Assembly: GCA_012840125.1 (NCBI GenBank)
Contig: DULZ01000078.1
Location: 1-57,335 of the forward strand
Reading direction: 5' to 3'
DNA length: 57,335 nucleotides
Origin: Clostridia bacterium
Lineage (GTDB): Bacteria; Bacillota; DULZ01
Shown here: positions 1-57,335 of the stretch, piece by piece
How the letters are laid out: each line of letters begins with the position of its first letter
Numbering within the stretch: position 1 is the stretch's first letter
Notes under the pieces: generated by a model
What the model was told of the DNA's origin: nothing
The model's database searches: none
Seen by the model: only the letters and a program-made list of their open reading frames with translations
Program-made: the position numbers and the translations under genes

Positions 1-16
1 AAAAGGAAATAAAAAA

Positions 17-36
17 AAGAGTCCTTGCGGACTCTT
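17..36 (-). terminator. Intrinsic terminator of citrate synthase gene
   Basis: An 8-bp perfect stem (AAGAGTCC / GGACTCTT) with a TTGC loop is followed on the minus strand by a long T-run (the A-rich positions 1-18). It lies just past the citrate synthase stop codon. Confidence 0.85.
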
Positions 37-43
37 GGGACAA

Positions 44-1375
44 CTACCGGTCTTTCATGGGAGTATACGTGCGCCGCGGTGCCACGCACTTGTAGGCAGG
101 TCTGATAATCCGGCCGCCGTTTACCAGTTCCTCCAGCCGGTGGGCACTCCAGCCGGAAATCCTGGCCACGGCAAAGATCGGCGTGAACAATTCCGTCGGG
201 ATGCCCAGCATTTTGTAGACAAAACCGGAATAGAAATCCACGTTGGCGCTAACGCCTTTGTAAATCTTCCTGACTTTACCGATCACCTCAGGGGCCAGCC
301 TTTCCACTGTTTCGTAGAGCTTGAACTCATCTTCCAAGCCCTTGTCCCTGGCCAGCTGCTCGCACATCCCCTTCAGGATAACCGCCCGCGGGTCGGAAAT
401 GGAATACACGGCATGTCCAATGCCATAGATGAGGCCGGTGCGGTCAAAAGCTTCTTTGCTCAGGATCTTATTCAGGTAATCGGCAATTTCCCCTTCATCA
501 TCCCAGTTCTTAATGTTCTGCTTCAGGTCATCAAACATCTGAATGACCTTGATGTTGGCTCCGCCGTGCCTCGGGCCTTTCAATGCTCCCAGGGCAGCCG
601 CCATGACCGAGTAAGTATCCGTGTGCGTAGAAGTAATCACGTGGGTGGTGAAGCTGGAGTTGTTACCGCCCCCGTGGTCTGCGTGAAGCACGAGAGCCAA
701 GTCCAATAAGGTAGCTTCCAGCTTCGTAAACTGGTTGTCAGGCCGCAGCATGTGCAGGATGTTCTCCGCCGTACTCAGTTCCGGCTTCGGGCTGTGGATG
801 ATCAGGCTGCTGTCGCCGTAGTAGTGGTGGTAAGCCTGGTAGCCGTACACCGCCAGCAGGGGAAAACAAGCGATTAAATGCAGGCACTGCCGCAGCACGT
901 TGGGAATGGAAATATCGTCTGCCTTTTCATCATAGCTGTACAGGGCCAGCACGCTTCGCGCCATGGCGTTCATCAAATCCCGGCTGGGAGCTTTCATGAT
1001 GATGTCCCGCACAAAACTCCTGGGCAAGCTCCGGTAGCCGGCCAAAAGCTCTGTAAACTCTTGTAGTTCGCTCTTACTGGGCAAGTCACCGAAAAGCAAA
1101 AGGTACGTCGTCTCTTCAAAACCAGGCCGCCCGTCATCCAAAAAACCTTTCGTCAAATCATTAATGCTAATCCCGCGATAGTAGAGCTCCCCCGGAATGG
1201 GCACTACTTCGTTTTCGTCAATGATATAGGCATGCACTTCCGCGATCTCCGTCAGGCCGGCCAGCACACCCCTGCCGCTTTCATCCCGCAGCCCCCGCTT
1301 CACCTGGTACTTGTCGTACAATTCGGGATTAATGGGAACACATTTTTCCGCCAGTTGACTGAGTTTTTCTAACAT
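44..1375 (-). CDS. Citrate synthase (citrate/2-methylcitrate synthase family)
   Basis: This 443-residue protein matches the citrate synthase family, which condenses oxaloacetate with acetyl-CoA (or propionyl-CoA in methylcitrate synthases) in the cytoplasm. Family hallmarks are visible: LHADHG near residue 231, GPRHGG near 267-272, GIGHAVYS with the active-site histidine near 321, and NVDFYSGF with the catalytic aspartate near 380. The length is typical of the longer clostridial forms. The ATG start follows an AAGGAAGAAAGG-like ribosome binding site. The gene is monocistronic: it has its own AT-rich promoter region upstream and a strong terminator downstream. In an anaerobe it most likely supplies 2-oxoglutarate for glutamate synthesis; substrate preference between acetyl- and propionyl-CoA cannot be read from the sequence. 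Confidence 0.93.
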   Translation of the reverse strand: MLEKLSQLAEKCVPINPELYDKYQVKRGLRDESGRGVLAGLTEIAEVHAYIIDENEVVPIPGELYYRGISINDLTKGFLDDGRPGFEETTYLLLFGDLPSKSELQEFTELLAGYRSLPRSFVRDIIMKAPSRDLMNAMARSVLALYSYDEKADDISIPNVLRQCLHLIACFPLLAVYGYQAYHHYYGDSSLIIHSPKPELSTAENILHMLRPDNQFTKLEATLLDLALVLHADHGGGNNSSFTTHVITSTHTDTYSVMAAALGALKGPRHGGANIKVIQMFDDLKQNIKNWDDEGEIADYLNKILSKEAFDRTGLIYGIGHAVYSISDPRAVILKGMCEQLARDKGLEDEFKLYETVERLAPEVIGKVRKIYKGVSANVDFYSGFVYKMLGIPTELFTPIFAVARISGWSAHRLEELVNGGRIIRPAYKCVAPRRTYTPMKDR

Positions 1376-1441
1376 TACGGCATCATACCTTTCTTCCTTA
1401 AATAGTATGGTGCTGGAAAGGACTGATTAATATTAACTTTT

Positions 1442-1447
1442 ATTATA
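1442..1447 (-). promoter_or_regulatory. Candidate -10 box of citrate synthase promoter
   Basis: A perfect TATAAT on the minus strand lies in an AT-rich stretch about 67 bp upstream of the citrate synthase start. The sequence 17 bp further upstream (TTATTT) is a poor -35 match, so only the -10 element is well supported. Confidence 0.4.
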
Positions 1448-1502
1448 TCATTAGGGTGCGCTGGAAATAAACAAAAATTTATTTCATTCTAAAAAAAAAA
1501 GA

Positions 1503-1525
1503 TCCAGGGAACGATGGTCCCTGGA
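1503..1525 (-). terminator. Terminator of the acd-etfBA-emo operon
   Basis: The stem TCCAGGGA / TCCCTGGA with a 7-nt loop is followed on the minus strand by a run of ten T (A-run at 1491-1500). It closes the four-gene operon whose last stop codon is at 1569. Confidence 0.9.
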
Positions 1526-1568
1526 CCGCAGCAGTACTTAGAAAGGGGGGATGGAGTATCTATCTACG

Positions 1569-3632
1569 CTAAGCCAGGTGCTTAGCTACTAATTCCGCCA
1601 AATCCATGGCTTCCACTTTGCCCTCTTCATCCTTGGCCTTCAGCCCGTCAACCAGCATGATCAAGCAGAAGGGGCAGGCCGTGCCCACAACTTGGGCCCC
1701 GGTGGATAAGGCTTGATCCGTCCGGGCTTCGTTAATCTTAGTGCCGAGCCGCTCCTCCAGCCACATCCTTCCGCCGCCGGCACCGCAGCAGAAGCTCTTG
1801 TCGTGATGGCGCGGCATTTCCACCAGCCTCGCCCCGGGCAGGGCGGACACGATTTGCCGCGGCTCCCCGTAAATGTCGTTGTAACGTCCCAGATAGCAGG
1901 AGTCATGGTAGACCACGGTCTTGCCGAAGTCCCCGCTGAGCTTGATCTTACCGGAGGCAATCAGTTCACTGATGAACTGGGTATGGTGGATAACTTCGAA
2001 TTCCGCACCCAACTGGGCATAGTCCACCTTAAAGGTCTGGTAACAGTGGGGGCACTGGGTGATGATCTTTTTCACCCCGTAGTTCTTCATGGTTTCAATA
2101 TTTTCTTCCGCCAGCATCTTGAACAGGTATTCGTTACCTAGGCGGCGGGCGGAATCCCCGCAGCATTTCTCCTCAATGCCCAGAATGCCGAAGCTGACGC
2201 CGGCGGCTTGCAGGATCTGCACAATAGCTTTTGAAACCCGCTGGTTCCGGTCGTCAAAAGCACCGGCGCAACCGGGCCAGTACAGGTACTCCACTTCGGG
2301 ATTTTCCTCCAATGTGGTTACGCCCAAACCTTCCGCCCAGTTGGCCCGCTCGGTATAACCGACACCCCATGGGTTGGCGTTGTTTTCCATATTCCGGAAA
2401 GCCAGCTGCATCTCGGCCGGGAACTCACTTTCCGTCAAGGTCAGGTACCGCCTCAGTTCGATGGTCTTATGAATATGCTCGATCATGGCAGGGCACTGCT
2501 CCTGGCAAGCCCGGCAGGTGGTGCAGGCCCAGATCTCTTCCTCGGAGACCACATCACGGACGAGGTTCTCTTCAAAAGCGGCGATAGCTTCCGCACCGGC
2601 GGCTACTTCCAGTTGCGCGCCCTGCTGCCGCAGCGCTTCCCTGGCCGCCACTAAATGCGGTGCCTTGGCATGCAGGTGGGCCCGCATATTCTGCACCATG
2701 CGTTTCGGGGACAGGGGTTTGCCGGTGAGATGAGCAGGACAGTTATCCTGGCACCGGCCGCAGCGGACACAGGCTTCCAGGTCAAAGAGATGCTTCCAGG
2801 AAAAACTCTCTATCCTGTCCGTCCCGTAAACCTCCACGTCCTCGTCTTCAAAATCAATGGGCGACAAGGTACCGGGAGGCGTAAGGGGGCTGAAAAACTG
2901 GTCCGCCGGGATGAGAATAATGTGTACCAGCTTGGAATAGGGAATGTAAGCGATGAAGGCCATGGCAATCATCATGTGGAACCACCAGAGGAACTTGTGC
3001 CAGGCCTGCATCTGTTCCACCGTCATCCCGCTAAACAGCAGGGACACCACATAACCCACCGGCTGCCAGGCTACCCAGGGGTCCCCGGTAGCGGCAATCC
3101 GCAGCCCTTCCACGATAAAGCCCGTGAACAAGATAGCGCCGATGAGCAGCAAAGCCCACCCGTCGTCCTTACGGTTATCCAACCGGTCCGGCTTTTGCAC
3201 ATAACGCCGCCAGGCAAAGACCACTATGCCCGCCAGGGCGAAAAAGCCGCCCAAATCCATGAGCAGGGACAGGATTAGGTAAAAATTGCCGTAAAAGATC
3301 TGGAGCCCAAAGTCAGCCTGTAACGCCACAATAAATGTGCCAAAGAGCATAATCACAAAGCCCCAAAAGATGACAAAGTGGCTCCACCCGGGCAGCTTAT
3401 CTCTTAGAATACGGCCGTGGCTGAAGGTCTCCTTAATCACCGTTTTTATGCGCCGGCCGATTTGATCCGTGCGAAGCTCCGCTTGCCCTAAACGCCATAA
3501 ATTGTATTGCTGGTATACCCCGTGGGCGAAGATAGCCACGGCAATAATGAAAACCGCATACAGCCAAAAATGCCCGGAAATATTCCAGTAGATTTCCCTG
3601 GTCGGTACACCCACGTTGGCTAAAGTGATCAA
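1569..3632 (-). CDS. Membrane Fe-S oxidoreductase, ETF:menaquinone oxidoreductase type (EMO)
   Basis: A 687-residue protein with an N-terminal membrane part (about residues 15-260, several hydrophobic helices, like the NarI cytochrome b domain), two [4Fe-4S] motifs (CVRCGRCQDNCP and CTTCRACQEQCP, about residues 288-375) and two C-terminal CCG domains of the heterodisulfide reductase D type (EEKCCGD... and SFCCGAGGG..., each with a following CxxC). Proteins of this build, encoded beside etfAB, are the ETF:(mena)quinone oxidoreductases of syntrophs and other anaerobes; they take electrons from reduced EtfAB and pass them to the membrane quinone pool. Its position as last gene of an acyl-CoA dehydrogenase-EtfB-EtfA operon fits that job. 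Haem ligation was not verified residue by residue. The direction of electron flow depends on the partner chain, which is not in the window. Confidence 0.85.
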   Translation of the reverse strand: MITLANVGVPTREIYWNISGHFWLYAVFIIAVAIFAHGVYQQYNLWRLGQAELRTDQIGRRIKTVIKETFSHGRILRDKLPGWSHFVIFWGFVIMLFGTFIVALQADFGLQIFYGNFYLILSLLMDLGGFFALAGIVVFAWRRYVQKPDRLDNRKDDGWALLLIGAILFTGFIVEGLRIAATGDPWVAWQPVGYVVSLLFSGMTVEQMQAWHKFLWWFHMMIAMAFIAYIPYSKLVHIILIPADQFFSPLTPPGTLSPIDFEDEDVEVYGTDRIESFSWKHLFDLEACVRCGRCQDNCPAHLTGKPLSPKRMVQNMRAHLHAKAPHLVAAREALRQQGAQLEVAAGAEAIAAFEENLVRDVVSEEEIWACTTCRACQEQCPAMIEHIHKTIELRRYLTLTESEFPAEMQLAFRNMENNANPWGVGYTERANWAEGLGVTTLEENPEVEYLYWPGCAGAFDDRNQRVSKAIVQILQAAGVSFGILGIEEKCCGDSARRLGNEYLFKMLAEENIETMKNYGVKKIITQCPHCYQTFKVDYAQLGAEFEVIHHTQFISELIASGKIKLSGDFGKTVVYHDSCYLGRYNDIYGEPRQIVSALPGARLVEMPRHHDKSFCCGAGGGRMWLEERLGTKINEARTDQALSTGAQVVGTACPFCLIMLVDGLKAKDEEGKVEAMDLAELVAKHLA

Positions 3633-3731
3633 CGGGTTTCACCCCTCTCAAAAAGTGTCGCATGGAAGCTGTGGTAAGAGGGGTTGCCGCCCTGCCCGGT
3701 GCAGCCGGGCCGGCCGGCAACCCCCTGGACT

Positions 3732-4724
3732 TTAGGCCGGACGCTCGCTTACCACTTTCTTCAGTTCGTCTCTCAGGACCGGCAGCACTTGGAACAAGTC
3801 ACCGACGATGCCGAAGTCGGCTACTTTGAAGATATTCGCTTCCGGATCCTTGTTAATGGCCACGATATACCTGGAGGAACCCATGCCCGCCAGGTGCTGG
3901 ATGGCACCGGAAATACCCACGGCGATGTACAGCACCGGCGACACGGTCTTACCCGTTTGGCCTACCTGGTCACTGTGCTCCCGCCAACCGGAATCCACGG
4001 CGGCCCGGGAAGCACCAACGGCAGCGCCGAGGATATCGGCAATTTCCTCCAGCATCTTGAAGTTTTCCGGACCTTTCATGCCCCGGCCGCCGCTGATGAT
4101 GATTTCCGCTTCCGTCAGTTCCGGGCGGCCCGTAGCTTTCTCGATGACCTCTTTCACAATGACCCGCAAAGCATCGGGACTGATTTCCACCGGTACGTCC
4201 ACGACTTCCGGATTCTTGCTTCCTTCCGCCGGCACACTGCCCAGGGCATTGGGACGGAAAGTGACGAATAAAGCGGCGCCGTTAGGTTTCACGGTGCTGA
4301 ATGCTTTACCGGCGTAGATGGGTTTGGTCAGCACCAGTTCACCGTTTTCCACTTTGGCAGCGGTACAATCGCTGGCTAAACCGGCTTCCAGCCTTTGGGC
4401 CAACCGCGGCGCCAGGTCTTTACCGGTAGCGGTATGGCTCAAGAACACGTAATCGGGCTGCTCTTTCAGCAGTACTTTGCCCACCACGTCAGTATAAGCG
4501 GCGGTGCTGTAATCAGCCAGTTTTTGGTCATCACAGACGAAGATTTTATCTACACCGTAGGCGGCCACTTGGTCTACCAATCCTTTCACATTGTGGCCCG
4601 GGATAACAGCCATCAGCTCTGCTCCCAGCTCGTTCGCCAAGCGGCGCCCGGCGCCCAAGAGTTCATGGGTGGCTTTTCTCAAAGCCCCCTTCTTTTGTTC
4701 TACGATGACAAAGACCTTGCCCAT
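3732..4724 (-). CDS. etfA: Electron transfer flavoprotein alpha subunit
   Basis: EtfA carries the FAD-binding C-terminal domain of the ETF heterodimer that accepts electrons from acyl-CoA dehydrogenase. The protein starts MGKVFVIVEQKKG, has the N-terminal ETF fold, and contains the FAD-binding signature near the C terminus (SGAIQHLAGMGSS and IVAINKDPEANIF, about residues 255-295). The reading frame extends 11 codons further upstream, but the start at 4724 is preferred: it has a GAGGAGG site at good spacing and lies just after the etfB stop (4738). The gene sits between etfB and the membrane oxidoreductase gene. No lysine-type bifurcation conclusion is drawn; the operon partner argues for a quinone-linked rather than a bifurcating ETF. 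Confidence 0.93.
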   Translation of the reverse strand: MGKVFVIVEQKKGALRKATHELLGAGRRLANELGAELMAVIPGHNVKGLVDQVAAYGVDKIFVCDDQKLADYSTAAYTDVVGKVLLKEQPDYVFLSHTATGKDLAPRLAQRLEAGLASDCTAAKVENGELVLTKPIYAGKAFSTVKPNGAALFVTFRPNALGSVPAEGSKNPEVVDVPVEISPDALRVIVKEVIEKATGRPELTEAEIIISGGRGMKGPENFKMLEEIADILGAAVGASRAAVDSGWREHSDQVGQTGKTVSPVLYIAVGISGAIQHLAGMGSSRYIVAINKDPEANIFKVADFGIVGDLFQVLPVLRDELKKVVSERPA

Positions 4725-4737
4725 GGTTTCCCCTCCT

Positions 4738-5505
4738 CTAGATAACCTTCGCTTCATTAGTCAGGAAATCAATCAGCTGCTTGACTGCGTCCGCAGGTTC
4801 GGCTTCCACCTTCTTACCTGCCTGCCTGGCTTCCGGCAGCTGGTACCCAACCACCTGAGCTTTGCTGCCTTCAGCAGCCAGGCCCAAATCCTGCAGGCTG
4901 AGCACCTTCAGTTCTTTTTTCTTCGCCTGCATAATCCCCTTCAAGGACGGGTAACGAGGCTCATTCAAACCTTTCTGGGCGGCTATTAAAGCCGGCAGGG
5001 GAACTTCCAGCACTTCTACCGCACCGTCACCTTCACGGTGGCAAACGGCTTTGCCGTCGCCCAGTTCCAACTTGGTGACTACCGTCGCTTGGGGCAGCCC
5101 TAAGACTTCGGCAAGACGGCCGGGCAGCTGGGCACTTTGATCGTCAATGGCCATCCAACCGGTCAGGATCAAATCGTAGGACATGCCTTCCAGTGCTTTG
5201 GCCAGCACTTTGGCCACCACGTAATGGTCGGCACCCGCTAAAGCCGGGTCATTGATGAGGACCGCCTTATCGGCCCCCATGGCCAGGGCTTGCCTTAAAG
5301 CTTCCTGGGCCTTATCCCCACCCAGGGAAACGACGGTCACCTCGCCCCCCTTGGCTTCTTTGATGCGGATGGCTTCCTCCACCGCAAACTCATCGTAAGG
5401 GTTCATGATCAGATTCACGCCTTGATCGCTGATCTTGCCGTCCGCCGTCAATTGAATTTTGGCTTCGGTATCAAAGGTCTGCTTCACTAAAACGACAATG
5501 TTCAA
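4738..5505 (-). CDS. etfB: Electron transfer flavoprotein beta subunit
   Basis: A 255-residue EtfB (FixA family) with the N-terminal MNIVVLVKQTFDTEAKI, the nucleotide-binding strand VVSLGGDKAQEALRQALAMGADKAVLI, and the ETF-beta signature around AQKGLNEPRYPSLKGIMQAKKK, which in the family contacts the dehydrogenase (recognition loop). It forms the ETF heterodimer with the downstream EtfA and shuttles electrons from the acyl-CoA dehydrogenase encoded upstream. The ATG start follows AAGGAGGGAG. It is 88 bp from the acyl-CoA dehydrogenase stop and 13 bp from the etfA start, so it is read as part of one operon. Confidence 0.93.
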   Translation of the reverse strand: MNIVVLVKQTFDTEAKIQLTADGKISDQGVNLIMNPYDEFAVEEAIRIKEAKGGEVTVVSLGGDKAQEALRQALAMGADKAVLINDPALAGADHYVVAKVLAKALEGMSYDLILTGWMAIDDQSAQLPGRLAEVLGLPQATVVTKLELGDGKAVCHREGDGAVEVLEVPLPALIAAQKGLNEPRYPSLKGIMQAKKKELKVLSLQDLGLAAEGSKAQVVGYQLPEARQAGKKVEAEPADAVKQLIDFLTNEAKVI

Positions 5506-5592
5506 AAGGACTCCCTCCTTAAATTTTAATAATCAAAATAAAAGGTATCGTCTGAAATTTTCCACAAAACCCGAGCGAAAACCCCCTTCCTC

Positions 5593-6729
5593 TTAAGCAA
5601 GCAGCTGCTTGGCAATCACCAGCCTTTGAATTTGGTTAGTACCTTCAAAAATTTGCATTATTTTCGCATCCCGCATGTATTTTTCTACGGGATAATCTCT
5701 AATGAAACCGTAACCCCCTAACACCTGTACCGCCTGGGTGGTTACCTCCATGGCCACGTCGGAAGCAAACGCTTTCGCCATGGCCGCCTCCTTGGTAAAA
5801 GGCAACCCTTGTTCCAAGGTAAATGCCGCTTTGTACACCAGGTGCCGGGCCGCTTCCACTTTCATCGCCATGTCCGCCAGCATCATCTGGATGGTCTGGA
5901 AATCGGCGATGGGTTTGCCAAACTGCCGGCGTTCTTTCGCATAGCGCAGGGCCGTTTCAAAAGCCGCCTGGGCAATCCCCACGGACATGGCCCCTACTCC
6001 CGGTCGCGCCAGGTCCAACGCCTCCATGGCCAGCACAAATCCCTGCCCTTCGCGCCCCACCAAATGGCTGGCCGGCACTCGCACGTCTTCCAGCACAATT
6101 TCCCTGGTATCGGCCGCCCGGATCCCCATCTTCTTCAGTTTCTTACCCACCTGGAGGCCCGGCGTCCCCTTCGGCACCACAAAGGCGGAAATGCCTTTGG
6201 ACCCTTTGGACCGGTCGGTGGTAGCAAAGACCAGGTAGAACTCTGCCATCCCGCCGTTGGAAACAAAGGCTTTGGCGCCGTTTAACACATACTCCCTGCC
6301 CACGCGGACGGCGGTGGAGGCAATAGAGGCGGCATCGGAGCCGGCTTCCGCTTCCGTCAGGCAGAAAGACGCCAACCCCCCTCCCTCCCCAATGGGAGGC
6401 AGGAACTTCTTTTTCTGCTCATCGGTACCCGCTAAAAGCAGCGGGTACGCCGCCAGGGCCGTGGCCGCGGCGGCCACGGCCACGCTGGCACACCCTTTAG
6501 CCAGTTCTTCCAGCACGATGCAGATGCCCATGGCATCCAGCCCGGAGCCCCCGTACTCAACCGGGGTGTTCAGGCTCTGCAAGCCGTATTCCGCCAGCCG
6601 CTTAATCAAGGAGGGCTCGAATTCTTCCTCTTCATCCATTTTATGGGCCAGGGGGACGATCTCCCGCTGGGCGAATTCCCTGGCCATTTTTTGCAGCGCA
6701 AGTTGTTCATCGCTTAATCGGTAATCCAA
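5593..6729 (-). CDS. Acyl-CoA dehydrogenase (short/medium-chain type)
   Basis: A 378-residue flavoprotein of the acyl-CoA dehydrogenase family that oxidises an acyl-CoA to the 2-enoyl-CoA and hands electrons to ETF. It shows the signatures CLTEAEAGSDAASI (about 131-144), the flavin-binding FVSNGG region, QFGKPIADFQTIQ (about 265-277) and the C-terminal IFEGTNQIQR, which contains the catalytic glutamate in the butyryl/medium-chain position. The start codon is TTG in this frame. It is the first gene of the acd-etfB-etfA-emo operon and begins about 40 bp downstream of a near-perfect sigma-54 promoter, so expression is probably switched by the CBS-domain activator encoded next to it. Chain-length preference cannot be read from sequence. 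Confidence 0.92.
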   Translation of the reverse strand: MDYRLSDEQLALQKMAREFAQREIVPLAHKMDEEEEFEPSLIKRLAEYGLQSLNTPVEYGGSGLDAMGICIVLEELAKGCASVAVAAAATALAAYPLLLAGTDEQKKKFLPPIGEGGGLASFCLTEAEAGSDAASIASTAVRVGREYVLNGAKAFVSNGGMAEFYLVFATTDRSKGSKGISAFVVPKGTPGLQVGKKLKKMGIRAADTREIVLEDVRVPASHLVGREGQGFVLAMEALDLARPGVGAMSVGIAQAAFETALRYAKERRQFGKPIADFQTIQMMLADMAMKVEAARHLVYKAAFTLEQGLPFTKEAAMAKAFASDVAMEVTTQAVQVLGGYGFIRDYPVEKYMRDAKIMQIFEGTNQIQRLVIAKQLLA

Positions 6730-6769
6730 TGATCATCCGGCACCCCCTACCCTGTCTGCCTTATAATAA

Positions 6770-6785
6770 AGCAAAATTCATGCCA
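6770..6785 (-). promoter_or_regulatory. Sigma-54 (-24/-12) promoter of acd-etfBA-emo
   Basis: On the minus strand the sequence is TGGCATGAATTTTGCT, which matches the sigma-54 consensus TGGCAYR-N4-TTGCW at every defined position, with GG and GC separated by the required 10 bp. The predicted transcript starts around 6758-6760, about 30 nt before the acyl-CoA dehydrogenase start codon. Confidence 0.85.
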
Positions 6786-6926
6786 TCATGCCCGGCCCAT
6801 GGCTGTGATTTCGCAAAAGCCCCTCGCCAAGCCAGTGCCCGTGCGGTTTCCTGCCGGAACAATATTATTTTTCCAATTCGAAAAAGATGAAATGTTTTTA
6901 CTACTCTGACCGGGCAGATGTTGCAT

Positions 6927-7073
6927 AAATAGGACACCGGCTGCCCTGGCTGGGCAAAAAGAAAACAGCACCAAACCCTGGTGCTGTTGATATCACTGGG
7001 CCCACCTGTACAAATGAAGCGACAAAATCCCTCTCGGACCTCATGTACACAAAATGAGACATGTGTCCTATTT
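6927..7073. promoter_or_regulatory. Candidate enhancer region for the sigma-54 activator
   Basis: An exact 11-bp inverted pair lies here: AAATAGGACAC at 6927-6937 and GTGTCCTATTT at 7063-7073. It is about 150-300 bp upstream of the sigma-54 promoter, the usual range for enhancer sites. Around the second copy are further related elements: ATGTACACAA, the near-palindrome GAGACATGTGTC, and TATACACAA (7042-7084). The terminator at 6964-6988 lies between the two arms. Protein binding is inferred, not shown. Confidence 0.4.
6964..6988 (-). terminator. Terminator of the CBS-domain sigma-54 activator gene
   Basis: A 9-bp perfect stem AACAGCACC / GGTGCTGTT with a 7-nt loop is followed on the minus strand by a T-rich stretch. 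It separates the activator gene from the acd operon, which therefore depends on its own promoter. Confidence 0.75.
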
Positions 7074-7098
7074 CGTATACACAAGGCGATTTTTCCCG

Positions 7099-8484
7099 TC
7101 AGTAGTCCAACCCCAGCTGTTTCATTTTCCGGTACAGGAGGGAACGGTGGATCCCTAACAGGCGCGCCGCTGCCACCTTGTTGTGGTTGGTATAGGACAA
7201 GGCGTTCCTGATGGCCTCCTTCTCCGCCTGGGCTACCGCTTCCGCCAGCGTCCCGACGGTCACCGCTTCCACCCCACGCCGGGCAGGGGCATCGGAACCT
7301 GGAAAGCTCTTGAAGTCTTCCACCTCCAATACCTCGTGCATGGTCAAAGCCATGGCTCTTTCCAGGGTATTGCGGAGTTCCCGCACATTCCCGGGCCAGT
7401 CGTAGTTGACCAGCAGCTGCTCCGCTTGCGGGGAAATACCTTTGATTTTCCGGCCTAATTCCTGGTTCAAGGTTTTAATGAAATACTCAATTAACATGGG
7501 AATGTCTTCCCGGCGGTCTCTTAAAGGGGGCATGTGCAAGTTGATTACGTTCAGGCGGTAATACAAATCCTCCCGGAATTTTTTCTCCTTCACCATTTGC
7601 TCCAGGTCTTTATTGGTGGCGGCAATGACCCGCACATCCACCTTGATGGCCCTGGTCCGCCCTATTTTCTCCACTTCCCGCTCCTGCAGCACCCGCAGGA
7701 GTTTAGCCTGCATAGCCAGCTGCATATCCCCTATTTCATCCAGGAAAATGGTGCCCCCGTCCGCCAGTTCAAACTTGCCTAACTTGCCGCCTTTTTTGGC
7801 GCCGGTAAAGGAGCCTTCTTCGTAACCGAACAGCTCCGACTCCAGCAAGTGCTCCGGTACGGCGGCACAGTTTACTTTAATAAAGGGAGCATTCCGGCGC
7901 GGGCTGGCATAGTGAATGGCATGGGCCAGCAGTTCCTTACCGGTACCGCTCTCACCGCTGATCAAAATGGTGGAATTAGTCCGGGCCGCCACCTGGGCTT
8001 CCCTTTTCAGCCACTTAATCCGCTCACCCCGGCCGATGAGGTTGTCAAAAGTATACTGGTCATCCCGGGTGCGGGTGAGTTCCTGCTTGTAATAAGAAAG
8101 GGAGCGTCTTGTGCTTTTTTCCAGGGCCTGCAGGGCATCATTGCCGGTGACGATACCGATCACCCGCTGGCCTTCATCCACGATGGGCAGCTTGGAAACC
8201 CCATGCCGCAGGGCGATGCTGTAGGCCTGTTCCACCGGGGTGTCGGGACCCACCGTCACTACTCGGGTGTGCATGATCCTTTCCACCGGCGCATCCAGGT
8301 CCAGGTTTTTTTCAATGATGTCCAGCAGGTGGGATTTGGTAAACAGCCCCTGGATCACCCCCTGGTCATCGGTGACCGGCAGGCTATAAATCTGGTGCCG
8401 GCGGAAAATCTGTACTGCTTCTTTGAGCGTGGTGTTTCTCCGGATGGTTATGACAGGTTGGGTCATGATATCGGACACCAGCAT
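7099..8484 (-). CDS. Sigma-54-dependent activator with N-terminal CBS pair
   Basis: A 461-residue enhancer-binding protein. Residues 1-120 form two CBS domains (a Bateman module, which in the family binds adenine nucleotides or related ligands). The AAA+ domain follows, with Walker A GESGTGKE at 177-184, the sigma-54 contact loop GSFTGA at 224-229 and Walker [12 protein letters not shown]. The C-terminal Fis-type helix-turn-helix ends at residue 461 ([21 protein letters not shown]). There is no receiver domain, so it should respond to a ligand rather than to a kinase. The start has an AAAGGGGG site. It is transcribed on its own toward the acd-etfBA-emo operon, whose sigma-54 promoter lies 300 bp beyond its stop; that operon is its most likely target. 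The CBS ligand is unknown. Confidence 0.93.
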
Positions 8485-8539
8485 ACAAAAACCCCCTTTG
8501 CTCCGGAGTATTCTCCATAAAGGGGGTGAAAACCTGCTT

Positions 8540-9784
8540 TTAAGCTTTTTTCCGCATCACCCGGTCCCATAAACGGGCCAAAGGGCCGCGGGAGTTGAAC
8601 TGCACCTGGGAGCGGTCACCGGTTTCCGGCACCGGGATAATACCCAACTGGCCGTCTGTGGGACACCTGCCCTGGGTACGCCACAGCTTACCCCCTCGCA
8701 AGTAATCCACCGACAGGTAAGGGGTGCCTAAAGACAGCAGCCGGGCCACGTCCCATTTGGTATTCACCGGCTCTTCATTGATGCTGAAAAGCACGTCACC
8801 GCTGGCCAGGCCCATTCTCGCCGCCGGGGAACCGGGATAAACATCCAGGATCATCACCCCGCGCTCCGGGGCATGGTAGAGCGGCTTTCCCACCAGCTCC
8901 TTTTGCTGCCCTCTAATGATTAAATACTCATGTCCTAAAGGCCCGAATAAGGCCGCCGCCCAAGCCAGCCAGGACCAGTGGGAGGCCAGAATGGACAGCA
9001 GGAGCAGCAGCAGGCTGTACACCGCCAGTCTTTCCGCGGACCAGCGGCTCTTGCCTTCCGGGGTATCCGTAAGGGCCAGGTCCCCGTAACCCAGGGCGGC
9101 CACCACCGGTACCAGGCTGTACAGCACATCGCTCTCCGCCTCCAGGGGGGAACGGATCAGCGGCCACCAATCGGGCATGGGGATGACGCTGTTACCAAAG
9201 CTTTGTAACGAGGCTACCGGTATCACATACATGACGACCAGGGGAATGGGCCAAAACCGCTGCAGGTTGAAACCGCCGACGGTTTTGTCACCCTGGCGGG
9301 CATATACCGGCAGTGCCCCCAAGTGCCCGCTGGCCAGGATCAACAAGCTTTCCACCAGGTGCAGAATAGCCACTAAGCCCATCAACTGGGGCACTTCGAT
9401 GCGGGGAAAACCCGTTAACAGGTAGCTAATGGACAAAAGACCCCCGGCATAGGAAAAACAAAGGTAGCGGGGATTGACCAGGAACAGGACCAGGGCCACA
9501 AACCACAAATAGCTGATCCCGATGTTATTCACACTTACCCCGCCCAGGACCATCAAAATGCTCCCCAGCACTCCTCCCCCGAATCCCAGGGCCGTGGCTT
9601 TCAGCACATCCTGGACAATACCGCCGTAAGCCTTGCCGGCAACGCCGTACAACTGCCGTTTCGTCTTTTCCAGCCGGATATACATGAGGGCCACCACGGC
9701 GACGGCAAACAGGAAATAAAGGAGAAACCCCAGGCTGAAAATATGGCGGAAAATCTGAACAATTAAATACAAGAAAAGTTCCAT
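8540..9784 (-). CDS. Polytopic membrane protein with C-terminal PDZ domain, MinJ-like
   Basis: About eight hydrophobic segments fill residues 5-290 and a PDZ domain follows (about 295-380, [30 protein letters not shown]). This is the architecture and length of Bacillus MinJ, the topological factor that links MinCD to DivIVA. The gene order ftsE-ftsX-(M23)-ctpA-this gene parallels the B. subtilis ftsE-ftsX-ctpB-minJ region, which strengthens the call. Two starts are possible. The one at 9784 has GGTGAG at good spacing; another ATG lies five codons upstream at 9799 with no clear site. It follows ctpA directly and is probably the last gene of the block. Without a search the exact family stays tentative; a PDZ-regulated envelope protease partner is an alternative. 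Confidence 0.65.
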
Positions 9785-9810
9785 GGCACTCACCGCCATT
9801 GATCACCGGT

Positions 9811-10983
9811 TTACCTGCCCAGCACTTCCAGGGCTTTGGCCAATTGGGGGTCTTTCTCCACATCGGGGGCGCTCATCAGTGCCGCGTGTTCTTCTTCCGG
9901 TGTCAGTTTTACTTCCACATCCGGCTGGATGCCTACCTCGTGGATGTCATGTCTGCCGGGAGTTAAATACTTGGAAGTGGTAAGCTTTACCGCCGCCCCG
10001 CCGTGCAGGGGGAACACGGTCTGGACTAATCCCTTGCCGAAAGTAGTCTCCCCAACCAGTTTCCCGCTCCCCGTGTCCTTGATGGCTCCGGCCACGATTT
10101 CCGAAGCGCTGGCACTGCCGCCGTTCACCAGCACCACCAGGGGCACCTGGATGCGATGGGGATGGACCGTATGCAAGGTATCACTGCTGTTCTTCCCTTC
10201 GATGTATACTACCGGGCCTTCCGGGATGAAGTAAGAAGCTACCTCCAAGGCGGCGGACAAGGACCCCCCCGGATTATTGCGCAAATCCAATACCATCCCT
10301 TCTAATGCCCGCTCTTGCTGCAGCTCCATAATTAACCGGCCTAACTCGGTACCTGTGTGTTCCGTAAAATTGGAGATGGAGATATAAGCAATGCCGGGAT
10401 AATCCTCCAGGTACTGTCCTTCTACCGTGGGCAGCTCAATGATCTCCCTGGTCAGGGTCACTTCCCAGGTGGAGCCTCCCGGCCGGTAAATGAGCAGCAC
10501 CACTTGGGTCCCAGGTTCTCCCTGCATTAACGCCGCCGCTTCATTCAGGTCTAAATCCGCCGTATCCCGGTCATCGATCCGCAGTATTTGATCCCCCGGC
10601 GCGATCCCGGCCCGGTGGGCCGGCGTACCTTTAAAGGGTGATACCACCGTCAGCTTGTGATCTTTATCCATGGTGATCAAAAGCCCCACGCCGCCGTAAG
10701 TGCCCTTAATATTCCCTTCCAGACTTTGGTACAGCTCCGGCTCCAGGTAAGCGGAATAGGGATCCTCCAGGGCCTGCACCATCCCGGCGGTGGCCCCTTC
10801 AATGAGGGTAGCGAAATCAGGATCCGCCAGCGACTGGCTCTTGATCAGGGCCAGCACTTTCACGGCCCGGCCCAGTCCGTCCAGATTCGAAACAATCACA
10901 AAACCCAGGATCCCCGTTACCATGACGGAAAACATGGCAATGATGATCACCAGGTGCTTAAGAAAACCGAGTATCCTTCCCAA
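9811..10983 (-). CDS. ctpA: Carboxy-terminal processing peptidase (S41 family)
   Basis: A 390-residue exported serine protease of the CtpA/CtpB family. An N-terminal signal anchor occupies about residues 8-30, a PDZ domain follows (about 95-180, YGGVGLLITMDKDHKLTVVSPFKGTPAHRAGI), and the S41 core carries the nucleophile serine in NGGSASASEIVAGA and the general-base lysine in TTFGKGLVQ. Such proteases trim envelope proteins and, in spore formers, act in cross-compartment signalling (CtpB/SpoIVB). It lies between the M23 peptidase gene and the MinJ-like gene. A 520-bp gap with its own hairpins separates it from the M23 gene, so it may have its own promoter. Confidence 0.92.
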   Translation of the reverse strand: MGRILGFLKHLVIIIAMFSVMVTGILGFVIVSNLDGLGRAVKVLALIKSQSLADPDFATLIEGATAGMVQALEDPYSAYLEPELYQSLEGNIKGTYGGVGLLITMDKDHKLTVVSPFKGTPAHRAGIAPGDQILRIDDRDTADLDLNEAAALMQGEPGTQVVLLIYRPGGSTWEVTLTREIIELPTVEGQYLEDYPGIAYISISNFTEHTGTELGRLIMELQQERALEGMVLDLRNNPGGSLSAALEVASYFIPEGPVVYIEGKNSSDTLHTVHPHRIQVPLVVLVNGGSASASEIVAGAIKDTGSGKLVGETTFGKGLVQTVFPLHGGAAVKLTTSKYLTPGRHDIHEVGIQPDVEVKLTPEEEHAALMSAPDVEKDPQLAKALEVLGR

Positions 10984-11118
10984 CCAGAATCCACCTCAAT
11001 CCCCATTGAATTGTTCGCCTTGACATTAACATATGCAGCCAACCACAGTCCCTTGAATATATTGTCATTATTATTCGCCAAGCACCAGGCATACCCTGCA
11101 TTCCCTCTAAAGAAAAAA

Positions 11119-11137
11119 TGACGACCTCCGGTCGTCA
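11119..11137 (-). terminator. Intrinsic terminator
   Basis: The stem TGACGACC / GGTCGTCA with a TCC loop is followed on the minus strand by TTTTTTC. It stands right at the end of the possible gene remnant at 11135-11397 and would stop transcripts from the ftsEX-M23 side before ctpA. Confidence 0.75.
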
Positions 11138-11397
11138 GAGACTGTTCACAACAGGGCAAACCGAAATCCGCGAGCCCGGCCCTTCCACCCAATCGGCAAA
11201 AGGCCACACCTCCTTCCGGTGGGAGACGGCAGCCGTTTCCGTCATTTCAAATACCAGCCAATCAGTGCCCACAGCCCGGGCTTGAAGAACCCCGGCAAAA
11301 CCGCCGTCACTCCCCGACCGTCAGGCTAGACCCGGAAAGATCGATGCCCACCACTTTCCAGCCGCCCGCAGCTTGCGGATTGCCGACCGCCTTTCAT
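11135..11397 (-). pseudogene. Possible degraded short gene between M23 peptidase and ctpA genes
   Basis: A GGAGAGGAGG site precedes an ATG (11395-11397), but that frame stops after 23 codons. Coding-looking sequence continues in the other two frames: first one reading AAGGWKVVGIDLSGSSLTV, then one reading VGTDWLVFEMTETAAVSHRK and ending at a TGA (11135-11137) that overlaps a terminator stem. At least two frameshifts would be needed to join them. I do not recognise the family. It may be a decayed gene, or the readable frames may be chance. Confidence 0.25.
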
Positions 11398-11471
11398 GAC
11401 AGCACTGCCTCCTCTCCACCTTACCGCCGGCCGGGATTAGTTCCCGGCATCATTTTCTTTAGAGACATGTA

Positions 11472-11502
11472 AGGCTAACTGGGCCCGTACGCCAGTTAGC
11501 CT
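11472..11502 (-). terminator. Strong hairpin after the M23 peptidase gene
   Basis: An 11-bp perfect stem, AGGCTAACTGG / CCAGTTAGCCT, lies 9 bp past the M23 peptidase stop codon. The following minus-strand sequence is only weakly T-rich, so it may be a processing or 3'-end stabilising hairpin rather than a full terminator. Confidence 0.5.
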
Positions 11503-11510
11503 CCTCCATC

Positions 11511-12653
11511 TCATTTCAAGTAGGACCATGGATTGACCGGTTCCCCGTCCTTGCGCACTTCAAAGTGCAGGTGCGGTCCCGTACTTAAGCCCGTGGACCC
11601 GACTTTCCCCACCTGGTCACCCCGCAGGACTTCGTCCCCTTCCTTGACCGTAATAGCGGACAAATGGGCGTACAAGGTAGCAATGCCGCTGCCGTGGTTA
11701 ATGATCACCGTATTACCGTATGCCCCGTAATACCCGGCCATCATGACTCGCCCGCTTTCGGCGGCTATGACCTTAGCCCCTGAAGGAGCCGCAATATCGA
11801 TACCAGTATGCATCCGGTTGGTCTTGAGGATGGGATGCACCCTCATCCCGTAATCGGAGGTGATCCGGGAGTAACCCGGTGCCGGCCAGGCCAGCTTACC
11901 GCCGGCGAATTGGCGATCGTCGCTCATCCGGGCCATGATTTCCCTGATCTGGGCGGCAATCCGGCGGGAAGTTTCCTCTTCTTCCGCCAGCGCTCTTTCG
12001 ATTACCGCTTTTTCCGTTTTCAGGGCATTCACCAGCTTGGCCTTCTCTTCCTGCTGGGCAGCCAGCCGGGCTTTCTTATCCTCTGTTTCCGCCTTCATCT
12101 GGGCAATCTTGTCTCTTTCCGACTCCAGCTGGGCTTTTTTCTCTTCCACCGCCGCCCGTTCCGCCTCGATCTCATCCAACAGTTTCATGTCATGTTCCGC
12201 AATCTTTTGCAGCAGTTCCATGCGGACCAGGAAATCGGTCATGCTGGTGGATTCCATCAATACTTCCAGGTAGCTGACATCCCCGAGACAATAAATCTCC
12301 ACCAGCCGTTTCTTAAATATACCCGTTCTTTCCGCCAGCTTGTCCTCAGCTTGCTTGAGTTCCCGCTCCGCCTGCTCCACCCGCTGGGTTGCTTCGCCCA
12401 ACTGGACCGCCAGCTCGTGCAGGTCCTTTTCCACCGCTCCAATGTTTCTGTTCAAATCTTCCATCTGCTGGGACAGGGATTTAATCTCTTTTTCCTTGCT
12501 CTGGATCTCCTGGCGGCGCTGCTGGATCTGCCGTTCTATTTGCTCCTGCCGCTGGCGAAGTTCATCCAACTCGTTCCCAGAAACCGTATACACCGGCAGC
12601 CAGGATAAGACCAATACCCCGCAAAGGAGGCATAACGCCACAACCCGCTTCAC
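11511..12653 (-). CDS. EnvC-like murein hydrolase activator / M23 peptidase
   Basis: A 380-residue exported protein: signal peptide (about 1-27, ending near VSG), a long coiled coil rich in E/Q/R (about 28-245, two helices split near residue 130) and a C-terminal LytM/M23 domain (about 265-380). The M23 zinc-site residues are present in RMHTGIDIAAPSG (H and D) and GPHLHFEVRKDG (HxH), so it could be an active endopeptidase rather than a degenerate activator such as E. coli EnvC. The start is GTG after GGGGGGAG. It follows ftsX by 15 bp. Coiled-coil M23 proteins next to ftsEX are typically controlled by the FtsEX ATPase during septal peptidoglycan cleavage, and that is the inferred role here. 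Confidence 0.9.
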   Translation of the reverse strand: MKRVVALCLLCGVLVLSWLPVYTVSGNELDELRQRQEQIERQIQQRRQEIQSKEKEIKSLSQQMEDLNRNIGAVEKDLHELAVQLGEATQRVEQAERELKQAEDKLAERTGIFKKRLVEIYCLGDVSYLEVLMESTSMTDFLVRMELLQKIAEHDMKLLDEIEAERAAVEEKKAQLESERDKIAQMKAETEDKKARLAAQQEEKAKLVNALKTEKAVIERALAEEEETSRRIAAQIREIMARMSDDRQFAGGKLAWPAPGYSRITSDYGMRVHPILKTNRMHTGIDIAAPSGAKVIAAESGRVMMAGYYGAYGNTVIINHGSGIATLYAHLSAITVKEGDEVLRGDQVGKVGSTGLSTGPHLHFEVRKDGEPVNPWSYLK

Positions 12654-12668
12654 CCGGTTTCTCCCCCC

Positions 12669-13556
12669 CTAAACTTTGAGAAATCTGCGCATGGAGATGA
12701 TACTCCCCAGGGCTCCCACGGCGGCTCCCCCGGCCAGGAGCTTCCACAAGACCTGGTACACCGCTTTAGGATCCTCAATTAAAGCCAGAAAAGATATCTG
12801 CAGGGAAACCTTGTCCACCAGGGAAAAATAACCGAAATAGACAGCCAGGCAAGCTAACCCGGCGCCGATGGCCCCCAGGAAGAAACCCTCCAGGAAGAAA
12901 GGCCAGCGAATAAACCAGTCCGTGGCACCCACCAGTTTCATAATCTGCAGTTCCCGCCGGCGGGCGAAAACCGTCAGCCGGACAGTGGTGGCAATGAGAA
13001 ACACCGCGGAACCGATTAACAACAGGATGAGAGCGCTGCCGGCCCAGCGCACCCAGCGCAGCACCTCAAATAACCGTTCCACTTCCTGCTTCCCGTAATC
13101 AACCTTGTAGATATGAGGAATCTGGGCCAATTGGGCAGCCACCCTGGTCACCCGTTCCGGGTCCGCAGCCTTCACCACGAAATAATCCGGTAAAGGGTTC
13201 TCCCCTCCCAGGGCTCCCAGCAAATCCCGGTCACCGCCAAAACGGGCGTTCATCTTGCTCAACCCTTCTTCTTTAGGCACCAGGGTTACCGAAGCAATAC
13301 CCGGCAGGGACCGGAGATGCTCCTGCAGCTGCAGCACCTGCGCCCGGGGAACATCCACTTCCACAAAGGCCACGATTTCAATGTCGGATTCCAGCTTGGC
13401 CGCCATGAAATTCACATTGAGCACCAGGAGAGCGAACACACCCACCAGGAACGCGGCAATGGCTACCGTACTGACCGCCGCGATACTCATCCAAAGATTG
13501 CGCCGCATGGATTTAAAGGCCTGTTTAAAGAAATAGCCAAAGGTTCTAAGCTTCAT
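12669..13556 (-). CDS. ftsX: Cell division ABC transporter permease FtsX
   Basis: A 295-residue protein with the FtsX layout: short cytoplasmic N terminus, first membrane helix at about 20-45, an extracellular domain (about 50-165, containing DYFVVKAADPERVTRVAAQL), then three membrane helices near 175-200, 218-245 and 265-290. FtsX transmits ATP-driven changes from FtsE to an extracellular peptidoglycan hydrolase; here the coiled-coil M23 protein encoded 15 bp downstream is the obvious partner. The gene overlaps ftsE by 11 bp, which indicates translational coupling. Confidence 0.94.
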   Translation of the reverse strand: MKLRTFGYFFKQAFKSMRRNLWMSIAAVSTVAIAAFLVGVFALLVLNVNFMAAKLESDIEIVAFVEVDVPRAQVLQLQEHLRSLPGIASVTLVPKEEGLSKMNARFGGDRDLLGALGGENPLPDYFVVKAADPERVTRVAAQLAQIPHIYKVDYGKQEVERLFEVLRWVRWAGSALILLLIGSAVFLIATTVRLTVFARRRELQIMKLVGATDWFIRWPFFLEGFFLGAIGAGLACLAVYFGYFSLVDKVSLQISFLALIEDPKAVYQVLWKLLAGGAAVGALGSIISMRRFLKV

Positions 13557-14235
13557 GGCTGTAGACTCCTCTTTCCTCGTCCCGCACCAGTTCCCCTCTA
13601 TCCAGGGCGATCAACCTTTTCTTCATGCGGTTAACAATGTCCGCGGCGTGGGTAGCCATGATTACCGTCGTACCCCGGCGGTTGATGTCATTCAGTAGTT
13701 CCATTATCCCCCATGCGGTCTCCGGGTCCAGGTTTCCCGTCGGTTCATCAGCCAGCAGAATCTGCGGGTTATTGACAATGGCCCTGGCAATGGCCACTCT
13801 CTGCTGTTCTCCCCCCGACAGCTGCCGGGGCAGGCAGTCGGCTTTGTCAGCCAAGCCCACCATTTCCAATACTTCCGGTACTTTCTGCCGGATCGTTTTC
13901 CCCGGGTATTCCATCACCTCCAGGGCAAAAGCCACATTATCATAGACGGTCCGGTCGTTCAGCAAGCTGTAATCCTGGAACACCACCCCGATATTCCGCC
14001 GTAAGAGAGCCACTTCTTTCCGCTTCAGCCGGTTAATGCTGCGGTTAGCAATTAGGATCTGCCCCCGGGAAGGTTCCTCTTCCTTGAAAATCAGGCGGAT
14101 AAAGGTTGATTTACCTGCCCCGCTGGAGCCGATCAGAAAGACAAACTCTCCTTTTTCGATTTTGAGGCTGATATCTCGCAAAGCAACAACCCTGTTGTTG
14201 TAAATCTTCGTCACGTTGACAAATTGGATCAACAT
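13546..14235 (-). CDS. ftsE: Cell division ATP-binding protein FtsE
   Basis: A 229-residue ABC ATPase with Walker A GSSGAGKST (about 37-45), Q-loop VVFQDYSLL, signature LSGGEQQRVAIARA (about 139-152), Walker B ILLADEPTGNLD and the H-loop histidine in MATHAADIV. This is the standard FtsE pattern, and the overlapping ftsX gene fixes the assignment. The start is ATG after GGAGTGG. The gene is first in the ftsE-ftsX-M23 cluster; the upstream region 14236-14340 is AT-rich and should hold the promoter. Confidence 0.95.
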   Translation of the reverse strand: MLIQFVNVTKIYNNRVVALRDISLKIEKGEFVFLIGSSGAGKSTFIRLIFKEEEPSRGQILIANRSINRLKRKEVALLRRNIGVVFQDYSLLNDRTVYDNVAFALEVMEYPGKTIRQKVPEVLEMVGLADKADCLPRQLSGGEQQRVAIARAIVNNPQILLADEPTGNLDPETAWGIMELLNDINRRGTTVIMATHAADIVNRMKKRLIALDRGELVRDEERGVYSHEA

Positions 14236-14349
14236 TTACCACTCCGTTGACAATAGTTGCAGCTGCTGCTACTGGTAAAACATTATCTATGTCAGTTCGA
14301 CAATTACTTCCAGAATCCTTTCCCGGCGGGCAGATTTGCAAAAAAAGGA

Positions 14350-14371
14350 AGCCTTCCTTCTACGGAAGGCT
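14350..14371 (-). terminator. Second terminator after the molybdoenzyme operon
   Basis: The stem AGCCTTCC / GGAAGGCT with a 6-nt loop is followed on the minus strand by TTCCTTTTTTT. It lies downstream of the nrfD-like gene and insulates ftsE. Together with the hairpin at 14444-14468 it makes up most of the 300-bp gap. Confidence 0.75.
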
Positions 14372-14443
14372 GCACCAGAGGAAAAAGGCAAGGAGTATTG
14401 ATGGGAAATACCTAACAAAAAAGGAGGGAATACGGGAGAAAAC

Positions 14444-14468
14444 GGCACTCCCGGGTGCCGGGAGTGCC
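14444..14468 (-). terminator. Terminator of the molybdoenzyme operon
   Basis: An 11-bp stem, GGCACTCCCGG / CCGGGAGTGCC, with a 3-nt loop is followed on the minus strand by GTTTTC. It lies 68 bp past the stop codon of the nrfD-like gene. Confidence 0.75.
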
Positions 14469-14535
14469 CAATCAGGGAGAGAGTTTTACAAAATCCTCAA
14501 CGGATCTAGCCAACCAACCAGGGACATACTCCTAT

Positions 14536-15786
14536 TCACGGCAAGCTGGCCTGGCCGGCAGGCTGTTTCGGCCCGTGCGCTGCCGCCGGCGGCTCGAAAG
14601 CCGGTAAGAAGGGGAAAGAGCGCAGCGCCAGGGAAACCACCAGCCCCACCAGCCCAAAGGGTAAGAGGGTTACCGCTATCTCCACCGGGGAAGGAAGATA
14701 AGACCAGGTACTCACGAAGACATCCATCCCCGGCTGGAACTCGCCCACAGCCACCGGGTAGCTCCAACCGGCACCGGTACCGGGCACCACCAGGTGCAGG
14801 GGTACCTGGTTGAAAGCCGGGAACATCAGCATCAACCGGTGCACAAACACGCCGGCAAAAAGGGTCAAGCAGCCAATCCACAAACCGCCGTAAGACCCGG
14901 TTCCCCGGGCGATGAAAAAGTAAACCATGGCCGAAAACAGCAGCACCAGTTCCAGCCCGTATAGGACTCCGTACTCAACAAACAGCTGGGCAAACAGCCC
15001 GGCAGCTTCCGGCCCGCCCCACCAGCCGTGGACGATTAAATCCACCGCCAGGAAGAAGAAATGAATCACCAGGGCCCCGGCGATGACACCGTTCAAGATC
15101 CGAAAAGCACCTGAATGATGTCTCAGTCCCTCTTTGCCCATGGCCAGCAGCATGATCACCATCACCAGCGCCGTGCCGGAGGCCACCGCCATGGCAATAA
15201 AATCCGGGGGCAGGATGGCTGTGTTCCACCAGCCCCGGGATCCCTGAGTAGCAAAAATCAACGCAGTCACGGTGTGAATTAAGACCGCCACCGGCAGCCC
15301 CAGGTAGGCCACCGCCCGGGCCCGCCGCTTCGCCCGCTCCTCCAGTTCCGGCCGCCGCTCCGGCAGCAGCTGGAAATAGACGCTGAGGAAGGTGATCGCC
15401 AGGTAAGTGCTGAGGACAATCACATCCCAAATTAGAGGAGAAGCGAAGTTGGGATGCAGGAATAATTGGTAGATCCGGTCCACCCGGCCCAGATCAGGCA
15501 GGATGATGGCCATGGCTCCCAAAGTAGCGGCAAAAGCCGACAGGGAAGCTATCCTGGTGAAAGGCCGCAGCGGCTCCAAATTAAACAAGTAGACGGATGA
15601 AGAGACGATCAAGCCCCCGGCGGCGATCCCTACGAAAAAGGCAAAAACGGCAATGTACAGACCCCAGTTAAAGGGGTTCCGCATCTGGGTCACTACCAGT
15701 CCTTGCTGGATTTGATAAAACCAGGCCGCTAAACTGATGCCGATTAACACCAGGGATACCCCGGCAGCCGCATTGGTTCCTCGCAT
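14536..15786 (-). CDS. NrfD/PsrC-family membrane anchor subunit
   Basis: A 416-residue polytopic protein with about ten hydrophobic helices, starting near residue 10 and regularly spaced (for example VFAFFVGIAAGGLIVSSSVY and FHPNF-type loops between them). NrfD/PsrC proteins are cofactor-poor quinol-binding anchors for periplasmic molybdoenzymes and link catalysis to the menaquinone pool. It is the third gene of an operon with an Fe-S subunit and a Tat-exported molybdopterin subunit, 15 bp after the Fe-S gene, so it is the membrane partner of that complex. The sequence does not tell whether the complex reduces an external acceptor or oxidises a donor. Confidence 0.9.
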   Translation of the reverse strand: MRGTNAAAGVSLVLIGISLAAWFYQIQQGLVVTQMRNPFNWGLYIAVFAFFVGIAAGGLIVSSSVYLFNLEPLRPFTRIASLSAFAATLGAMAIILPDLGRVDRIYQLFLHPNFASPLIWDVIVLSTYLAITFLSVYFQLLPERRPELEERAKRRARAVAYLGLPVAVLIHTVTALIFATQGSRGWWNTAILPPDFIAMAVASGTALVMVIMLLAMGKEGLRHHSGAFRILNGVIAGALVIHFFFLAVDLIVHGWWGGPEAAGLFAQLFVEYGVLYGLELVLLFSAMVYFFIARGTGSYGGLWIGCLTLFAGVFVHRLMLMFPAFNQVPLHLVVPGTGAGWSYPVAVGEFQPGMDVFVSTWSYLPSPVEIAVTLLPFGLVGLVVSLALRSFPFLPAFEPPAAAHGPKQPAGQASLP

Positions 15787-15800
15787 TGTATCACCTCCGC

Positions 15801-16484
15801 TTATTTAGGCTTGCTGGGACTCAAGTAAAACACTTTCGGGGCTGTACCCAGTTCCTCCAGGAGGCGAAAAGTCTCCTGTTCCCGGATGAGCTTCCCCACC
15901 GCTGAGGCCGGGTCGTCCAAATCCCCGAAATGACGGGCTTTAGCCGGGCAAGCCTGCACGCACATGGGGAGTTCTCCTTGGGCGGTGTACTGGGCGCAAA
16001 AAGTGCATTTTTCCGTAATCCCCTTCGGCCGGTTGGGGGAATAGACCAGCCGGTCGTTGGGGTCCCGGTGGTCAAAAGGATAACCGTAAGCATAATCTTG
16101 GGGATACCCGGCCTTTTCCTTGGCTTTCTCGGGGTCCTCCCAGTTGAACTGGCGGACGCCGTAAGGGCAGGCGCTCATGCAGTAGCGGCAGCCGATGCAT
16201 CGCTCCAGGTCCACCAGCACCACACCCCGCGCATCGGTGTAAGTGGCCCCGACGGGACAGACTTTCTGGCAGGGAGGGTTATCGCACATCTGACAGGAAA
16301 CGGGCAAAAAGTACATTTTCGCCCCCCCTGTTTGCTCCGGGGGAATCTGGTGATGACTGCTGCCGGGGGTAAAGACCCGGTTCCACCAGGTACCCGGCGG
16401 CTGGGCGTTCACCTGCTTGCACACTACGGCGCAGGTGCGGCAGCCGATGCATTTATATAAATCGATCACCATCCCTAATCTCAT
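15801..16484 (-). CDS. Four-cluster Fe-S electron transfer subunit (PsrB/DmsB type)
   Basis: A 227-residue ferredoxin-like subunit with sixteen cysteines in four groups: CIGCRTCAVVC (12-22), CQMCDNPPCQKVC, CIGCRYCMSACPYG and CTFCAQ...MCVQACPAKA. These would bind four [4Fe-4S] clusters in the standard arrangement that wires a molybdopterin subunit to an NrfD anchor. It has no signal peptide; such subunits are carried out with the Tat-dependent catalytic subunit. Its ATG overlaps the stop codon of the catalytic gene by 4 bp (16481-16484), showing tight coupling. It is shorter than NarH-type beta subunits, which usually accompany type II catalytic subunits. Confidence 0.93.
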   Translation of the reverse strand: MRLGMVIDLYKCIGCRTCAVVCKQVNAQPPGTWWNRVFTPGSSHHQIPPEQTGGAKMYFLPVSCQMCDNPPCQKVCPVGATYTDARGVVLVDLERCIGCRYCMSACPYGVRQFNWEDPEKAKEKAGYPQDYAYGYPFDHRDPNDRLVYSPNRPKGITEKCTFCAQYTAQGELPMCVQACPAKARHFGDLDDPASAVGKLIREQETFRLLEELGTAPKVFYLSPSKPK

Positions 16485-19048
16485 GCTTCCTCACCTGCCT
16501 TTCGCACATCCACCAGGCATTCGTTCCAAGCGGTATTGGGGGCCCACATCCCCGGCGTGAAATACACTTCATGGGTGGGTTTGATAAAGGGATAAGTCAG
16601 GGAATTATAAGAAGTATCCTTCAGGTAGCGGCTCCACCAGCCTTGTTCAAAAATGACCAGCTGCCTGCTCATCCCCGGGTCCAGGACCGCATAACCTTTC
16701 ACCAACCCCCGGTCGTTGTACACCTCCACCAGGTCCCCCTCTTTAATCCCTTTCCCGCGAGCATCTTCCGGGTGCAGGTAAACCTTTGGCTTACCGTCTT
16801 CCAGTTCATTCATCCAGATATTGTTGGAATGGGTAGAATGCACCCGGTAGAGGGAGTTACGGGTGATGTACGCAAAAGTGTATTTTTCCTTGGCCTCCGG
16901 TGACAGGCGGTACTCACTGTCTGCAAAGGGAGGCTTGTGCACGGGCAATGCTTCGCCCAGATCCAAGAAGATGTCTTCATCTTTGTAGAACTCGATGCGC
17001 CCGCTTTTCACAAACCGGGCCGTGGCCGGCAAGGCGGCCGGGCGGCTTAAAGGCGGGAAGGGCTTTTTGTGAGCCACCTGCTCATAAAAAGGTACCTGCC
17101 GGTTATTGGGCCCCTCGGACCACATGCGCACCGGCCCCTTTTTCAACCGGGCCAGGGTTATGCCTTCGGTGGGGGGCCCACCTGTCCGCAAGATGAGTTC
17201 AATGGCTTTCTCCGCCGCTGTCTGCTCATCATCCCCGGGGAAGAAATGGCTTTCAAACCGCGGCTCCAGCCTTTTCGCCATTTCCCGGGCGATCCAGAGC
17301 TCGCTTCTTCTTTCCCCGAGAGGCGGGATCACCGGCTGCTGGAGCTGCATGTAAGGATGAAGGGGTGTCGTCACCAGTTCCGTCTTTTCATACCAGCTGG
17401 CCGCCGGGAAAACCACATCGGCCCAATCACAGCTCGTGGTACGCTGGAAATCCATGGCCACGATTAGTTCCATTTCTCCCCGGGCGGCCATTTCCCGGAG
17501 CCGGTTCGCCATGTTGTGCTGGTCAAAGGGGTTGTGCCAGCCGAAGATGAAACCCTTTAGACCGTTTTTGGGATAGGGGGCCACCATGTTTGGCGTCGGC
17601 CCGTGGAGGAAGTATAACCAGGGTGTCCAGCGAGCCGCCGCCGGGAACCACCAAGCCTGCACATCCATGCGCACCCGGTACTGGCCGGCGTAGGTGGAAA
17701 TCCCTGCGCCGGGCTTACCGATATTGCCCGTCAGCACGGGGATTAGAGCTAACGCCCGTCCCTTTAGATCCCCGTGGTACCACTGGTAGTTGCTGGCGCC
17801 GTAAATCACATGGAGGGGTTTGCCGGCGGCCATTTCCCGCGCCAACCGCACCACCGTCTCCCATTCCACCCCTGTTTCCTGCGCCACATAGCCGGGGGAC
17901 ATTTGCCTAACCTGCTCCCGCAGGAGCTGGAAAACGGTTTTCACGGCCACCTGACTGCCGTCCTTTAACGGCACTTCCCACTGGCCCTCCAGCTGCACGT
18001 CCAAGGGCAGGTCCAGCTTCTCCGGGTGGACGGTGAGCCAGGCACCGTTATAAGCGACATAAGCTTCCCGGTAGTCAGGCACATCCGCCGGCCTGGCCAA
18101 CCCGGCCACTTCTTGCGCCGTGAGCTTTTTCCCGTTGTCCAGGCGAACCAGCAAGGGCAGATCGGTGTAGGTCACGATAAAGTCCCGATCGTAGAGTCCT
18201 TCCTCCAGGATCACTTTCACGATGCCTAACGCCAGGGCGGCATCACTGGAGGGCTTCAGCTGGATCCATTCGTCGGCCTTCGCCGCGGTGGCGGAAAAGA
18301 CCGGGTCGAACACCACCATTTTACCGCCGTTAAGCCTGTTCTGGGTGAGAAAATCAGCATCCATCAAGCGGGTGACCATGATATTGGAACCGAATACAGC
18401 CGTATACTTCGAGTTAAGCCATTCGATGGGCTCCAATTCCTCCGTCTGCACCCCGAAGGTCTGGGGGAAAAACATGGGCAGGTCCCCATTCAGATCATAA
18501 GGATGCAGTAAGGTCCAGCCCGCCAGGGTGGACAAGGCAATCCAAGCTCCCTTGTGGACATGGCCCGTACCTCCCACCTGGAAGCTGAAGCCAATGGAAT
18601 CGGAGCCGTACTTGGCCGCTATTTCTTTGAGCTTTGCCGCCGTGTAATCCAACGCTTCTTCCCAGGATACCTCCTTAAACTTCCCTTCTCCCCGTTCTCC
18701 CACCCGGAGAAGGGGTTTCTCCAACCGGTCCGGACCGTAAAGCAAATTGATAAAGGACAAGCCTCTAAGGCAGCCCCGCGGTCCATATTCCGGTTCCGGA
18801 TAATCATCGGTAGGAGACAAAGTCTTAATCTGCCCGTCCACCACCATCGCTTTGATGCCGCAAGCGGCCGTACAGTTGGGAGAGCAAACGGTGCGGACGA
18901 ACTTGACCTCCTTGGGCCGGACCGGCTCCCGGCTCCAGGCGGCACCATCCCTGCTTTTATAGATCATGCCGCTGCCGGCCAACAGCCCCCCAACCAGCGC
19001 TCCCTGTAAGAAGCGCCGGCGGGTTAACTTCAATCCTTTTTTTAACAC
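16481..19048 (-). CDS. Tat-exported molybdopterin oxidoreductase, type II DMSO reductase family
   Basis: A catalytic subunit of about 855 residues. The twin-arginine signal LTRRRFLQGALVGG is followed by an Fe-S motif CSPNCTAACG...PRGCLRG and the Mo-bisPGD domains. The segment HPYDLNGDLPMFFPQTFG matches the NarG-type stretch whose aspartate ligates molybdenum, and YTDLPLLVR is another type II trait; both place it with nitrate/selenate/perchlorate-type enzymes rather than with cysteine- or serine-ligated PsrA/DmsA. The frame opens at an ATG at 19072, but a GTG at 19048 lies 8 nt behind GGAGG and is preferred. It heads a three-gene operon with Fe-S and NrfD subunits and has a Crp/Fnr-type operator upstream. 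The substrate is not determined; an oxyanion or sulfur oxide is likely. Confidence 0.85.
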   Translation of the reverse strand: MLKKGLKLTRRRFLQGALVGGLLAGSGMIYKSRDGAAWSREPVRPKEVKFVRTVCSPNCTAACGIKAMVVDGQIKTLSPTDDYPEPEYGPRGCLRGLSFINLLYGPDRLEKPLLRVGERGEGKFKEVSWEEALDYTAAKLKEIAAKYGSDSIGFSFQVGGTGHVHKGAWIALSTLAGWTLLHPYDLNGDLPMFFPQTFGVQTEELEPIEWLNSKYTAVFGSNIMVTRLMDADFLTQNRLNGGKMVVFDPVFSATAAKADEWIQLKPSSDAALALGIVKVILEEGLYDRDFIVTYTDLPLLVRLDNGKKLTAQEVAGLARPADVPDYREAYVAYNGAWLTVHPEKLDLPLDVQLEGQWEVPLKDGSQVAVKTVFQLLREQVRQMSPGYVAQETGVEWETVVRLAREMAAGKPLHVIYGASNYQWYHGDLKGRALALIPVLTGNIGKPGAGISTYAGQYRVRMDVQAWWFPAAARWTPWLYFLHGPTPNMVAPYPKNGLKGFIFGWHNPFDQHNMANRLREMAARGEMELIVAMDFQRTTSCDWADVVFPAASWYEKTELVTTPLHPYMQLQQPVIPPLGERRSELWIAREMAKRLEPRFESHFFPGDDEQTAAEKAIELILRTGGPPTEGITLARLKKGPVRMWSEGPNNRQVPFYEQVAHKKPFPPLSRPAALPATARFVKSGRIEFYKDEDIFLDLGEALPVHKPPFADSEYRLSPEAKEKYTFAYITRNSLYRVHSTHSNNIWMNELEDGKPKVYLHPEDARGKGIKEGDLVEVYNDRGLVKGYAVLDPGMSRQLVIFEQGWWSRYLKDTSYNSLTYPFIKPTHEVYFTPGMWAPNTAWNECLVDVRKAGEEA

Positions 19049-19097
19049 GGTCCTCCACCTCCATGGGTCCATTCTCCGTTAACGAGTGCCGAAATAC

Positions 19098-19113
19098 CAT
19101 GACCTGGATCACA
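19098..19113 (-). promoter_or_regulatory. Crp/Fnr-family operator before the molybdoenzyme operon
   Basis: On the minus strand TGTGATCCAGGTCATG fits TGTGA-N6-TCAYN and shares its first eleven bases with the site before the NapH-like gene. Its centre (19105.5) lies 41.5 bp from a start predicted at about 19064; the -10 there (GAGAAT, 19071-19076) is weak. This spacing supports the GTG start at 19048. Confidence 0.5.
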
Positions 19114-19343
19114 AATAGCCGCAAAGGCCGTTACCCCGCCTGCCGCTGTCCCTTGCCACGCTGGACAACCGGACAGGGTAGTTTAGGATTGATTATATAA
19201 ACCTGCCGGGAAAAACCGATAAATAGGATTTTGCAATATTCTTAACAATTTGTTACTTGCCTGCCAATCTAGGGGACGAGCGTGGTTGACTTTCGCCAAT
19301 GCCCCCCGCAGGATACTCATTGTCTTGGCGGCGCCTAACAAAA

Positions 19344-19366
19344 CAGGGAGCCTGTTCGGCCCCCTG
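19344..19366 (-). terminator. Intrinsic terminator after a gene remnant
   Basis: A 9-bp stem with one G-T pair (CAGGGGGCC / GGCTCCCTG on the minus strand) and a 5-nt loop is followed by TTTTGTT. It lies 25 bp past the stop codon of the copper-amine-oxidase-like remnant at 19392-19544. Confidence 0.75.
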
Positions 19367-19391
19367 CGAGATTGAAATTGAGCTTTTCCTA

Positions 19392-19544
19392 TTACCTTCC
19401 TACCAGTAACTCCGCCTGCCGCCGCGTAATATTGATGCTCTTCGCGGCCTCATCCCAGTCTACCTTGGCACCAAGGGCTTCGCTGACAAAGGGCAATGGC
19501 ACGAAAGCCCGGCCGGCTCGCCCGGTTTCCCCGGCACCGGGCGT
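19392..19544 (-). pseudogene. Remnant of a copper amine oxidase N-terminal-like (stalk) domain protein
   Basis: An open stretch of 50 codons without a plausible start ends in VPLPFVSEALGAKVDWDE and INITRRQAELLVGR before a TAA. The VPLxFVSEALGAKVDWD pattern is the well-known C-terminal part of the copper amine oxidase-like domain (Cu_amine_oxidN1), common in exported clostridial proteins. The frame is closed upstream by TGA at 19545-19547, and no upstream homologous sequence is visible. A terminator still follows it, so this looks like the tail of a gene whose front was lost. The rest of the 19115-19660 gap holds no other recognisable gene. Confidence 0.6.
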
Positions 19545-19664
19545 TCACCGCGCCGGTCTCCCGCCGATCTCCGGCCGGACGCTCCTTCCGTTCCCGGGTC
19601 AAGTCCCCCAGGTGAGCCGGGCCGGCAGTCCTGTGCAATAGATATCCACGCCTCAAGAAAAAAA

Positions 19665-19693
19665 TTGCATGTTCATGTTAAATTTAGTAACAT
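19665..19693 (+). promoter_or_regulatory. Candidate promoter of the SSS symporter gene
   Basis: TTGCAT and TAACAT are separated by 17 bp in an AT-rich stretch about 155 bp upstream of the symporter start. The match is moderate (4 of 6 in each box). Confidence 0.35.
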
Positions 19694-19731
19694 TGTTATT
19701 ACATTCTTTTATTTTAGAGGGGAGGTAATCC

Positions 19732-19824
19732 TTGCCGGAAAGATGTCCCAATACTTTATTTGTTCAAAGTTTTTTGTCACCGCCAGCCGTTATGTATAAG
19801 CCCAGGGAAAAAAACGAACAATAA
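19732..19824 (+). CDS. Possible 30-codon leader ORF upstream of the symporter
   Basis: A TTG start placed 6 nt behind AGGGGAGG opens a 30-codon frame (LPERCPNTLFVQSFLSPPAV and ten more residues) that ends 23 bp before the symporter start, which has its own AAAGGAGG site. The ribosome binding site is as good as those of the real genes nearby, but no homologous family is recognised and length alone gives no support. It may be a regulatory leader peptide or chance. Confidence 0.25.
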   Translation: MPERCPNTLFVQSFLSPPAVMYKPREKNEQ

Positions 19825-19847
19825 CACCACAAAGGAGGTAGTACAAA

Positions 19848-21272
19848 ATGCAACTGCAACTCGTGCCGTTGATCATAGTGATCGCCTACTTGATTGGTAT
19901 GTTAGGAATTGGTTATTTCACCAACAAGTTCTTTATCAAAGGCAGTGAAGACTACCTGGTCGCCGGTAGACGCCTGGGCGTTTTATTTGTCGCCGCCAGC
20001 TTGGCTGCTAACAACGTGGGCGGCGGCAGTTCCGTCGGGGTGGCCCAGCGGGCTTTCACTGACCAGTGGGGCTTATCGGCAGGTTGGTATGTTTTGGCTG
20101 CCGCTATCGGCGTCATACCCCTGGCATACTTCGCCCCTTACATCCGCAAAGCAGTGGCCATTACCATTCCGGAAATTGTGGAGAGACGTTTCGGTGTGAC
20201 GGCAGGCTTGATCACGGCTGTCCTCAACGCTACGGCCTTGTTCTGCTTGACGGCTTCCCAGATTCTGGCGTCCGGTACCATTATCAGTGCCCTGGTAGGT
20301 TTGGACTTATCCATCGCCATTATCATTGCGGCTATGATCGTCATTGTTTACACCGTCATGGGCGGATTGTTCGCTGATGCAGTTTCCGACTTAATCCAGT
20401 GGTTTGTGATCTCCCTTGGTCTTTTAATCAGCTTGCCCTTTGTGATTTCCGGTGCCGGGGGCTGGTCCGCCATCACCGAAGCTTTACCCCCGGGACACCT
20501 CAGTTTCACCAAGGTCGGCTTTACCCAAATCTTCAGCTTAATGATCATGTACTTCGTGACCTTCTTATCCGGTCCGGAGATCATCTCCCGTTTTAATGCC
20601 GCTGAAAACGAAGCCACCGCCCGCAAATCTGCTCTAGTCGGCGCCGTCCTCATGGGCGTGTACGCCTTTATTCCCGCTTTCATCGGCGTGGTGGCCCGGG
20701 CAAAATTCCCGGAAATTGAATCCAGCCAGGCTTTAGTAACAGCGGTGTTCAACCTGGCGCCGGAGTGGATCGGGGGCTTAGTGGCGGCTGCCATCATATC
20801 CGCCACCATGTCCAGTGCCGACTCGGACATGCTCTGTGCCTCCTCCATCATCGTGAAGGATATTTATCAAAAATACGTTAACCCCAACATTGAAGACCGC
20901 AAAATCATTACTCTTACCAGGTTTTTCAACGTGATCATCGGTTTGGCCGGCATGTCCATCGCCCTGTTCAAGATCAACATTATTACCTTGAACACCTTTT
21001 CCTTTGCCTTGCGTTCCGCCGGACCCTTCGCCGCTTTTGGTTTGGGACTGGTTTGGAAAAGCGCCACGAAAAATGCCGGTATCCTCTCCATTATCGGCGG
21101 TTCCATCGGCGCCATCGTGTGGCAGGTCCTGGGTGAGCCCTTCGGTATCCTGGCCATTGTCTTCGGTGCCGCCGTCAGCATTGTCGTTTTCGCTTTAGTC
21201 ACCATCATCGAAAGCAGTATGGGAGTACCGCCGGCACCAAGTGCATACCTGGATGAATTGAAGAAAAAATAA
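19848..21272 (+). CDS. Sodium:solute symporter family transporter
   Basis: A 474-residue protein with about 13 hydrophobic helices and the SSS-family signatures: SEDYLVAGRRLG after helix 1, AANNVGGGSSVGVAQRAF in helix 2, and AAIISATMSSADSDMLCASSIIVKDIYQKY in the region that carries the sodium site. Proteins of this kind take up organic solutes with sodium. The substrate cannot be assigned: the family includes pantothenate, proline, carboxylate and sugar carriers. The neighbours on the opposite strand are transketolase halves, which gives only a weak hint. The ATG follows AAAGGAGG. It converges on the transketolase genes and shares a bidirectional terminator with them. Confidence 0.9.
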   Translation: MQLQLVPLIIVIAYLIGMLGIGYFTNKFFIKGSEDYLVAGRRLGVLFVAASLAANNVGGGSSVGVAQRAFTDQWGLSAGWYVLAAAIGVIPLAYFAPYIRKAVAITIPEIVERRFGVTAGLITAVLNATALFCLTASQILASGTIISALVGLDLSIAIIIAAMIVIVYTVMGGLFADAVSDLIQWFVISLGLLISLPFVISGAGGWSAITEALPPGHLSFTKVGFTQIFSLMIMYFVTFLSGPEIISRFNAAENEATARKSALVGAVLMGVYAFIPAFIGVVARAKFPEIESSQALVTAVFNLAPEWIGGLVAAAIISATMSSADSDMLCASSIIVKDIYQKYVNPNIEDRKIITLTRFFNVIIGLAGMSIALFKINIITLNTFSFALRSAGPFAAFGLGLVWKSATKNAGILSIIGGSIGAIVWQVLGEPFGILAIVFGAAVSIVVFALVTIIESSMGVPPAPSAYLDELKKK

Positions 21273-21291
21273 GCCCCGGCTAAAGGGGCTT
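21271..21291. terminator. Bidirectional terminator between symporter and transketolase genes
   Basis: The stem AAGCCCC / GGGGCTT with a 7-nt loop is flanked by AAGAAAAAAT and ATTTTTTCTT, so it can work in both directions. It overlaps the stop codons of both convergent genes, an unusually tight arrangement. Confidence 0.85.
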
Positions 21292-22231
21292 ATTTTTTCT
21301 TGGCTATGGCTTCCTTGGCTTTCTGCACAATGTGTTCTTTGGTCAGGCCATAGGCGGCCAGCAGTTCCGCAGGGGTACCCGATTCCCCGAAACGATCCTC
21401 CACTCCTACCCGCAGGACGGGCACCGGGCAATGCTCGGCCACGGTCTCCGCCACGGCGGAACCTAAACCGCCGATCACGTTGTGCTCCTCCGCCGTCACC
21501 AGGGCCTTGGTGGTTTTCGCCAGTTGGATAAGGGCCTCCTTATCCAGGGGCTTAATGGTGGACATGTTGAGGACCGCCGCTTCGATGCCTTCTTGGGCCA
21601 GGAGATCCGCCGCTTCCAGAGCAATAGAGACCATGATGCCTGTCGCCACGATACCTACCTGGGTGCCGGGACGGATGAGATGGGCTTTGCCAATTTCAAA
21701 GCGGTAGTTGTCGTCATAGATCACGGGCACGCCGGGTCTCCCCAGCCGGATGTAGACAGGGCCCCGGTGTTCCGCCGCCCGGAAGACCGCTTGCTCCGTC
21801 TCCACCGCGTCCGCCGGTACGATCACGGTCATATTGGGCACGGCCCGCATGAGGGCGATATCCTCCAACGCTTGGTGGGAAGCGCCGTCTTCCCCCACGG
21901 TTAACCCCGCATGAGAAGCGGCAATTTTTACATTTAAGTTGGGATAGGCCACACTGTTCCGGATCATCTCAAAAGCCCGGCCGGTGGCAAAAATGGCGAA
22001 AGTGCTGGCAAAGGGAATCTTGCCGCAGAGGCTCAAACCGGCGGCGGTGCCGATCAAATTCTGTTCCGCGATGCCGACATTAAAGAACCTACTTGGAAAG
22101 GCTTCCCTAAATTTAGCCGTCTTGGTGGAACCGGCCAGGTCGGCATCCAGCACCACCACATCCGGGTTAAGCTCTCCCAGTTTGACCAGCGCTTTACCAT
22201 AGGCATCTCTCGTCGCGATTTTTGTAGTCAT
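21290..22231 (-). CDS. Transketolase, C-terminal subunit
   Basis: A 313-residue protein corresponding to the pyrimidine-binding and C-terminal domains of transketolase. The glutamate that activates thiamine diphosphate lies in [16 protein letters not shown] (about 52-67), and [29 protein letters not shown] is the conserved middle part. Split transketolases (two genes) are common in Clostridia and archaea. It forms a heteromer with the upstream N-terminal half and moves two-carbon units in the non-oxidative pentose phosphate pathway. It is read from the same operon, 13 bp after the N-terminal gene. A DXP synthase is excluded by length and by the missing third domain. Confidence 0.92.
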
Positions 22232-22244
22232 CCTGTTATCCCCC

Positions 22245-23063
22245 TTACTCCAGCTCGGTCAGGGCTTGGGCTACCTGTTCCGGTTTCGGTGCCACGCCAT
22301 GCCAGCCCACCTGGTTCTCCATAAAGGAAACGCCCTTGCCTTTGACGGTATTGGCTACAATAATGGTCGGCCGTCCCTTGATTTCTTTGGCTTCGGAGAT
22401 GGCGGACAAGATGGCCTCAATATCGTGGCCGTCAATGGCCAGCACATGCCACCCGAAAGCGCGCCATTTATCAGTTAAAGGTTCGGGAGACATCACTTCC
22501 TGCACCGGGCCGTCGATCTGCAGCCCGTTATGATCCAAGAAGGCCGTTAAGTTGTCCAATTTATAATGGGCCGCCGCCATGGCCGCTTCCCAGACCATGC
22601 CCTCCTGGCATTCCCCGTCGCCCAGCAGCACATACACCCGGTAATCCTTCCCGTCCAGTTTACCGGCCAGAGCCATCCCGTTGGCTACGGATAAACCTTG
22701 CCCCAAGGAGCCGGTGGACATTTCCACTCCCGGCAGCACCTTCATGTCGGGATGCCCCTGCAGCCTACTGCCGAATTTCCGTAAAGTAAGCAGCTCTTCC
22801 TTGGGAAAGAAACCCCTTTCCGCCAGCGCAGCGTATAGAACGGGGGCGGCATGTCCCTTGGACAAAACAAAACGGTCCCGGTCCGGCCAATCGGGCTCCC
22901 GGGGATTAATCCGCAATTCATGGAAATACAGGGTGGCGACAATATCCGCCGCCGACAAGGACCCGCCCGGGTGGCCGGAACCGGCGGCCCCCGTCATTTG
23001 AATGATTGATTTGCGGATTTCCCTGGCCTTAGCCTGCAGCTCTTGAATTAAATCCCGTGACAA
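22245..23063 (-). CDS. Transketolase, N-terminal (ThDP-binding) subunit
   Basis: This protein of about 272 residues carries the diphosphate-binding half of transketolase: [36 protein letters not shown] and the GDG...N motif in [30 protein letters not shown] (Mg-ThDP binding). It needs the C-terminal subunit encoded downstream. The start is unusual: the perfect site GGAGGTGAT would overlap the first in-frame GTG and ATG, whereas a TTG at 23061-23063 stands 8 nt behind GGAGG, so the TTG is taken as the start codon. Confidence 0.92.
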
Positions 23064-23109
23064 AACCATCACCTCCGGAAATACTCACAACGCCGATGAG
23101 AACAAAATC

Positions 23110-23961
23110 TTAAAGCCGGTGTTCCTTGAAACCTTCACCTAAGACCTCCCGCACATCGGTCAAAACCACAAAAGCGCGGGGATCCGTTTCCGCCACCAGC
23201 CTTTTTAACTTACTGATTTCCCCCCGGTGCACCACACACAGGATAGTCTCCCTCGACTGCCCGGTAAATAAACCCCGCCCCGCCAGCCCGGTGGCGCCCC
23301 GGTCCAACTCCTTGATGATGCGCTGGGCGATGACGTCGCTGTGCTCGGAAATAATCAAAGCGGCTTTCGCATAGCTGAATCCTTCCTGGATCCCGTCAAT
23401 GATTTTGGTGGTAATAAATAGGGACAGCAGGCCGTAAAGGGCCAGCTCTAAATTGAACACCACACCGGCCACGGCAATGACCGCCGTATCAATGATCATT
23501 AATGCTTGCCCAATGGTCAGCTGGGTATAACGGTGGAGCAGCCGCGATGCCAGGTCGGTGCCGCCGGTGGATCCTTCGGAACGGATCACAATAGCAAGGC
23601 CCACTCCCACCAGCACACCGCCGTAAACGGCAGACAGCAAAGGGTCTGAAGTAAAGGGCTTCACCACCAGGCTCAGCAGATCCACGGCCATGGAATAAGC
23701 CAGGGTACCGTAAAAAGTCCGTAAAACAAAATAAATGCCCATTTCCCTGGCCGCCAGCAAAAACAGGGGCACGTTCAAAGCCAGCATGGTTAAGCCGGTC
23801 GGGAAACCCGTCAAATGATAAATGACGGTAGCCATACCGCTCACCCCGCCGGCAGCGATTTTGTTGGGAATCAAAAAAAGCACCAGTCCCAATCCCGCTA
23901 CAGCTGCCCCCAGGGCAATCCCAAAAAAGCGTATCATATGTTCCCTGGTCATGTTGCTCAC
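23110..23961 (-). CDS. YitT family membrane protein (DUF161 + DUF2179)
   Basis: A 283-residue protein with five or six hydrophobic helices (about residues 10-170, with FLIPNKIAAGGVSGMATVIYHLTG and YGGVLVGVGLAIVIRSEGSTGGTDLASRLL) and a C-terminal soluble DUF2179 domain (about 215-275, RETILCVVHRGEISKLKRLVAETDPRAFVVLTDVREVLGEGF). This is the YitT family, widespread in Firmicutes and of unknown transport or regulatory function. The ATG follows GGAGTGAG. It sits 46 bp upstream of the transketolase genes on the same strand and may be co-transcribed with them; no functional link is known. Confidence 0.9.
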   Translation of the reverse strand: MSNMTREHMIRFFGIALGAAVAGLGLVLFLIPNKIAAGGVSGMATVIYHLTGFPTGLTMLALNVPLFLLAAREMGIYFVLRTFYGTLAYSMAVDLLSLVVKPFTSDPLLSAVYGGVLVGVGLAIVIRSEGSTGGTDLASRLLHRYTQLTIGQALMIIDTAVIAVAGVVFNLELALYGLLSLFITTKIIDGIQEGFSYAKAALIISEHSDVIAQRIIKELDRGATGLAGRGLFTGQSRETILCVVHRGEISKLKRLVAETDPRAFVVLTDVREVLGEGFKEHRL

Positions 23962-24080
23962 TCCAACCTGCCCTTTGCTGCTTATAGTCTATTCATTTTG
24001 TTCCCAATCTAACCTCACGTTTCGACGGGACTAAGTAACTTTCTATATGATTCTCCATTATTCCTTTCCAAAAAAGAAAA

Positions 24081-24098
24081 ATCCCGTTAAAGCGGGAT
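24081..24098 (-). terminator. Terminator of the two-component operon
   Basis: The stem ATCCCG / CGGGAT with a 6-nt loop is followed on the minus strand by TTTTTCTTTTTT. It closes the sensor kinase-response regulator pair. Confidence 0.8.
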
Positions 24099-24188
24099 CA
24101 GGCCGGCGACAAAGGCCATAGGTGCTGACCGGGGATGAGCCGGAGCCACATCAGAAGAGGGGGAGCCCCTAGCGGTGGACGCGGGATC

Positions 24189-24884
24189 TTATTCTTCCAG
24201 GGAGAACTTGTACCCTACCCCCCAAACGGTTTTGAGGTATTTCGGTTTGGAGGGATCCTGTTCAATCTTGGTCCGGATGCGGCGGACAAAGACGCTGATG
24301 GAGCCCAGGTCCGCCACGTATTCCTCATTCCAGAGCACTTTAAACAGCTGTTCCCTGGTAAACACCTGCTCCGGGTGGCCGGCCAAAAAAGCCAGCAAAT
24401 CAAATTCCTTGGCCGTCAGGTCTACTTTTTGGCCGCGCACCACCACCGTGCGCTGCTTGCAGTTAATGGTCAAGTCCGGGTAAGAAATGATGTCGCTGCC
24501 GCTCCCTTGGTCTGGGACGGCGGATACGCGCCGCATCAGCGCTTTCACCCGCAGCACCAGTTCAATGGGACTAAAAGGTTTGGTCAGGTAGTCATCCGCG
24601 CCCAGGTTAAAACCGACGCTTTTATCGATGATTTCACTCTTGGCCGACAAAAGCATCACCGGCGTATGGGAGGAGGCCTGGCGAATGAGCCGCAGCACAT
24701 CAAAACCGTCCTTTTCCGGGAGCATAATGTCCAAAATCACCAAATCCGGTTTTTCTCTTTGGAACATTTCCCAGCCCTGCTCCCCGTCCGCTGCGTACAG
24801 CACCTCAAACCCTTCCTTCACCAGGGCTTGCTCCACCACTTTCTTGATGTTTTCTTCGTCATCAACCAGCAGGATTCTCGCCAT
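24189..24884 (-). CDS. OmpR/PhoB-family response regulator
   Basis: The N-terminal receiver domain begins MARILLVDDEEN, with the acidic pair near residues 8-9, the phosphorylated aspartate in LVILDIMLPEKDGF (about 51) and the conserved lysine in LTKPFSPIEL. The C-terminal winged helix has the PhoB-type DLTAKEFDLLAFLAGHPEQVFTREQL and ends in SISVFVRRIRTKIEQDP...LKTVWGVGYKF. A GTG three codons upstream (24893) could also start the protein; both starts overlap the end of the kinase gene, so the two are translationally coupled. Its partner is the haem-type sensor encoded just upstream. Targets are unknown; none of the neighbours carries an obvious repeat for it. Confidence 0.93.
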   Translation of the reverse strand: MARILLVDDEENIKKVVEQALVKEGFEVLYAADGEQGWEMFQREKPDLVILDIMLPEKDGFDVLRLIRQASSHTPVMLLSAKSEIIDKSVGFNLGADDYLTKPFSPIELVLRVKALMRRVSAVPDQGSGSDIISYPDLTINCKQRTVVVRGQKVDLTAKEFDLLAFLAGHPEQVFTREQLFKVLWNEEYVADLGSISVFVRRIRTKIEQDPSKPKYLKTVWGVGYKFSLEE

Positions 24885-26568
24885 ACTCCTCACCTGTACC
24901 CCCCTCCACGGGCCTGCCTACCGGCAGCCCTATAGTAAAAGTACTTCCTTTGTTCACTTCACTGGAGACACTGACCCAGCCCCGGTGCATTTCCACCAGT
25001 TCCTTGGCCAGCGCCAGCCCCAATCCGGAGCCGCGGTAGCGCCGGGCGTCGGAATTGTCCACTTGACGGAAACGGTCGAAGATGTAAGATAAATCCTCGG
25101 CCCTGATCCCAATGCCCGTGTCACTGACGGCAATCAGTACCTCTTCTTTATCCCGGTCATAATCGACGGTGATACGGACTTTCCCTCCCTGGGGCGTAAA
25201 CTTCACCGCATTATCTGCCAGGTTCAACACGGCGCGGCGAAATTTTTCCGGATCCGCCTTCACCAGGGGCACTTCCGTCAAGAACTCGGTGCTGAATTCA
25301 ATCTCTTTCTTCCGGGCTAAAGGCGCGATCACTCTTTCCACGGAATCGATCACATCAACCACGTCCATGGTTTCCGGCCGGAGCCGGTAGCGTCCGGCCT
25401 CGATTTGGGCTAAGTCCAGCAAATCATTGATGAGCATGAGCAGGTTTTCCCCGTTGGTTTTGATTTCTTCCACGTTTTGCCGGTTAACCTGGTCACCCGC
25501 AGGCAACTGCTGCTGCAGCAATTCGGCAAAAGCGATAATGGCCGTCAGAGGGGTGCGCAGTTCATGGCTCATGGTGGCCAGGAAACGGGACTTGTGCTGG
25601 TTAAGAGTCTCCAGCTCCTTATTGGCCGTTTCCAAAGCTTGCTGCTTGGCTTTCAGCTCTTGGTTGGCCAGTGTTAATTCTTCCGTTCTCTTGGCCACCT
25701 GCGCTTCCAGGTTAGTATAGAGCTCCCTCAACTGGTCTGCCATATCTTGAAACTGCAGGGCCAGGTCTTTAATCTCACCTTCTGCTTCCAACTCGCGCAA
25801 GTTCAGGTTCCAATTGCCCCGGCCCAACTGGACGGCAGCCGATTTCAACTGCTGCAGCGGAATGGTCACGGTCCGGTTTAGCAGCAGGTAAATGGCGGTC
25901 AAAGTAAAACCCAACACCAGCAGGGTAAAACCGAAATGCCGGTAAGCATTGGAACGGAGACTGCTGATAAAGATGTCCATCGGCATTAAGACACTGATGG
26001 CGCCGGCCAGGTCGCCCAGCTGGTAGCCTTCCTTCGGGTAGCCCGCTATATCCGGTTCTCCCGCCGGGGACCCGTGACAAGGCAAGCAAGATTCATTGGC
26101 GTGGAGGGGAATCATGTAGCGGAAATAATGCCTCCCGTCAATCACTTCCTGCCCCCAGGCTTCTTTGAGGCCGTCATTGTCCATAAAAGCATGCAAAACC
26201 CGCTGCTCAAAATCATCGGGCTGGTTGAGGGGATTCCTGGCCGTTAAACGAGTTTGCTTGATCTTGTAATCGGTCCACTGGCCGAAAATCTCACTGGAGC
26301 CCGTCCCCACCGCCGCCGGGTTTAGATGCTTGAATTCAAAGTGCCCGTGGGGGCAATAGTTGATGCGGTCCTGGTTCCTGGCGATGAATTCCCGGGTGGC
26401 CAAAAGCTGCAGGGTAATCACACTGGCTTTTTCATGGAGCTCCAGGTAAGCCTGTTTCTGGAGCTGCCGGTAGTCCCAAAAAAAGCTGGCCAGCATCACA
26501 AGCACAATAGTAAGAGTCGTAGCCAGCATAAAGCGAAAAGAAAGAGAATGACGCGACAATTCGCTCAC
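24862..26568 (-). CDS. Sensor histidine kinase with c-haem-type DUF3365 (Tll0287-like) domain
   Basis: A 568-residue membrane kinase. A first membrane helix (about 12-30) is followed by an extracytoplasmic Tll0287-like/DUF3365 domain holding the haem c motif CLPCHG at 161-166. A second helix (about 210-230) leads to HAMP, a coiled coil, HisKA with the H-box MSHELRTPLTAI, and an ATPase domain with N-box LADNAVKFT, DTGIGIRAED and GSGLGLALAKEL. Covalently bound haem outside the membrane points to sensing redox state or a gas such as NO, CO or O2 rather than a nutrient. The frame starts with GTG at 26568; a TTG three codons on (26559) has the better AGGTGA site. It is first in the operon with the response regulator. 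Confidence 0.93.
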   Translation of the reverse strand: MSELSRHSLSFRFMLATTLTIVLVMLASFFWDYRQLQKQAYLELHEKASVITLQLLATREFIARNQDRINYCPHGHFEFKHLNPAAVGTGSSEIFGQWTDYKIKQTRLTARNPLNQPDDFEQRVLHAFMDNDGLKEAWGQEVIDGRHYFRYMIPLHANESCLPCHGSPAGEPDIAGYPKEGYQLGDLAGAISVLMPMDIFISSLRSNAYRHFGFTLLVLGFTLTAIYLLLNRTVTIPLQQLKSAAVQLGRGNWNLNLRELEAEGEIKDLALQFQDMADQLRELYTNLEAQVAKRTEELTLANQELKAKQQALETANKELETLNQHKSRFLATMSHELRTPLTAIIAFAELLQQQLPAGDQVNRQNVEEIKTNGENLLMLINDLLDLAQIEAGRYRLRPETMDVVDVIDSVERVIAPLARKKEIEFSTEFLTEVPLVKADPEKFRRAVLNLADNAVKFTPQGGKVRITVDYDRDKEEVLIAVSDTGIGIRAEDLSYIFDRFRQVDNSDARRYRGSGLGLALAKELVEMHRGWVSVSSEVNKGSTFTIGLPVGRPVEGGTGEEYGENPAG

Positions 26569-26741
26569 CTGCCTTGAAAGAATGCAACCGCATTCACCCC
26601 TTCTTTTCGCTAAGGAAAGAATGTTTTCCTGCCGTCAAAGAGTGGAATACAGTGGCACAAAACCGCCCGGCCCGGCTCCTTTCCCGACCGCCGGCACTAC
26701 GCCGCACCCTTTTTTACCTTTCGCCCCTAAAAATGACGGTT

Positions 26742-26828
26742 TGCCGGCGGAAACGACGGCAGGACACAGGCTACGGGTCCTGCAGCACCGGTTGGCGGCC
26801 GGGTGCGACAGCCCATTTCCCCGGGCTG
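26742..26828 (+). other. Cluster of stem-loops in the leader before the amidase gene
   Basis: Three consecutive perfect or near-perfect hairpins occupy 70 bp: GCAGGAC/GTCCTGC (26759-26783), GCACCGG/CCGGGTGC (26785-26806) and CAGCCC/GGGCTG (26809-26828). A weaker alternative stem TGCCG/CGGCA (26742-26761) would compete with the first. This is more structure than expected by chance and may be a structured leader or small RNA. I cannot assign it to a known riboswitch class. The rest of the 26569-26946 gap shows no gene. Confidence 0.35.
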
Positions 26829-26946
26829 AAAAGCTTACGACGCTGGATCCGGAGGCTCTTGATCCTTAATTTAAAGTCAATGAAGTCTCCCCGCCCCGGT
26901 CCCTTTCCCCGCCCCTTGAATATTATTTTAGAAAGGAGGTACGTCA

Positions 26947-27723
26947 ATGATTGTCATCGATCCGGGCCACGGCGGCTCAGATCCGGGAGCCACCGGCCCT
27001 TCCGGTCTGAAAGAAAAAGATGTGACGCTGGCCGTAAGCCTGCGGCTGGCGGATAAATTGAAGCAGTTGGGGGCCCAAGTCCAGCTCACCAGGCGAACGG
27101 ACCAGGGCCTCCCCCTGGCAGAAAGGGTATATTTAATTAACAGCTTTAAATCCCAGGTTTTCGCCAGTATCCACTGCAATGCTCATTCAAATCCCCAAGC
27201 CGGGGGCGTGGAAATCTGGCACAGCTACCGGGGCGATTACGGCAGCATCTACTACCGGGAAGCCATGCGGATTGCCTCCATCGTTCAAGAACAACTGGTA
27301 CAAGGCACCGGTTTAAAGAACAGGGGGATCAAATACAGGCTGGTGGATACCCAAGGTTCTCCCATTTACGGGCTGGATTACTTTTACCTGCACCGGAAAG
27401 CCAAGTGCCCCGGCCTGATTATCGAGCTGGGCTTTATCAGCAACCCGGCCGAGGAAGCTCTGCTGGCGGACCCGGCCTTTCAAGATAAAGCAGCCGCTGC
27501 CATCACCGCCGGATTAGCTGCCGCTCTTGGCTTGACGGGTAAACCGCCCTGCCAGCCAGGGCCTCCCGCCCTCAAGGAAACAACGGTCATCTTTAAAGGC
27601 ACAAGATTACAAGGCTTCATTCTGGACGGCCGGGCCTATGTGGAAGTTCGCAAGCTGGCGGAAACCATGGGCGCTGCGGTGCACTGGGATCCAAACCTGA
27701 ACCAGGTCGTCATCCAGAAATAA
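26947..27723 (+). CDS. N-acetylmuramoyl-L-alanine amidase (Amidase_3) with C-terminal stalk-like domain
   Basis: A 258-residue protein beginning directly with the amidase fold, MIVIDPGHGGSDPGATG. The zinc ligands expected for Amidase_3 are visible: H in DPGHGG, E in GLKEKDVTL, H in ASIHCNAHS, and the catalytic E in LIIELGFISN (about 158). The core spans about 1-195. Residues 208-258 form one copper amine oxidase-like stalk domain (VEVRKLAETMGAAVHWDP). There is no signal peptide, which resembles CwlC-type mother-cell lysis amidases and phage endolysins; no phage genes are near, so a sporulation or lysis role is the better guess. The ATG follows AAAGGAGG. It is monocistronic. Confidence 0.9.
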   Translation: MIVIDPGHGGSDPGATGPSGLKEKDVTLAVSLRLADKLKQLGAQVQLTRRTDQGLPLAERVYLINSFKSQVFASIHCNAHSNPQAGGVEIWHSYRGDYGSIYYREAMRIASIVQEQLVQGTGLKNRGIKYRLVDTQGSPIYGLDYFYLHRKAKCPGLIIELGFISNPAEEALLADPAFQDKAAAAITAGLAAALGLTGKPPCQPGPPALKETTVIFKGTRLQGFILDGRAYVEVRKLAETMGAAVHWDPNLNQVVIQK

Positions 27724-27755
27724 ACGGCCTCCTCACGAACACCGGGCCTACGAAA

Positions 27756-27789
27756 AAGACGGCGGCTGAAGTCCTTCAGTCGCCGTCTT
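27756..27789 (-). terminator. Terminator between amidase and cNMP/DUF2225 genes
   Basis: A 15-bp stem with one G-T pair and a GTCC loop is followed on the minus strand by TTTTTCG. It lies 6 bp past the DUF2225 gene stop codon and may also act on the amidase transcript. Confidence 0.85.
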
Positions 27790-27794
27790 AATCC

Positions 27795-29015
27795 CTATCC
27801 CTTCCGCAGTTCTTTTACCTCCATGTAGCGGTCTCTGGCCCAATTATTGTAAAACGGAGTGCCGTCCTGATTTCTGATGCCGTAATAGAAGTGCCGCAAC
27901 GCTTCGTTGATGTCACCTTTACGTAAATACAGCTCCCCCAAAATCAGGCATAACAGCTGTTCATGTTCCGGCTCCAGCCTAAGATTAGTGTTACCGTAAT
28001 AAGCCTGATAGTAATTGTCAAAAGCCAGGTTCCAGGACCGGTGGTAGAGTTCCTCATCCCCTACATCCCGGTAGAGCCAGGACAGGGCCAGGTACAGTTT
28101 GCCCAGGGCTAAAGGATTCTCTTTTTCCGCTTCCGCAAAATAAATGGCTAGATAGTAGCTGAGAAAAACCCGGTCAATGGAGAGGGGATCGGCCGGCGGC
28201 AAAGAAACCTTGCCCTGCAACTGCAAAGCCTTTTCCCGGTAAGGACGCAGCCTTTCCGGGCTGACATGGCCCAGCTTGTCAAAATCGTTATAGTGTTCAC
28301 TGTACAAGCAGTAAGGACAAGTGCGAATATTATACCAGAGCGGTTCAAAATCCACATAGATTTCCCTTAAATCATTTTCCCGTTTATTCAGTCTTAACTT
28401 GCTCATCCTTGGGTTCTTTGCCACAAACTCACCGTCGCACACCGGGCAAGTAACCCGCTTTTCCAATAAGAAATCCTTATCAGTTTCCCGGGCCAAGATC
28501 CCGTAGACCTTATGCCCTTCCGGCAGCAGTCCCAGGCGGTCCAAAGGCTGCGCCTGGTCAACAGGAGACGCCACCGCCGGCTCCCCCGCCAGGGCCTCAT
28601 TGTTGGCCGCCTGCACCGGTTTGATCTCACAAGCCTCCAACAACCGTGCTTCCAACTGCCTGATGCGGCGGCTTAAGGTGGTCATGATGGCAAAAGCCAT
28701 TTCCGGCACTTCCCGGATTAAGCGCTGGAAATTCTCTTTCGGGATACTGAGCACGATGACATCGGTCTCGGCAATACCGGAGGCACTACGGGGCAAATTA
28801 TCCAACATGGCCATTTCCCCGAAGAATTCTCCCCGGCCCAGTACGGCAAATTTTTCCTGGACACACTTAAAGGAATTCCCGTATACCGCGACCTCTCCCG
28901 AAAGAATGATAAACATCTCGGTGCCGACATCGCCTTCGTAGCAAATGAAATCTCCCTTGGCAAACCGTTTAACCGTACCCAGTTTTTTCAGTTTTTCCAA
29001 AACTTCTAGATTCAT
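27795..29015 (-). CDS. Cyclic nucleotide-binding domain protein with DUF2225
   Basis: A protein of about 406 residues. An N-terminal Crp-type cyclic nucleotide-binding domain (about 1-125, with GDFICYEGDVGTEMFIILSGEV, GRGEFFGEMAMLDNLPRSAS) is followed by a DUF2225 region (about 190-400) that has two zinc-like cysteine pairs, CPVCDGEF and CPYCLYSE, and a C-terminal repeat-like helical part with the spacing of TPR motifs (LYLRKGDINEALRHFYYGI). There is no DNA-binding helix-turn-helix, so it is not a Crp regulator. The start at 29015 (MNLEVLEKL) has a GGAGGG site; the frame extends 56 codons further upstream, but those residues look non-coding. The function is unknown. Confidence 0.85.
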   Translation of the reverse strand: MNLEVLEKLKKLGTVKRFAKGDFICYEGDVGTEMFIILSGEVAVYGNSFKCVQEKFAVLGRGEFFGEMAMLDNLPRSASGIAETDVIVLSIPKENFQRLIREVPEMAFAIMTTLSRRIRQLEARLLEACEIKPVQAANNEALAGEPAVASPVDQAQPLDRLGLLPEGHKVYGILARETDKDFLLEKRVTCPVCDGEFVAKNPRMSKLRLNKRENDLREIYVDFEPLWYNIRTCPYCLYSEHYNDFDKLGHVSPERLRPYREKALQLQGKVSLPPADPLSIDRVFLSYYLAIYFAEAEKENPLALGKLYLALSWLYRDVGDEELYHRSWNLAFDNYYQAYYGNTNLRLEPEHEQLLCLILGELYLRKGDINEALRHFYYGIRNQDGTPFYNNWARDRYMEVKELRKG

Positions 29016-29140
29016 TTGATCCCTCCGGTATGCACTTGTTTTCCATCTTGCTAAACCGCCGTCATGATCTATGCTATTCATATTTACGCCGCCATGCCCC
29101 GGAATACCTGCATCCCTTGAAAATAATGGGTATATAAAAA

Positions 29141-29172
29141 AGACGGCACCGGGAATCATCCCGTCACCGTCT
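29141..29172 (-). terminator. Terminator of the CO dehydrogenase operon
   Basis: A two-part stem (AGACGG/CCGTCT and CGGGA/TCCCG with a 3-nt internal loop) is followed on the minus strand by TTTTTT. It lies 26 bp past the cooS-like stop codon. Confidence 0.8.
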
Positions 29173-29197
29173 CCTGCCGCCAAGCTGACCGTCCCAC

Positions 29198-31111
29198 CTA
29201 AATGTGCAAAGCCCCTCGCTTCTGCTTGATCACTTGATAAAGGTCCTCCGCCACCTGCTCGGGATCATCCCCCAGCATCACCTTGCCCCCGGTAAGACCC
29301 TCCAGACCGGCGGTGAGGACCCGTACCAGCTCCGGCCCTCCCGTCACCGGCGGCACCGGGGAGAGATGGGTGGTCAGCCCAAAAGCCAGAGCAAAAATAC
29401 CGTCGATGGTGGCTTTTTGTTCCATCCATTCCGGCGCGCTGACCGCCACGGGCAGGTCTTTGGTGTCCACACCCAGGGCTTCGGCCAGGGCGGTCACCAG
29501 CATGGAAATGCGCCCCGTATCGGTACAGGTGCCGAAGCTCAAGACCGGCGGGATCTGCAGAGCCCCGCCAATCTCCTTCAGCCCGGGACCGGCGTAGGCC
29601 AGGGCCTCCAGATTAGCCAGTCCGGCTACTTCCAGGCCGTGATTGCCGCAGCCCCCGGCAATGACCAGGATATCCCTTTTGATCAGTTCTTTCGCCAGGT
29701 TCACGGTCATCCAGTCTTGCGGGCCGTTTTTTAAAGTGGCACAGTTGACGATGGCCACCACGCCCTGGATTTTACCCTGCTTGATCACCTCCAGCAGTGG
29801 GTCCAGCTTGCCGCCTAAGGCTTGCAAAACCGCCTCCGTGGAGAAGCCGGCGACGGCCTTTTGCCGGCGGGACGGCACGTAGGGCTTGACCTTCTGCTTG
29901 CGCAGGGGATAATTGGCCAGGGCCCACTCCAGGAGCTGCCGGGCCATTTCCACCGCTTCCGGGGGCTTGTAATCCAGGTTTTTCTCCACTTTAGGCAGGC
30001 GCACCAGGTCATTCACCGACGCCAGGGTCACCTGGTATTTCTCCGCATATGGATGAAGATTGGGCGGTGAACAATTCTCATCCATGGCGAACAAATCCAC
30101 CGCCCCGGTGGCCAGCAGGGGCTCAATGGAGAGCCAGTTCCCGGTATGGCCTACAAAGACCTCATCCATGGGAAAACGCTGCAGCATTTCCTGCCCCGTT
30201 TCGATGGAACCGACAATCCTAATCCCTTTAGCGCCTATTTGCCTTGCTCTCTCCTGCCACTCCGGTTTTTTGGCTTCCATGAGGGTAGCAATACCCAGCC
30301 AGGGTTCGTGGCCGTTAAAAACAATATTCACGTAATCCGGGTCCAGGATGCCCAGGTCCATGTTCACTTCATGAGGGGCCGGGGTGCCGAAGAGGATATC
30401 CTGCACCATTTCCAGGGGAATCTGGGCCCCGTAGATGCAGGCAATGCTCAACCGGAGGGCCTTGCGCGCCAGGGAAATATAATCACCATCCACGTTGGTC
30501 AAGCAGCTGGCGGTGGCATCCTTGATTTCATGGAGCACCCCCGCGGGAAAGATGGCTAAATCCTGCCACACTTTTTGCCTGGCGATAGGAGCAAAAGCGG
30601 TAATGGTTTTCGACGGCTCCCGGTAATCGGCGGACAGCTCCGCCAAGAAAAAGTCCGCCAGTCTTTCCGCTTGCTCCTCTACGGTACCGGCGGTGCTTAA
30701 GCCCAGTTTTTCCAGCATATAAGTCAACTTACCGGTATCCGTGATCTGAAAAGGCGTTTTCCCCTGGGCCGTAGCTTTCAAAGTGCTGAAGGCCATGTAG
30801 GCATGATGGGAATAGGTGGCGGTGCCCATCACATTCCGCAGCAAGAAATCCCGCATGGCCATAGCATCGGGGCTGATGCCGCACACCCCCAGTTCCGCCC
30901 CTGCTTTGGGCGAAATCCGGCAGGGCCCGTTGCTGCAGAGCTGGCAGCTCACTCCTTCCGTGCAGAAGTTGCAGCGGATCTTGGCTTGCGGGTCAAACCG
31001 GTCAAAGACGGTGCTCATCCCGTCGGGCTTCAGCCTTTTTTCATACATTTCCTGTACGGAATCATGGTAGCTGACCCGCCCGTCAATACGGAAAGTACTT
31101 TCTTTGCCCAT
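29198..31111 (-). CDS. cooS: CooS-family carbon monoxide dehydrogenase with altered C-cluster ligand
   Basis: A 637-residue homologue of Ni-Fe CO dehydrogenase (CODH-II is 636). Aligned by eye to my recollection of CODH-II: the B-cluster cysteines are at 56, 59, 64 and 77. For the D-cluster, C47 aligns with Cys39 but Cys47 of CODH-II is Ser55, and an extra C50 makes a CX2C motif, known for [2Fe-2S] D-clusters. Of the C-cluster ligands, H268, C347, C457, C488 and C529 are kept, and so is the catalytic lysine (K566). The GICCTG motif, however, reads GSIETG (301-306), so the Cys295 ligand is Glu304. The start at 31111 has GGGAGG; the open frame runs 32 codons further upstream. It is second in an operon with a 4Fe-4S protein; no cooC or acs genes are in the window. 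Ordinary CO oxidation is doubtful. Confidence 0.88.
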   Translation of the reverse strand: MGKESTFRIDGRVSYHDSVQEMYEKRLKPDGMSTVFDRFDPQAKIRCNFCTEGVSCQLCSNGPCRISPKAGAELGVCGISPDAMAMRDFLLRNVMGTATYSHHAYMAFSTLKATAQGKTPFQITDTGKLTYMLEKLGLSTAGTVEEQAERLADFFLAELSADYREPSKTITAFAPIARQKVWQDLAIFPAGVLHEIKDATASCLTNVDGDYISLARKALRLSIACIYGAQIPLEMVQDILFGTPAPHEVNMDLGILDPDYVNIVFNGHEPWLGIATLMEAKKPEWQERARQIGAKGIRIVGSIETGQEMLQRFPMDEVFVGHTGNWLSIEPLLATGAVDLFAMDENCSPPNLHPYAEKYQVTLASVNDLVRLPKVEKNLDYKPPEAVEMARQLLEWALANYPLRKQKVKPYVPSRRQKAVAGFSTEAVLQALGGKLDPLLEVIKQGKIQGVVAIVNCATLKNGPQDWMTVNLAKELIKRDILVIAGGCGNHGLEVAGLANLEALAYAGPGLKEIGGALQIPPVLSFGTCTDTGRISMLVTALAEALGVDTKDLPVAVSAPEWMEQKATIDGIFALAFGLTTHLSPVPPVTGGPELVRVLTAGLEGLTGGKVMLGDDPEQVAEDLYQVIKQKRGALHI

Positions 31112-31126
31112 ATCCAGCCTCCCAAG

Positions 31127-31171
31127 AATCATGTTTTCTGTATTATGCCCGTTATATGGGAAAACATGATT
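31127..31171 (-). promoter_or_regulatory. Stem-loop covering the intergenic junction and cooS ribosome binding site
   Basis: The exact 12-bp inverted repeat AATCATGTTTTC / GAAAACATGATT (31127-31138 and 31160-31171) has a 21-nt loop. It spans the end of the upstream Fe-S gene. With one bulge the stem extends to CCCAA / TTGGG, where TTGGG is the front of the cooS site TTGGGAGG. There is no T-run, so it is not an ordinary terminator; control of cooS translation or mRNA processing is inferred. Confidence 0.5.
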
Positions 31172-32303
31172 TGGGAGGGGCGGGAATCTTCCCCTTCTCC
31201 ATGGCAATCCGCATCATCTGTTCTTTCTTGTTCACAGGAGGCACATAAATCTCTTGCCGCCGCACCAGAGCGATGGCACCATGCTTGCATCCCCGGATGC
31301 AGGCACCGCAGCCTAAGCATCTCTCCTGGTTTAAAACGGCTTTCCTGCTCTTCTTGTCACCCGGCACCCTTTCTTCCACTTTTATGGCACGGACATGGCA
31401 CCGCTTGGCACAGCTGCCGCAGCCGGTACACAAGTCTTCGTTAATACGCGGGATAAAATTGCTGGGATGAGCGGCCAGAATGCCGTATTCATTAGTCTTC
31501 CGCAATGCTTCACAGCAGCAGCCGCAGCAGTGGCAAATGTAGGCCGGCTTCTTCTGCACATTATCGGCCAAGTGCACTAAACCCAGTTCCTCCGTCTTGT
31601 CCAGCACCCGCAGCAGTTCATCCACGGTGGCCCGGCGGGCAAAGCCCCTTCTGATGAGCCATTCAGCGGCATTGCCCAGGGAGGTGCACACATCTTCAAT
31701 GGGGGCATCGCAGTTAGTCCCCAAATGCTGGGCCTTGTGCCGGCAGTAGCACATAGTCAGGGCGCCGCCCCCCGCATCCCGGATCATTTCCGAAGCCTTC
31801 TCATAGGATAGGACTTCCGTCTCCACCTCCTCGGGCATCAGGCTTTCGTAAGCCCAGGTCTGAAATAATTTGGTCTGGGAATTGAACAGCTCCTTAACCA
31901 CTACCGGATCTTGGAAATAAGCATGGAACAGCTCCGCCAGTTCCTGCAGCGGGAGCTTGTCAGTCACCCGCATGAAAGTATACTCAAAGAAGCCGATGAC
32001 CAGGGGGCTGAGCATGTAATAGACGGTATCGTCACGGGGAATGTCGATTACCAATCCCTTGTTGGCCATGTCGTCCAAATGCTGCCGCAATTCCTCTGGG
32101 TCCAGGCCCATGATGTCCACCAGCTTTTCAAACCTGACCAGGCCCTGCGGGAATTTGGCGCCGATCATGGCCTGGACTTCCGTATACATGATGTGTAGTA
32201 TGCGCATCAGAGTCTCATTGAGCGGCGCCCCCACCGGGTTTTGATCGAGTCTTTGGGCCAGTGCCTTAAACACATCTTGTTTCGCCACGCTTAAATGTCC
32301 CAT
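31152..32303 (-). CDS. 4Fe-4S protein with helical N-terminal domain, partner of cooS
   Basis: A 383-residue soluble protein. Residues 1-130 look like a winged-helix-type region (LDPEELRQHLDDMANKGLVI). The middle has CYCRHKAQHLGTNC...VC (about 184-205) and CHCCGCCC (about 257-264). The end has two ferredoxin motifs, CTGCGSCAKRCH and CLGCGACIRGCKHG, for two [4Fe-4S] clusters. The extra cysteine groups could bind further Fe-S clusters. It is the first gene of the cooS operon, 40 bp upstream of cooS, and is likely its electron carrier or a redox-responsive regulator; neither is proven. The ATG follows GGGGGAG. I recognise the build as a 4Fe-4S dicluster protein seen in other anaerobes but know no function for it. 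Confidence 0.8.
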   Translation of the reverse strand: MGHLSVAKQDVFKALAQRLDQNPVGAPLNETLMRILHIMYTEVQAMIGAKFPQGLVRFEKLVDIMGLDPEELRQHLDDMANKGLVIDIPRDDTVYYMLSPLVIGFFEYTFMRVTDKLPLQELAELFHAYFQDPVVVKELFNSQTKLFQTWAYESLMPEEVETEVLSYEKASEMIRDAGGGALTMCYCRHKAQHLGTNCDAPIEDVCTSLGNAAEWLIRRGFARRATVDELLRVLDKTEELGLVHLADNVQKKPAYICHCCGCCCEALRKTNEYGILAAHPSNFIPRINEDLCTGCGSCAKRCHVRAIKVEERVPGDKKSRKAVLNQERCLGCGACIRGCKHGAIALVRRQEIYVPPVNKKEQMMRIAMEKGKIPAPPKSCFPI

Positions 32304-32366
32304 GTAAAACTCCCCCTTAATTGTCCCGGCAGCCGGAGGCTGCAGGAAAAGTTAAGAAATTACCGA

Positions 32367-32372
32367 ATTATA
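32367..32372 (-). promoter_or_regulatory. Candidate -10 box of the Fe-S/cooS operon
   Basis: A perfect TATAAT on the minus strand lies about 64 bp upstream of the start of the Fe-S gene in an AT-rich stretch. No convincing -35 box is seen at 16-18 bp, which may mean activator dependence. A short GC hairpin (GCAGCC/GGCTGC, 32329-32343) follows in the leader. Confidence 0.4.
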
Positions 32373-32421
32373 CAAATATATTTAACATTGATGACTGAAT
32401 ACCTGCTCAGTAAAGAAAAAA

Positions 32422-32434
32422 TCCCCGGCGGGGA
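32422..32434 (-). terminator. Terminator of the ferredoxin gene
   Basis: The stem TCCCC / GGGGA with a 3-nt loop is followed on the minus strand by TTTTTTCTTT. A second hairpin, GACAGGGC/GCCCTGTC (32462-32495), lies between it and the ferredoxin stop. Confidence 0.6.
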
Positions 32435-32549
32435 CCCGTTTTTTTAGACAGGAGGTCCCAAGACAGGGCACAGGCAGGCAGCGTCCTGCCCTGTCATGGC
32501 AAACAGTTTTTTGCCGCCCCGGGTCCGGGGGGGATCAACAACACCCGGT

Positions 32550-32747
32550 TTAGCTCCTGACAATGGCCTCCACGGGGCAAACCTGGACACAGGAGCCGCA
32601 CCCGTTGCAGGCACCGGTAATATGATAACCTTGCCACACGGATGAGATCAGGGCAGGTCCGGTGTAGCCGTCGTCAACGGCCTGCTGGGGGCAGATGACA
32701 CTGCAGCTGCCGCAGGAAATGCAGTCACCGGTAATGCGGTAAGACAT
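32550..32747 (-). CDS. 2[4Fe-4S] ferredoxin
   Basis: A 65-residue clostridial-type ferredoxin with two cluster motifs, CISCGSCSVICP (9-20) and CNGCGSCVQVCPVEA (47-61). It is a small soluble low-potential carrier; the 15-residue insertion between the two halves is longer than in minimal ferredoxins. The CODH homologue and the DUF362 protein are possible partners, but it is transcribed separately, with its own terminator. The ATG follows a GGAGG-type site. Confidence 0.92.
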   Translation of the reverse strand: MSYRITGDCISCGSCSVICPQQAVDDGYTGPALISSVWQGYHITGACNGCGSCVQVCPVEAIVRS

Positions 32748-32816
32748 GGCAGGGCCTCCTTACCCAGAATACCTGTCCTTATAACTGTTCCCCAAAAGAA
32801 TAATCTTCATGTACCC

Positions 32817-32846
32817 TTGTCAATTTTTGCCTAGGGATAATATAAT
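32817..32846 (+). promoter_or_regulatory. Sigma-A-type promoter of the hemerythrin-cheX operon
   Basis: TTGTCA and TATAAT are separated by 18 bp. The -10 is perfect and lies 40 bp upstream of the hemerythrin start codon. Confidence 0.6.
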
Positions 32847-32885
32847 GGAGGCAAGGTCATTAAATCCAAGGGGGAGTAGACGTTG

Positions 32886-33311
32886 ATGTGGAAAGAGAAA
32901 TACCGTCTCGGAGTACAGAACATCGATGAACAGCATGAAGAACTCTTCCGCAGGGTGTCTGAATTTGTCCTAGCTCTTCGCCAGGATGGATCTTGGGAAG
33001 AAAAATTGCCAAAAGTCAAAGAAACCCTGGCCTTCATGCAAAGCTACGTCATCACTCACTTCGCCGACGAAGAAGCCTACCAGAGAGAAATGCAGTACCC
33101 TGGTTATGAAGAGCACCGCCGGATACATGAGGACTTTAAAGCGGAAGTCCATGAGTTCGCCAGGCGGTTTGAAGAGGAAGGCTATTTGGAAGACACCGTG
33201 CAGCAGTTTGCCGGTAAGCTTCTTGCCTGGTTAATCAACCACGTGGCGGCCACTGACCAGCAGATAGCCCATTTTGTTTCGGGACAAGGGAGGTCAAATA
33301 ATGAAGGCTGA
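32886..33311 (+). CDS. Bacteriohemerythrin
   Basis: A protein of about 141 residues with the hemerythrin four-helix fold and the di-iron ligands in NIDEQHEELF (H), SYVITHFADEEAYQ (H and E), YEEHRRIHEDF (two H) and WLINHVAATD (H, D). Such proteins bind O2 reversibly and in anaerobes serve as O2 sensors or scavengers; some respond to NO. The open frame can also start at a TTG three bases earlier; the ATG is preferred. It overlaps the start of the CheX gene by 11 bp, which links it to signalling. Confidence 0.92.
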   Translation: MWKEKYRLGVQNIDEQHEELFRRVSEFVLALRQDGSWEEKLPKVKETLAFMQSYVITHFADEEAYQREMQYPGYEEHRRIHEDFKAEVHEFARRFEEEGYLEDTVQQFAGKLLAWLINHVAATDQQIAHFVSGQGRSNNEG

Positions 33312-33786
33312 GTATGTCAATCCTTTTTATCAAGCGACTATTAATGTTTTCAAGCTGATGCTTGATATAGATGTGATGCGGGATACGTCCAAAGCGCTGC
33401 AGCAGATGCTGGGGAAACAGGAAGTAGGCGTGATCATTGAAGTGGAAGGGGACTTGTCCGGGTACATTCTCTATCGCTTCCCGGATACCATGATTCTGGA
33501 AATGGTGAAAATCATGTCCGGCCTGGAATTCGATCAGGTCGACAGCTTCGTCACCTCGGCCCTGGCCGAAGTATCAAATATCATCAGCGGCAACGCGGTT
33601 TCCAGTTTGTTTAACCAAAACTACCGCTGCAACATCAAACCCCCGCGGATTGTTTTGGAAGACAGCAAACCCATATGCCTGGAATGCCCACCGGGCGAAC
33701 CGGTACTCAGGCTGCCCTTGCAGACCCCCATCGGTAAGCTGGAGATCGACATGGCCCTCAAGGAAACCAGCCAACGGGTGCAGTAA
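33301..33786 (+). CDS. CheX-type chemotaxis phosphatase family protein
   Basis: A 161-residue protein of the CheC/CheX/FliY family. The active-site pattern of CheX (E-x2-N) appears in LAEVSNIISGNAVSSLF (about 90-106). CheX proteins dephosphorylate CheY-P; here it may act on a receiver protein elsewhere in the genome, as no che genes are in the window. The start at 33301 follows GGGAGG and lies inside the last codons of the hemerythrin gene. Co-transcription with an O2-binding protein suggests a role in the aerotactic or redox response, which is inference. Confidence 0.85.
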   Translation: MKAEYVNPFYQATINVFKLMLDIDVMRDTSKALQQMLGKQEVGVIIEVEGDLSGYILYRFPDTMILEMVKIMSGLEFDQVDSFVTSALAEVSNIISGNAVSSLFNQNYRCNIKPPRIVLEDSKPICLECPPGEPVLRLPLQTPIGKLEIDMALKETSQRVQ

Positions 33787-33807
33787 GCGGGCGCCCACAG
33801 GATCCAG

Positions 33808-34518
33808 CTATTTCGTCCAAACCAACCCATGCAGGGTGAACTGCCCCTGCCCTCCCGCCAACCGGTCAAACGCCACTTTCACCGGCAGGTTGTCCAGAGG
33901 CAGTTGGAAACTGGTATTACCGGTGAGCTTTTCCTGCAGTTCCAACCCCGGAACAAAGCTTCCCACCTGAATTCTTTCCGGCACGAGCCTGATGGTGCCG
34001 GGCTGTTCCAGGACGAGAGTTCCGGCCAACAACAAAGGCAGTTTCTGCCCGGCCACCGTGAAGGAGGCGGTCAGTTGCAGCTTATTGCCCGCAATGGATA
34101 CTGCTAAATTTTGCAGAGGCAGGTTCAGCCGCCCGGACAAATACTCGGCAAGATTTTCCTCCGTTACCATGACCCGGATGGCGCCGGGCTCCTGAAAAGA
34201 ATAATTAAAACCACCGTGAAGCCAAGCGGCCCACCAGCTGAACTCCACCCGGCACAATTCTCCCTGCAGTTCCGCCAGGGTTAGGTCGTTCAGCCGGACA
34301 TGCTTGGCTTTTATATGCAGCGTATCGATCCTTCCCTGCAGCAGTTCCCAAGGAGGAAAAGTTTCCACCCGTACCTCCACCTCTGCGGCGGGCCACTGGG
34401 CGGCCGCTCTGGTCAAGGCTCGCTCCGCCAAAGGAATCAAGGTCAGCTGGGCCAGAACACCCAGCAGCACAGCCACCAGCCCGAACCTGCCCACCCACTT
34501 GAACCACAAAAAAACCAC
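33808..34518 (-). CDS. DUF2993 (LmeA-like) family protein
   Basis: A 236-residue protein with one N-terminal hydrophobic helix (about 8-30) followed by a beta-rich extracytoplasmic part containing EVEVRVETFPPWELLQGRIDTLHIKAKHVRLNDL and VTEENLAEYLSGRL, the usual pattern of DUF2993 proteins, some of which (LmeA) bind phospholipids. The start is uncertain: the frame opens with GTG at 34518 and a TTG lies three codons on. It converges on cheX and lies downstream of prfB on the same strand, separated from it by 85 bp. Its function is unknown. Confidence 0.75.
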   Translation of the reverse strand: MVFLWFKWVGRFGLVAVLLGVLAQLTLIPLAERALTRAAAQWPAAEVEVRVETFPPWELLQGRIDTLHIKAKHVRLNDLTLAELQGELCRVEFSWWAAWLHGGFNYSFQEPGAIRVMVTEENLAEYLSGRLNLPLQNLAVSIAGNKLQLTASFTVAGQKLPLLLAGTLVLEQPGTIRLVPERIQVGSFVPGLELQEKLTGNTSFQLPLDNLPVKVAFDRLAGGQGQFTLHGLVWTK

Positions 34519-34603
34519 CCCCCACCATTCTATGACCGGTGGAGAGCGGTCATGTCTAAATTAGCGCCAGGCGTCTCTTACCCGCCGGCGGCAGGCAACC
34601 GGA

Positions 34604-35711
34604 TCATAGTTTTCCCCGGGCCTGCTCTTTCAGGTAGGCCCTGATGAAAGGCATGATTTCACCGTCCATCACCGCCTGAACATTACCGGTTTCCACGTTG
34701 GTCCGGTGATCTTTCACCAGAGAATAGGGATGAAACACGTAAGAGCGGATTTGGCTACCCCAGGCGATTTCCCGCTGCTCGCCCCGCAGTTGGGCCAGTT
34801 CTTCCTCCTTCTTCCGCATCTCCAGTTCCCACAGCTTGGCCTTCAACATGGCCATCGCCATCAAGCGGTTAGCGTGCTGGGAACGCTCATTCTGGCACTG
34901 GACCACGATGCCCGTGGGCAGGTGGGTAATCCGCACGGCGGAGTCAGTTTTGTTCACATGCTGCCCGCCGGCACCGCCGGAACGGTAAGTATCGATTTTC
35001 AGATCCCCCGGGTCGATGGTGATCTCCGCCGTATCATCTACCTCCGGCATGCATTCTACGGAAGCAAAGGAGGTATGCCTGCGTCCGGACGCATCGAAGG
35101 GCGAAATCCGGACCAGCCGGTGGACACCTTTTTCCGCTTTTAAATACCCATAGGCATAGTTCCCTTTCACCAGCAAGGTGGCGCTTTTAATCCCCGCTTC
35201 ATCGCAGGGCAGGATGTCCACCACCTGCACTTGAAAGCCGTTTTGCTCGGCAAACCGCATGTACATGCGCATCAGCATCTGGGCCCAGTCCTGGGCCTCG
35301 GTGCCGCCGGCACCGGCATGAAGGGTCAAGAAAGCATTATTGCGATCATACTCGCCGGAAAGCAGCGTCTCCAGTTCCATGTCTTCCACGGCTCTTTCCA
35401 GCTGCCCCAGATTGCCGGCCAGCTCCTTCTCCATGGCCTGGTCATCTTCCGCCAGGGCCAGTTCCAAAAGCTCCCGGATATCTTCCCAGTCATGCTCCAG
35501 GGCATAAAAGGCGGTTAATACTTCCCGGTGAAAACTCAAGCTTTGGGTCACCTGCTGGGCCAACTCCCGGTTATCCCAAAAGGTGTCCGCCAGCATCTGG
35601 TTTTCCAGTTCTTTTACCTTGGCTTCCCGGTTTTCGATGTCAAAGAGAAACCCTCAATTCTTCTATTCTTTGCTTTAATTCCCCCAACTTGGGCCTTAAA
35701 TCAACCAGCAT
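34604..35711 (-). CDS. prfB: Peptide chain release factor 2 with programmed +1 frameshift
   Basis: RF2 ends translation at UGA and UAA. The gene is read in two frames. A 23-codon first part starts with ATG at 35709-35711 behind GGGAGGAG and ends in CTT TGA; reading then slips +1 at CTTTGAC and continues DIENREAKVKELEN into the long frame, about 368 residues in all. The SPF-type recognition motif ISPFDASGRRHTSFAS and the catalytic GGQ in SGGAGGQHVNKTDSAVR are present. It lies 18 bp downstream of secA, the usual gene order in Firmicutes. Annotating only the long frame (start 35596) would lose about 40 residues. Confidence 0.95.
35639..35645 (-). promoter_or_regulatory. RF2 programmed frameshift site
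   Basis: On the minus strand CTTTGAC, the canonical prfB slippery site, is preceded at the same codon spacing as in E. coli by a Shine-Dalgarno-like AGGG (AGG GTT TCT CTT TGA C). Low RF2 lets the ribosome slip from CTT to TTT and bypass the in-frame TGA, giving autoregulation. Confidence 0.93.
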
Positions 35712-35729
35712 CCGATCAGCTCCTCCCGG

Positions 35730-38228
<2,499 letters not shown>

Positions 38229-38257
38229 TGCATATATGCCCCCTTGTAAAAAGAGAA

Positions 38258-38274
38258 GGAACCTATCAGGTTCC
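38258..38274 (-). terminator. Terminator between the ypiB-like gene and secA
   Basis: The stem GGAACC / GGTTCC with a 5-nt loop is followed on the minus strand by TTCTCTTTTT. It ends the ypiB-like transcript 68 bp after its stop. Confidence 0.65.
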
Positions 38275-38341
38275 CCTAATTTGCATTACATTATTTTATC
38301 ACTAATATCCTTTAATTACAACTCACCGGCCGGGCCCGGCT

Positions 38342-38875
38342 TTACTGGCACCCCGAGGACTGCTTCTTGGCGCTTTGCTCCTCTATCTGCTTGAGTTTAC
38401 CGGTCAACACCTCAAAGGCCTTCCGGTCCCGGTGATCCAAAGCCTGGTCGATCATGGCCAGCAGCATCTCCCGGGTCAACTCCTGCCTGGCCTGGGTATT
38501 TTCCTCCACCGTTTGCTCCCTGGCGGCGCAGAATTGGCAGAAAAAGGACCGGTTAATAGAAAGATATAACTGCAGCGTATCCCACTCTTCCGTTTCCAAT
38601 AGTTCCAAAGCTTTTTCCACTTCGTATATGACCTGCCCGTTTAAGCGCAGGACAAAAGGATACGTGTAAGTCCCCCTGGCGGCCACCAGCAGGAGATTGC
38701 CCTGGAGAGGTACCTGGTTGACAGGCACGGTCCTTTCCAACAAGGCATCGCTGGATAATAAACGGCGCAGGATCATTTCCGCACCTGGAGCCGCCAACCG
38801 GTGACTGTCCAGAAACCAATAGATTAACTCTCTTTTCTCGGCAATGGAATGACCCACAGAGTTCACCACCTTCAA
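38342..38875 (-). CDS. YpiB/UPF0302 family protein with IDEAL domain
   Basis: A 177-residue cytoplasmic protein. The N-terminal half (about 10-115, EKRELIYWFLDSHRLAAPGAEMILRRLL...) fits the YpiB/UPF0302 fold, and residues 135-167 (EMLLAMIDQALDHRDRKAFEVLTGKL) fit the IDEAL domain. In B. subtilis YpiB is linked to respiration-related control, but its biochemical role is not settled. A CQFCAAR pair (about 113-119) and the terminal SSGCQ give three cysteines of unknown use. It has its own terminator before secA. Confidence 0.7.
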   Translation of the reverse strand: MKVVNSVGHSIAEKRELIYWFLDSHRLAAPGAEMILRRLLSSDALLERTVPVNQVPLQGNLLLVAARGTYTYPFVLRLNGQVIYEVEKALELLETEEWDTLQLYLSINRSFFCQFCAAREQTVEENTQARQELTREMLLAMIDQALDHRDRKAFEVLTGKLKQIEEQSAKKQSSGCQ

Positions 38876-39109
38876 CTATATTCTAGAGGGTTTCTCCCTG
38901 CCGGGCAATGGAATGTTCCAGTACCAACACCACTTTTTTCAGTTTATTCTAAAGTATTGCCAAATGCCCGGCCCGGACAAGCCGGCCAACTCAGAAACAG
39001 CTTTTACCGCCGCCTGCCGGAAGGATTGGAGACTTGTGTAATTAATCACACAATCCGCCAAATAAGAAGCCCTCCGGCCGGTAGCCGCCGGCCCGGGGGG
39101 CTGAACACA

Positions 39110-40411
39110 TCAACTGACGGTCCAGAAACCTAAATCAAACCCTTCCTCTTTTTTGTAGCGGTTAAAGAGGTAGTGCCGGAACCGGACATATTCCCGCAAA
39201 TCACAGTCAATCCCTATTTCCGCCATTTTCTCGATGAATGTTTCGATCTTGGGCGGGCAGCCCGGGATTTTGACTGCATGGTTGATATGAGGATTGTCCT
39301 TGTTCAAGTGGACGGCGCATTTGCCGAATAAGACGGAATGATCAAAGCCCGGTGAGGCCAGCTGCTTCTTGCCGGTCACCACCTCCAGGTTGGGAAAGGG
39401 CTTCCCTTTGTAGGCGGAAGACAAGAGAATCAGCATGGGATTATACTGGACCGAGCAACCGGTACACAAGGTATCATCATATTTCCGCACCGCAAGCCCC
39501 GTAATCCCCTGCCGGGCAAACCCCTTCGGGCCCGTATTCTCCTCCGTCCATTCCCAGTCGTAATTGATGAATTGCCGGTGCCGCTCCAATTTCTCCCCGG
39601 CCAGGTCGTAATCACTGATCGCCAGGCTGTACCCGCGGCGCCGGGCATAAGACACTAAATATTCCACTTCTCCGGGATCATAACCCAGGATCAGTGTCCC
39701 CACCAGGTCGCAAGCAAATGGGTCCTTGGAAGCTATCAAAAGATCCTTGCGATAAGCTTTGCCGGTGGGAGCCGGCCCTTTTTCCAGGACAAAAATACCG
39801 TCAATGACGGTCAATGCCACCGGCAGTTTTTCGATAATCCGGGGAAAGGTCCGGTGCAAGTCTGCCGGACCCTCCCCGTGACAGAATTGTTTGGAAATTT
39901 GGTCAAGGCAACCCTTAAGGTTTTTGATGCCCAGGGAGACTTTCGCCTGGTTATGGGTTTTCAGTACCGGTACATTGATGATTTTGTCTGCCTCCAGAGC
40001 GTGCCTGGCGATATTGAAGCGAAAGCCGTCGCCGTAATCCACGGTCACAAATTCCTCTTCATTGAAATCCACCAGCTTCACCCCGTAGCGTTCCGCCAGC
40101 TTCTCGTAGCCCAAGGCCCGGTAAATGTCCCGCCCCTTGGGGGATAGCTGGGGCAAGGGGCCCTCGCCGATGGTGATATCCCGAAAACCTTCCTCCGCCA
40201 GGATGCGCACCAGCGCCGCCATCACGGCACTGGTGGTGACCACGCCGAAGGGAGGAAAGGGCAGGTCAAAATCCCAGCTGACAATATTGGGCTTAATCAA
40301 GATCCTGTCGCCGGGTTTAAACCCGCCGAGCCCATCACACAGGATTAGACTCTCCCGCAGGGACCGGTAAACGTCCTCTACTTTCACGATGGAGACCACC
40401 GGTTTTGCCAT
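39110..40411 (-). CDS. DUF362 domain protein
   Basis: A protein of about 433 residues. The DUF362 core (about 30-240) shows ILIKPNIVSWD, NVPVLKTHNQAKVSLGIKNLKGCLD and TVIDGIFVLEKGPAPTGKA. The C-terminal part has cysteines in LCTGCSVQYNP, FGKCAV and IPGCPP that could bind one Fe-S cluster, though not in a standard ferredoxin pattern. DUF362 proteins are widespread in anaerobes and of unknown activity; some are fused to ferredoxins. The ATG at 40411 (MAKPVVSIVKV) has GGAGTGA at good spacing; the frame opens nine bases earlier with GTG. It lies 52 bp downstream of the acyl-CoA synthetase gene and may be co-transcribed with it. Confidence 0.82.
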   Translation of the reverse strand: MAKPVVSIVKVEDVYRSLRESLILCDGLGGFKPGDRILIKPNIVSWDFDLPFPPFGVVTTSAVMAALVRILAEEGFRDITIGEGPLPQLSPKGRDIYRALGYEKLAERYGVKLVDFNEEEFVTVDYGDGFRFNIARHALEADKIINVPVLKTHNQAKVSLGIKNLKGCLDQISKQFCHGEGPADLHRTFPRIIEKLPVALTVIDGIFVLEKGPAPTGKAYRKDLLIASKDPFACDLVGTLILGYDPGEVEYLVSYARRRGYSLAISDYDLAGEKLERHRQFINYDWEWTEENTGPKGFARQGITGLAVRKYDDTLCTGCSVQYNPMLILLSSAYKGKPFPNLEVVTGKKQLASPGFDHSVLFGKCAVHLNKDNPHINHAVKIPGCPPKIETFIEKMAEIGIDCDLREYVRFRHYLFNRYKKEEGFDLGFWTVS

Positions 40412-40463
40412 GTCGTTCACTCCGTTTCTCGTACTGTTACCGGATACTATTCTCCCTGTTTAC

Positions 40464-42122
40464 TTAATTTCCCTGCCGTTCCTCCGTTCCCGCGGCGCTC
40501 TCCATCTTGGCTTTTTCCTCCTCCACCAGCAAGCGGCGCAGCAGTTTGCCCACGGCGGTGCGAGGCAGGGAGTCTCTAAATTCCACATAGCGGGGGACTT
40601 TATACGCAGCCAGTTTGGAGCGGCAGTAAGCAATGAATTCCTCTTCCGTCGCCTCGGCACCGGGTTGGAGCACGATATAAGCCTTAACCGTTTCACCCCG
40701 TTTCGGGTCGGGGATCCCGGCCACCGCCGCTTCTTTCACTTTAGGATGCTCGTACAAGACTTCTTCAATCTCCCGGGGATAGACATTGAAACCGGAGGCC
40801 AAAATCATGTCTTTTTTCCGGTCGACAATGTAGAAATAGCCATCTTCATCCATCTTGGCAATATCACCGGTATAAAGCCAGCCGTTTCGCAGGGCAATGG
40901 CTGTTTCTTCCGGGTTGTTCCAGTAACCCTTCATCACTTGCGGGCCCCGGATACACAATTCGCCTATCTCTCCCGGGGGAAGGGGTTTGGTGCCCGTCTC
41001 CAGGTCCATGATGGCGCACTCCGTATCAGGCAAGGGCAGCCCAATGGAACCGGGGCGGCTGGGACGATCCAGGGGATTGCAGTGGGTCACCGGGGACGCT
41101 TCCGACAAACCGTAACCCTCGGCGATATCTACCCTGCCCTTAGTGAATTTCTTGAACTGCTCGGCTACTTCCACCGGCAGGGGAGCGGAACCGCTGATGC
41201 AGTGCTTGATTTCCGCCAGGGCATCGGCGTATGCTGCCGCCCGGGGGTGATTGTTGATGGCGATATACATGGCCGGCGCCCCCGGGAAAGAAGTGGGCCG
41301 GTAATGCTCGATGGCCTGCAGGATTTCCTCCACCTCAAAGCGGGGCACGATGATCTGGGTCGCGCCAATTGCCACCGCATAATTGACGCACATGCTCATC
41401 CCATACACGTGGAAGATGGGCAGGGCGGTCAAAACCCGCTCCTTGGCAAATTCCGTGTCGATGGACCAGGCCAGGATCTGGTAGCAGTTGGCCACTAAAT
41501 TGCGGTGGGTCAGCATCACCCCTTTGGAAACCCCGGTGGTCCCTCCCGTGTACTGCAGGACGGCGATGTCTTCGGCCGGGTCAATCTCCACTTGGGGCGG
41601 GCCGGCTTCCGCCTGGGCGATCAAGGTATCAAAATCGTAGACGCCCTCTTCTTCAATCTTTTGCCCCTGGAAGCTAAAGGTGACCGCAAACCGGAGACCC
41701 GTCTCCTCCCGGACGTTCTTCACCCGTGGGTAAAGGGCATCCATCACCACGATGCCGGCGGCTCCCGCATCTTTCATCTGGAAGGATAATTCCCTTTCCA
41801 GGTACATGGGGCTGGTCTGCACCACAATAGCACCCAGTTTCAGGATGGCAAAGTAGGCAATTTCCCACTGGGGGCAGTTCGGCCCCATGACGGCAATGCG
41901 GTCTCCTTTTTGCACTCCCAGCTTGGCCAGGGCATTGGCAAAGCGATTCACCAGCCCTCCAAACAGGCCGTAAGTGATTTCCCGGCCGGCAAAAATCATG
42001 GCCACATGTTCGGGCACTTTGGCCACCGTTTGATCCAGCAATTGTCCCAAGGACATCTCAGGATACTCGATGGCCGGCCTGACACCGGCAGGATAGCTTT
42101 TCACCCAAACCTTGTTCTCCAT
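40464..42122 (-). CDS. Long-chain fatty acid-CoA ligase (AMP-forming)
   Basis: A 552-residue adenylate-forming enzyme that activates a fatty acid with ATP and CoA. It has the P-loop-like motif YTGGTTGVSKGVMLTH (about 191-206), the A5 motif EGYGLSEASPVTHCNP, the A8 region GWLYTGDIAKMDEDGYFYIVDRKKDMI and the A10 lysine in PRTAVGKLLRRLL. The whole pattern is that of FadD/LcfB. It stands next to an enoyl-CoA hydratase gene and a 3-hydroxyacyl-CoA dehydrogenase remnant, so it belongs to fatty-acid or aromatic-acid degradation. Chain length is not readable from sequence. Confidence 0.92.
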   Translation of the reverse strand: MENKVWVKSYPAGVRPAIEYPEMSLGQLLDQTVAKVPEHVAMIFAGREITYGLFGGLVNRFANALAKLGVQKGDRIAVMGPNCPQWEIAYFAILKLGAIVVQTSPMYLERELSFQMKDAGAAGIVVMDALYPRVKNVREETGLRFAVTFSFQGQKIEEEGVYDFDTLIAQAEAGPPQVEIDPAEDIAVLQYTGGTTGVSKGVMLTHRNLVANCYQILAWSIDTEFAKERVLTALPIFHVYGMSMCVNYAVAIGATQIIVPRFEVEEILQAIEHYRPTSFPGAPAMYIAINNHPRAAAYADALAEIKHCISGSAPLPVEVAEQFKKFTKGRVDIAEGYGLSEASPVTHCNPLDRPSRPGSIGLPLPDTECAIMDLETGTKPLPPGEIGELCIRGPQVMKGYWNNPEETAIALRNGWLYTGDIAKMDEDGYFYIVDRKKDMILASGFNVYPREIEEVLYEHPKVKEAAVAGIPDPKRGETVKAYIVLQPGAEATEEEFIAYCRSKLAAYKVPRYVEFRDSLPRTAVGKLLRRLLVEEEKAKMESAAGTEERQGN

Positions 42123-42276
42123 GAACAGTCCCCCTTTTCTTAAAATGCATGTCTCAATGCCAAGATATTAGATCTCCCCGGTAAATTATGCCTCAGGCAA
42201 CCCGCGCAAAGCCCTCAATTGTTTCCTGACCACCCCCAATGCCAGCGGTCACCGGCCCCCACCGGACATCCCGCCG

Positions 42277-42475
42277 CTAAACTTCCCTGATGCCTGCCTT
42301 CCTAAATTCGTAAGTGGAAAAGCCATTTCCGGTCTTCCGGCCCCCTCGTTTTTCACAAACTTTTCCACCACCGGGGGAAAAGCTTATCCCCCGGACTCCT
42401 GCTTTCCTGATAACCCTCCATGGCGATATAGTAAGCCGGGTCAATACCGGTCAAATCTATGGGAACGTTTTTCAT
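42277..42475 (-). pseudogene. Fragment of 3-hydroxyacyl-CoA dehydrogenase (C-terminal domain)
   Basis: The minus strand reads MKNVPIDLTGIDPAYYIAME and continues toward a stop. After a shift of frame near 42363 it reads GGRKTGNGFSTYEFRKAGI and ends with TAG at 42277. The order P-xx-LTGID...YIAMEGYQE...GRKTGNGF is that of the C-terminal domain of 3-hydroxyacyl-CoA dehydrogenases (usual form GRKTGKGFY.Y). No N-terminal Rossmann part is present, so this is a truncated, frameshifted remnant. It lies between the enoyl-CoA hydratase and acyl-CoA ligase genes, where an intact copy would make pathway sense. The remaining parts of the 42123-42591 gap hold no gene. Confidence 0.55.
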
Positions 42476-42591
42476 CAGACAATTCCGAATATTATGTAAA
42501 GAACCCTGCCGCCGGCTTCTTAGAGGTTGCGCCTTAAGGCCTTCCCTCCGGTCCTGTTTTCTTCCCCTCACCGGCGGCTCCCCTGTCCCTG

Positions 42592-43371
42592 CTACCGGCC
42601 CCTGAACTGGGGCTTCCTCTTTTCCACGAAAGCTCTCATGCCTTCTTTCTGATCTTCCGTAGCAAAAAGCAGGCTGAAACACTGGTGCTCGTACCGGAGA
42701 CCGGCCTCCAAATCCATGCGCAGGCCTTCATTGATGGCGGCCTTGGCCATCCGCAGGGCAATGGCTCCCCGCTCGGCGATGCGCTTCGCCAGCTTCTCCG
42801 CTTCCGTGAAGAGTTCTTCCAGGGGCACCACTTTGTTCACCAGCCCGATGCGCCAGGCTTCCTCAGCGCTGAGGAAATCCCCGGTGAAGATCAACTCCTT
42901 CGCTAATCCGGCTCCGATTAAACGGGGCAGCCGCTGGGTGCCTCCCGCTCCGGGAATAATGCCCAGTTTGATTTCCGGCAACCCCAACTGGGCGTTATCC
43001 GCCGCGATCCGGATATCCGCCGCCAGGGCAAGCTCCAGCCCGCCACCGAGGGCATACCCGGCCATGACGGCAATCACCGGCTTGGGCAGGTTTTCAATGA
43101 TGGCCAAGGCCCGGTGGGAAGGCTTATCCGCCATGGCCATCTCCACGGCCCCGGTTTCCACCATTTGCTTGATATCGGCCCCGGCAGCAAAAACCTTCGG
43201 GCCGCCGGTGATCAGCACCACCCGTACTTCCTCCCGGGCTCCCAGACTTGTTGCCGCCTCCGCCAGCTCTTGAAAGACCTGGTTGTTCAGGGCGTTGAGC
43301 ACTTCAGGGCGGTTTAAGGTAATGATGCCGAGCCCTTCCTTGATATCCACTTTAATGGTCTGAAAATGCAT
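42592..43371 (-). CDS. Enoyl-CoA hydratase/isomerase family protein
   Basis: A 259-residue crotonase-fold enzyme that would hydrate 2-enoyl-CoA to 3-hydroxyacyl-CoA. It shows the oxyanion-hole stretch AAGADIKQM (about 62-70), VMAGYALGGGLELALAADIRIAADNAQLGLPEIKLGIIPGAGGTQRLPRLIG with both active-site glutamates in the places expected for hydratases (near 110 and 130), and AFVEKRKPQF at the end. The start at 43371 (MHFQTIKVD) follows GGAGGAGGGAG; the frame stays open 36 codons further upstream without a site. It probably acts after the acyl-CoA dehydrogenase of the sigma-54 operon. Confidence 0.92.
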   Translation of the reverse strand: MHFQTIKVDIKEGLGIITLNRPEVLNALNNQVFQELAEAATSLGAREEVRVVLITGGPKVFAAGADIKQMVETGAVEMAMADKPSHRALAIIENLPKPVIAVMAGYALGGGLELALAADIRIAADNAQLGLPEIKLGIIPGAGGTQRLPRLIGAGLAKELIFTGDFLSAEEAWRIGLVNKVVPLEELFTEAEKLAKRIAERGAIALRMAKAAINEGLRMDLEAGLRYEHQCFSLLFATEDQKEGMRAFVEKRKPQFRGR

Positions 43372-43554
43372 CTTCTCTCCCTCCTCCGGCGCCTTACTCT
43401 TTTTTTCTGGTTTCACGAGCCGAATCCCTTCTGTCCCTCCCACAAATTTTGCATTTCTTACCAGCCGGTCCATGATCAAAAAACGGAGGGCATCCCGGGC
43501 ACCGGTGGTCTCGGCTCAGGGGACGACAGTCATCCGGCCGGCCAAAAGCCGGCG

Positions 43555-44955
43555 CTAGATCACGCGCCGCCAGGCAACGCGGAGCACTAACCAGGTAAGC
43601 CAGGTGCTGCCTGCAGCGTAAATAATCCCGCCCAAGGCCCTGACCAGGAGATAGGGCCTGATCAGACCGGCGACGGTGCCGAACTCTAACCCGGCCACCC
43701 GGTGCAGGTATACCTGTAAAGCTCCGGCGGCTGCCAAGCCTCCTCCCATCACCAACAGCCCACCGTTGACCAGCAAAAACGACAGCCACAGGCCTTGCTG
43801 TTCTCTTTTGCTCACCTGCTGACCTTGCAGCATGATGTAAAGGCAAAGGCTCAGGGACAGCAAGCCGAACACCCCCGCTAGGGCCAGGTGGGAATGGGCC
43901 GAGGTGAGATAAGTGCCATGAAGCCAGCGATTGATACCCGGCACCGCCAGCACAAACCCCATGCACCCGGCGCCGGTGACATGATAAAAGGCACTAGCTC
44001 CCAAAAACGCCAAAGCGAGCCGTCCATTGGTGGGTAACTCCCGGAAGCCGCTCACCGCCAGGGTCTTCACGGTGGAGATGACTAAGAGAAGGATCGGGAT
44101 CAGTTGGCCCCCGCTGAACACCAGCCCAATCGTGAGCCAGTAGGAGGGCAGGCCGATCCAGTAGTAATGATGGCCGGTGCTGAAGATACCGGTCATGACT
44201 ACCAGAGCCAGCTCCAGGTAAATAACGGCCGCCAGGGTTTCCCGCCGCACCCGGGTCATGGTTAACAATAAAGCCGCGATGACGCCGGTGCCGGCCAATT
44301 CCAAGCTCATTTCCTCCCATAAATGCACCACCCAAAAACGCACCAAGTCATCCCGGGTTTGGTGTCCATATGATAATAAATTCGGGAAATAAAGGGGAAC
44401 TAAAGAGCCGGTGCCCAGCAAAATGCTGATCAAGGTAGGACGTAATTTCGGCACCCCGGGGCCCAGGTAAGTGCGCAGGAGATTGTAAAACATAAGGGCA
44501 ATGGTCACCAGCAGACCGGCTCTCAAAGGGCGCCAGGCTTCAAAATACTCCCTGCCTTCATTAATCCCCAAGGCCAGCGTGCCTAAAATAGCCAGGGAAA
44601 CCACCGCCGTCAGCCAGAACTGGCCCCGGGCCAGCTTTTCGCTGTACAAATCCCGCCCGGCTTCCCCCGGGAAAAAGTAATAGACACCTCCCATCAATCC
44701 CAGTAAAGGCCAGAGCAGGCTTAGATTCAAGTGGATTGCTCTCCCGTTGGGAAAGGAGATGGGGCTGGGCAGGTCAGGAAATACCACATCCAAGGCCCCG
44801 GCGGTGGCCACCAACCCCTGCAACCCGAACAGCAGGACAGCCAGTAAGCAAAAAGGATACCCGGCTTTAGCCGTCTCATACCGGGGCACCTGGGATAATT
44901 GCGGTACGGGATGCCGTTTTTTCCGCCGCCACCTGCGGAGCAGCCAGGTCAACAC
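43555..44955 (-). CDS. norB: Nitric oxide reductase large subunit (NorB type)
   Basis: A protein of about 466 residues (the same as P. aeruginosa NorB) with 12 hydrophobic helices. The haem b ligand histidine is in IHLNLSLLWP; FeB ligands are H and E in VVHLWEEMS and the pair GHHYYW; haem b3/b histidines are in TYLTSAHSHLALAG. The second conserved glutamate (E280 in P. aeruginosa) is replaced: FSGGQLIP has Q. It reduces two NO to N2O with electrons from a cytochrome c subunit, NorC, encoded just upstream with overlapping ends. The frame is open to 45081, but those codons lie inside norC; GTG at 44955 behind GGTGGG is preferred. Confidence 0.88.
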   Translation of the reverse strand: MLTWLLRRWRRKKRHPVPQLSQVPRYETAKAGYPFCLLAVLLFGLQGLVATAGALDVVFPDLPSPISFPNGRAIHLNLSLLWPLLGLMGGVYYFFPGEAGRDLYSEKLARGQFWLTAVVSLAILGTLALGINEGREYFEAWRPLRAGLLVTIALMFYNLLRTYLGPGVPKLRPTLISILLGTGSLVPLYFPNLLSYGHQTRDDLVRFWVVHLWEEMSLELAGTGVIAALLLTMTRVRRETLAAVIYLELALVVMTGIFSTGHHYYWIGLPSYWLTIGLVFSGGQLIPILLLVISTVKTLAVSGFRELPTNGRLALAFLGASAFYHVTGAGCMGFVLAVPGINRWLHGTYLTSAHSHLALAGVFGLLSLSLCLYIMLQGQQVSKREQQGLWLSFLLVNGGLLVMGGGLAAAGALQVYLHRVAGLEFGTVAGLIRPYLLVRALGGIIYAAGSTWLTWLVLRVAWRRVI

Positions 44956-44971
44956 AATACCCACCCCACGT

Positions 44972-45385
44972 TCACTTACCTGCGGGGGAAAGCAAAGGGG
45001 GCTGTAACGGCCAATTACCGGTCCTTTTGATCCCGGCCACAAACCGGAGAAAATGGGCGAGCAATTCCGTCTCCCTTTCACTCAAGTTCAGGTGCCTTTT
45101 TTCAACGGCTGCCGGCAGCAAGGGCGGGTCCCGGAAAAAGTCCTGCAGCCCCTCCGCACCGTACTTGATCCAAGCCTTGGTTAAATCAGGCCCGAAATAG
45201 CCCCCGTGTCCTAACACGGTGTGGCACTCCACACAAGCCTTTTCCTGCCATACCTGCTTGCCCAGCCGTACCGTCTCCGGAACGCCGGCCGGGTCCAGCT
45301 CATGCAGGGAATGGACCACCAGGCCGCCAAAGGCAGCAACGGTCACTGCCAATACCACCAGGAACAGAGTTAAGGAACCCCGCAT
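44972..45385 (-). CDS. norC: Nitric oxide reductase cytochrome c subunit (NorC type)
   Basis: A 137-residue membrane-anchored cytochrome c: one N-terminal helix (about 5-25), then a haem-binding domain with CVECHTVLGHGGYFGPDLTKAW (haem motif at about 51-55), which is the NorC signature, and a later methionine-poor tail. It passes electrons to NorB, whose gene follows directly. A Crp/Fnr-type operator is centred about 94 bp upstream of its start codon, shared with the divergent MetE-like gene, which suggests induction by NO or anaerobiosis. Confidence 0.9.
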   Translation of the reverse strand: MRGSLTLFLVVLAVTVAAFGGLVVHSLHELDPAGVPETVRLGKQVWQEKACVECHTVLGHGGYFGPDLTKAWIKYGAEGLQDFFRDPPLLPAAVEKRHLNLSERETELLAHFLRFVAGIKRTGNWPLQPPLLSPAGK

Positions 45386-45471
45386 CCACTTGCCTCCCCC
45401 GCCATGGATTGACTTCAGGTTACATTATTCCCTAAAGCAGGCAATTAATGCGGCCGCCAACTTTCGCAGAC

Positions 45472-45487
45472 TGTGATTGAAATCACT
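45472..45487. promoter_or_regulatory. Shared Crp/Fnr-family operator between norCB and the MetE-like gene
   Basis: TGTGATTGAAATCACT contains the perfect palindrome GTGAT-N4-ATCAC, the Crp/Fnr half-site arrangement. Its centre (45479.5) is exactly 41.5 bp from the start predicted by the TATAAT at 45509-45514 on the plus strand, and at about the same distance from an ATTAAT (-10-like, 45444-45449) on the minus strand toward norC. It thus fits class II activation in both directions. Confidence 0.7.
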
Positions 45488-45508
45488 GCCAACCCGGCCA
45501 AAAACAGG

Positions 45509-45514
45509 TATAAT
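45509..45514 (+). promoter_or_regulatory. -10 box of the MetE/UROD-like gene
   Basis: A perfect TATAAT lies 27 bp upstream of the start codon. No -35 box is visible; the operator at 45472-45487 occupies that position, as in activator-dependent class II promoters. Confidence 0.65.
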
Positions 45515-45540
45515 CTACTTAAGTATAGGAGGTGCGGAGG

Positions 45541-46566
45541 ATGAATTTAATTGGTAACTGCCAGACCACGGCCATGGGCATCCTGCCCCATACGGATGTG
45601 CAGCAGGCGCTGGCGTTGGCCCTGTCCCTGGATATTCCTTTTTGGCCCCAACTGCCCCGGGTCAGCTACCTGGAAGACATGTACGTCCAAGCAGCCCACG
45701 GCTTTCCCGGGATTAGAATTGATGCAGCCGCCCGGACGGTGACCGTCGACACCGACGCCTTTTACGCGGAATTAGAGCACTATGTGGCCCACTTTGAAGA
45801 CCCCGACTATTTCCGGTTGACTGAGGAGCAATCATTGGTCTACCATGCCTTCTTGGCCCAGGACTTGTCTAAATACACCTACATCCGGGGGCAGCTCATC
45901 GGCCCGGTGAGCTTTGGTTTGAAAATTATCGACCCTACTTTTACCCCTCTCATTTATCACGATGAAATGCGGCAGTTCTTATTCGACTTCTTTGCCAAAA
46001 AGATCACAGTACAGGTGGAAGAATTGCGCCGCCTTCATCCCCGGGCTTTCGTCTGGGTGGATGAACCGGGACTGGAAATGGTTTTTTCCGCTTACACCGG
46101 CTACCCGGCGGAACGAGCGAAACAAGATTACCTGGAGTTCTTGGCCAACATCCCCGGACCCAAAGGAGTGCACCTGTGCGGCAACCCGGACTGGTCCTTC
46201 CTCTTTGACCTGGACCTGGACATTATCTCCGCCGATTTCCTCCAGTGGGGCCACGTCATCACCCGCTACGCCGGGGAATTCCGCCGCTTCTTAGACCGGG
46301 GCGGCATTATCAGTTGGGGGATCACCCCCACTTTGACGGAGGAGTTAGAGGAACTGGACACTACCGTACTGCTGGACAAATTGGAAGAGATGTTTCACTA
46401 CTTAGAAAGCAAGGGCATCGACCGGCAGCAGCTCCTGCGCCAGTCCTGGCTGGCTCCCGCCCGCTGCTGCCTCATCAACTTGGACGGCTATGCCACCGTG
46501 GAACGTTCCTTTGCCTGGTTGAAAGAATTGTCAGCCAGACTGCGGGATACCTACGGGCTGGCATAA
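45541..46566 (+). CDS. MetE/uroporphyrinogen decarboxylase-like superfamily protein
   Basis: A protein of about 341 residues of the cobalamin-independent methionine synthase/UROD barrel superfamily (COG0620-like). Visible are VWVDEPGLEMVFS (about 168-180), the possible zinc ligands H and C in GVHLCGNPDW, ISWGITPTLTEEL and a second cysteine pair in LAPARCCLINLDG. Such residues in the family bind zinc for methyl transfer from corrinoids or to thiols. The N-terminal extension of true MetE is missing. It shares an operator with norCB, so it is probably made under the same condition. The ATG follows GGAGG with 8-nt spacing; the frame also opens with GTG nine bases earlier. The substrate is unknown. 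Confidence 0.72.
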   Translation: MNLIGNCQTTAMGILPHTDVQQALALALSLDIPFWPQLPRVSYLEDMYVQAAHGFPGIRIDAAARTVTVDTDAFYAELEHYVAHFEDPDYFRLTEEQSLVYHAFLAQDLSKYTYIRGQLIGPVSFGLKIIDPTFTPLIYHDEMRQFLFDFFAKKITVQVEELRRLHPRAFVWVDEPGLEMVFSAYTGYPAERAKQDYLEFLANIPGPKGVHLCGNPDWSFLFDLDLDIISADFLQWGHVITRYAGEFRRFLDRGGIISWGITPTLTEELEELDTTVLLDKLEEMFHYLESKGIDRQQLLRQSWLAPARCCLINLDGYATVERSFAWLKELSARLRDTYGLA

Positions 46567-46568
46567 AA

Positions 46569-46593
46569 AAACGCCCCGCTGTTGGGGCGTTTT
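46569..46593. terminator. Bidirectional terminator between MetE-like and NapH-like genes
   Basis: The stem ACGCCCC / GGGGCGT is flanked by A-runs and T-runs on both sides (AAAAAAACGCCCC ... GGGGCGTTTTGCTTT), so it can stop both convergent transcripts. Confidence 0.88.
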
Positions 46594-46596
46594 GCT

Positions 46597-47607
46597 TTAC
46601 GGGTGTCCCGTCAAGTGGCGCAGGGGTAAAAGGACGGCGTACTCCTCCAGGGTCAAAACCGTCTCCCAGCGACCGGTAGCCTTGGCCACCCCGATAGCCA
46701 GCAGGAAGAAACCTACCACCAGCCCGCCGAAAAGCCATGGGCGCACCGGTCTCCTCCTCCACCAGCGCACTTCCAGGCAGCCCTCCACCGGGCACGCCGC
46801 CACGCAGTCCAAGCAGCCGGTACATTCCGGGGACCTGACCGCTTGTTGGCCTGATACCTTTATGTCATAGGTACAAGCCCGGTCGCACTTGCCGCAGTGG
46901 ATACAGCGCTCCCCATCCCGGTGAACCGCGGCTGGGCTGAACCAGCTGATGATGCCCAATAGGGCCCCGTAGGGGCAGAGAAACCGGCACCAGAAGTTCT
47001 TGATGAACAAGGACAGGATCAATAGAACCAGCAGCACTTTCGCCGTCAAAGGGCTTATACTTAAGAAAAAGTCCAGCATTTTAGCGTCGGCAATTTTGTA
47101 ATAGGGACTGTTGATGAAACCCACTAAAGCCATCACCGGCATGTCGATGATAATAATTTTCACAAAAAAGAGCAGCAGCAAGTACTTGAGACCCAAGAGC
47201 GGGTAAGCCAACCACCGGGGTAGCCGCCACTGGGGCACGAACTGTTCCCCCACCCGGTGCACCCCTTCACAAATGGTCCCAATGGGACAGATCCAGCTGC
47301 AGAATGCTTTGCGAAACAACAAGGCTGTCAAAAGGACCGTGATGAAAATAGACAAGGCCGCCGGGTGAATGGGATCAAAAAAGCCCGTGGTCAACCACAA
47401 CTTAAATGACACCAGTGCCCCGATGGGTAGGAAAGCTTCCACGATGGGAGGCCGGGGATGGAAGGGAGCCGTCCCCAGGGTGTCAAAATGCTGCACAAAC
47501 AGGTAAAAACGATAACCGGCTGCTAAGAGAATAAGCCCCAGGCTAACCTGGACGGCATTGCGCACCAGCCTGAGCTGCCGCCTGTCCCAATCCTTTAACC
47601 TTTGCAT
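46597..47607 (-). CDS. NapH/NosR-like membrane ferredoxin
   Basis: A 336-residue protein with about five to six hydrophobic helices. Two membrane-border CxxxCP motifs (FCSWICPIG near 105 and WCRFLCPYG near 205), typical of NapH/NosR/CcoG-type quinol-interacting proteins, are followed by two [4Fe-4S] motifs, CIHCGKCDRACTY and CTGCLDCVAACPVEG (about 235-285). Such proteins pass electrons from the quinol pool toward periplasmic reductases. The start at 47607 follows AGGAGG; the frame is open 13 codons further. It has its own Crp/Fnr-type operator and faces the norCB/MetE-like group, so a role in nitrogen-oxide respiration is likely but inferred. Confidence 0.87.
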   Translation of the reverse strand: MQRLKDWDRRQLRLVRNAVQVSLGLILLAAGYRFYLFVQHFDTLGTAPFHPRPPIVEAFLPIGALVSFKLWLTTGFFDPIHPAALSIFITVLLTALLFRKAFCSWICPIGTICEGVHRVGEQFVPQWRLPRWLAYPLLGLKYLLLLFFVKIIIIDMPVMALVGFINSPYYKIADAKMLDFFLSISPLTAKVLLVLLILSLFIKNFWCRFLCPYGALLGIISWFSPAAVHRDGERCIHCGKCDRACTYDIKVSGQQAVRSPECTGCLDCVAACPVEGCLEVRWWRRRPVRPWLFGGLVVGFFLLAIGVAKATGRWETVLTLEEYAVLLPLRHLTGHP

Positions 47608-47644
47608 GACCAAACCTCCTGCCGTTCTTACATAGCTCAGGCTC

Positions 47645-47687
47645 ATTATAGACCACTTTTTTCCCGCAAGCTGTGTCCTGGATCACA
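47645..47687 (-). promoter_or_regulatory. Crp/Fnr-type operator and -10 box of the NapH-like gene
   Basis: On the minus strand TGTGATCCAGGACACA (47672-47687; the inverted pair GCTGTG/CACAGC extends it) is centred at 47679.5. A perfect TATAAT lies at 47645-47650, which puts the operator centre exactly at -41.5 of the predicted start near 47638. Confidence 0.72.
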
Positions 47688-47744
47688 GCCGGCGGGTTTC
47701 GGACAGGCCGGCGTCACCCGCCGGGCACACCACAGCCGGCGTCA

Positions 47745-49088
47745 TCACCAGGTAATGCCGTAGCGCCGCATCTTCCGCAGCAGGGTGGTGCGATGTACCC
47801 CCAGGGCCCGGGCGCAGGTCTCCGGATCACCGTATTTCTTCAGGCTCCGGGTGAGAAATTCTTTTTCAAAACGGCTGACGGCTTGATTTAAACTGCCGTT
47901 TTCCCAGATATCAACCGGTTCCCACAAGGCGCCGCTTCCGGCCAGCTCCGTTTCCACTTGCCGGGGAGTAATCTGGACGGAGTCATAAAGGACGACGAGG
48001 CGTTCAATCACGTTCTTCAATTCCCGGATGTTGCCCGGCCATCCGTAATGGCGCAGCACCCGCAGCGCCTCCGGGGAAAATGTTTTGCCGGTCTTGTACT
48101 GCCCGTTGGCCTTTTCTAAAAAATAGCCGCTTAGGGCCTCAATATCCTCTACCCGGTCCCGCAAGGGAGGAATATGAATATGAAACACATTAAGGCGGTA
48201 AAAGAGATCGCGACGAAAAGTGCCCTCCCTGACCATTTGGGCCAGGTTCCTGTTGGTAGCAGCAATCACCCGCACATCCACTCTTTCGGCCCGGTGGCCT
48301 CCCAGGGGAATGATCTCTTTTTGCTCCAAGAGCCTTAGCAGTTTGACCTGGGAACCAAAGGGCAATTCCCCTATTTCATCTAAAAAGAGGGTGCCTCCGG
48401 CGGCGGTTTTCACCAACCCCGCCTTTCCCTTGGGATCCGCTCCGGTATAGGCACCCCCGGTATATCCAAACAATTGGGACTCCACCAGGTTTTCCGGCAT
48501 CGCCCCCAGGTTAACCACCACAAAGGGCCCGTCTTTCCGCGGGCTCAACTCATGGATAGTGTGGGCGATTAACTCTTTCCCGACGCCGGATTCTCCCGTC
48601 ACGATGACATTGGCCTCGCTGGCGGCGATCTTGGCCACCTTATCGACGACCTCTCCCATGACCGGGCTGTTAAAAACCATCTTTCCGAAGGTTCTATACT
48701 TGGGTTTGGCCGGGGACATGGCCCGCAGGCAATAACCATGTTCCTCCAGCAGCCGGACCAGAGTAATAACCATGGTAATTTTCCCGTCCTGGTTGTAGAT
48801 GGGATTGCCGGTAACCAAGAGCTTCTTATTACTCCGCAGCAGCTGCTGGACAGTGGTCACCGGCTTTTTCTGCTCCAAAACCCTTAACGTCACTGACGGT
48901 CTAAAAAAGATGTTCTCCAATTCCCTCATGTGCCTACCCTTGACGTCCACCAGGGATATTCCCGTCAAATGCTCGTATTCTTTATTGACCCCTAAAGTAT
49001 AAGCCTCGCCGTTGGTGAAATACATAGCCATGACCGGGTCGCTGCCGCCCTGTCCCTGCCCATGCGGAGCCAGATCCATCTTGTCCAC
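47745..49088 (-). CDS. Sigma-54-dependent activator with PAS domain
   Basis: A 447-residue enhancer-binding protein. An N-terminal PAS domain (about 18-120, YTLGVNKEYEHLTGISLVDVKGRHM) should sense a small ligand or redox state. The AAA+ domain has Walker A GESGVGKE, the sigma-54 contact loop GAYTGA and Walker B GGTLFLDEIGE. The C-terminal Fis-type helix-turn-helix is CARALGVHRTTLLRKMRR. It is transcribed away from the 4-hydroxybutyryl-CoA operon, which has a good sigma-54 promoter and two palindromes in the shared intergenic region; that operon is its likely target. The effector may be 4-hydroxybutyrate or a related acid (inference). Confidence 0.93.
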   Translation of the reverse strand: MDKMDLAPHGQGQGGSDPVMAMYFTNGEAYTLGVNKEYEHLTGISLVDVKGRHMRELENIFFRPSVTLRVLEQKKPVTTVQQLLRSNKKLLVTGNPIYNQDGKITMVITLVRLLEEHGYCLRAMSPAKPKYRTFGKMVFNSPVMGEVVDKVAKIAASEANVIVTGESGVGKELIAHTIHELSPRKDGPFVVVNLGAMPENLVESQLFGYTGGAYTGADPKGKAGLVKTAAGGTLFLDEIGELPFGSQVKLLRLLEQKEIIPLGGHRAERVDVRVIAATNRNLAQMVREGTFRRDLFYRLNVFHIHIPPLRDRVEDIEALSGYFLEKANGQYKTGKTFSPEALRVLRHYGWPGNIRELKNVIERLVVLYDSVQITPRQVETELAGSGALWEPVDIWENGSLNQAVSRFEKEFLTRSLKKYGDPETCARALGVHRTTLLRKMRRYGITW

Positions 49089-49200
49089 CCCCTACCGCCT
49101 GCCCCAAATAAGTTTCGCCTTTGTCCACCACCGGGAAACACTTGGTAATCCCATCATAGCACCGGGTTTGCAGCCTTGTCAATTTAACTGTCCGAATATT

Positions 49201-49244
49201 CTTGCATAATGCAAGTTTGCTCTCCCGCTGTGCAAAAGTGCACA
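49201..49244. promoter_or_regulatory. Two palindromes, probable enhancer sites of the PAS activator
   Basis: CTTGCATAATGCAAG (49201-49215) and TGTGCAAAAGTGCACA (49229-49244) are both perfect inverted repeats with TGCA cores, 28-29 bp centre to centre. They lie about 105-145 bp upstream of the predicted sigma-54 start site, the usual place for activator binding. Confidence 0.6.
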
Positions 49245-49319
49245 GGAGACGACGTAACCAGGCGCCCTTGCCGTGCCGGTTCCGGCCGCAAAGTTAAGCT
49301 TTCCCCGGGTTCCGGGCTC

Positions 49320-49335
49320 AGGCACGGCTTTTGCT
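49320..49335 (+). promoter_or_regulatory. Sigma-54 (-24/-12) promoter of the 4-hydroxybutyryl-CoA operon
   Basis: AGGCACGGCTTTTGCT matches TGGCACG-N4-TTGCW with a single mismatch at the first base; GG and GC are 10 bp apart. The transcript would start near 49347, 24 nt before the ATG at 49371, which excludes the longer upstream reading of this gene. Confidence 0.82.
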
Positions 49336-49370
49336 ATGTCCGGGTGAAAAACAGCAAGGAGGCATGCCCC

Positions 49371-50819
49371 ATGTTGACAGCTCAGGAGTACTTGGAAAGC
49401 TTACGCCGATTAAAACCGGCGGTCTACCTGTTTGGCGAAAAGGTCGAGAATGTGGTAGACCATCCCATGATCCGGCCTTCCATTAACGCGGTAGCCAAAA
49501 CCTACGAACTGGCGCAACAGCCGGAATACGAAGAACTAATGACGGTCGTTTCCAACCTCACCGGCAAACAAATCAACCGGTTTACCCACCTGCATCAAAG
49601 CACGGAAGACCTGGTCAAAAAAGTAAAAATGCTCCGGCTCATGGGACAAAAAACCGCTTCCTGTTTCCAGCGCTGCGTCGGCTTCGACGCTTTCAACGCC
49701 GTAGACAGCGTTACCAGGGAGATGGACGATCACTTGGGCACCGGTTATCACCGGCGTTTTCGCGCCTTCCTGCAATACGTGCAAGAACAAGACCTGGTGG
49801 TTGACGGCGCCATGACCGATCCCAAGGGGGACCGGAGCAAAAGACCCTCCCAGCAGGAAGATCCCGACTTGTACTTGCATGTGGTGGACCGGAATGACCG
49901 GGGCATTGTGGTGCGCGGCGCCAAAGTGCACCAGACCGGCGCTCTCAGTTCCCATGAGATCTTGGTCATGCCCACCGGAGCCATGCGGGAAGAAGACAGA
50001 GACTATGCGGTCTCCTTTGCCGTCCCCGCCGACAGCCCCGGCATCATCTATATCTACGGCCGGCAATCCTCGGATACGCGGAAGCTGGAAGGCGGCACCA
50101 TCGACGTGGGAAACTGCCGCTACGGCGGCCATGAGTGCATGGTGGTTTTTGACGAGGTCTTTGTACCCTGGGAGAGAGTTTTCATGTGCGGGGAGTACCA
50201 GTTTGCGGGCCTAATGGTGGAGCGTTTTGCCGGGTACCACCGCCAGAGCTACGGCGGGTGCAAGGTCGGGGTCGGCGATGTACTGATCGGTGCTGCCGCC
50301 CAGGTGGCGGAGTACAACGGCACCGCTCAGGCGTCCCACATTAAAGAGAAATTGATTGAGATGATTCATTTAAATGAAACCCTCTACGCCTGCGGCATCG
50401 CCTGCTCCTGCCTCGGCCGGCCCACGGCCTCCGGCACCTATCTCATTGATTTGCTGCTGGCTAATGTATGCAAGCAAAACGTCACCCGCTTCCCCTATGA
50501 AATCGCCCGGCTGGCGGAAGATATTGCCGGCGGCTTAATGGTCACCATGCCTTCGGAAAAAGACCTGCGGCACCCGGAAGTGGGCAAGTATGTTGAAAAA
50601 TACCTTAAAGGAGTATCCGGCGTACCCACGGAACACCGGCTCCGGATGCTGCGGCTGATTGAGAATATCACCCTCGGCACGGCAGCGGTGGGTTACCGCA
50701 CGGAATCCATGCACGGAGCCGGGTCCCCCCAAGCCCAGCGGATCATGATTGCTCGCCAGTCGAACCTGGAACACAAAAAGCAATTGGCCCGGATCCTGGC
50801 GGGAATTGAAAAAGAATAA
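49371..50819 (+). CDS. abfD: 4-hydroxybutyryl-CoA dehydratase / vinylacetyl-CoA isomerase
   Basis: A 482-residue flavin/[4Fe-4S] enzyme that dehydrates 4-hydroxybutyryl-CoA to crotonyl-CoA by a ketyl radical mechanism. All four cluster ligands of the Clostridium aminobutyricum enzyme (C99, C103, H292, C299) have counterparts at C98, C102 (SCFQRCVGFD), H290 and C297 (GYHRQSYGGCKVG). The family signature continues in RKLEGGTIDVGN and HGAGSPQAQRIM. The frame is open 54 codons further upstream, but the AGGAGG site and the sigma-54 promoter fix the start at 49371. It is first in an operon with CoA-transferase and hydrolase genes. Crotonyl-CoA made here can enter the beta-oxidation enzymes encoded elsewhere in the window. 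Confidence 0.94.
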   Translation: MLTAQEYLESLRRLKPAVYLFGEKVENVVDHPMIRPSINAVAKTYELAQQPEYEELMTVVSNLTGKQINRFTHLHQSTEDLVKKVKMLRLMGQKTASCFQRCVGFDAFNAVDSVTREMDDHLGTGYHRRFRAFLQYVQEQDLVVDGAMTDPKGDRSKRPSQQEDPDLYLHVVDRNDRGIVVRGAKVHQTGALSSHEILVMPTGAMREEDRDYAVSFAVPADSPGIIYIYGRQSSDTRKLEGGTIDVGNCRYGGHECMVVFDEVFVPWERVFMCGEYQFAGLMVERFAGYHRQSYGGCKVGVGDVLIGAAAQVAEYNGTAQASHIKEKLIEMIHLNETLYACGIACSCLGRPTASGTYLIDLLLANVCKQNVTRFPYEIARLAEDIAGGLMVTMPSEKDLRHPEVGKYVEKYLKGVSGVPTEHRLRMLRLIENITLGTAAVGYRTESMHGAGSPQAQRIMIARQSNLEHKKQLARILAGIEKE

Positions 50820-50858
50820 CGGCATATGACAGGAAATTGTGGAAAGGTGGGATGTCCA

Positions 50859-52166
50859 GTGACCTGGAGAACTGAGTATGAAGCCAAGAAAGTGCCTGCC
50901 TCCCAGGCCTTGGAAGTGGTGCAATCAGGCCACCGGGTGGTCCTGGCTCATGCTTGCGGGGAATCCCCCACCCTGAGCGAGGCACTGTTTCAGAGAGGCC
51001 TCCGACTGGAGAACGTAGAGGTGGTCCACATGGTCGCCATGGGACCCGCCAAGTACTGCCGGCCGGAAGTAGCACAGCATTTTTTCCATAACTCCCTTTT
51101 TGCCGGCAGCACCACCCGCCAGGCCATCAATGAAGGACGGGCCAGCTTGGTTCCCTGCCATTTCTCGGAAATACCCAGGCTGTTCCGGGAAGGATATTTG
51201 CCGGTGGACGTGGCGCTGGTGCAGCTCTCCCCCCCTGACCGGCACGGTTTTATGAGCTTCGGCGTTTCGGTAGATTATACCAAGGTGGCAGCCCAGCATG
51301 CCAAGACCGTCATTGCCGCCGTCAACCCCAAGATGCCGCGCACCATGGGAGACGCCTTCATCCATGTATCCCAGGTGGACTACATTGTGGAGACGGAGGA
51401 TGACTTGATTGAGCTGAGCCCCCCCGCCATCGGCCCGGTGGAAGAAGCCATCGGCCAACATGTGGCCTCCCTCATCCCGGACGGGGCTACGCTACAGCTC
51501 GGCATCGGCGCCATCCCCGATGCGGTACTCAAATTCCTGGCGAACAAACATGATTTAGGCATCCACACGGAGATGTTTTCCGACGGGGTGGTCCACCTAG
51601 TCGAAGCCGGCGTGATCACCAACCGGCGCAAGACCATCCACCGGGGGAAAATGATTGCCACCTTCCTCATGGGCACCCGCAAGCTTTACGACTTCGTGGA
51701 CGACAACCCCATGGTGGAAATGCACACGGTGGATTATACCAACGATCCTCTGATCATTGCTCAAAACGACCAGATGATATCCATTAACTCCGCTCTCCAG
51801 GTAGACCTGACCGGGCAAGTCTGCGCCGATACCATTGGTTTTAGGCAGTACAGCGCCGTGGGGGGGCAGGTGGATTTCATCCGGGGCGCCAGCCGCTCCA
51901 GAGGAGGTAAGGGCATCATTGCCCTGCCCTCCACCGCCGCCGGCGGCCAGGTATCCCGCATCGTCAACAGCCTGACCGAAGGGGCCGCCGTCACCACTTC
52001 CCGCAACGATGTCCACTACGTGGTGACAGAATACGGGGTGGCGGATTTACGGGGCAAGAATCTCCGCCAGCGGGCCGAGGCCCTCATCAGTATCGCCCAT
52101 CCCGACTTTCGGAAGGAACTCAGGGAGGAGGTGAAACAGAGGAGATATATTATCTTAAGCGCTTGA
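50859..52166 (+). CDS. 4-hydroxybutyrate CoA-transferase (acetyl-CoA hydrolase/transferase family)
   Basis: A protein of about 435 residues of the Cat2/AbfT family that activates an acid with CoA from acetyl-CoA or another ester. The catalytic glutamate is in GIHTEMFSDGVVHLVEAG (near 234), and the family motifs GGQVDFIRGASRSRGGKGIIALPST and VTEYGVADLRGKNLRQRAEALI are complete. The neighbouring dehydratase makes 4-hydroxybutyrate the most likely substrate. The frame opens with ATG at 50826 with no site; the GTG at 50859 behind AAAGGTGG is preferred. Confidence 0.9.
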   Translation: MTWRTEYEAKKVPASQALEVVQSGHRVVLAHACGESPTLSEALFQRGLRLENVEVVHMVAMGPAKYCRPEVAQHFFHNSLFAGSTTRQAINEGRASLVPCHFSEIPRLFREGYLPVDVALVQLSPPDRHGFMSFGVSVDYTKVAAQHAKTVIAAVNPKMPRTMGDAFIHVSQVDYIVETEDDLIELSPPAIGPVEEAIGQHVASLIPDGATLQLGIGAIPDAVLKFLANKHDLGIHTEMFSDGVVHLVEAGVITNRRKTIHRGKMIATFLMGTRKLYDFVDDNPMVEMHTVDYTNDPLIIAQNDQMISINSALQVDLTGQVCADTIGFRQYSAVGGQVDFIRGASRSRGGKGIIALPSTAAGGQVSRIVNSLTEGAAVTTSRNDVHYVVTEYGVADLRGKNLRQRAEALISIAHPDFRKELREEVKQRRYIILSA

Positions 52167-52217
52167 TGTGGTTTGAAAACACGGAGGAATCATTAGAAAA
52201 AAAGGAGGAAAGGGTTT

Positions 52218-52997
52218 ATGGAACTGTACTTTTTCGAATGCGGTATTTTGAAGAGCCAAAAACAGTACTTTACCGCCGGCCGCGGCCTCTTGGAGCCTTT
52301 CGATGTCCCGGTCCCCTTTTTCCTCATCAAACACCCGCAAGGCAACGTGCTCTTTGATACGGGCAATGCCCTGGAAGTAGCCATCGATAAACATAAGCAC
52401 TGGGGCAGCATCGTGGCCGCCTATGACCCGGTGATGACGGAGGACCAGTGGGTAGTGAACCAGATCAAGAAAGCCGGCGTCCAACCGGAAGATATTAGCT
52501 GGGTGATCCTCTCCCATCTCCACTTGGACCATGCCGGCGGTGTAGGCCATTTCCCCAATGCCAAGTACGTGGTCCAGCGGGATGAATTGCATTTCGCCTA
52601 TGTACCTGATTTCTACATGAAGGGCGCCTACATCCGGGCGGATTTTGACAAGGACGTGGATTGGTTTATCCTGGAAGGCTGGCGGGATGACAAGTTTGAC
52701 CTCTTCGGAGACGGTAAAATCGTGATCTACTTCACCCCGGGACACACCCCAGGGCATCAATCCTTGCTGGTCAACCTGGAAGAAACGGGTCCCATGTTCC
52801 TCACCGGGGATTCCTGCTACACTTTGGAAAACCTCAATGAAGACGTGCTCCCCGGTCTGTGCTGGGGACCGACGGAGGCCGTCAACTCCATCCGCCGCAT
52901 GCGTTACCTCCGGGACCAACTGGGAGTGAAAATTGTCACCGGCCATGACCCGGTAGGCTGGCAAGAGTTCAAGAAAGCACCGGAGTTTTACAAATAG
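52218..52997 (+). CDS. Metallo-beta-lactamase fold hydrolase, AHL-lactonase-like
   Basis: A 259-residue protein with the full di-zinc set of AHL lactonases: SHLHLDHAGG (HxHxDH, about 99-108), H in TPGHTPGHQ, D in FLTGDSCY and H in VTGHDPVGW. The N-terminal start MELYFFECGILK also fits that group. It ends the dehydratase/CoA-transferase operon, 51 bp after the transferase, with an AAGGAGG site. In this context a lactonase could open gamma-butyrolactone to 4-hydroxybutyrate, the substrate of the two upstream enzymes; quorum quenching or thioester hydrolysis remain alternatives. Confidence 0.85.
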   Translation: MELYFFECGILKSQKQYFTAGRGLLEPFDVPVPFFLIKHPQGNVLFDTGNALEVAIDKHKHWGSIVAAYDPVMTEDQWVVNQIKKAGVQPEDISWVILSHLHLDHAGGVGHFPNAKYVVQRDELHFAYVPDFYMKGAYIRADFDKDVDWFILEGWRDDKFDLFGDGKIVIYFTPGHTPGHQSLLVNLEETGPMFLTGDSCYTLENLNEDVLPGLCWGPTEAVNSIRRMRYLRDQLGVKIVTGHDPVGWQEFKKAPEFYK

Positions 52998-53037
52998 CTT
53001 TTCCGGTCCATCCCGGCCCCACCGCCATAACAGAAAG

Positions 53038-53056
53038 GGCTGACTTCGGGTCAGCC
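53038..53056 (+). terminator. Terminator of the 4-hydroxybutyryl-CoA operon
   Basis: The stem GGCTGAC / GTCAGCC with a 5-nt loop is followed by TATTTTCCTT. It lies 41 bp past the hydrolase stop. Confidence 0.7.
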
Positions 53057-53106
53057 TATTTTCCTTCCGCCGCCCTTCAGCCGGCATCGGTCTTCCCCAG
53101 CACCTA

Positions 53107-54027
53107 TTACATTGGCAACAACATCATGATCAAAGGCATGCTCACCACACTGAGAGCCGTGGTGGCCACCACCGCCATCACGGCAAACTCGTAATCCTTG
53201 TCGTATCTCTGGGACAAAATGGCGCTCATGACCGCCGCCGGGCTGGCCGCCATGATCACTAGCACTCCCCTGACTTGCGGGGAAAGGGGCAGCAAACTCG
53301 TCATGCTCAAAACAATACACGGCAGCAGCACCAACCGGAGACCGATCACCAGCAGCAGTTTCTTGAGACGTTGGTACTGGCGGAAACCGCTCAAAACCAT
53401 AAACTGCCCGATGGTGAACATGGCCAGCGCGGAAGTGGCATCCCCGAGCATCTTCACCGGCTGCAGCACGGGGCCGGGAATCTCGATGCCGGACAAAAGG
53501 ACCAGCAACCCGGCCATAAAACCCACCAGGGGCGGTTCTTTGAACCGGCTGACCAGCGTCTCCCAGAAATTCTTACCTTTCACCCCGAGGAGACTGACGC
53601 CCACCGTATACATATACAGATTATGTACCTGGTCGTACAGGGCGCTCATCACCACCCCCGTGTTGCCAAAAACCATGTAGCTTAAGGGAATCCCCATAAA
53701 ACCGGTATTCCCGAAAATAGAGGAGAAAACAACGACCCCGCCGGTCTTATCCCCCGGCGGTGTTTTACGCAAAAAGAAAAAAGCTACCAGGCAGGCTAAA
53801 CCGCAATAGACAAATGCCACGCCGGCCATCACCAGGGCTTGCCGCAACACTTCCATCCCCGGCCCGGCAGCCAGGGAAGTAAAGATAAGGCAAGGTGAAG
53901 TCACGTTATATAACAAGGAAGAAAGTACCCCGTTGGTGTCAGCCGGCATCAGCCTGGCTTGCTTGGCTCCATAGCTCAAGATTAAAATACCAAACATTGC
54001 GACAATACTGGCGCTTAACTGTTCCAT
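53107..54027 (-). CDS. AEC family (auxin efflux carrier-type) transporter
   Basis: A 306-residue membrane protein with ten hydrophobic helices in two halves. The helix 4 region FSSIFGNTGFMGIPLSYMVFG and the later AASPAAVMSAILSQRYDKD are AEC signatures (the crossing NxG/P segments). Bacterial members export or import malate, other dicarboxylates and small carboxylates. It converges on the 4-hydroxybutyryl-CoA operon but is transcribed alone; a carboxylate substrate would fit the neighbourhood, though nothing proves it. Confidence 0.88.
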   Translation of the reverse strand: MEQLSASIVAMFGILILSYGAKQARLMPADTNGVLSSLLYNVTSPCLIFTSLAAGPGMEVLRQALVMAGVAFVYCGLACLVAFFFLRKTPPGDKTGGVVVFSSIFGNTGFMGIPLSYMVFGNTGVVMSALYDQVHNLYMYTVGVSLLGVKGKNFWETLVSRFKEPPLVGFMAGLLVLLSGIEIPGPVLQPVKMLGDATSALAMFTIGQFMVLSGFRQYQRLKKLLLVIGLRLVLLPCIVLSMTSLLPLSPQVRGVLVIMAASPAAVMSAILSQRYDKDYEFAVMAVVATTALSVVSMPLIMMLLPM

Positions 54028-54391
54028 CTAAGTCATCCCGTCCCTGCTCCGTTGCCGTGATATGTTTAAACCGATTTCTATTCTATAGCAATTCCCTTGT
54101 TACCACAAGCCACATTTCTCCAGGATGCGGTATGCCGGCCGGGGGAAGGAGATGTACCAAAATGAAAAAGATTGTCTCAAAGGGACACCGGTGACTGGAT
54201 CCCGGCAGGCAGTTTGCCGGCCGTACACCTTTCCCGTGCGCCAATTTCACACCAACCCGGGGATTGGCATGGGTTTTGCTTTGATGTTTGATCCAGCGCG
54301 ACCGGTAAGACAACGGCAGCCGCTGCATCCTGTTAAGCCTCACCCGGCAAGGGATGAAGTAGGTATAACCGGTAGAGAGAGGAGGGGTAGG

Positions 54392-54712
54392 ATGACGTCG
54401 CAGCTCAAGTCCGTAACGGTAAAAATGCCGGCGGTCATGTTGGAGCAAATCAAATTGATCGCCGGCAAAAGGGGCGAAACTCTATCGGAAACCATCCGGT
54501 ACTTGATCAACCGAGGCTTGGAGGAGAGGATTTACGAACAGAATACGGCGCTCTTGCAACAGATCGTCCGCCGGGAAGTAGAAGCGGCAATCAAGTCTTA
54601 TGTAATTTTCCCGTCTTTGGACAACACGGAAAAAACCCTGAGGGTGGTGGACCAGGTTTTCGACCGCCGCGTCAGCCTCAGCCGGGCCCGCAATCGCCAA
54701 CCGGAGTACTAA
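54392..54712 (+). CDS. Ribbon-helix-helix (CopG/Arc-like) regulator
   Basis: A 106-residue protein with an N-terminal ribbon-helix-helix: SVTVKMPAVMLEQIKLIAGKRGETLSETIRYLINRGLEER (about 6-46) has the beta strand, turn and helices typical of MetJ/Arc repressors. The C-terminal half is helical (coiled-coil-like) and of unknown use. The start at 54392 follows GAGGAGGGG; the frame runs 89 codons further upstream, but that stretch lacks a site and looks non-coding. There is no toxin gene beside it, so it is not an obvious antitoxin. The gap 54028-54391 holds no other gene I can support. Confidence 0.75.
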   Translation: MTSQLKSVTVKMPAVMLEQIKLIAGKRGETLSETIRYLINRGLEERIYEQNTALLQQIVRREVEAAIKSYVIFPSLDNTEKTLRVVDQVFDRRVSLSRARNRQPEY

Positions 54713-54743
54713 TAAAGGCCGCACCGCGCCATCCCCTACGAAG

Positions 54744-54774
54744 AAAGGCCCCGGGATGCTTTCCCAGGGCCTTT
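54744..54774. terminator. Bidirectional terminator between the RHH and ridA genes
   Basis: The stem AAAGGCCC...GGGCCTTT has an internal C-A mismatch and an inner GGGA/TCCC, with a TGCT loop. It serves the convergent regulator and ridA genes. No long T-run follows beyond the stem. Confidence 0.65.
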
Positions 54775-54783
54775 AGCTAAGCC

Positions 54784-55161
54784 TTATCCAATCACCGCCA
54801 CGGCTTCAATTTCTACTCTTGCCCCCTTCGGCAAGTTGGCGGCTTGCACCGCAGACCGGGCCGGCGGCACGCCCTTAAAGAAGCCGGCATATACTTCGTT
54901 CATAGCCGCAAACTCGTTGATATCGGCCAGGAAGACCGTCGTCTTCACTACCCGGTCCAGGCCGCTGCCGGCGGCCTCCAGCACGCTTTGCAAGTTCAGC
55001 AGCGCCTGCCGGGTTTGGGCTTTGATGTCCCCTTCCAGGTTACCCGTTTGGGGATCTATGCCTAACTGCCCGGAAGTAAAGACAAAGTTGCCTACCTTCA
55101 CCGCTTGGGAGTAAGGGCCGATAGCAGCCGGGGCCTTATCAGATATCACCGGTTGTTGCAT
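54784..55161 (-). CDS. ridA: RidA family enamine/imine deaminase
   Basis: A 125-residue RidA (YjgF/YER057c/UK114) protein that hydrolyses reactive 2-aminoacrylate-type enamines. It has the family pattern ISDKAPAAIGPYSQAVKVGN, the substrate-binding arginine in PPARSAVQAANLPKGARVEIEAVAV and a full-length single domain, which assembles as a trimer in known members. The ATG follows GAGGTGG. It is monocistronic. Confidence 0.94.
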   Translation of the reverse strand: MQQPVISDKAPAAIGPYSQAVKVGNFVFTSGQLGIDPQTGNLEGDIKAQTRQALLNLQSVLEAAGSGLDRVVKTTVFLADINEFAAMNEVYAGFFKGVPPARSAVQAANLPKGARVEIEAVAVIG

Positions 55162-55297
55162 CTTATTCCACCTCTTTTCCCGTTATTTATATCCCTAACC
55201 ATTTTATTCTATCATTTTGATCCGATATTAGTAAAGAAAGGGAACATCCAGTGCCGGCTTTCCAGGTTTATGATGTCTTTCGGGCCGGCGTCAAATT

Positions 55298-55321
55298 CTG
55301 CCGGTTCCCGCCAACCGGCAG
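55298..55321 (+). other. Perfect hairpin in the leader of the tungstate-type transporter genes
   Basis: The 9-bp stem CTGCCGGTT / AACCGGCAG with a CCCGCC loop is followed by GTATTTTAA. It lies 63 bp upstream of the permease start, where no other plus-strand gene ends, so it may be an attenuator or the terminator of a lost upstream gene. Confidence 0.45.
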
Positions 55322-55383
55322 GTATTTTAAGGAAAGGTCGAGAATTTGTTTAGCTGGATAAATCAACGTTTAACGGTGATGAC

Positions 55384-56088
55384 ATGGAGTTTTTGATCAC
55401 TACTTTTCAGCGCGCACTGGCTTTGCTGCTGCAGCCCTCCCCGGACATCTGGGCCGCTTGCTTAGTCAGCCTGCTGGTGGCTGCGGCAGCCATCGGGCTG
55501 GCCCTGGTTATCGGGGCTCCTTTGGGCGCCTATCTAGCCCTAAAGGTATGGCCCCGGCAAAACAAGACCAGAACAACCATACTGGGGAGCGCCATCGGGT
55601 GCCCGCCGGTTTTAATCGGCCTGGTGATCAGCCTCCTGTGCTGGCCCGGGCAGGGCCTTTTAGGCCAGGTGCCCCTGTTCCATACCCCTGCGGCCCTGGT
55701 GATCACCCACACCCTGGTTTGCTTGCCCATCATCGCCGGGTTTACCATGGCCGGCATTGACCGGCTCAGCCACCAGCTGGTCTTAAAGGGCCTGGCCTTG
55801 GGCGCCTCTCCGGGACAACTGGTACGGCTCATCTTGTGGGAAATCAGGTATGTCCTGGCGATGGCCGTCTTAGTCTCCGCCGGGCGCATCCTCTCCGAAG
55901 TAGGAGCCGCTTTGATGACCGGTGGGAGCATCCCCGGCTACACCCAGACCATGGCCACCGGCATCGCCCTGGCAACGGTGCAGGGAGACCCGGCAGTCGC
56001 CCTGGCCCTGGGAATGGTGCTCTTCCTTGCCGTCCTTTTATTCAGTGGCCTGCTCACCTGCATCAACCGCCGAGGGGTGAGACTATGA
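55384..56088 (+). CDS. ABC transporter permease, tungstate type (TupB-like)
   Basis: A 234-residue permease with about five membrane helices and the EAA loop LKGLALGASPGQLVRLILWEI (about 138-158). It matches the TupB group: GAPLGAYLAL, GCPPVLIGLVISLL, and VSAGRILSEVGAALMTGGSIPGYTQTMATGIAL near the C terminus. TupABC imports tungstate with high affinity. No substrate-binding protein gene (tupA) is present upstream, and the window ends shortly after the ATPase gene, so it may be elsewhere. Tungstate would serve tungsten- or molybdopterin enzymes. The stop codon overlaps the ATPase start as ATGA. Confidence 0.87.
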   Translation: MEFLITTFQRALALLLQPSPDIWAACLVSLLVAAAAIGLALVIGAPLGAYLALKVWPRQNKTRTTILGSAIGCPPVLIGLVISLLCWPGQGLLGQVPLFHTPAALVITHTLVCLPIIAGFTMAGIDRLSHQLVLKGLALGASPGQLVRLILWEIRYVLAMAVLVSAGRILSEVGAALMTGGSIPGYTQTMATGIALATVQGDPAVALALGMVLFLAVLLFSGLLTCINRRGVRL

Positions 56089-57173
56089 AGACAGTGATGG
56101 AAGTAAAGGACCTGCTGCTCCTGCAAGACCGGGATCCCCTGTTAAATATCCCCCACTTCCGGCTACAAGCCGGGGAAGTGCTGGGGATCATGGGGCCAAG
56201 CGGTTCAGGCAAGAGTATATTAATCAAAACCTTGGGACTGTTACATCCGCCTACCCAGGGCTCTATCATCCTTTTCGGGGAGACGGTGAATTACCGGCCT
56301 GCCCAACTGCTCCCTTTAAGGCGCAGGCTGGCCCTGGTGTTTCAAGAGCCGCTCCTCTTCGATGCAACGGTCTGGGACAATGTAGCCCTGGGGCTCAAAC
56401 TGCGCAAGACCCCCAAAAGCTTGATCCGGGATAAAGTAGAAGAGTATTTGACCCTCTTAGGCATCGGCTCCCTGGCCCAGCGGCACCCGCAAAGCCTGTC
56501 CACCCTGGAAACTTGCCGGGTGAACCTGGCCCAGGGGCTGGTGCTGGAACCGGACATACTGCTTTTGGATGATCCCCTGGCTCCTCTGGATCAGGCTTCC
56601 CGGCTGAAATTGCTGGAAGAACTGGCGGAAATCATCCATCAAAAGCACCTCACCACCATCTACGCTACCAGTGACTACAGCGAGCTGTTTCTCATGGCCC
56701 ATCGCGCCATGCTCCTTTACCGGGGCTCCGTTATTCAAGAGGGAACCGTGGGGGAGGTGATGGATTCCCCCCGGAGCGCCCAAGCAGCGTCCCTGGTGGG
56801 GGTGGACAATATCATCCCCGGTTACGTGGGCACCGTGTCGGAGGACGAGGTGGAGTTTCGGCCGCTGGGTACCGAACTGCGGCTGTACGGCACCCCCAGG
56901 GACTCCGGTCTGGACGAAGCCTACGCCCTCATTCGCTCCGAGGAAATCGAGCTGGACGTTTTTCCCGGTCCCCAGTGGAATGCTGTCGGCGGCACCGTCA
57001 CCAGGGTGCACCCCCAAGGTACCCAGACCAAGATCCACCTGGACTGCGGGTTTCCCCTGGTAGTCACCCTGCCCAACCGGAAATTCTATTTCAAAAGGTA
57101 CCAGCCGGGGCAGGAAGTGACCGCTGTTTTCGATCCCGCCCGTACCCTCATCGTGCGCAAGACCCCGAAATAA
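56085..57173 (+). CDS. ABC transporter ATP-binding protein with degenerate signature (TupC-like)
   Basis: A 362-residue ATPase overlapping the permease gene by 4 bp. Walker A (GPSGSGKS, 37-44) and Q-loop (LVFQEPLLFD) are normal. Three conserved elements are altered: the signature LSGGQ reads LSTLE (138-142), the Walker B glutamate is aspartate (LLLDDP, 159-164), and the switch histidine is serine (ATSDYSEL, S196). The C-terminal part (about 235-362) looks like a TOBE/Mop-type regulatory domain found in molybdate and tungstate ATPases. Whether it hydrolyses ATP normally is open. The frame is open 83 codons upstream in the permease gene; the ATG at 56085 is the right start. Confidence 0.87.
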   Translation: MKTVMEVKDLLLLQDRDPLLNIPHFRLQAGEVLGIMGPSGSGKSILIKTLGLLHPPTQGSIILFGETVNYRPAQLLPLRRRLALVFQEPLLFDATVWDNVALGLKLRKTPKSLIRDKVEEYLTLLGIGSLAQRHPQSLSTLETCRVNLAQGLVLEPDILLLDDPLAPLDQASRLKLLEELAEIIHQKHLTTIYATSDYSELFLMAHRAMLLYRGSVIQEGTVGEVMDSPRSAQAASLVGVDNIIPGYVGTVSEDEVEFRPLGTELRLYGTPRDSGLDEAYALIRSEEIELDVFPGPQWNAVGGTVTRVHPQGTQTKIHLDCGFPLVVTLPNRKFYFKRYQPGQEVTAVFDPARTLIVRKTPK

Positions 57174-57183
57174 GGGGTCTTGC
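57157..57183 (+). terminator. Hairpin at the end of the ATPase gene
   Basis: A 10-bp perfect stem, GCAAGACCCC / GGGGTCTTGC, spans the stop codon (57171-57173). No T-run follows, so termination is uncertain. Beyond it, 57184-57335 holds no gene. Confidence 0.5.
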
Positions 57184-57253
57184 AGCGTGTTTACAAACTG
57201 GTCCTCTGGCGTTCGGTGTTAATCGCCGGCTGCAAGGAGCCCTATTTGGGGAT

Positions 57254-57335
57254 GAGCTCGGTCGCTCTCGGACGCCTCCCATTCGCACCTTAAGGTGCTC
57301 AGAGGTCGGCGTTCTTCCTCGAGCTCCCTCGCTCT
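57254..57335. repeat. Imperfect direct repeat and palindrome at the window end
   Basis: GAGCTCGGTCGCTCT (57254-57268) recurs as GAGCTCCCTCGCTCT (57321-57335), 13 of 15 identical, 67 bp apart, with the perfect palindrome GCACCTTAAGGTGC (57285-57298) between them. It may be the start of a repeat array cut off by the window. Confidence 0.4.

Follow-up and report, generated by a model that had tools for sequence, protein, structure and literature searches.

A clostridial CooS-V-type protein with a predicted Fe/S/O hybrid cluster in place of the CO dehydrogenase C-cluster

Does a protein classified as a carbon monoxide dehydrogenase (CODH) still act on CO when one of its C-cluster cysteines is replaced by glutamate? 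The question is raised by a gene in the 57,335-nucleotide contig of a Clostridia bacterium (DULZ01000078.1) that was analysed here as a whole and is called the window. The original prediction had placed this gene at 29198-31111; the coordinates proved right and the gene was found on the minus strand, with an ATG at 31109-31111 preceded within a few bases by a ribosome-binding-like GGGAGG, and a TAG stop at 29198-29200. Translation of the same interval on the plus strand returned several stops. A longer open reading frame from a TTG at 31207, which overlaps the upstream gene, is a less likely alternative.

The 637-residue product was compared with family models and with proteins of known structure. 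It scored 810.9 bits against TIGR01702 of NCBIfam (cut-off 478) and contains the Pfam domain Prismane, while the hybrid cluster protein (HCP) models TIGR01703 and NF003658 returned 50.4 and 50.8 bits, below their cut-offs of 360.8 and 367. The top PDB match was 7b7q, the CooS-V protein of C. hydrogenoformans, with 883 bits and 62% identity over 623 aligned positions, whereas true CODHs in the PDB reached at most 413 bits. Aligning the product with CooS-V and with true CODHs located the following features, all on the minus strand; ligand roles are those predicted from the CooS-V counterparts.

29198-31111, minus strand: gene for a putative hybrid-cluster CODH homologue of CooS-V type (clade D, structural group D-1), 637 aa, matching TIGR01702, Prismane and 7b7q
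30962-30973, minus strand: D-cluster motif C47-N-F-C50 (CX2C, type III), aligned with C38/C41 of CooS-V
30881-30946, minus strand: B-cluster cysteines C56, C59, C64 and C77, aligned with C47/C50/C55/C68 of CooS-V
30812-30814, minus strand: Tyr100, where CODHs have the acid-base histidine
30308-30310, minus strand: His268, cluster ligand (CooS-V His259)
30200-30202, minus strand: Glu304 (GAA), aligned with CODH Cys295 and CooS-V Glu295
30071-30073, minus strand: Cys347, cluster ligand (CooS-V Cys338), with Asn346 just before it
29741-29743, minus strand: Cys457, cluster ligand (CooS-V Cys449)
29648-29650, minus strand: Cys488, cluster ligand (CooS-V Cys480)
29525-29527, minus strand: Cys529, persulfide-forming ligand (CooS-V Cys521)
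29420-29422, minus strand: Glu564, second carboxylate ligand (CooS-V Glu556, HCP Glu494)
29414-29416, minus strand: Lys566, conserved active-site lysine (CooS-V Lys558)

The central claim of the original prediction, that glutamate takes the place of Cys295 in a GSIETG motif (GGT TCC ATC GAA ACG GGG), was borne out, as E304 aligned exactly with that cysteine and the loop held no shifted cysteines, which rules out a displaced ligand. The remaining C-cluster ligands, the B-cluster and the lysine had been described as kept, and each was recovered in the alignment. The CX2C motif was likewise present and, with C56, completes the type III D-cluster pattern of CX2C followed by X5-C. Two residues had received no mention, Tyr100 and Glu564, the latter lying in a MEQK motif two residues ahead of the conserved lysine. 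The window protein shares with the Ni,Fe-CODHs (CODH-II and CODH-IV, and the two Cys-type enzymes of its own genome, L002 and L003) the fold, the B-cluster, five of the six C-cluster ligands and the lysine, and differs from them in the Cys295-to-Glu exchange, the CX2C D-cluster and the additional Glu564. The ligand set of a functional Ni,Fe-CODH with Cys295 is not present, E304 standing there, and the acid-base histidine of these enzymes is absent, its place being taken by Y100.

The crystallised relative gives these exchanges a structural meaning. Structures of CooS-V (7B7Q, 7B7T, 7B95, 7B97 and 7B9A; PMC9311411) contain a [4Fe-3S-nO] hybrid cluster with Glu295 as a ligand, and Jeoung et al. 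described its rearrangement with redox state (PMC9311411); the original prediction was therefore right to name a hybrid-type cluster for C. hydrogenoformans CODH-V. In the same study, C38 and C41 bind a bridging [2Fe-2S] cluster, in agreement with the [2Fe-2S] D-cluster that had been proposed for the window protein, and Glu556 binds Fe3 as the counterpart of HCP Glu494 (PMC9311411). All ligand positions named there for CooS-V are identical in the window protein. The two proteins share the B-, D- and hybrid-cluster ligands, the tyrosine at the acid-base position and the second glutamate; they differ in GSIETG versus GSIESG, and the window protein is known from its sequence. The features by which Inoue et al. 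defined structural group D-1, for which they predicted an HCP-like site (PMC6344411), are a type III D-cluster, glutamate for the first C-cluster cysteine, tyrosine for histidine and a retained lysine. Every D-1 feature that was tested was found and no feature sets the window protein apart from the group, so that by its sequence it is an ordinary further member of the known CooS-V group, and both the protein type and its reading had already been published.

The glutamate is a stable property of this group. Each of the 93 aligned Glu-type sequences has Glu304, C50, Tyr100 and Asn346, and Glu564 occurs in every one of them bar a truncated sequence. In a 109-row tree, a single branch (SH-aLRT 99) separates the 92 Glu-type rows used from the Cys-type rows, so that the window protein groups with CooS-V and apart from Cys-type CODHs; this is a quick tree in which the Cys-type rows have long branches. 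Comparison of the gene with its nearest relative (L034) returned a dN/dS of about 0.04, an approximate value as dS is high (1.8), and silent changes dominate. The gene is under purifying selection, as the original prediction had held, and decay to a pseudogene is ruled out; mainly silent divergence, together with the same glutamate in 93/93 relatives, also disposes of a sequencing error or chance at E304. The presumed rarity of the exchange did not survive the comparison, the group being common and previously described: of 399 genomes sampled from the phylum, 62 have a match at E <= 1e-200.

Glu564 and Asn346 are found in the seven Cys-type sequences that branch nearest, three of which have Tyr100 too. 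Since the second glutamate is already present in these sequences, it probably arose, to judge from this tree, before the Cys295-to-Glu exchange. Four clade D relatives (L022, L023, L024 and L033) keep the cysteine in a GHVCEG motif, with Asn at the acid-base position and a CX2C D-cluster; they match structural group D-2 and also have an HCP-like Glu before the Lys.

The analysis also covered the surroundings of the gene and the CODH complement of related genomes. Two neighbours lie close to cooS in the window.

31152-32303, minus strand: protein of 383 aa that ends in a two-[4Fe-4S] ferredoxin domain and begins with about 280 unannotated residues, 40 bp upstream of cooS
27795-29183, minus strand: cyclic-nucleotide-binding domain fused to DUF2225, possibly cNMP-responsive, directly downstream of cooS

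The [4Fe-4S] neighbour was not found beside cooS in relatives, nor was the cNMP-binding/DUF2225 gene, apart from a single weak match to the cNMP domain close to cooS in L035. Clustering of open reading frames around cooS in 80 relatives showed no recurrent neighbours beyond near-kin synteny in Desulfosporosinus. The two genes were therefore rejected as operon partners, a [4Fe-4S] donor and a cNMP sensor. This agrees with the literature, in which clade D genes are described as mostly lacking operon partners (PMC13056359). Elsewhere in the window, a histidine kinase that carries a Tll0287-like domain at its N-terminus adjoins a response regulator (24862-26568 and 24189-24893, minus strand), and a bacteriohemerythrin gene followed by a CheX-like phosphatase gene (32883-33786, plus strand) is divergent from cooS.

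The window's own genome also encodes the two Cys-type CODHs, 37% and 34% identical to the window protein, one belonging to a CooF-CooS-oxidoreductase cluster (L114), the other lying about 1 kb from an acetyl-CoA synthase gene. In a genome of the same family, a Cys-type CODH gene (G002:C36:17598-19460) carries one in-frame TAG, which may reflect an error, a pseudogene or readthrough. Among 45 genomes searched whole, which were picked by us from close relatives so that the fraction is not a rate for the group, 16 contained a single TIGR01702 protein, of Glu type in each case (G003, G029, G050, G064, G065, G068, G071, G073, G076, G077, G079, G082, G083, G089, G092 and G098). Completeness is 99% for G003, 94% for G029 and 98% for G050, the others being isolates or metagenome-assembled genomes of unstated completeness. 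No acetyl-CoA synthase was found in any of these 16, while it was present in all four tested genomes having further CODHs. The isolates Lutispora thermophila, Fonticella tunisiensis and Clostridium tetanomorphum appear to have the CooS-V-type protein as their sole CODH, with no acetyl-CoA synthase. These 16 genomes, with this protein as the sole CODH found and no acetyl-CoA synthase, disagree with a published statement restricting the type to genomes that have other CODHs, and they speak for a role that does not depend on CO metabolism.

On these grounds the window protein is very probably a homodimeric CooS-V-type enzyme with an Fe/S/O hybrid cluster, acting as a low-potential small-molecule reductase and not as a CO dehydrogenase. 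The sequences themselves show the conserved ligands, the clade and the distribution; the cluster type, the absence of nickel and of CO activity, and the redox gating are inferred from CooS-V, crystallised and 62% identical. The hybrid cluster would replace the [Ni-4Fe-4S] C-cluster, with His268, Glu304, Cys347, Cys457, Cys488, Cys529 and Glu564 as its ligands. Electrons from ferredoxin-like donors may enter through the [2Fe-2S] D-cluster between the subunits and pass to the [4Fe-4S] B-clusters. The cluster would alternate between a reduced, open [4Fe-3S] form, able to take up and reduce a small oxidised substrate, and an oxidised form closing the channel through a Cys529 persulfide. A cluster that switches in this way should serve a low-potential reductase of small molecules.

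Retention of CO/CO2 interconversion by a Ni-CODH that tolerates the exchange would fit the NCBIfam label of CO dehydrogenase equivalog, the conserved remaining ligands and lysine, and the genetics of M. acetivorans, cited in PMC6344411, which suggest that D-1 enzymes may participate in CO oxidation. This is highly improbable in view of the behaviour of the relatives: CooS-V has no nickel and neither oxidises CO nor reduces CO2 (PMC9311411), and CODH-II with the C295E exchange neither bound nickel nor oxidised CO (work cited in PMC9311411 and PMC6344411). Tyrosine for the acid-base histidine, the second cluster glutamate and the occurrence in genomes with no other CODH or acetyl-CoA synthase speak against it as well. 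C. autoethanogenum does not need its orphan clade D gene cooS2 for autotrophy (PMC4895105), and the gene of little effect in that organism was identified as its clade D gene (PMC13056359). A sensor of redox or nitrosative stress, signalling by cluster rearrangement instead of turnover, is quite unlikely. Redox sensing has been proposed for clade D (PMC13056359), the CooS-V cluster changes shape with redox state and a cyclic-nucleotide-binding gene lies downstream in the window; that neighbour, however, is not beside cooS in relatives, no conserved signalling domain or partner was found, and the buried cluster, electron-transfer chain and gated gas channel suit catalysis equally.

HCP itself offers another model, since its hybrid-cluster ligands, Glu494 among them, agree with those in the active site of the window protein, and CooS-V reduces hydroxylamine. 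The reaction is slow, with a kcat/KM of 20 M-1 s-1, about two orders of magnitude under that of HCPs, and no reduction of NO was detected (PMC9311411). The original prediction, which had suggested a substrate other than CO, for example hydroxylamine, was thus supported in its first part by the CO inactivity of CooS-V, while hydroxylamine, given this low efficiency, is probably not the true substrate. Sequence similarity to HCP is weak (E about 1e-8), the dimeric CooS architecture with its D-cluster is foreign to HCP, and the potentials reported for CooS-V are about 300 mV lower than those of E. coli HCP (PMC9311411). The window's own genome moreover encodes a separate HCP, as do 13 of the 16 genomes with a sole CODH, so that simple replacement of HCP is not supported. 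An HCP-like function is accordingly unlikely. A broader view, in which proteins of the CooS-V type work as stand-alone, low-potential reductases on an undiscovered substrate, apart from both CO/C1 metabolism and HCP, is put forward tentatively, as a possibility somewhat short of probable.

Annotation pipelines name this group CO dehydrogenase, yet its characterised member is inactive on CO; CO metabolism is therefore over-predicted in such genomes. The modest new element lies in the distribution, namely isolates with the CooS-V-type protein as sole CODH and no acetyl-CoA synthase, which make the physiological substrate testable free of interference from true CODHs. If these proteins are stand-alone reductases, the 16 sole-CODH genomes would permit a clean genetic test.
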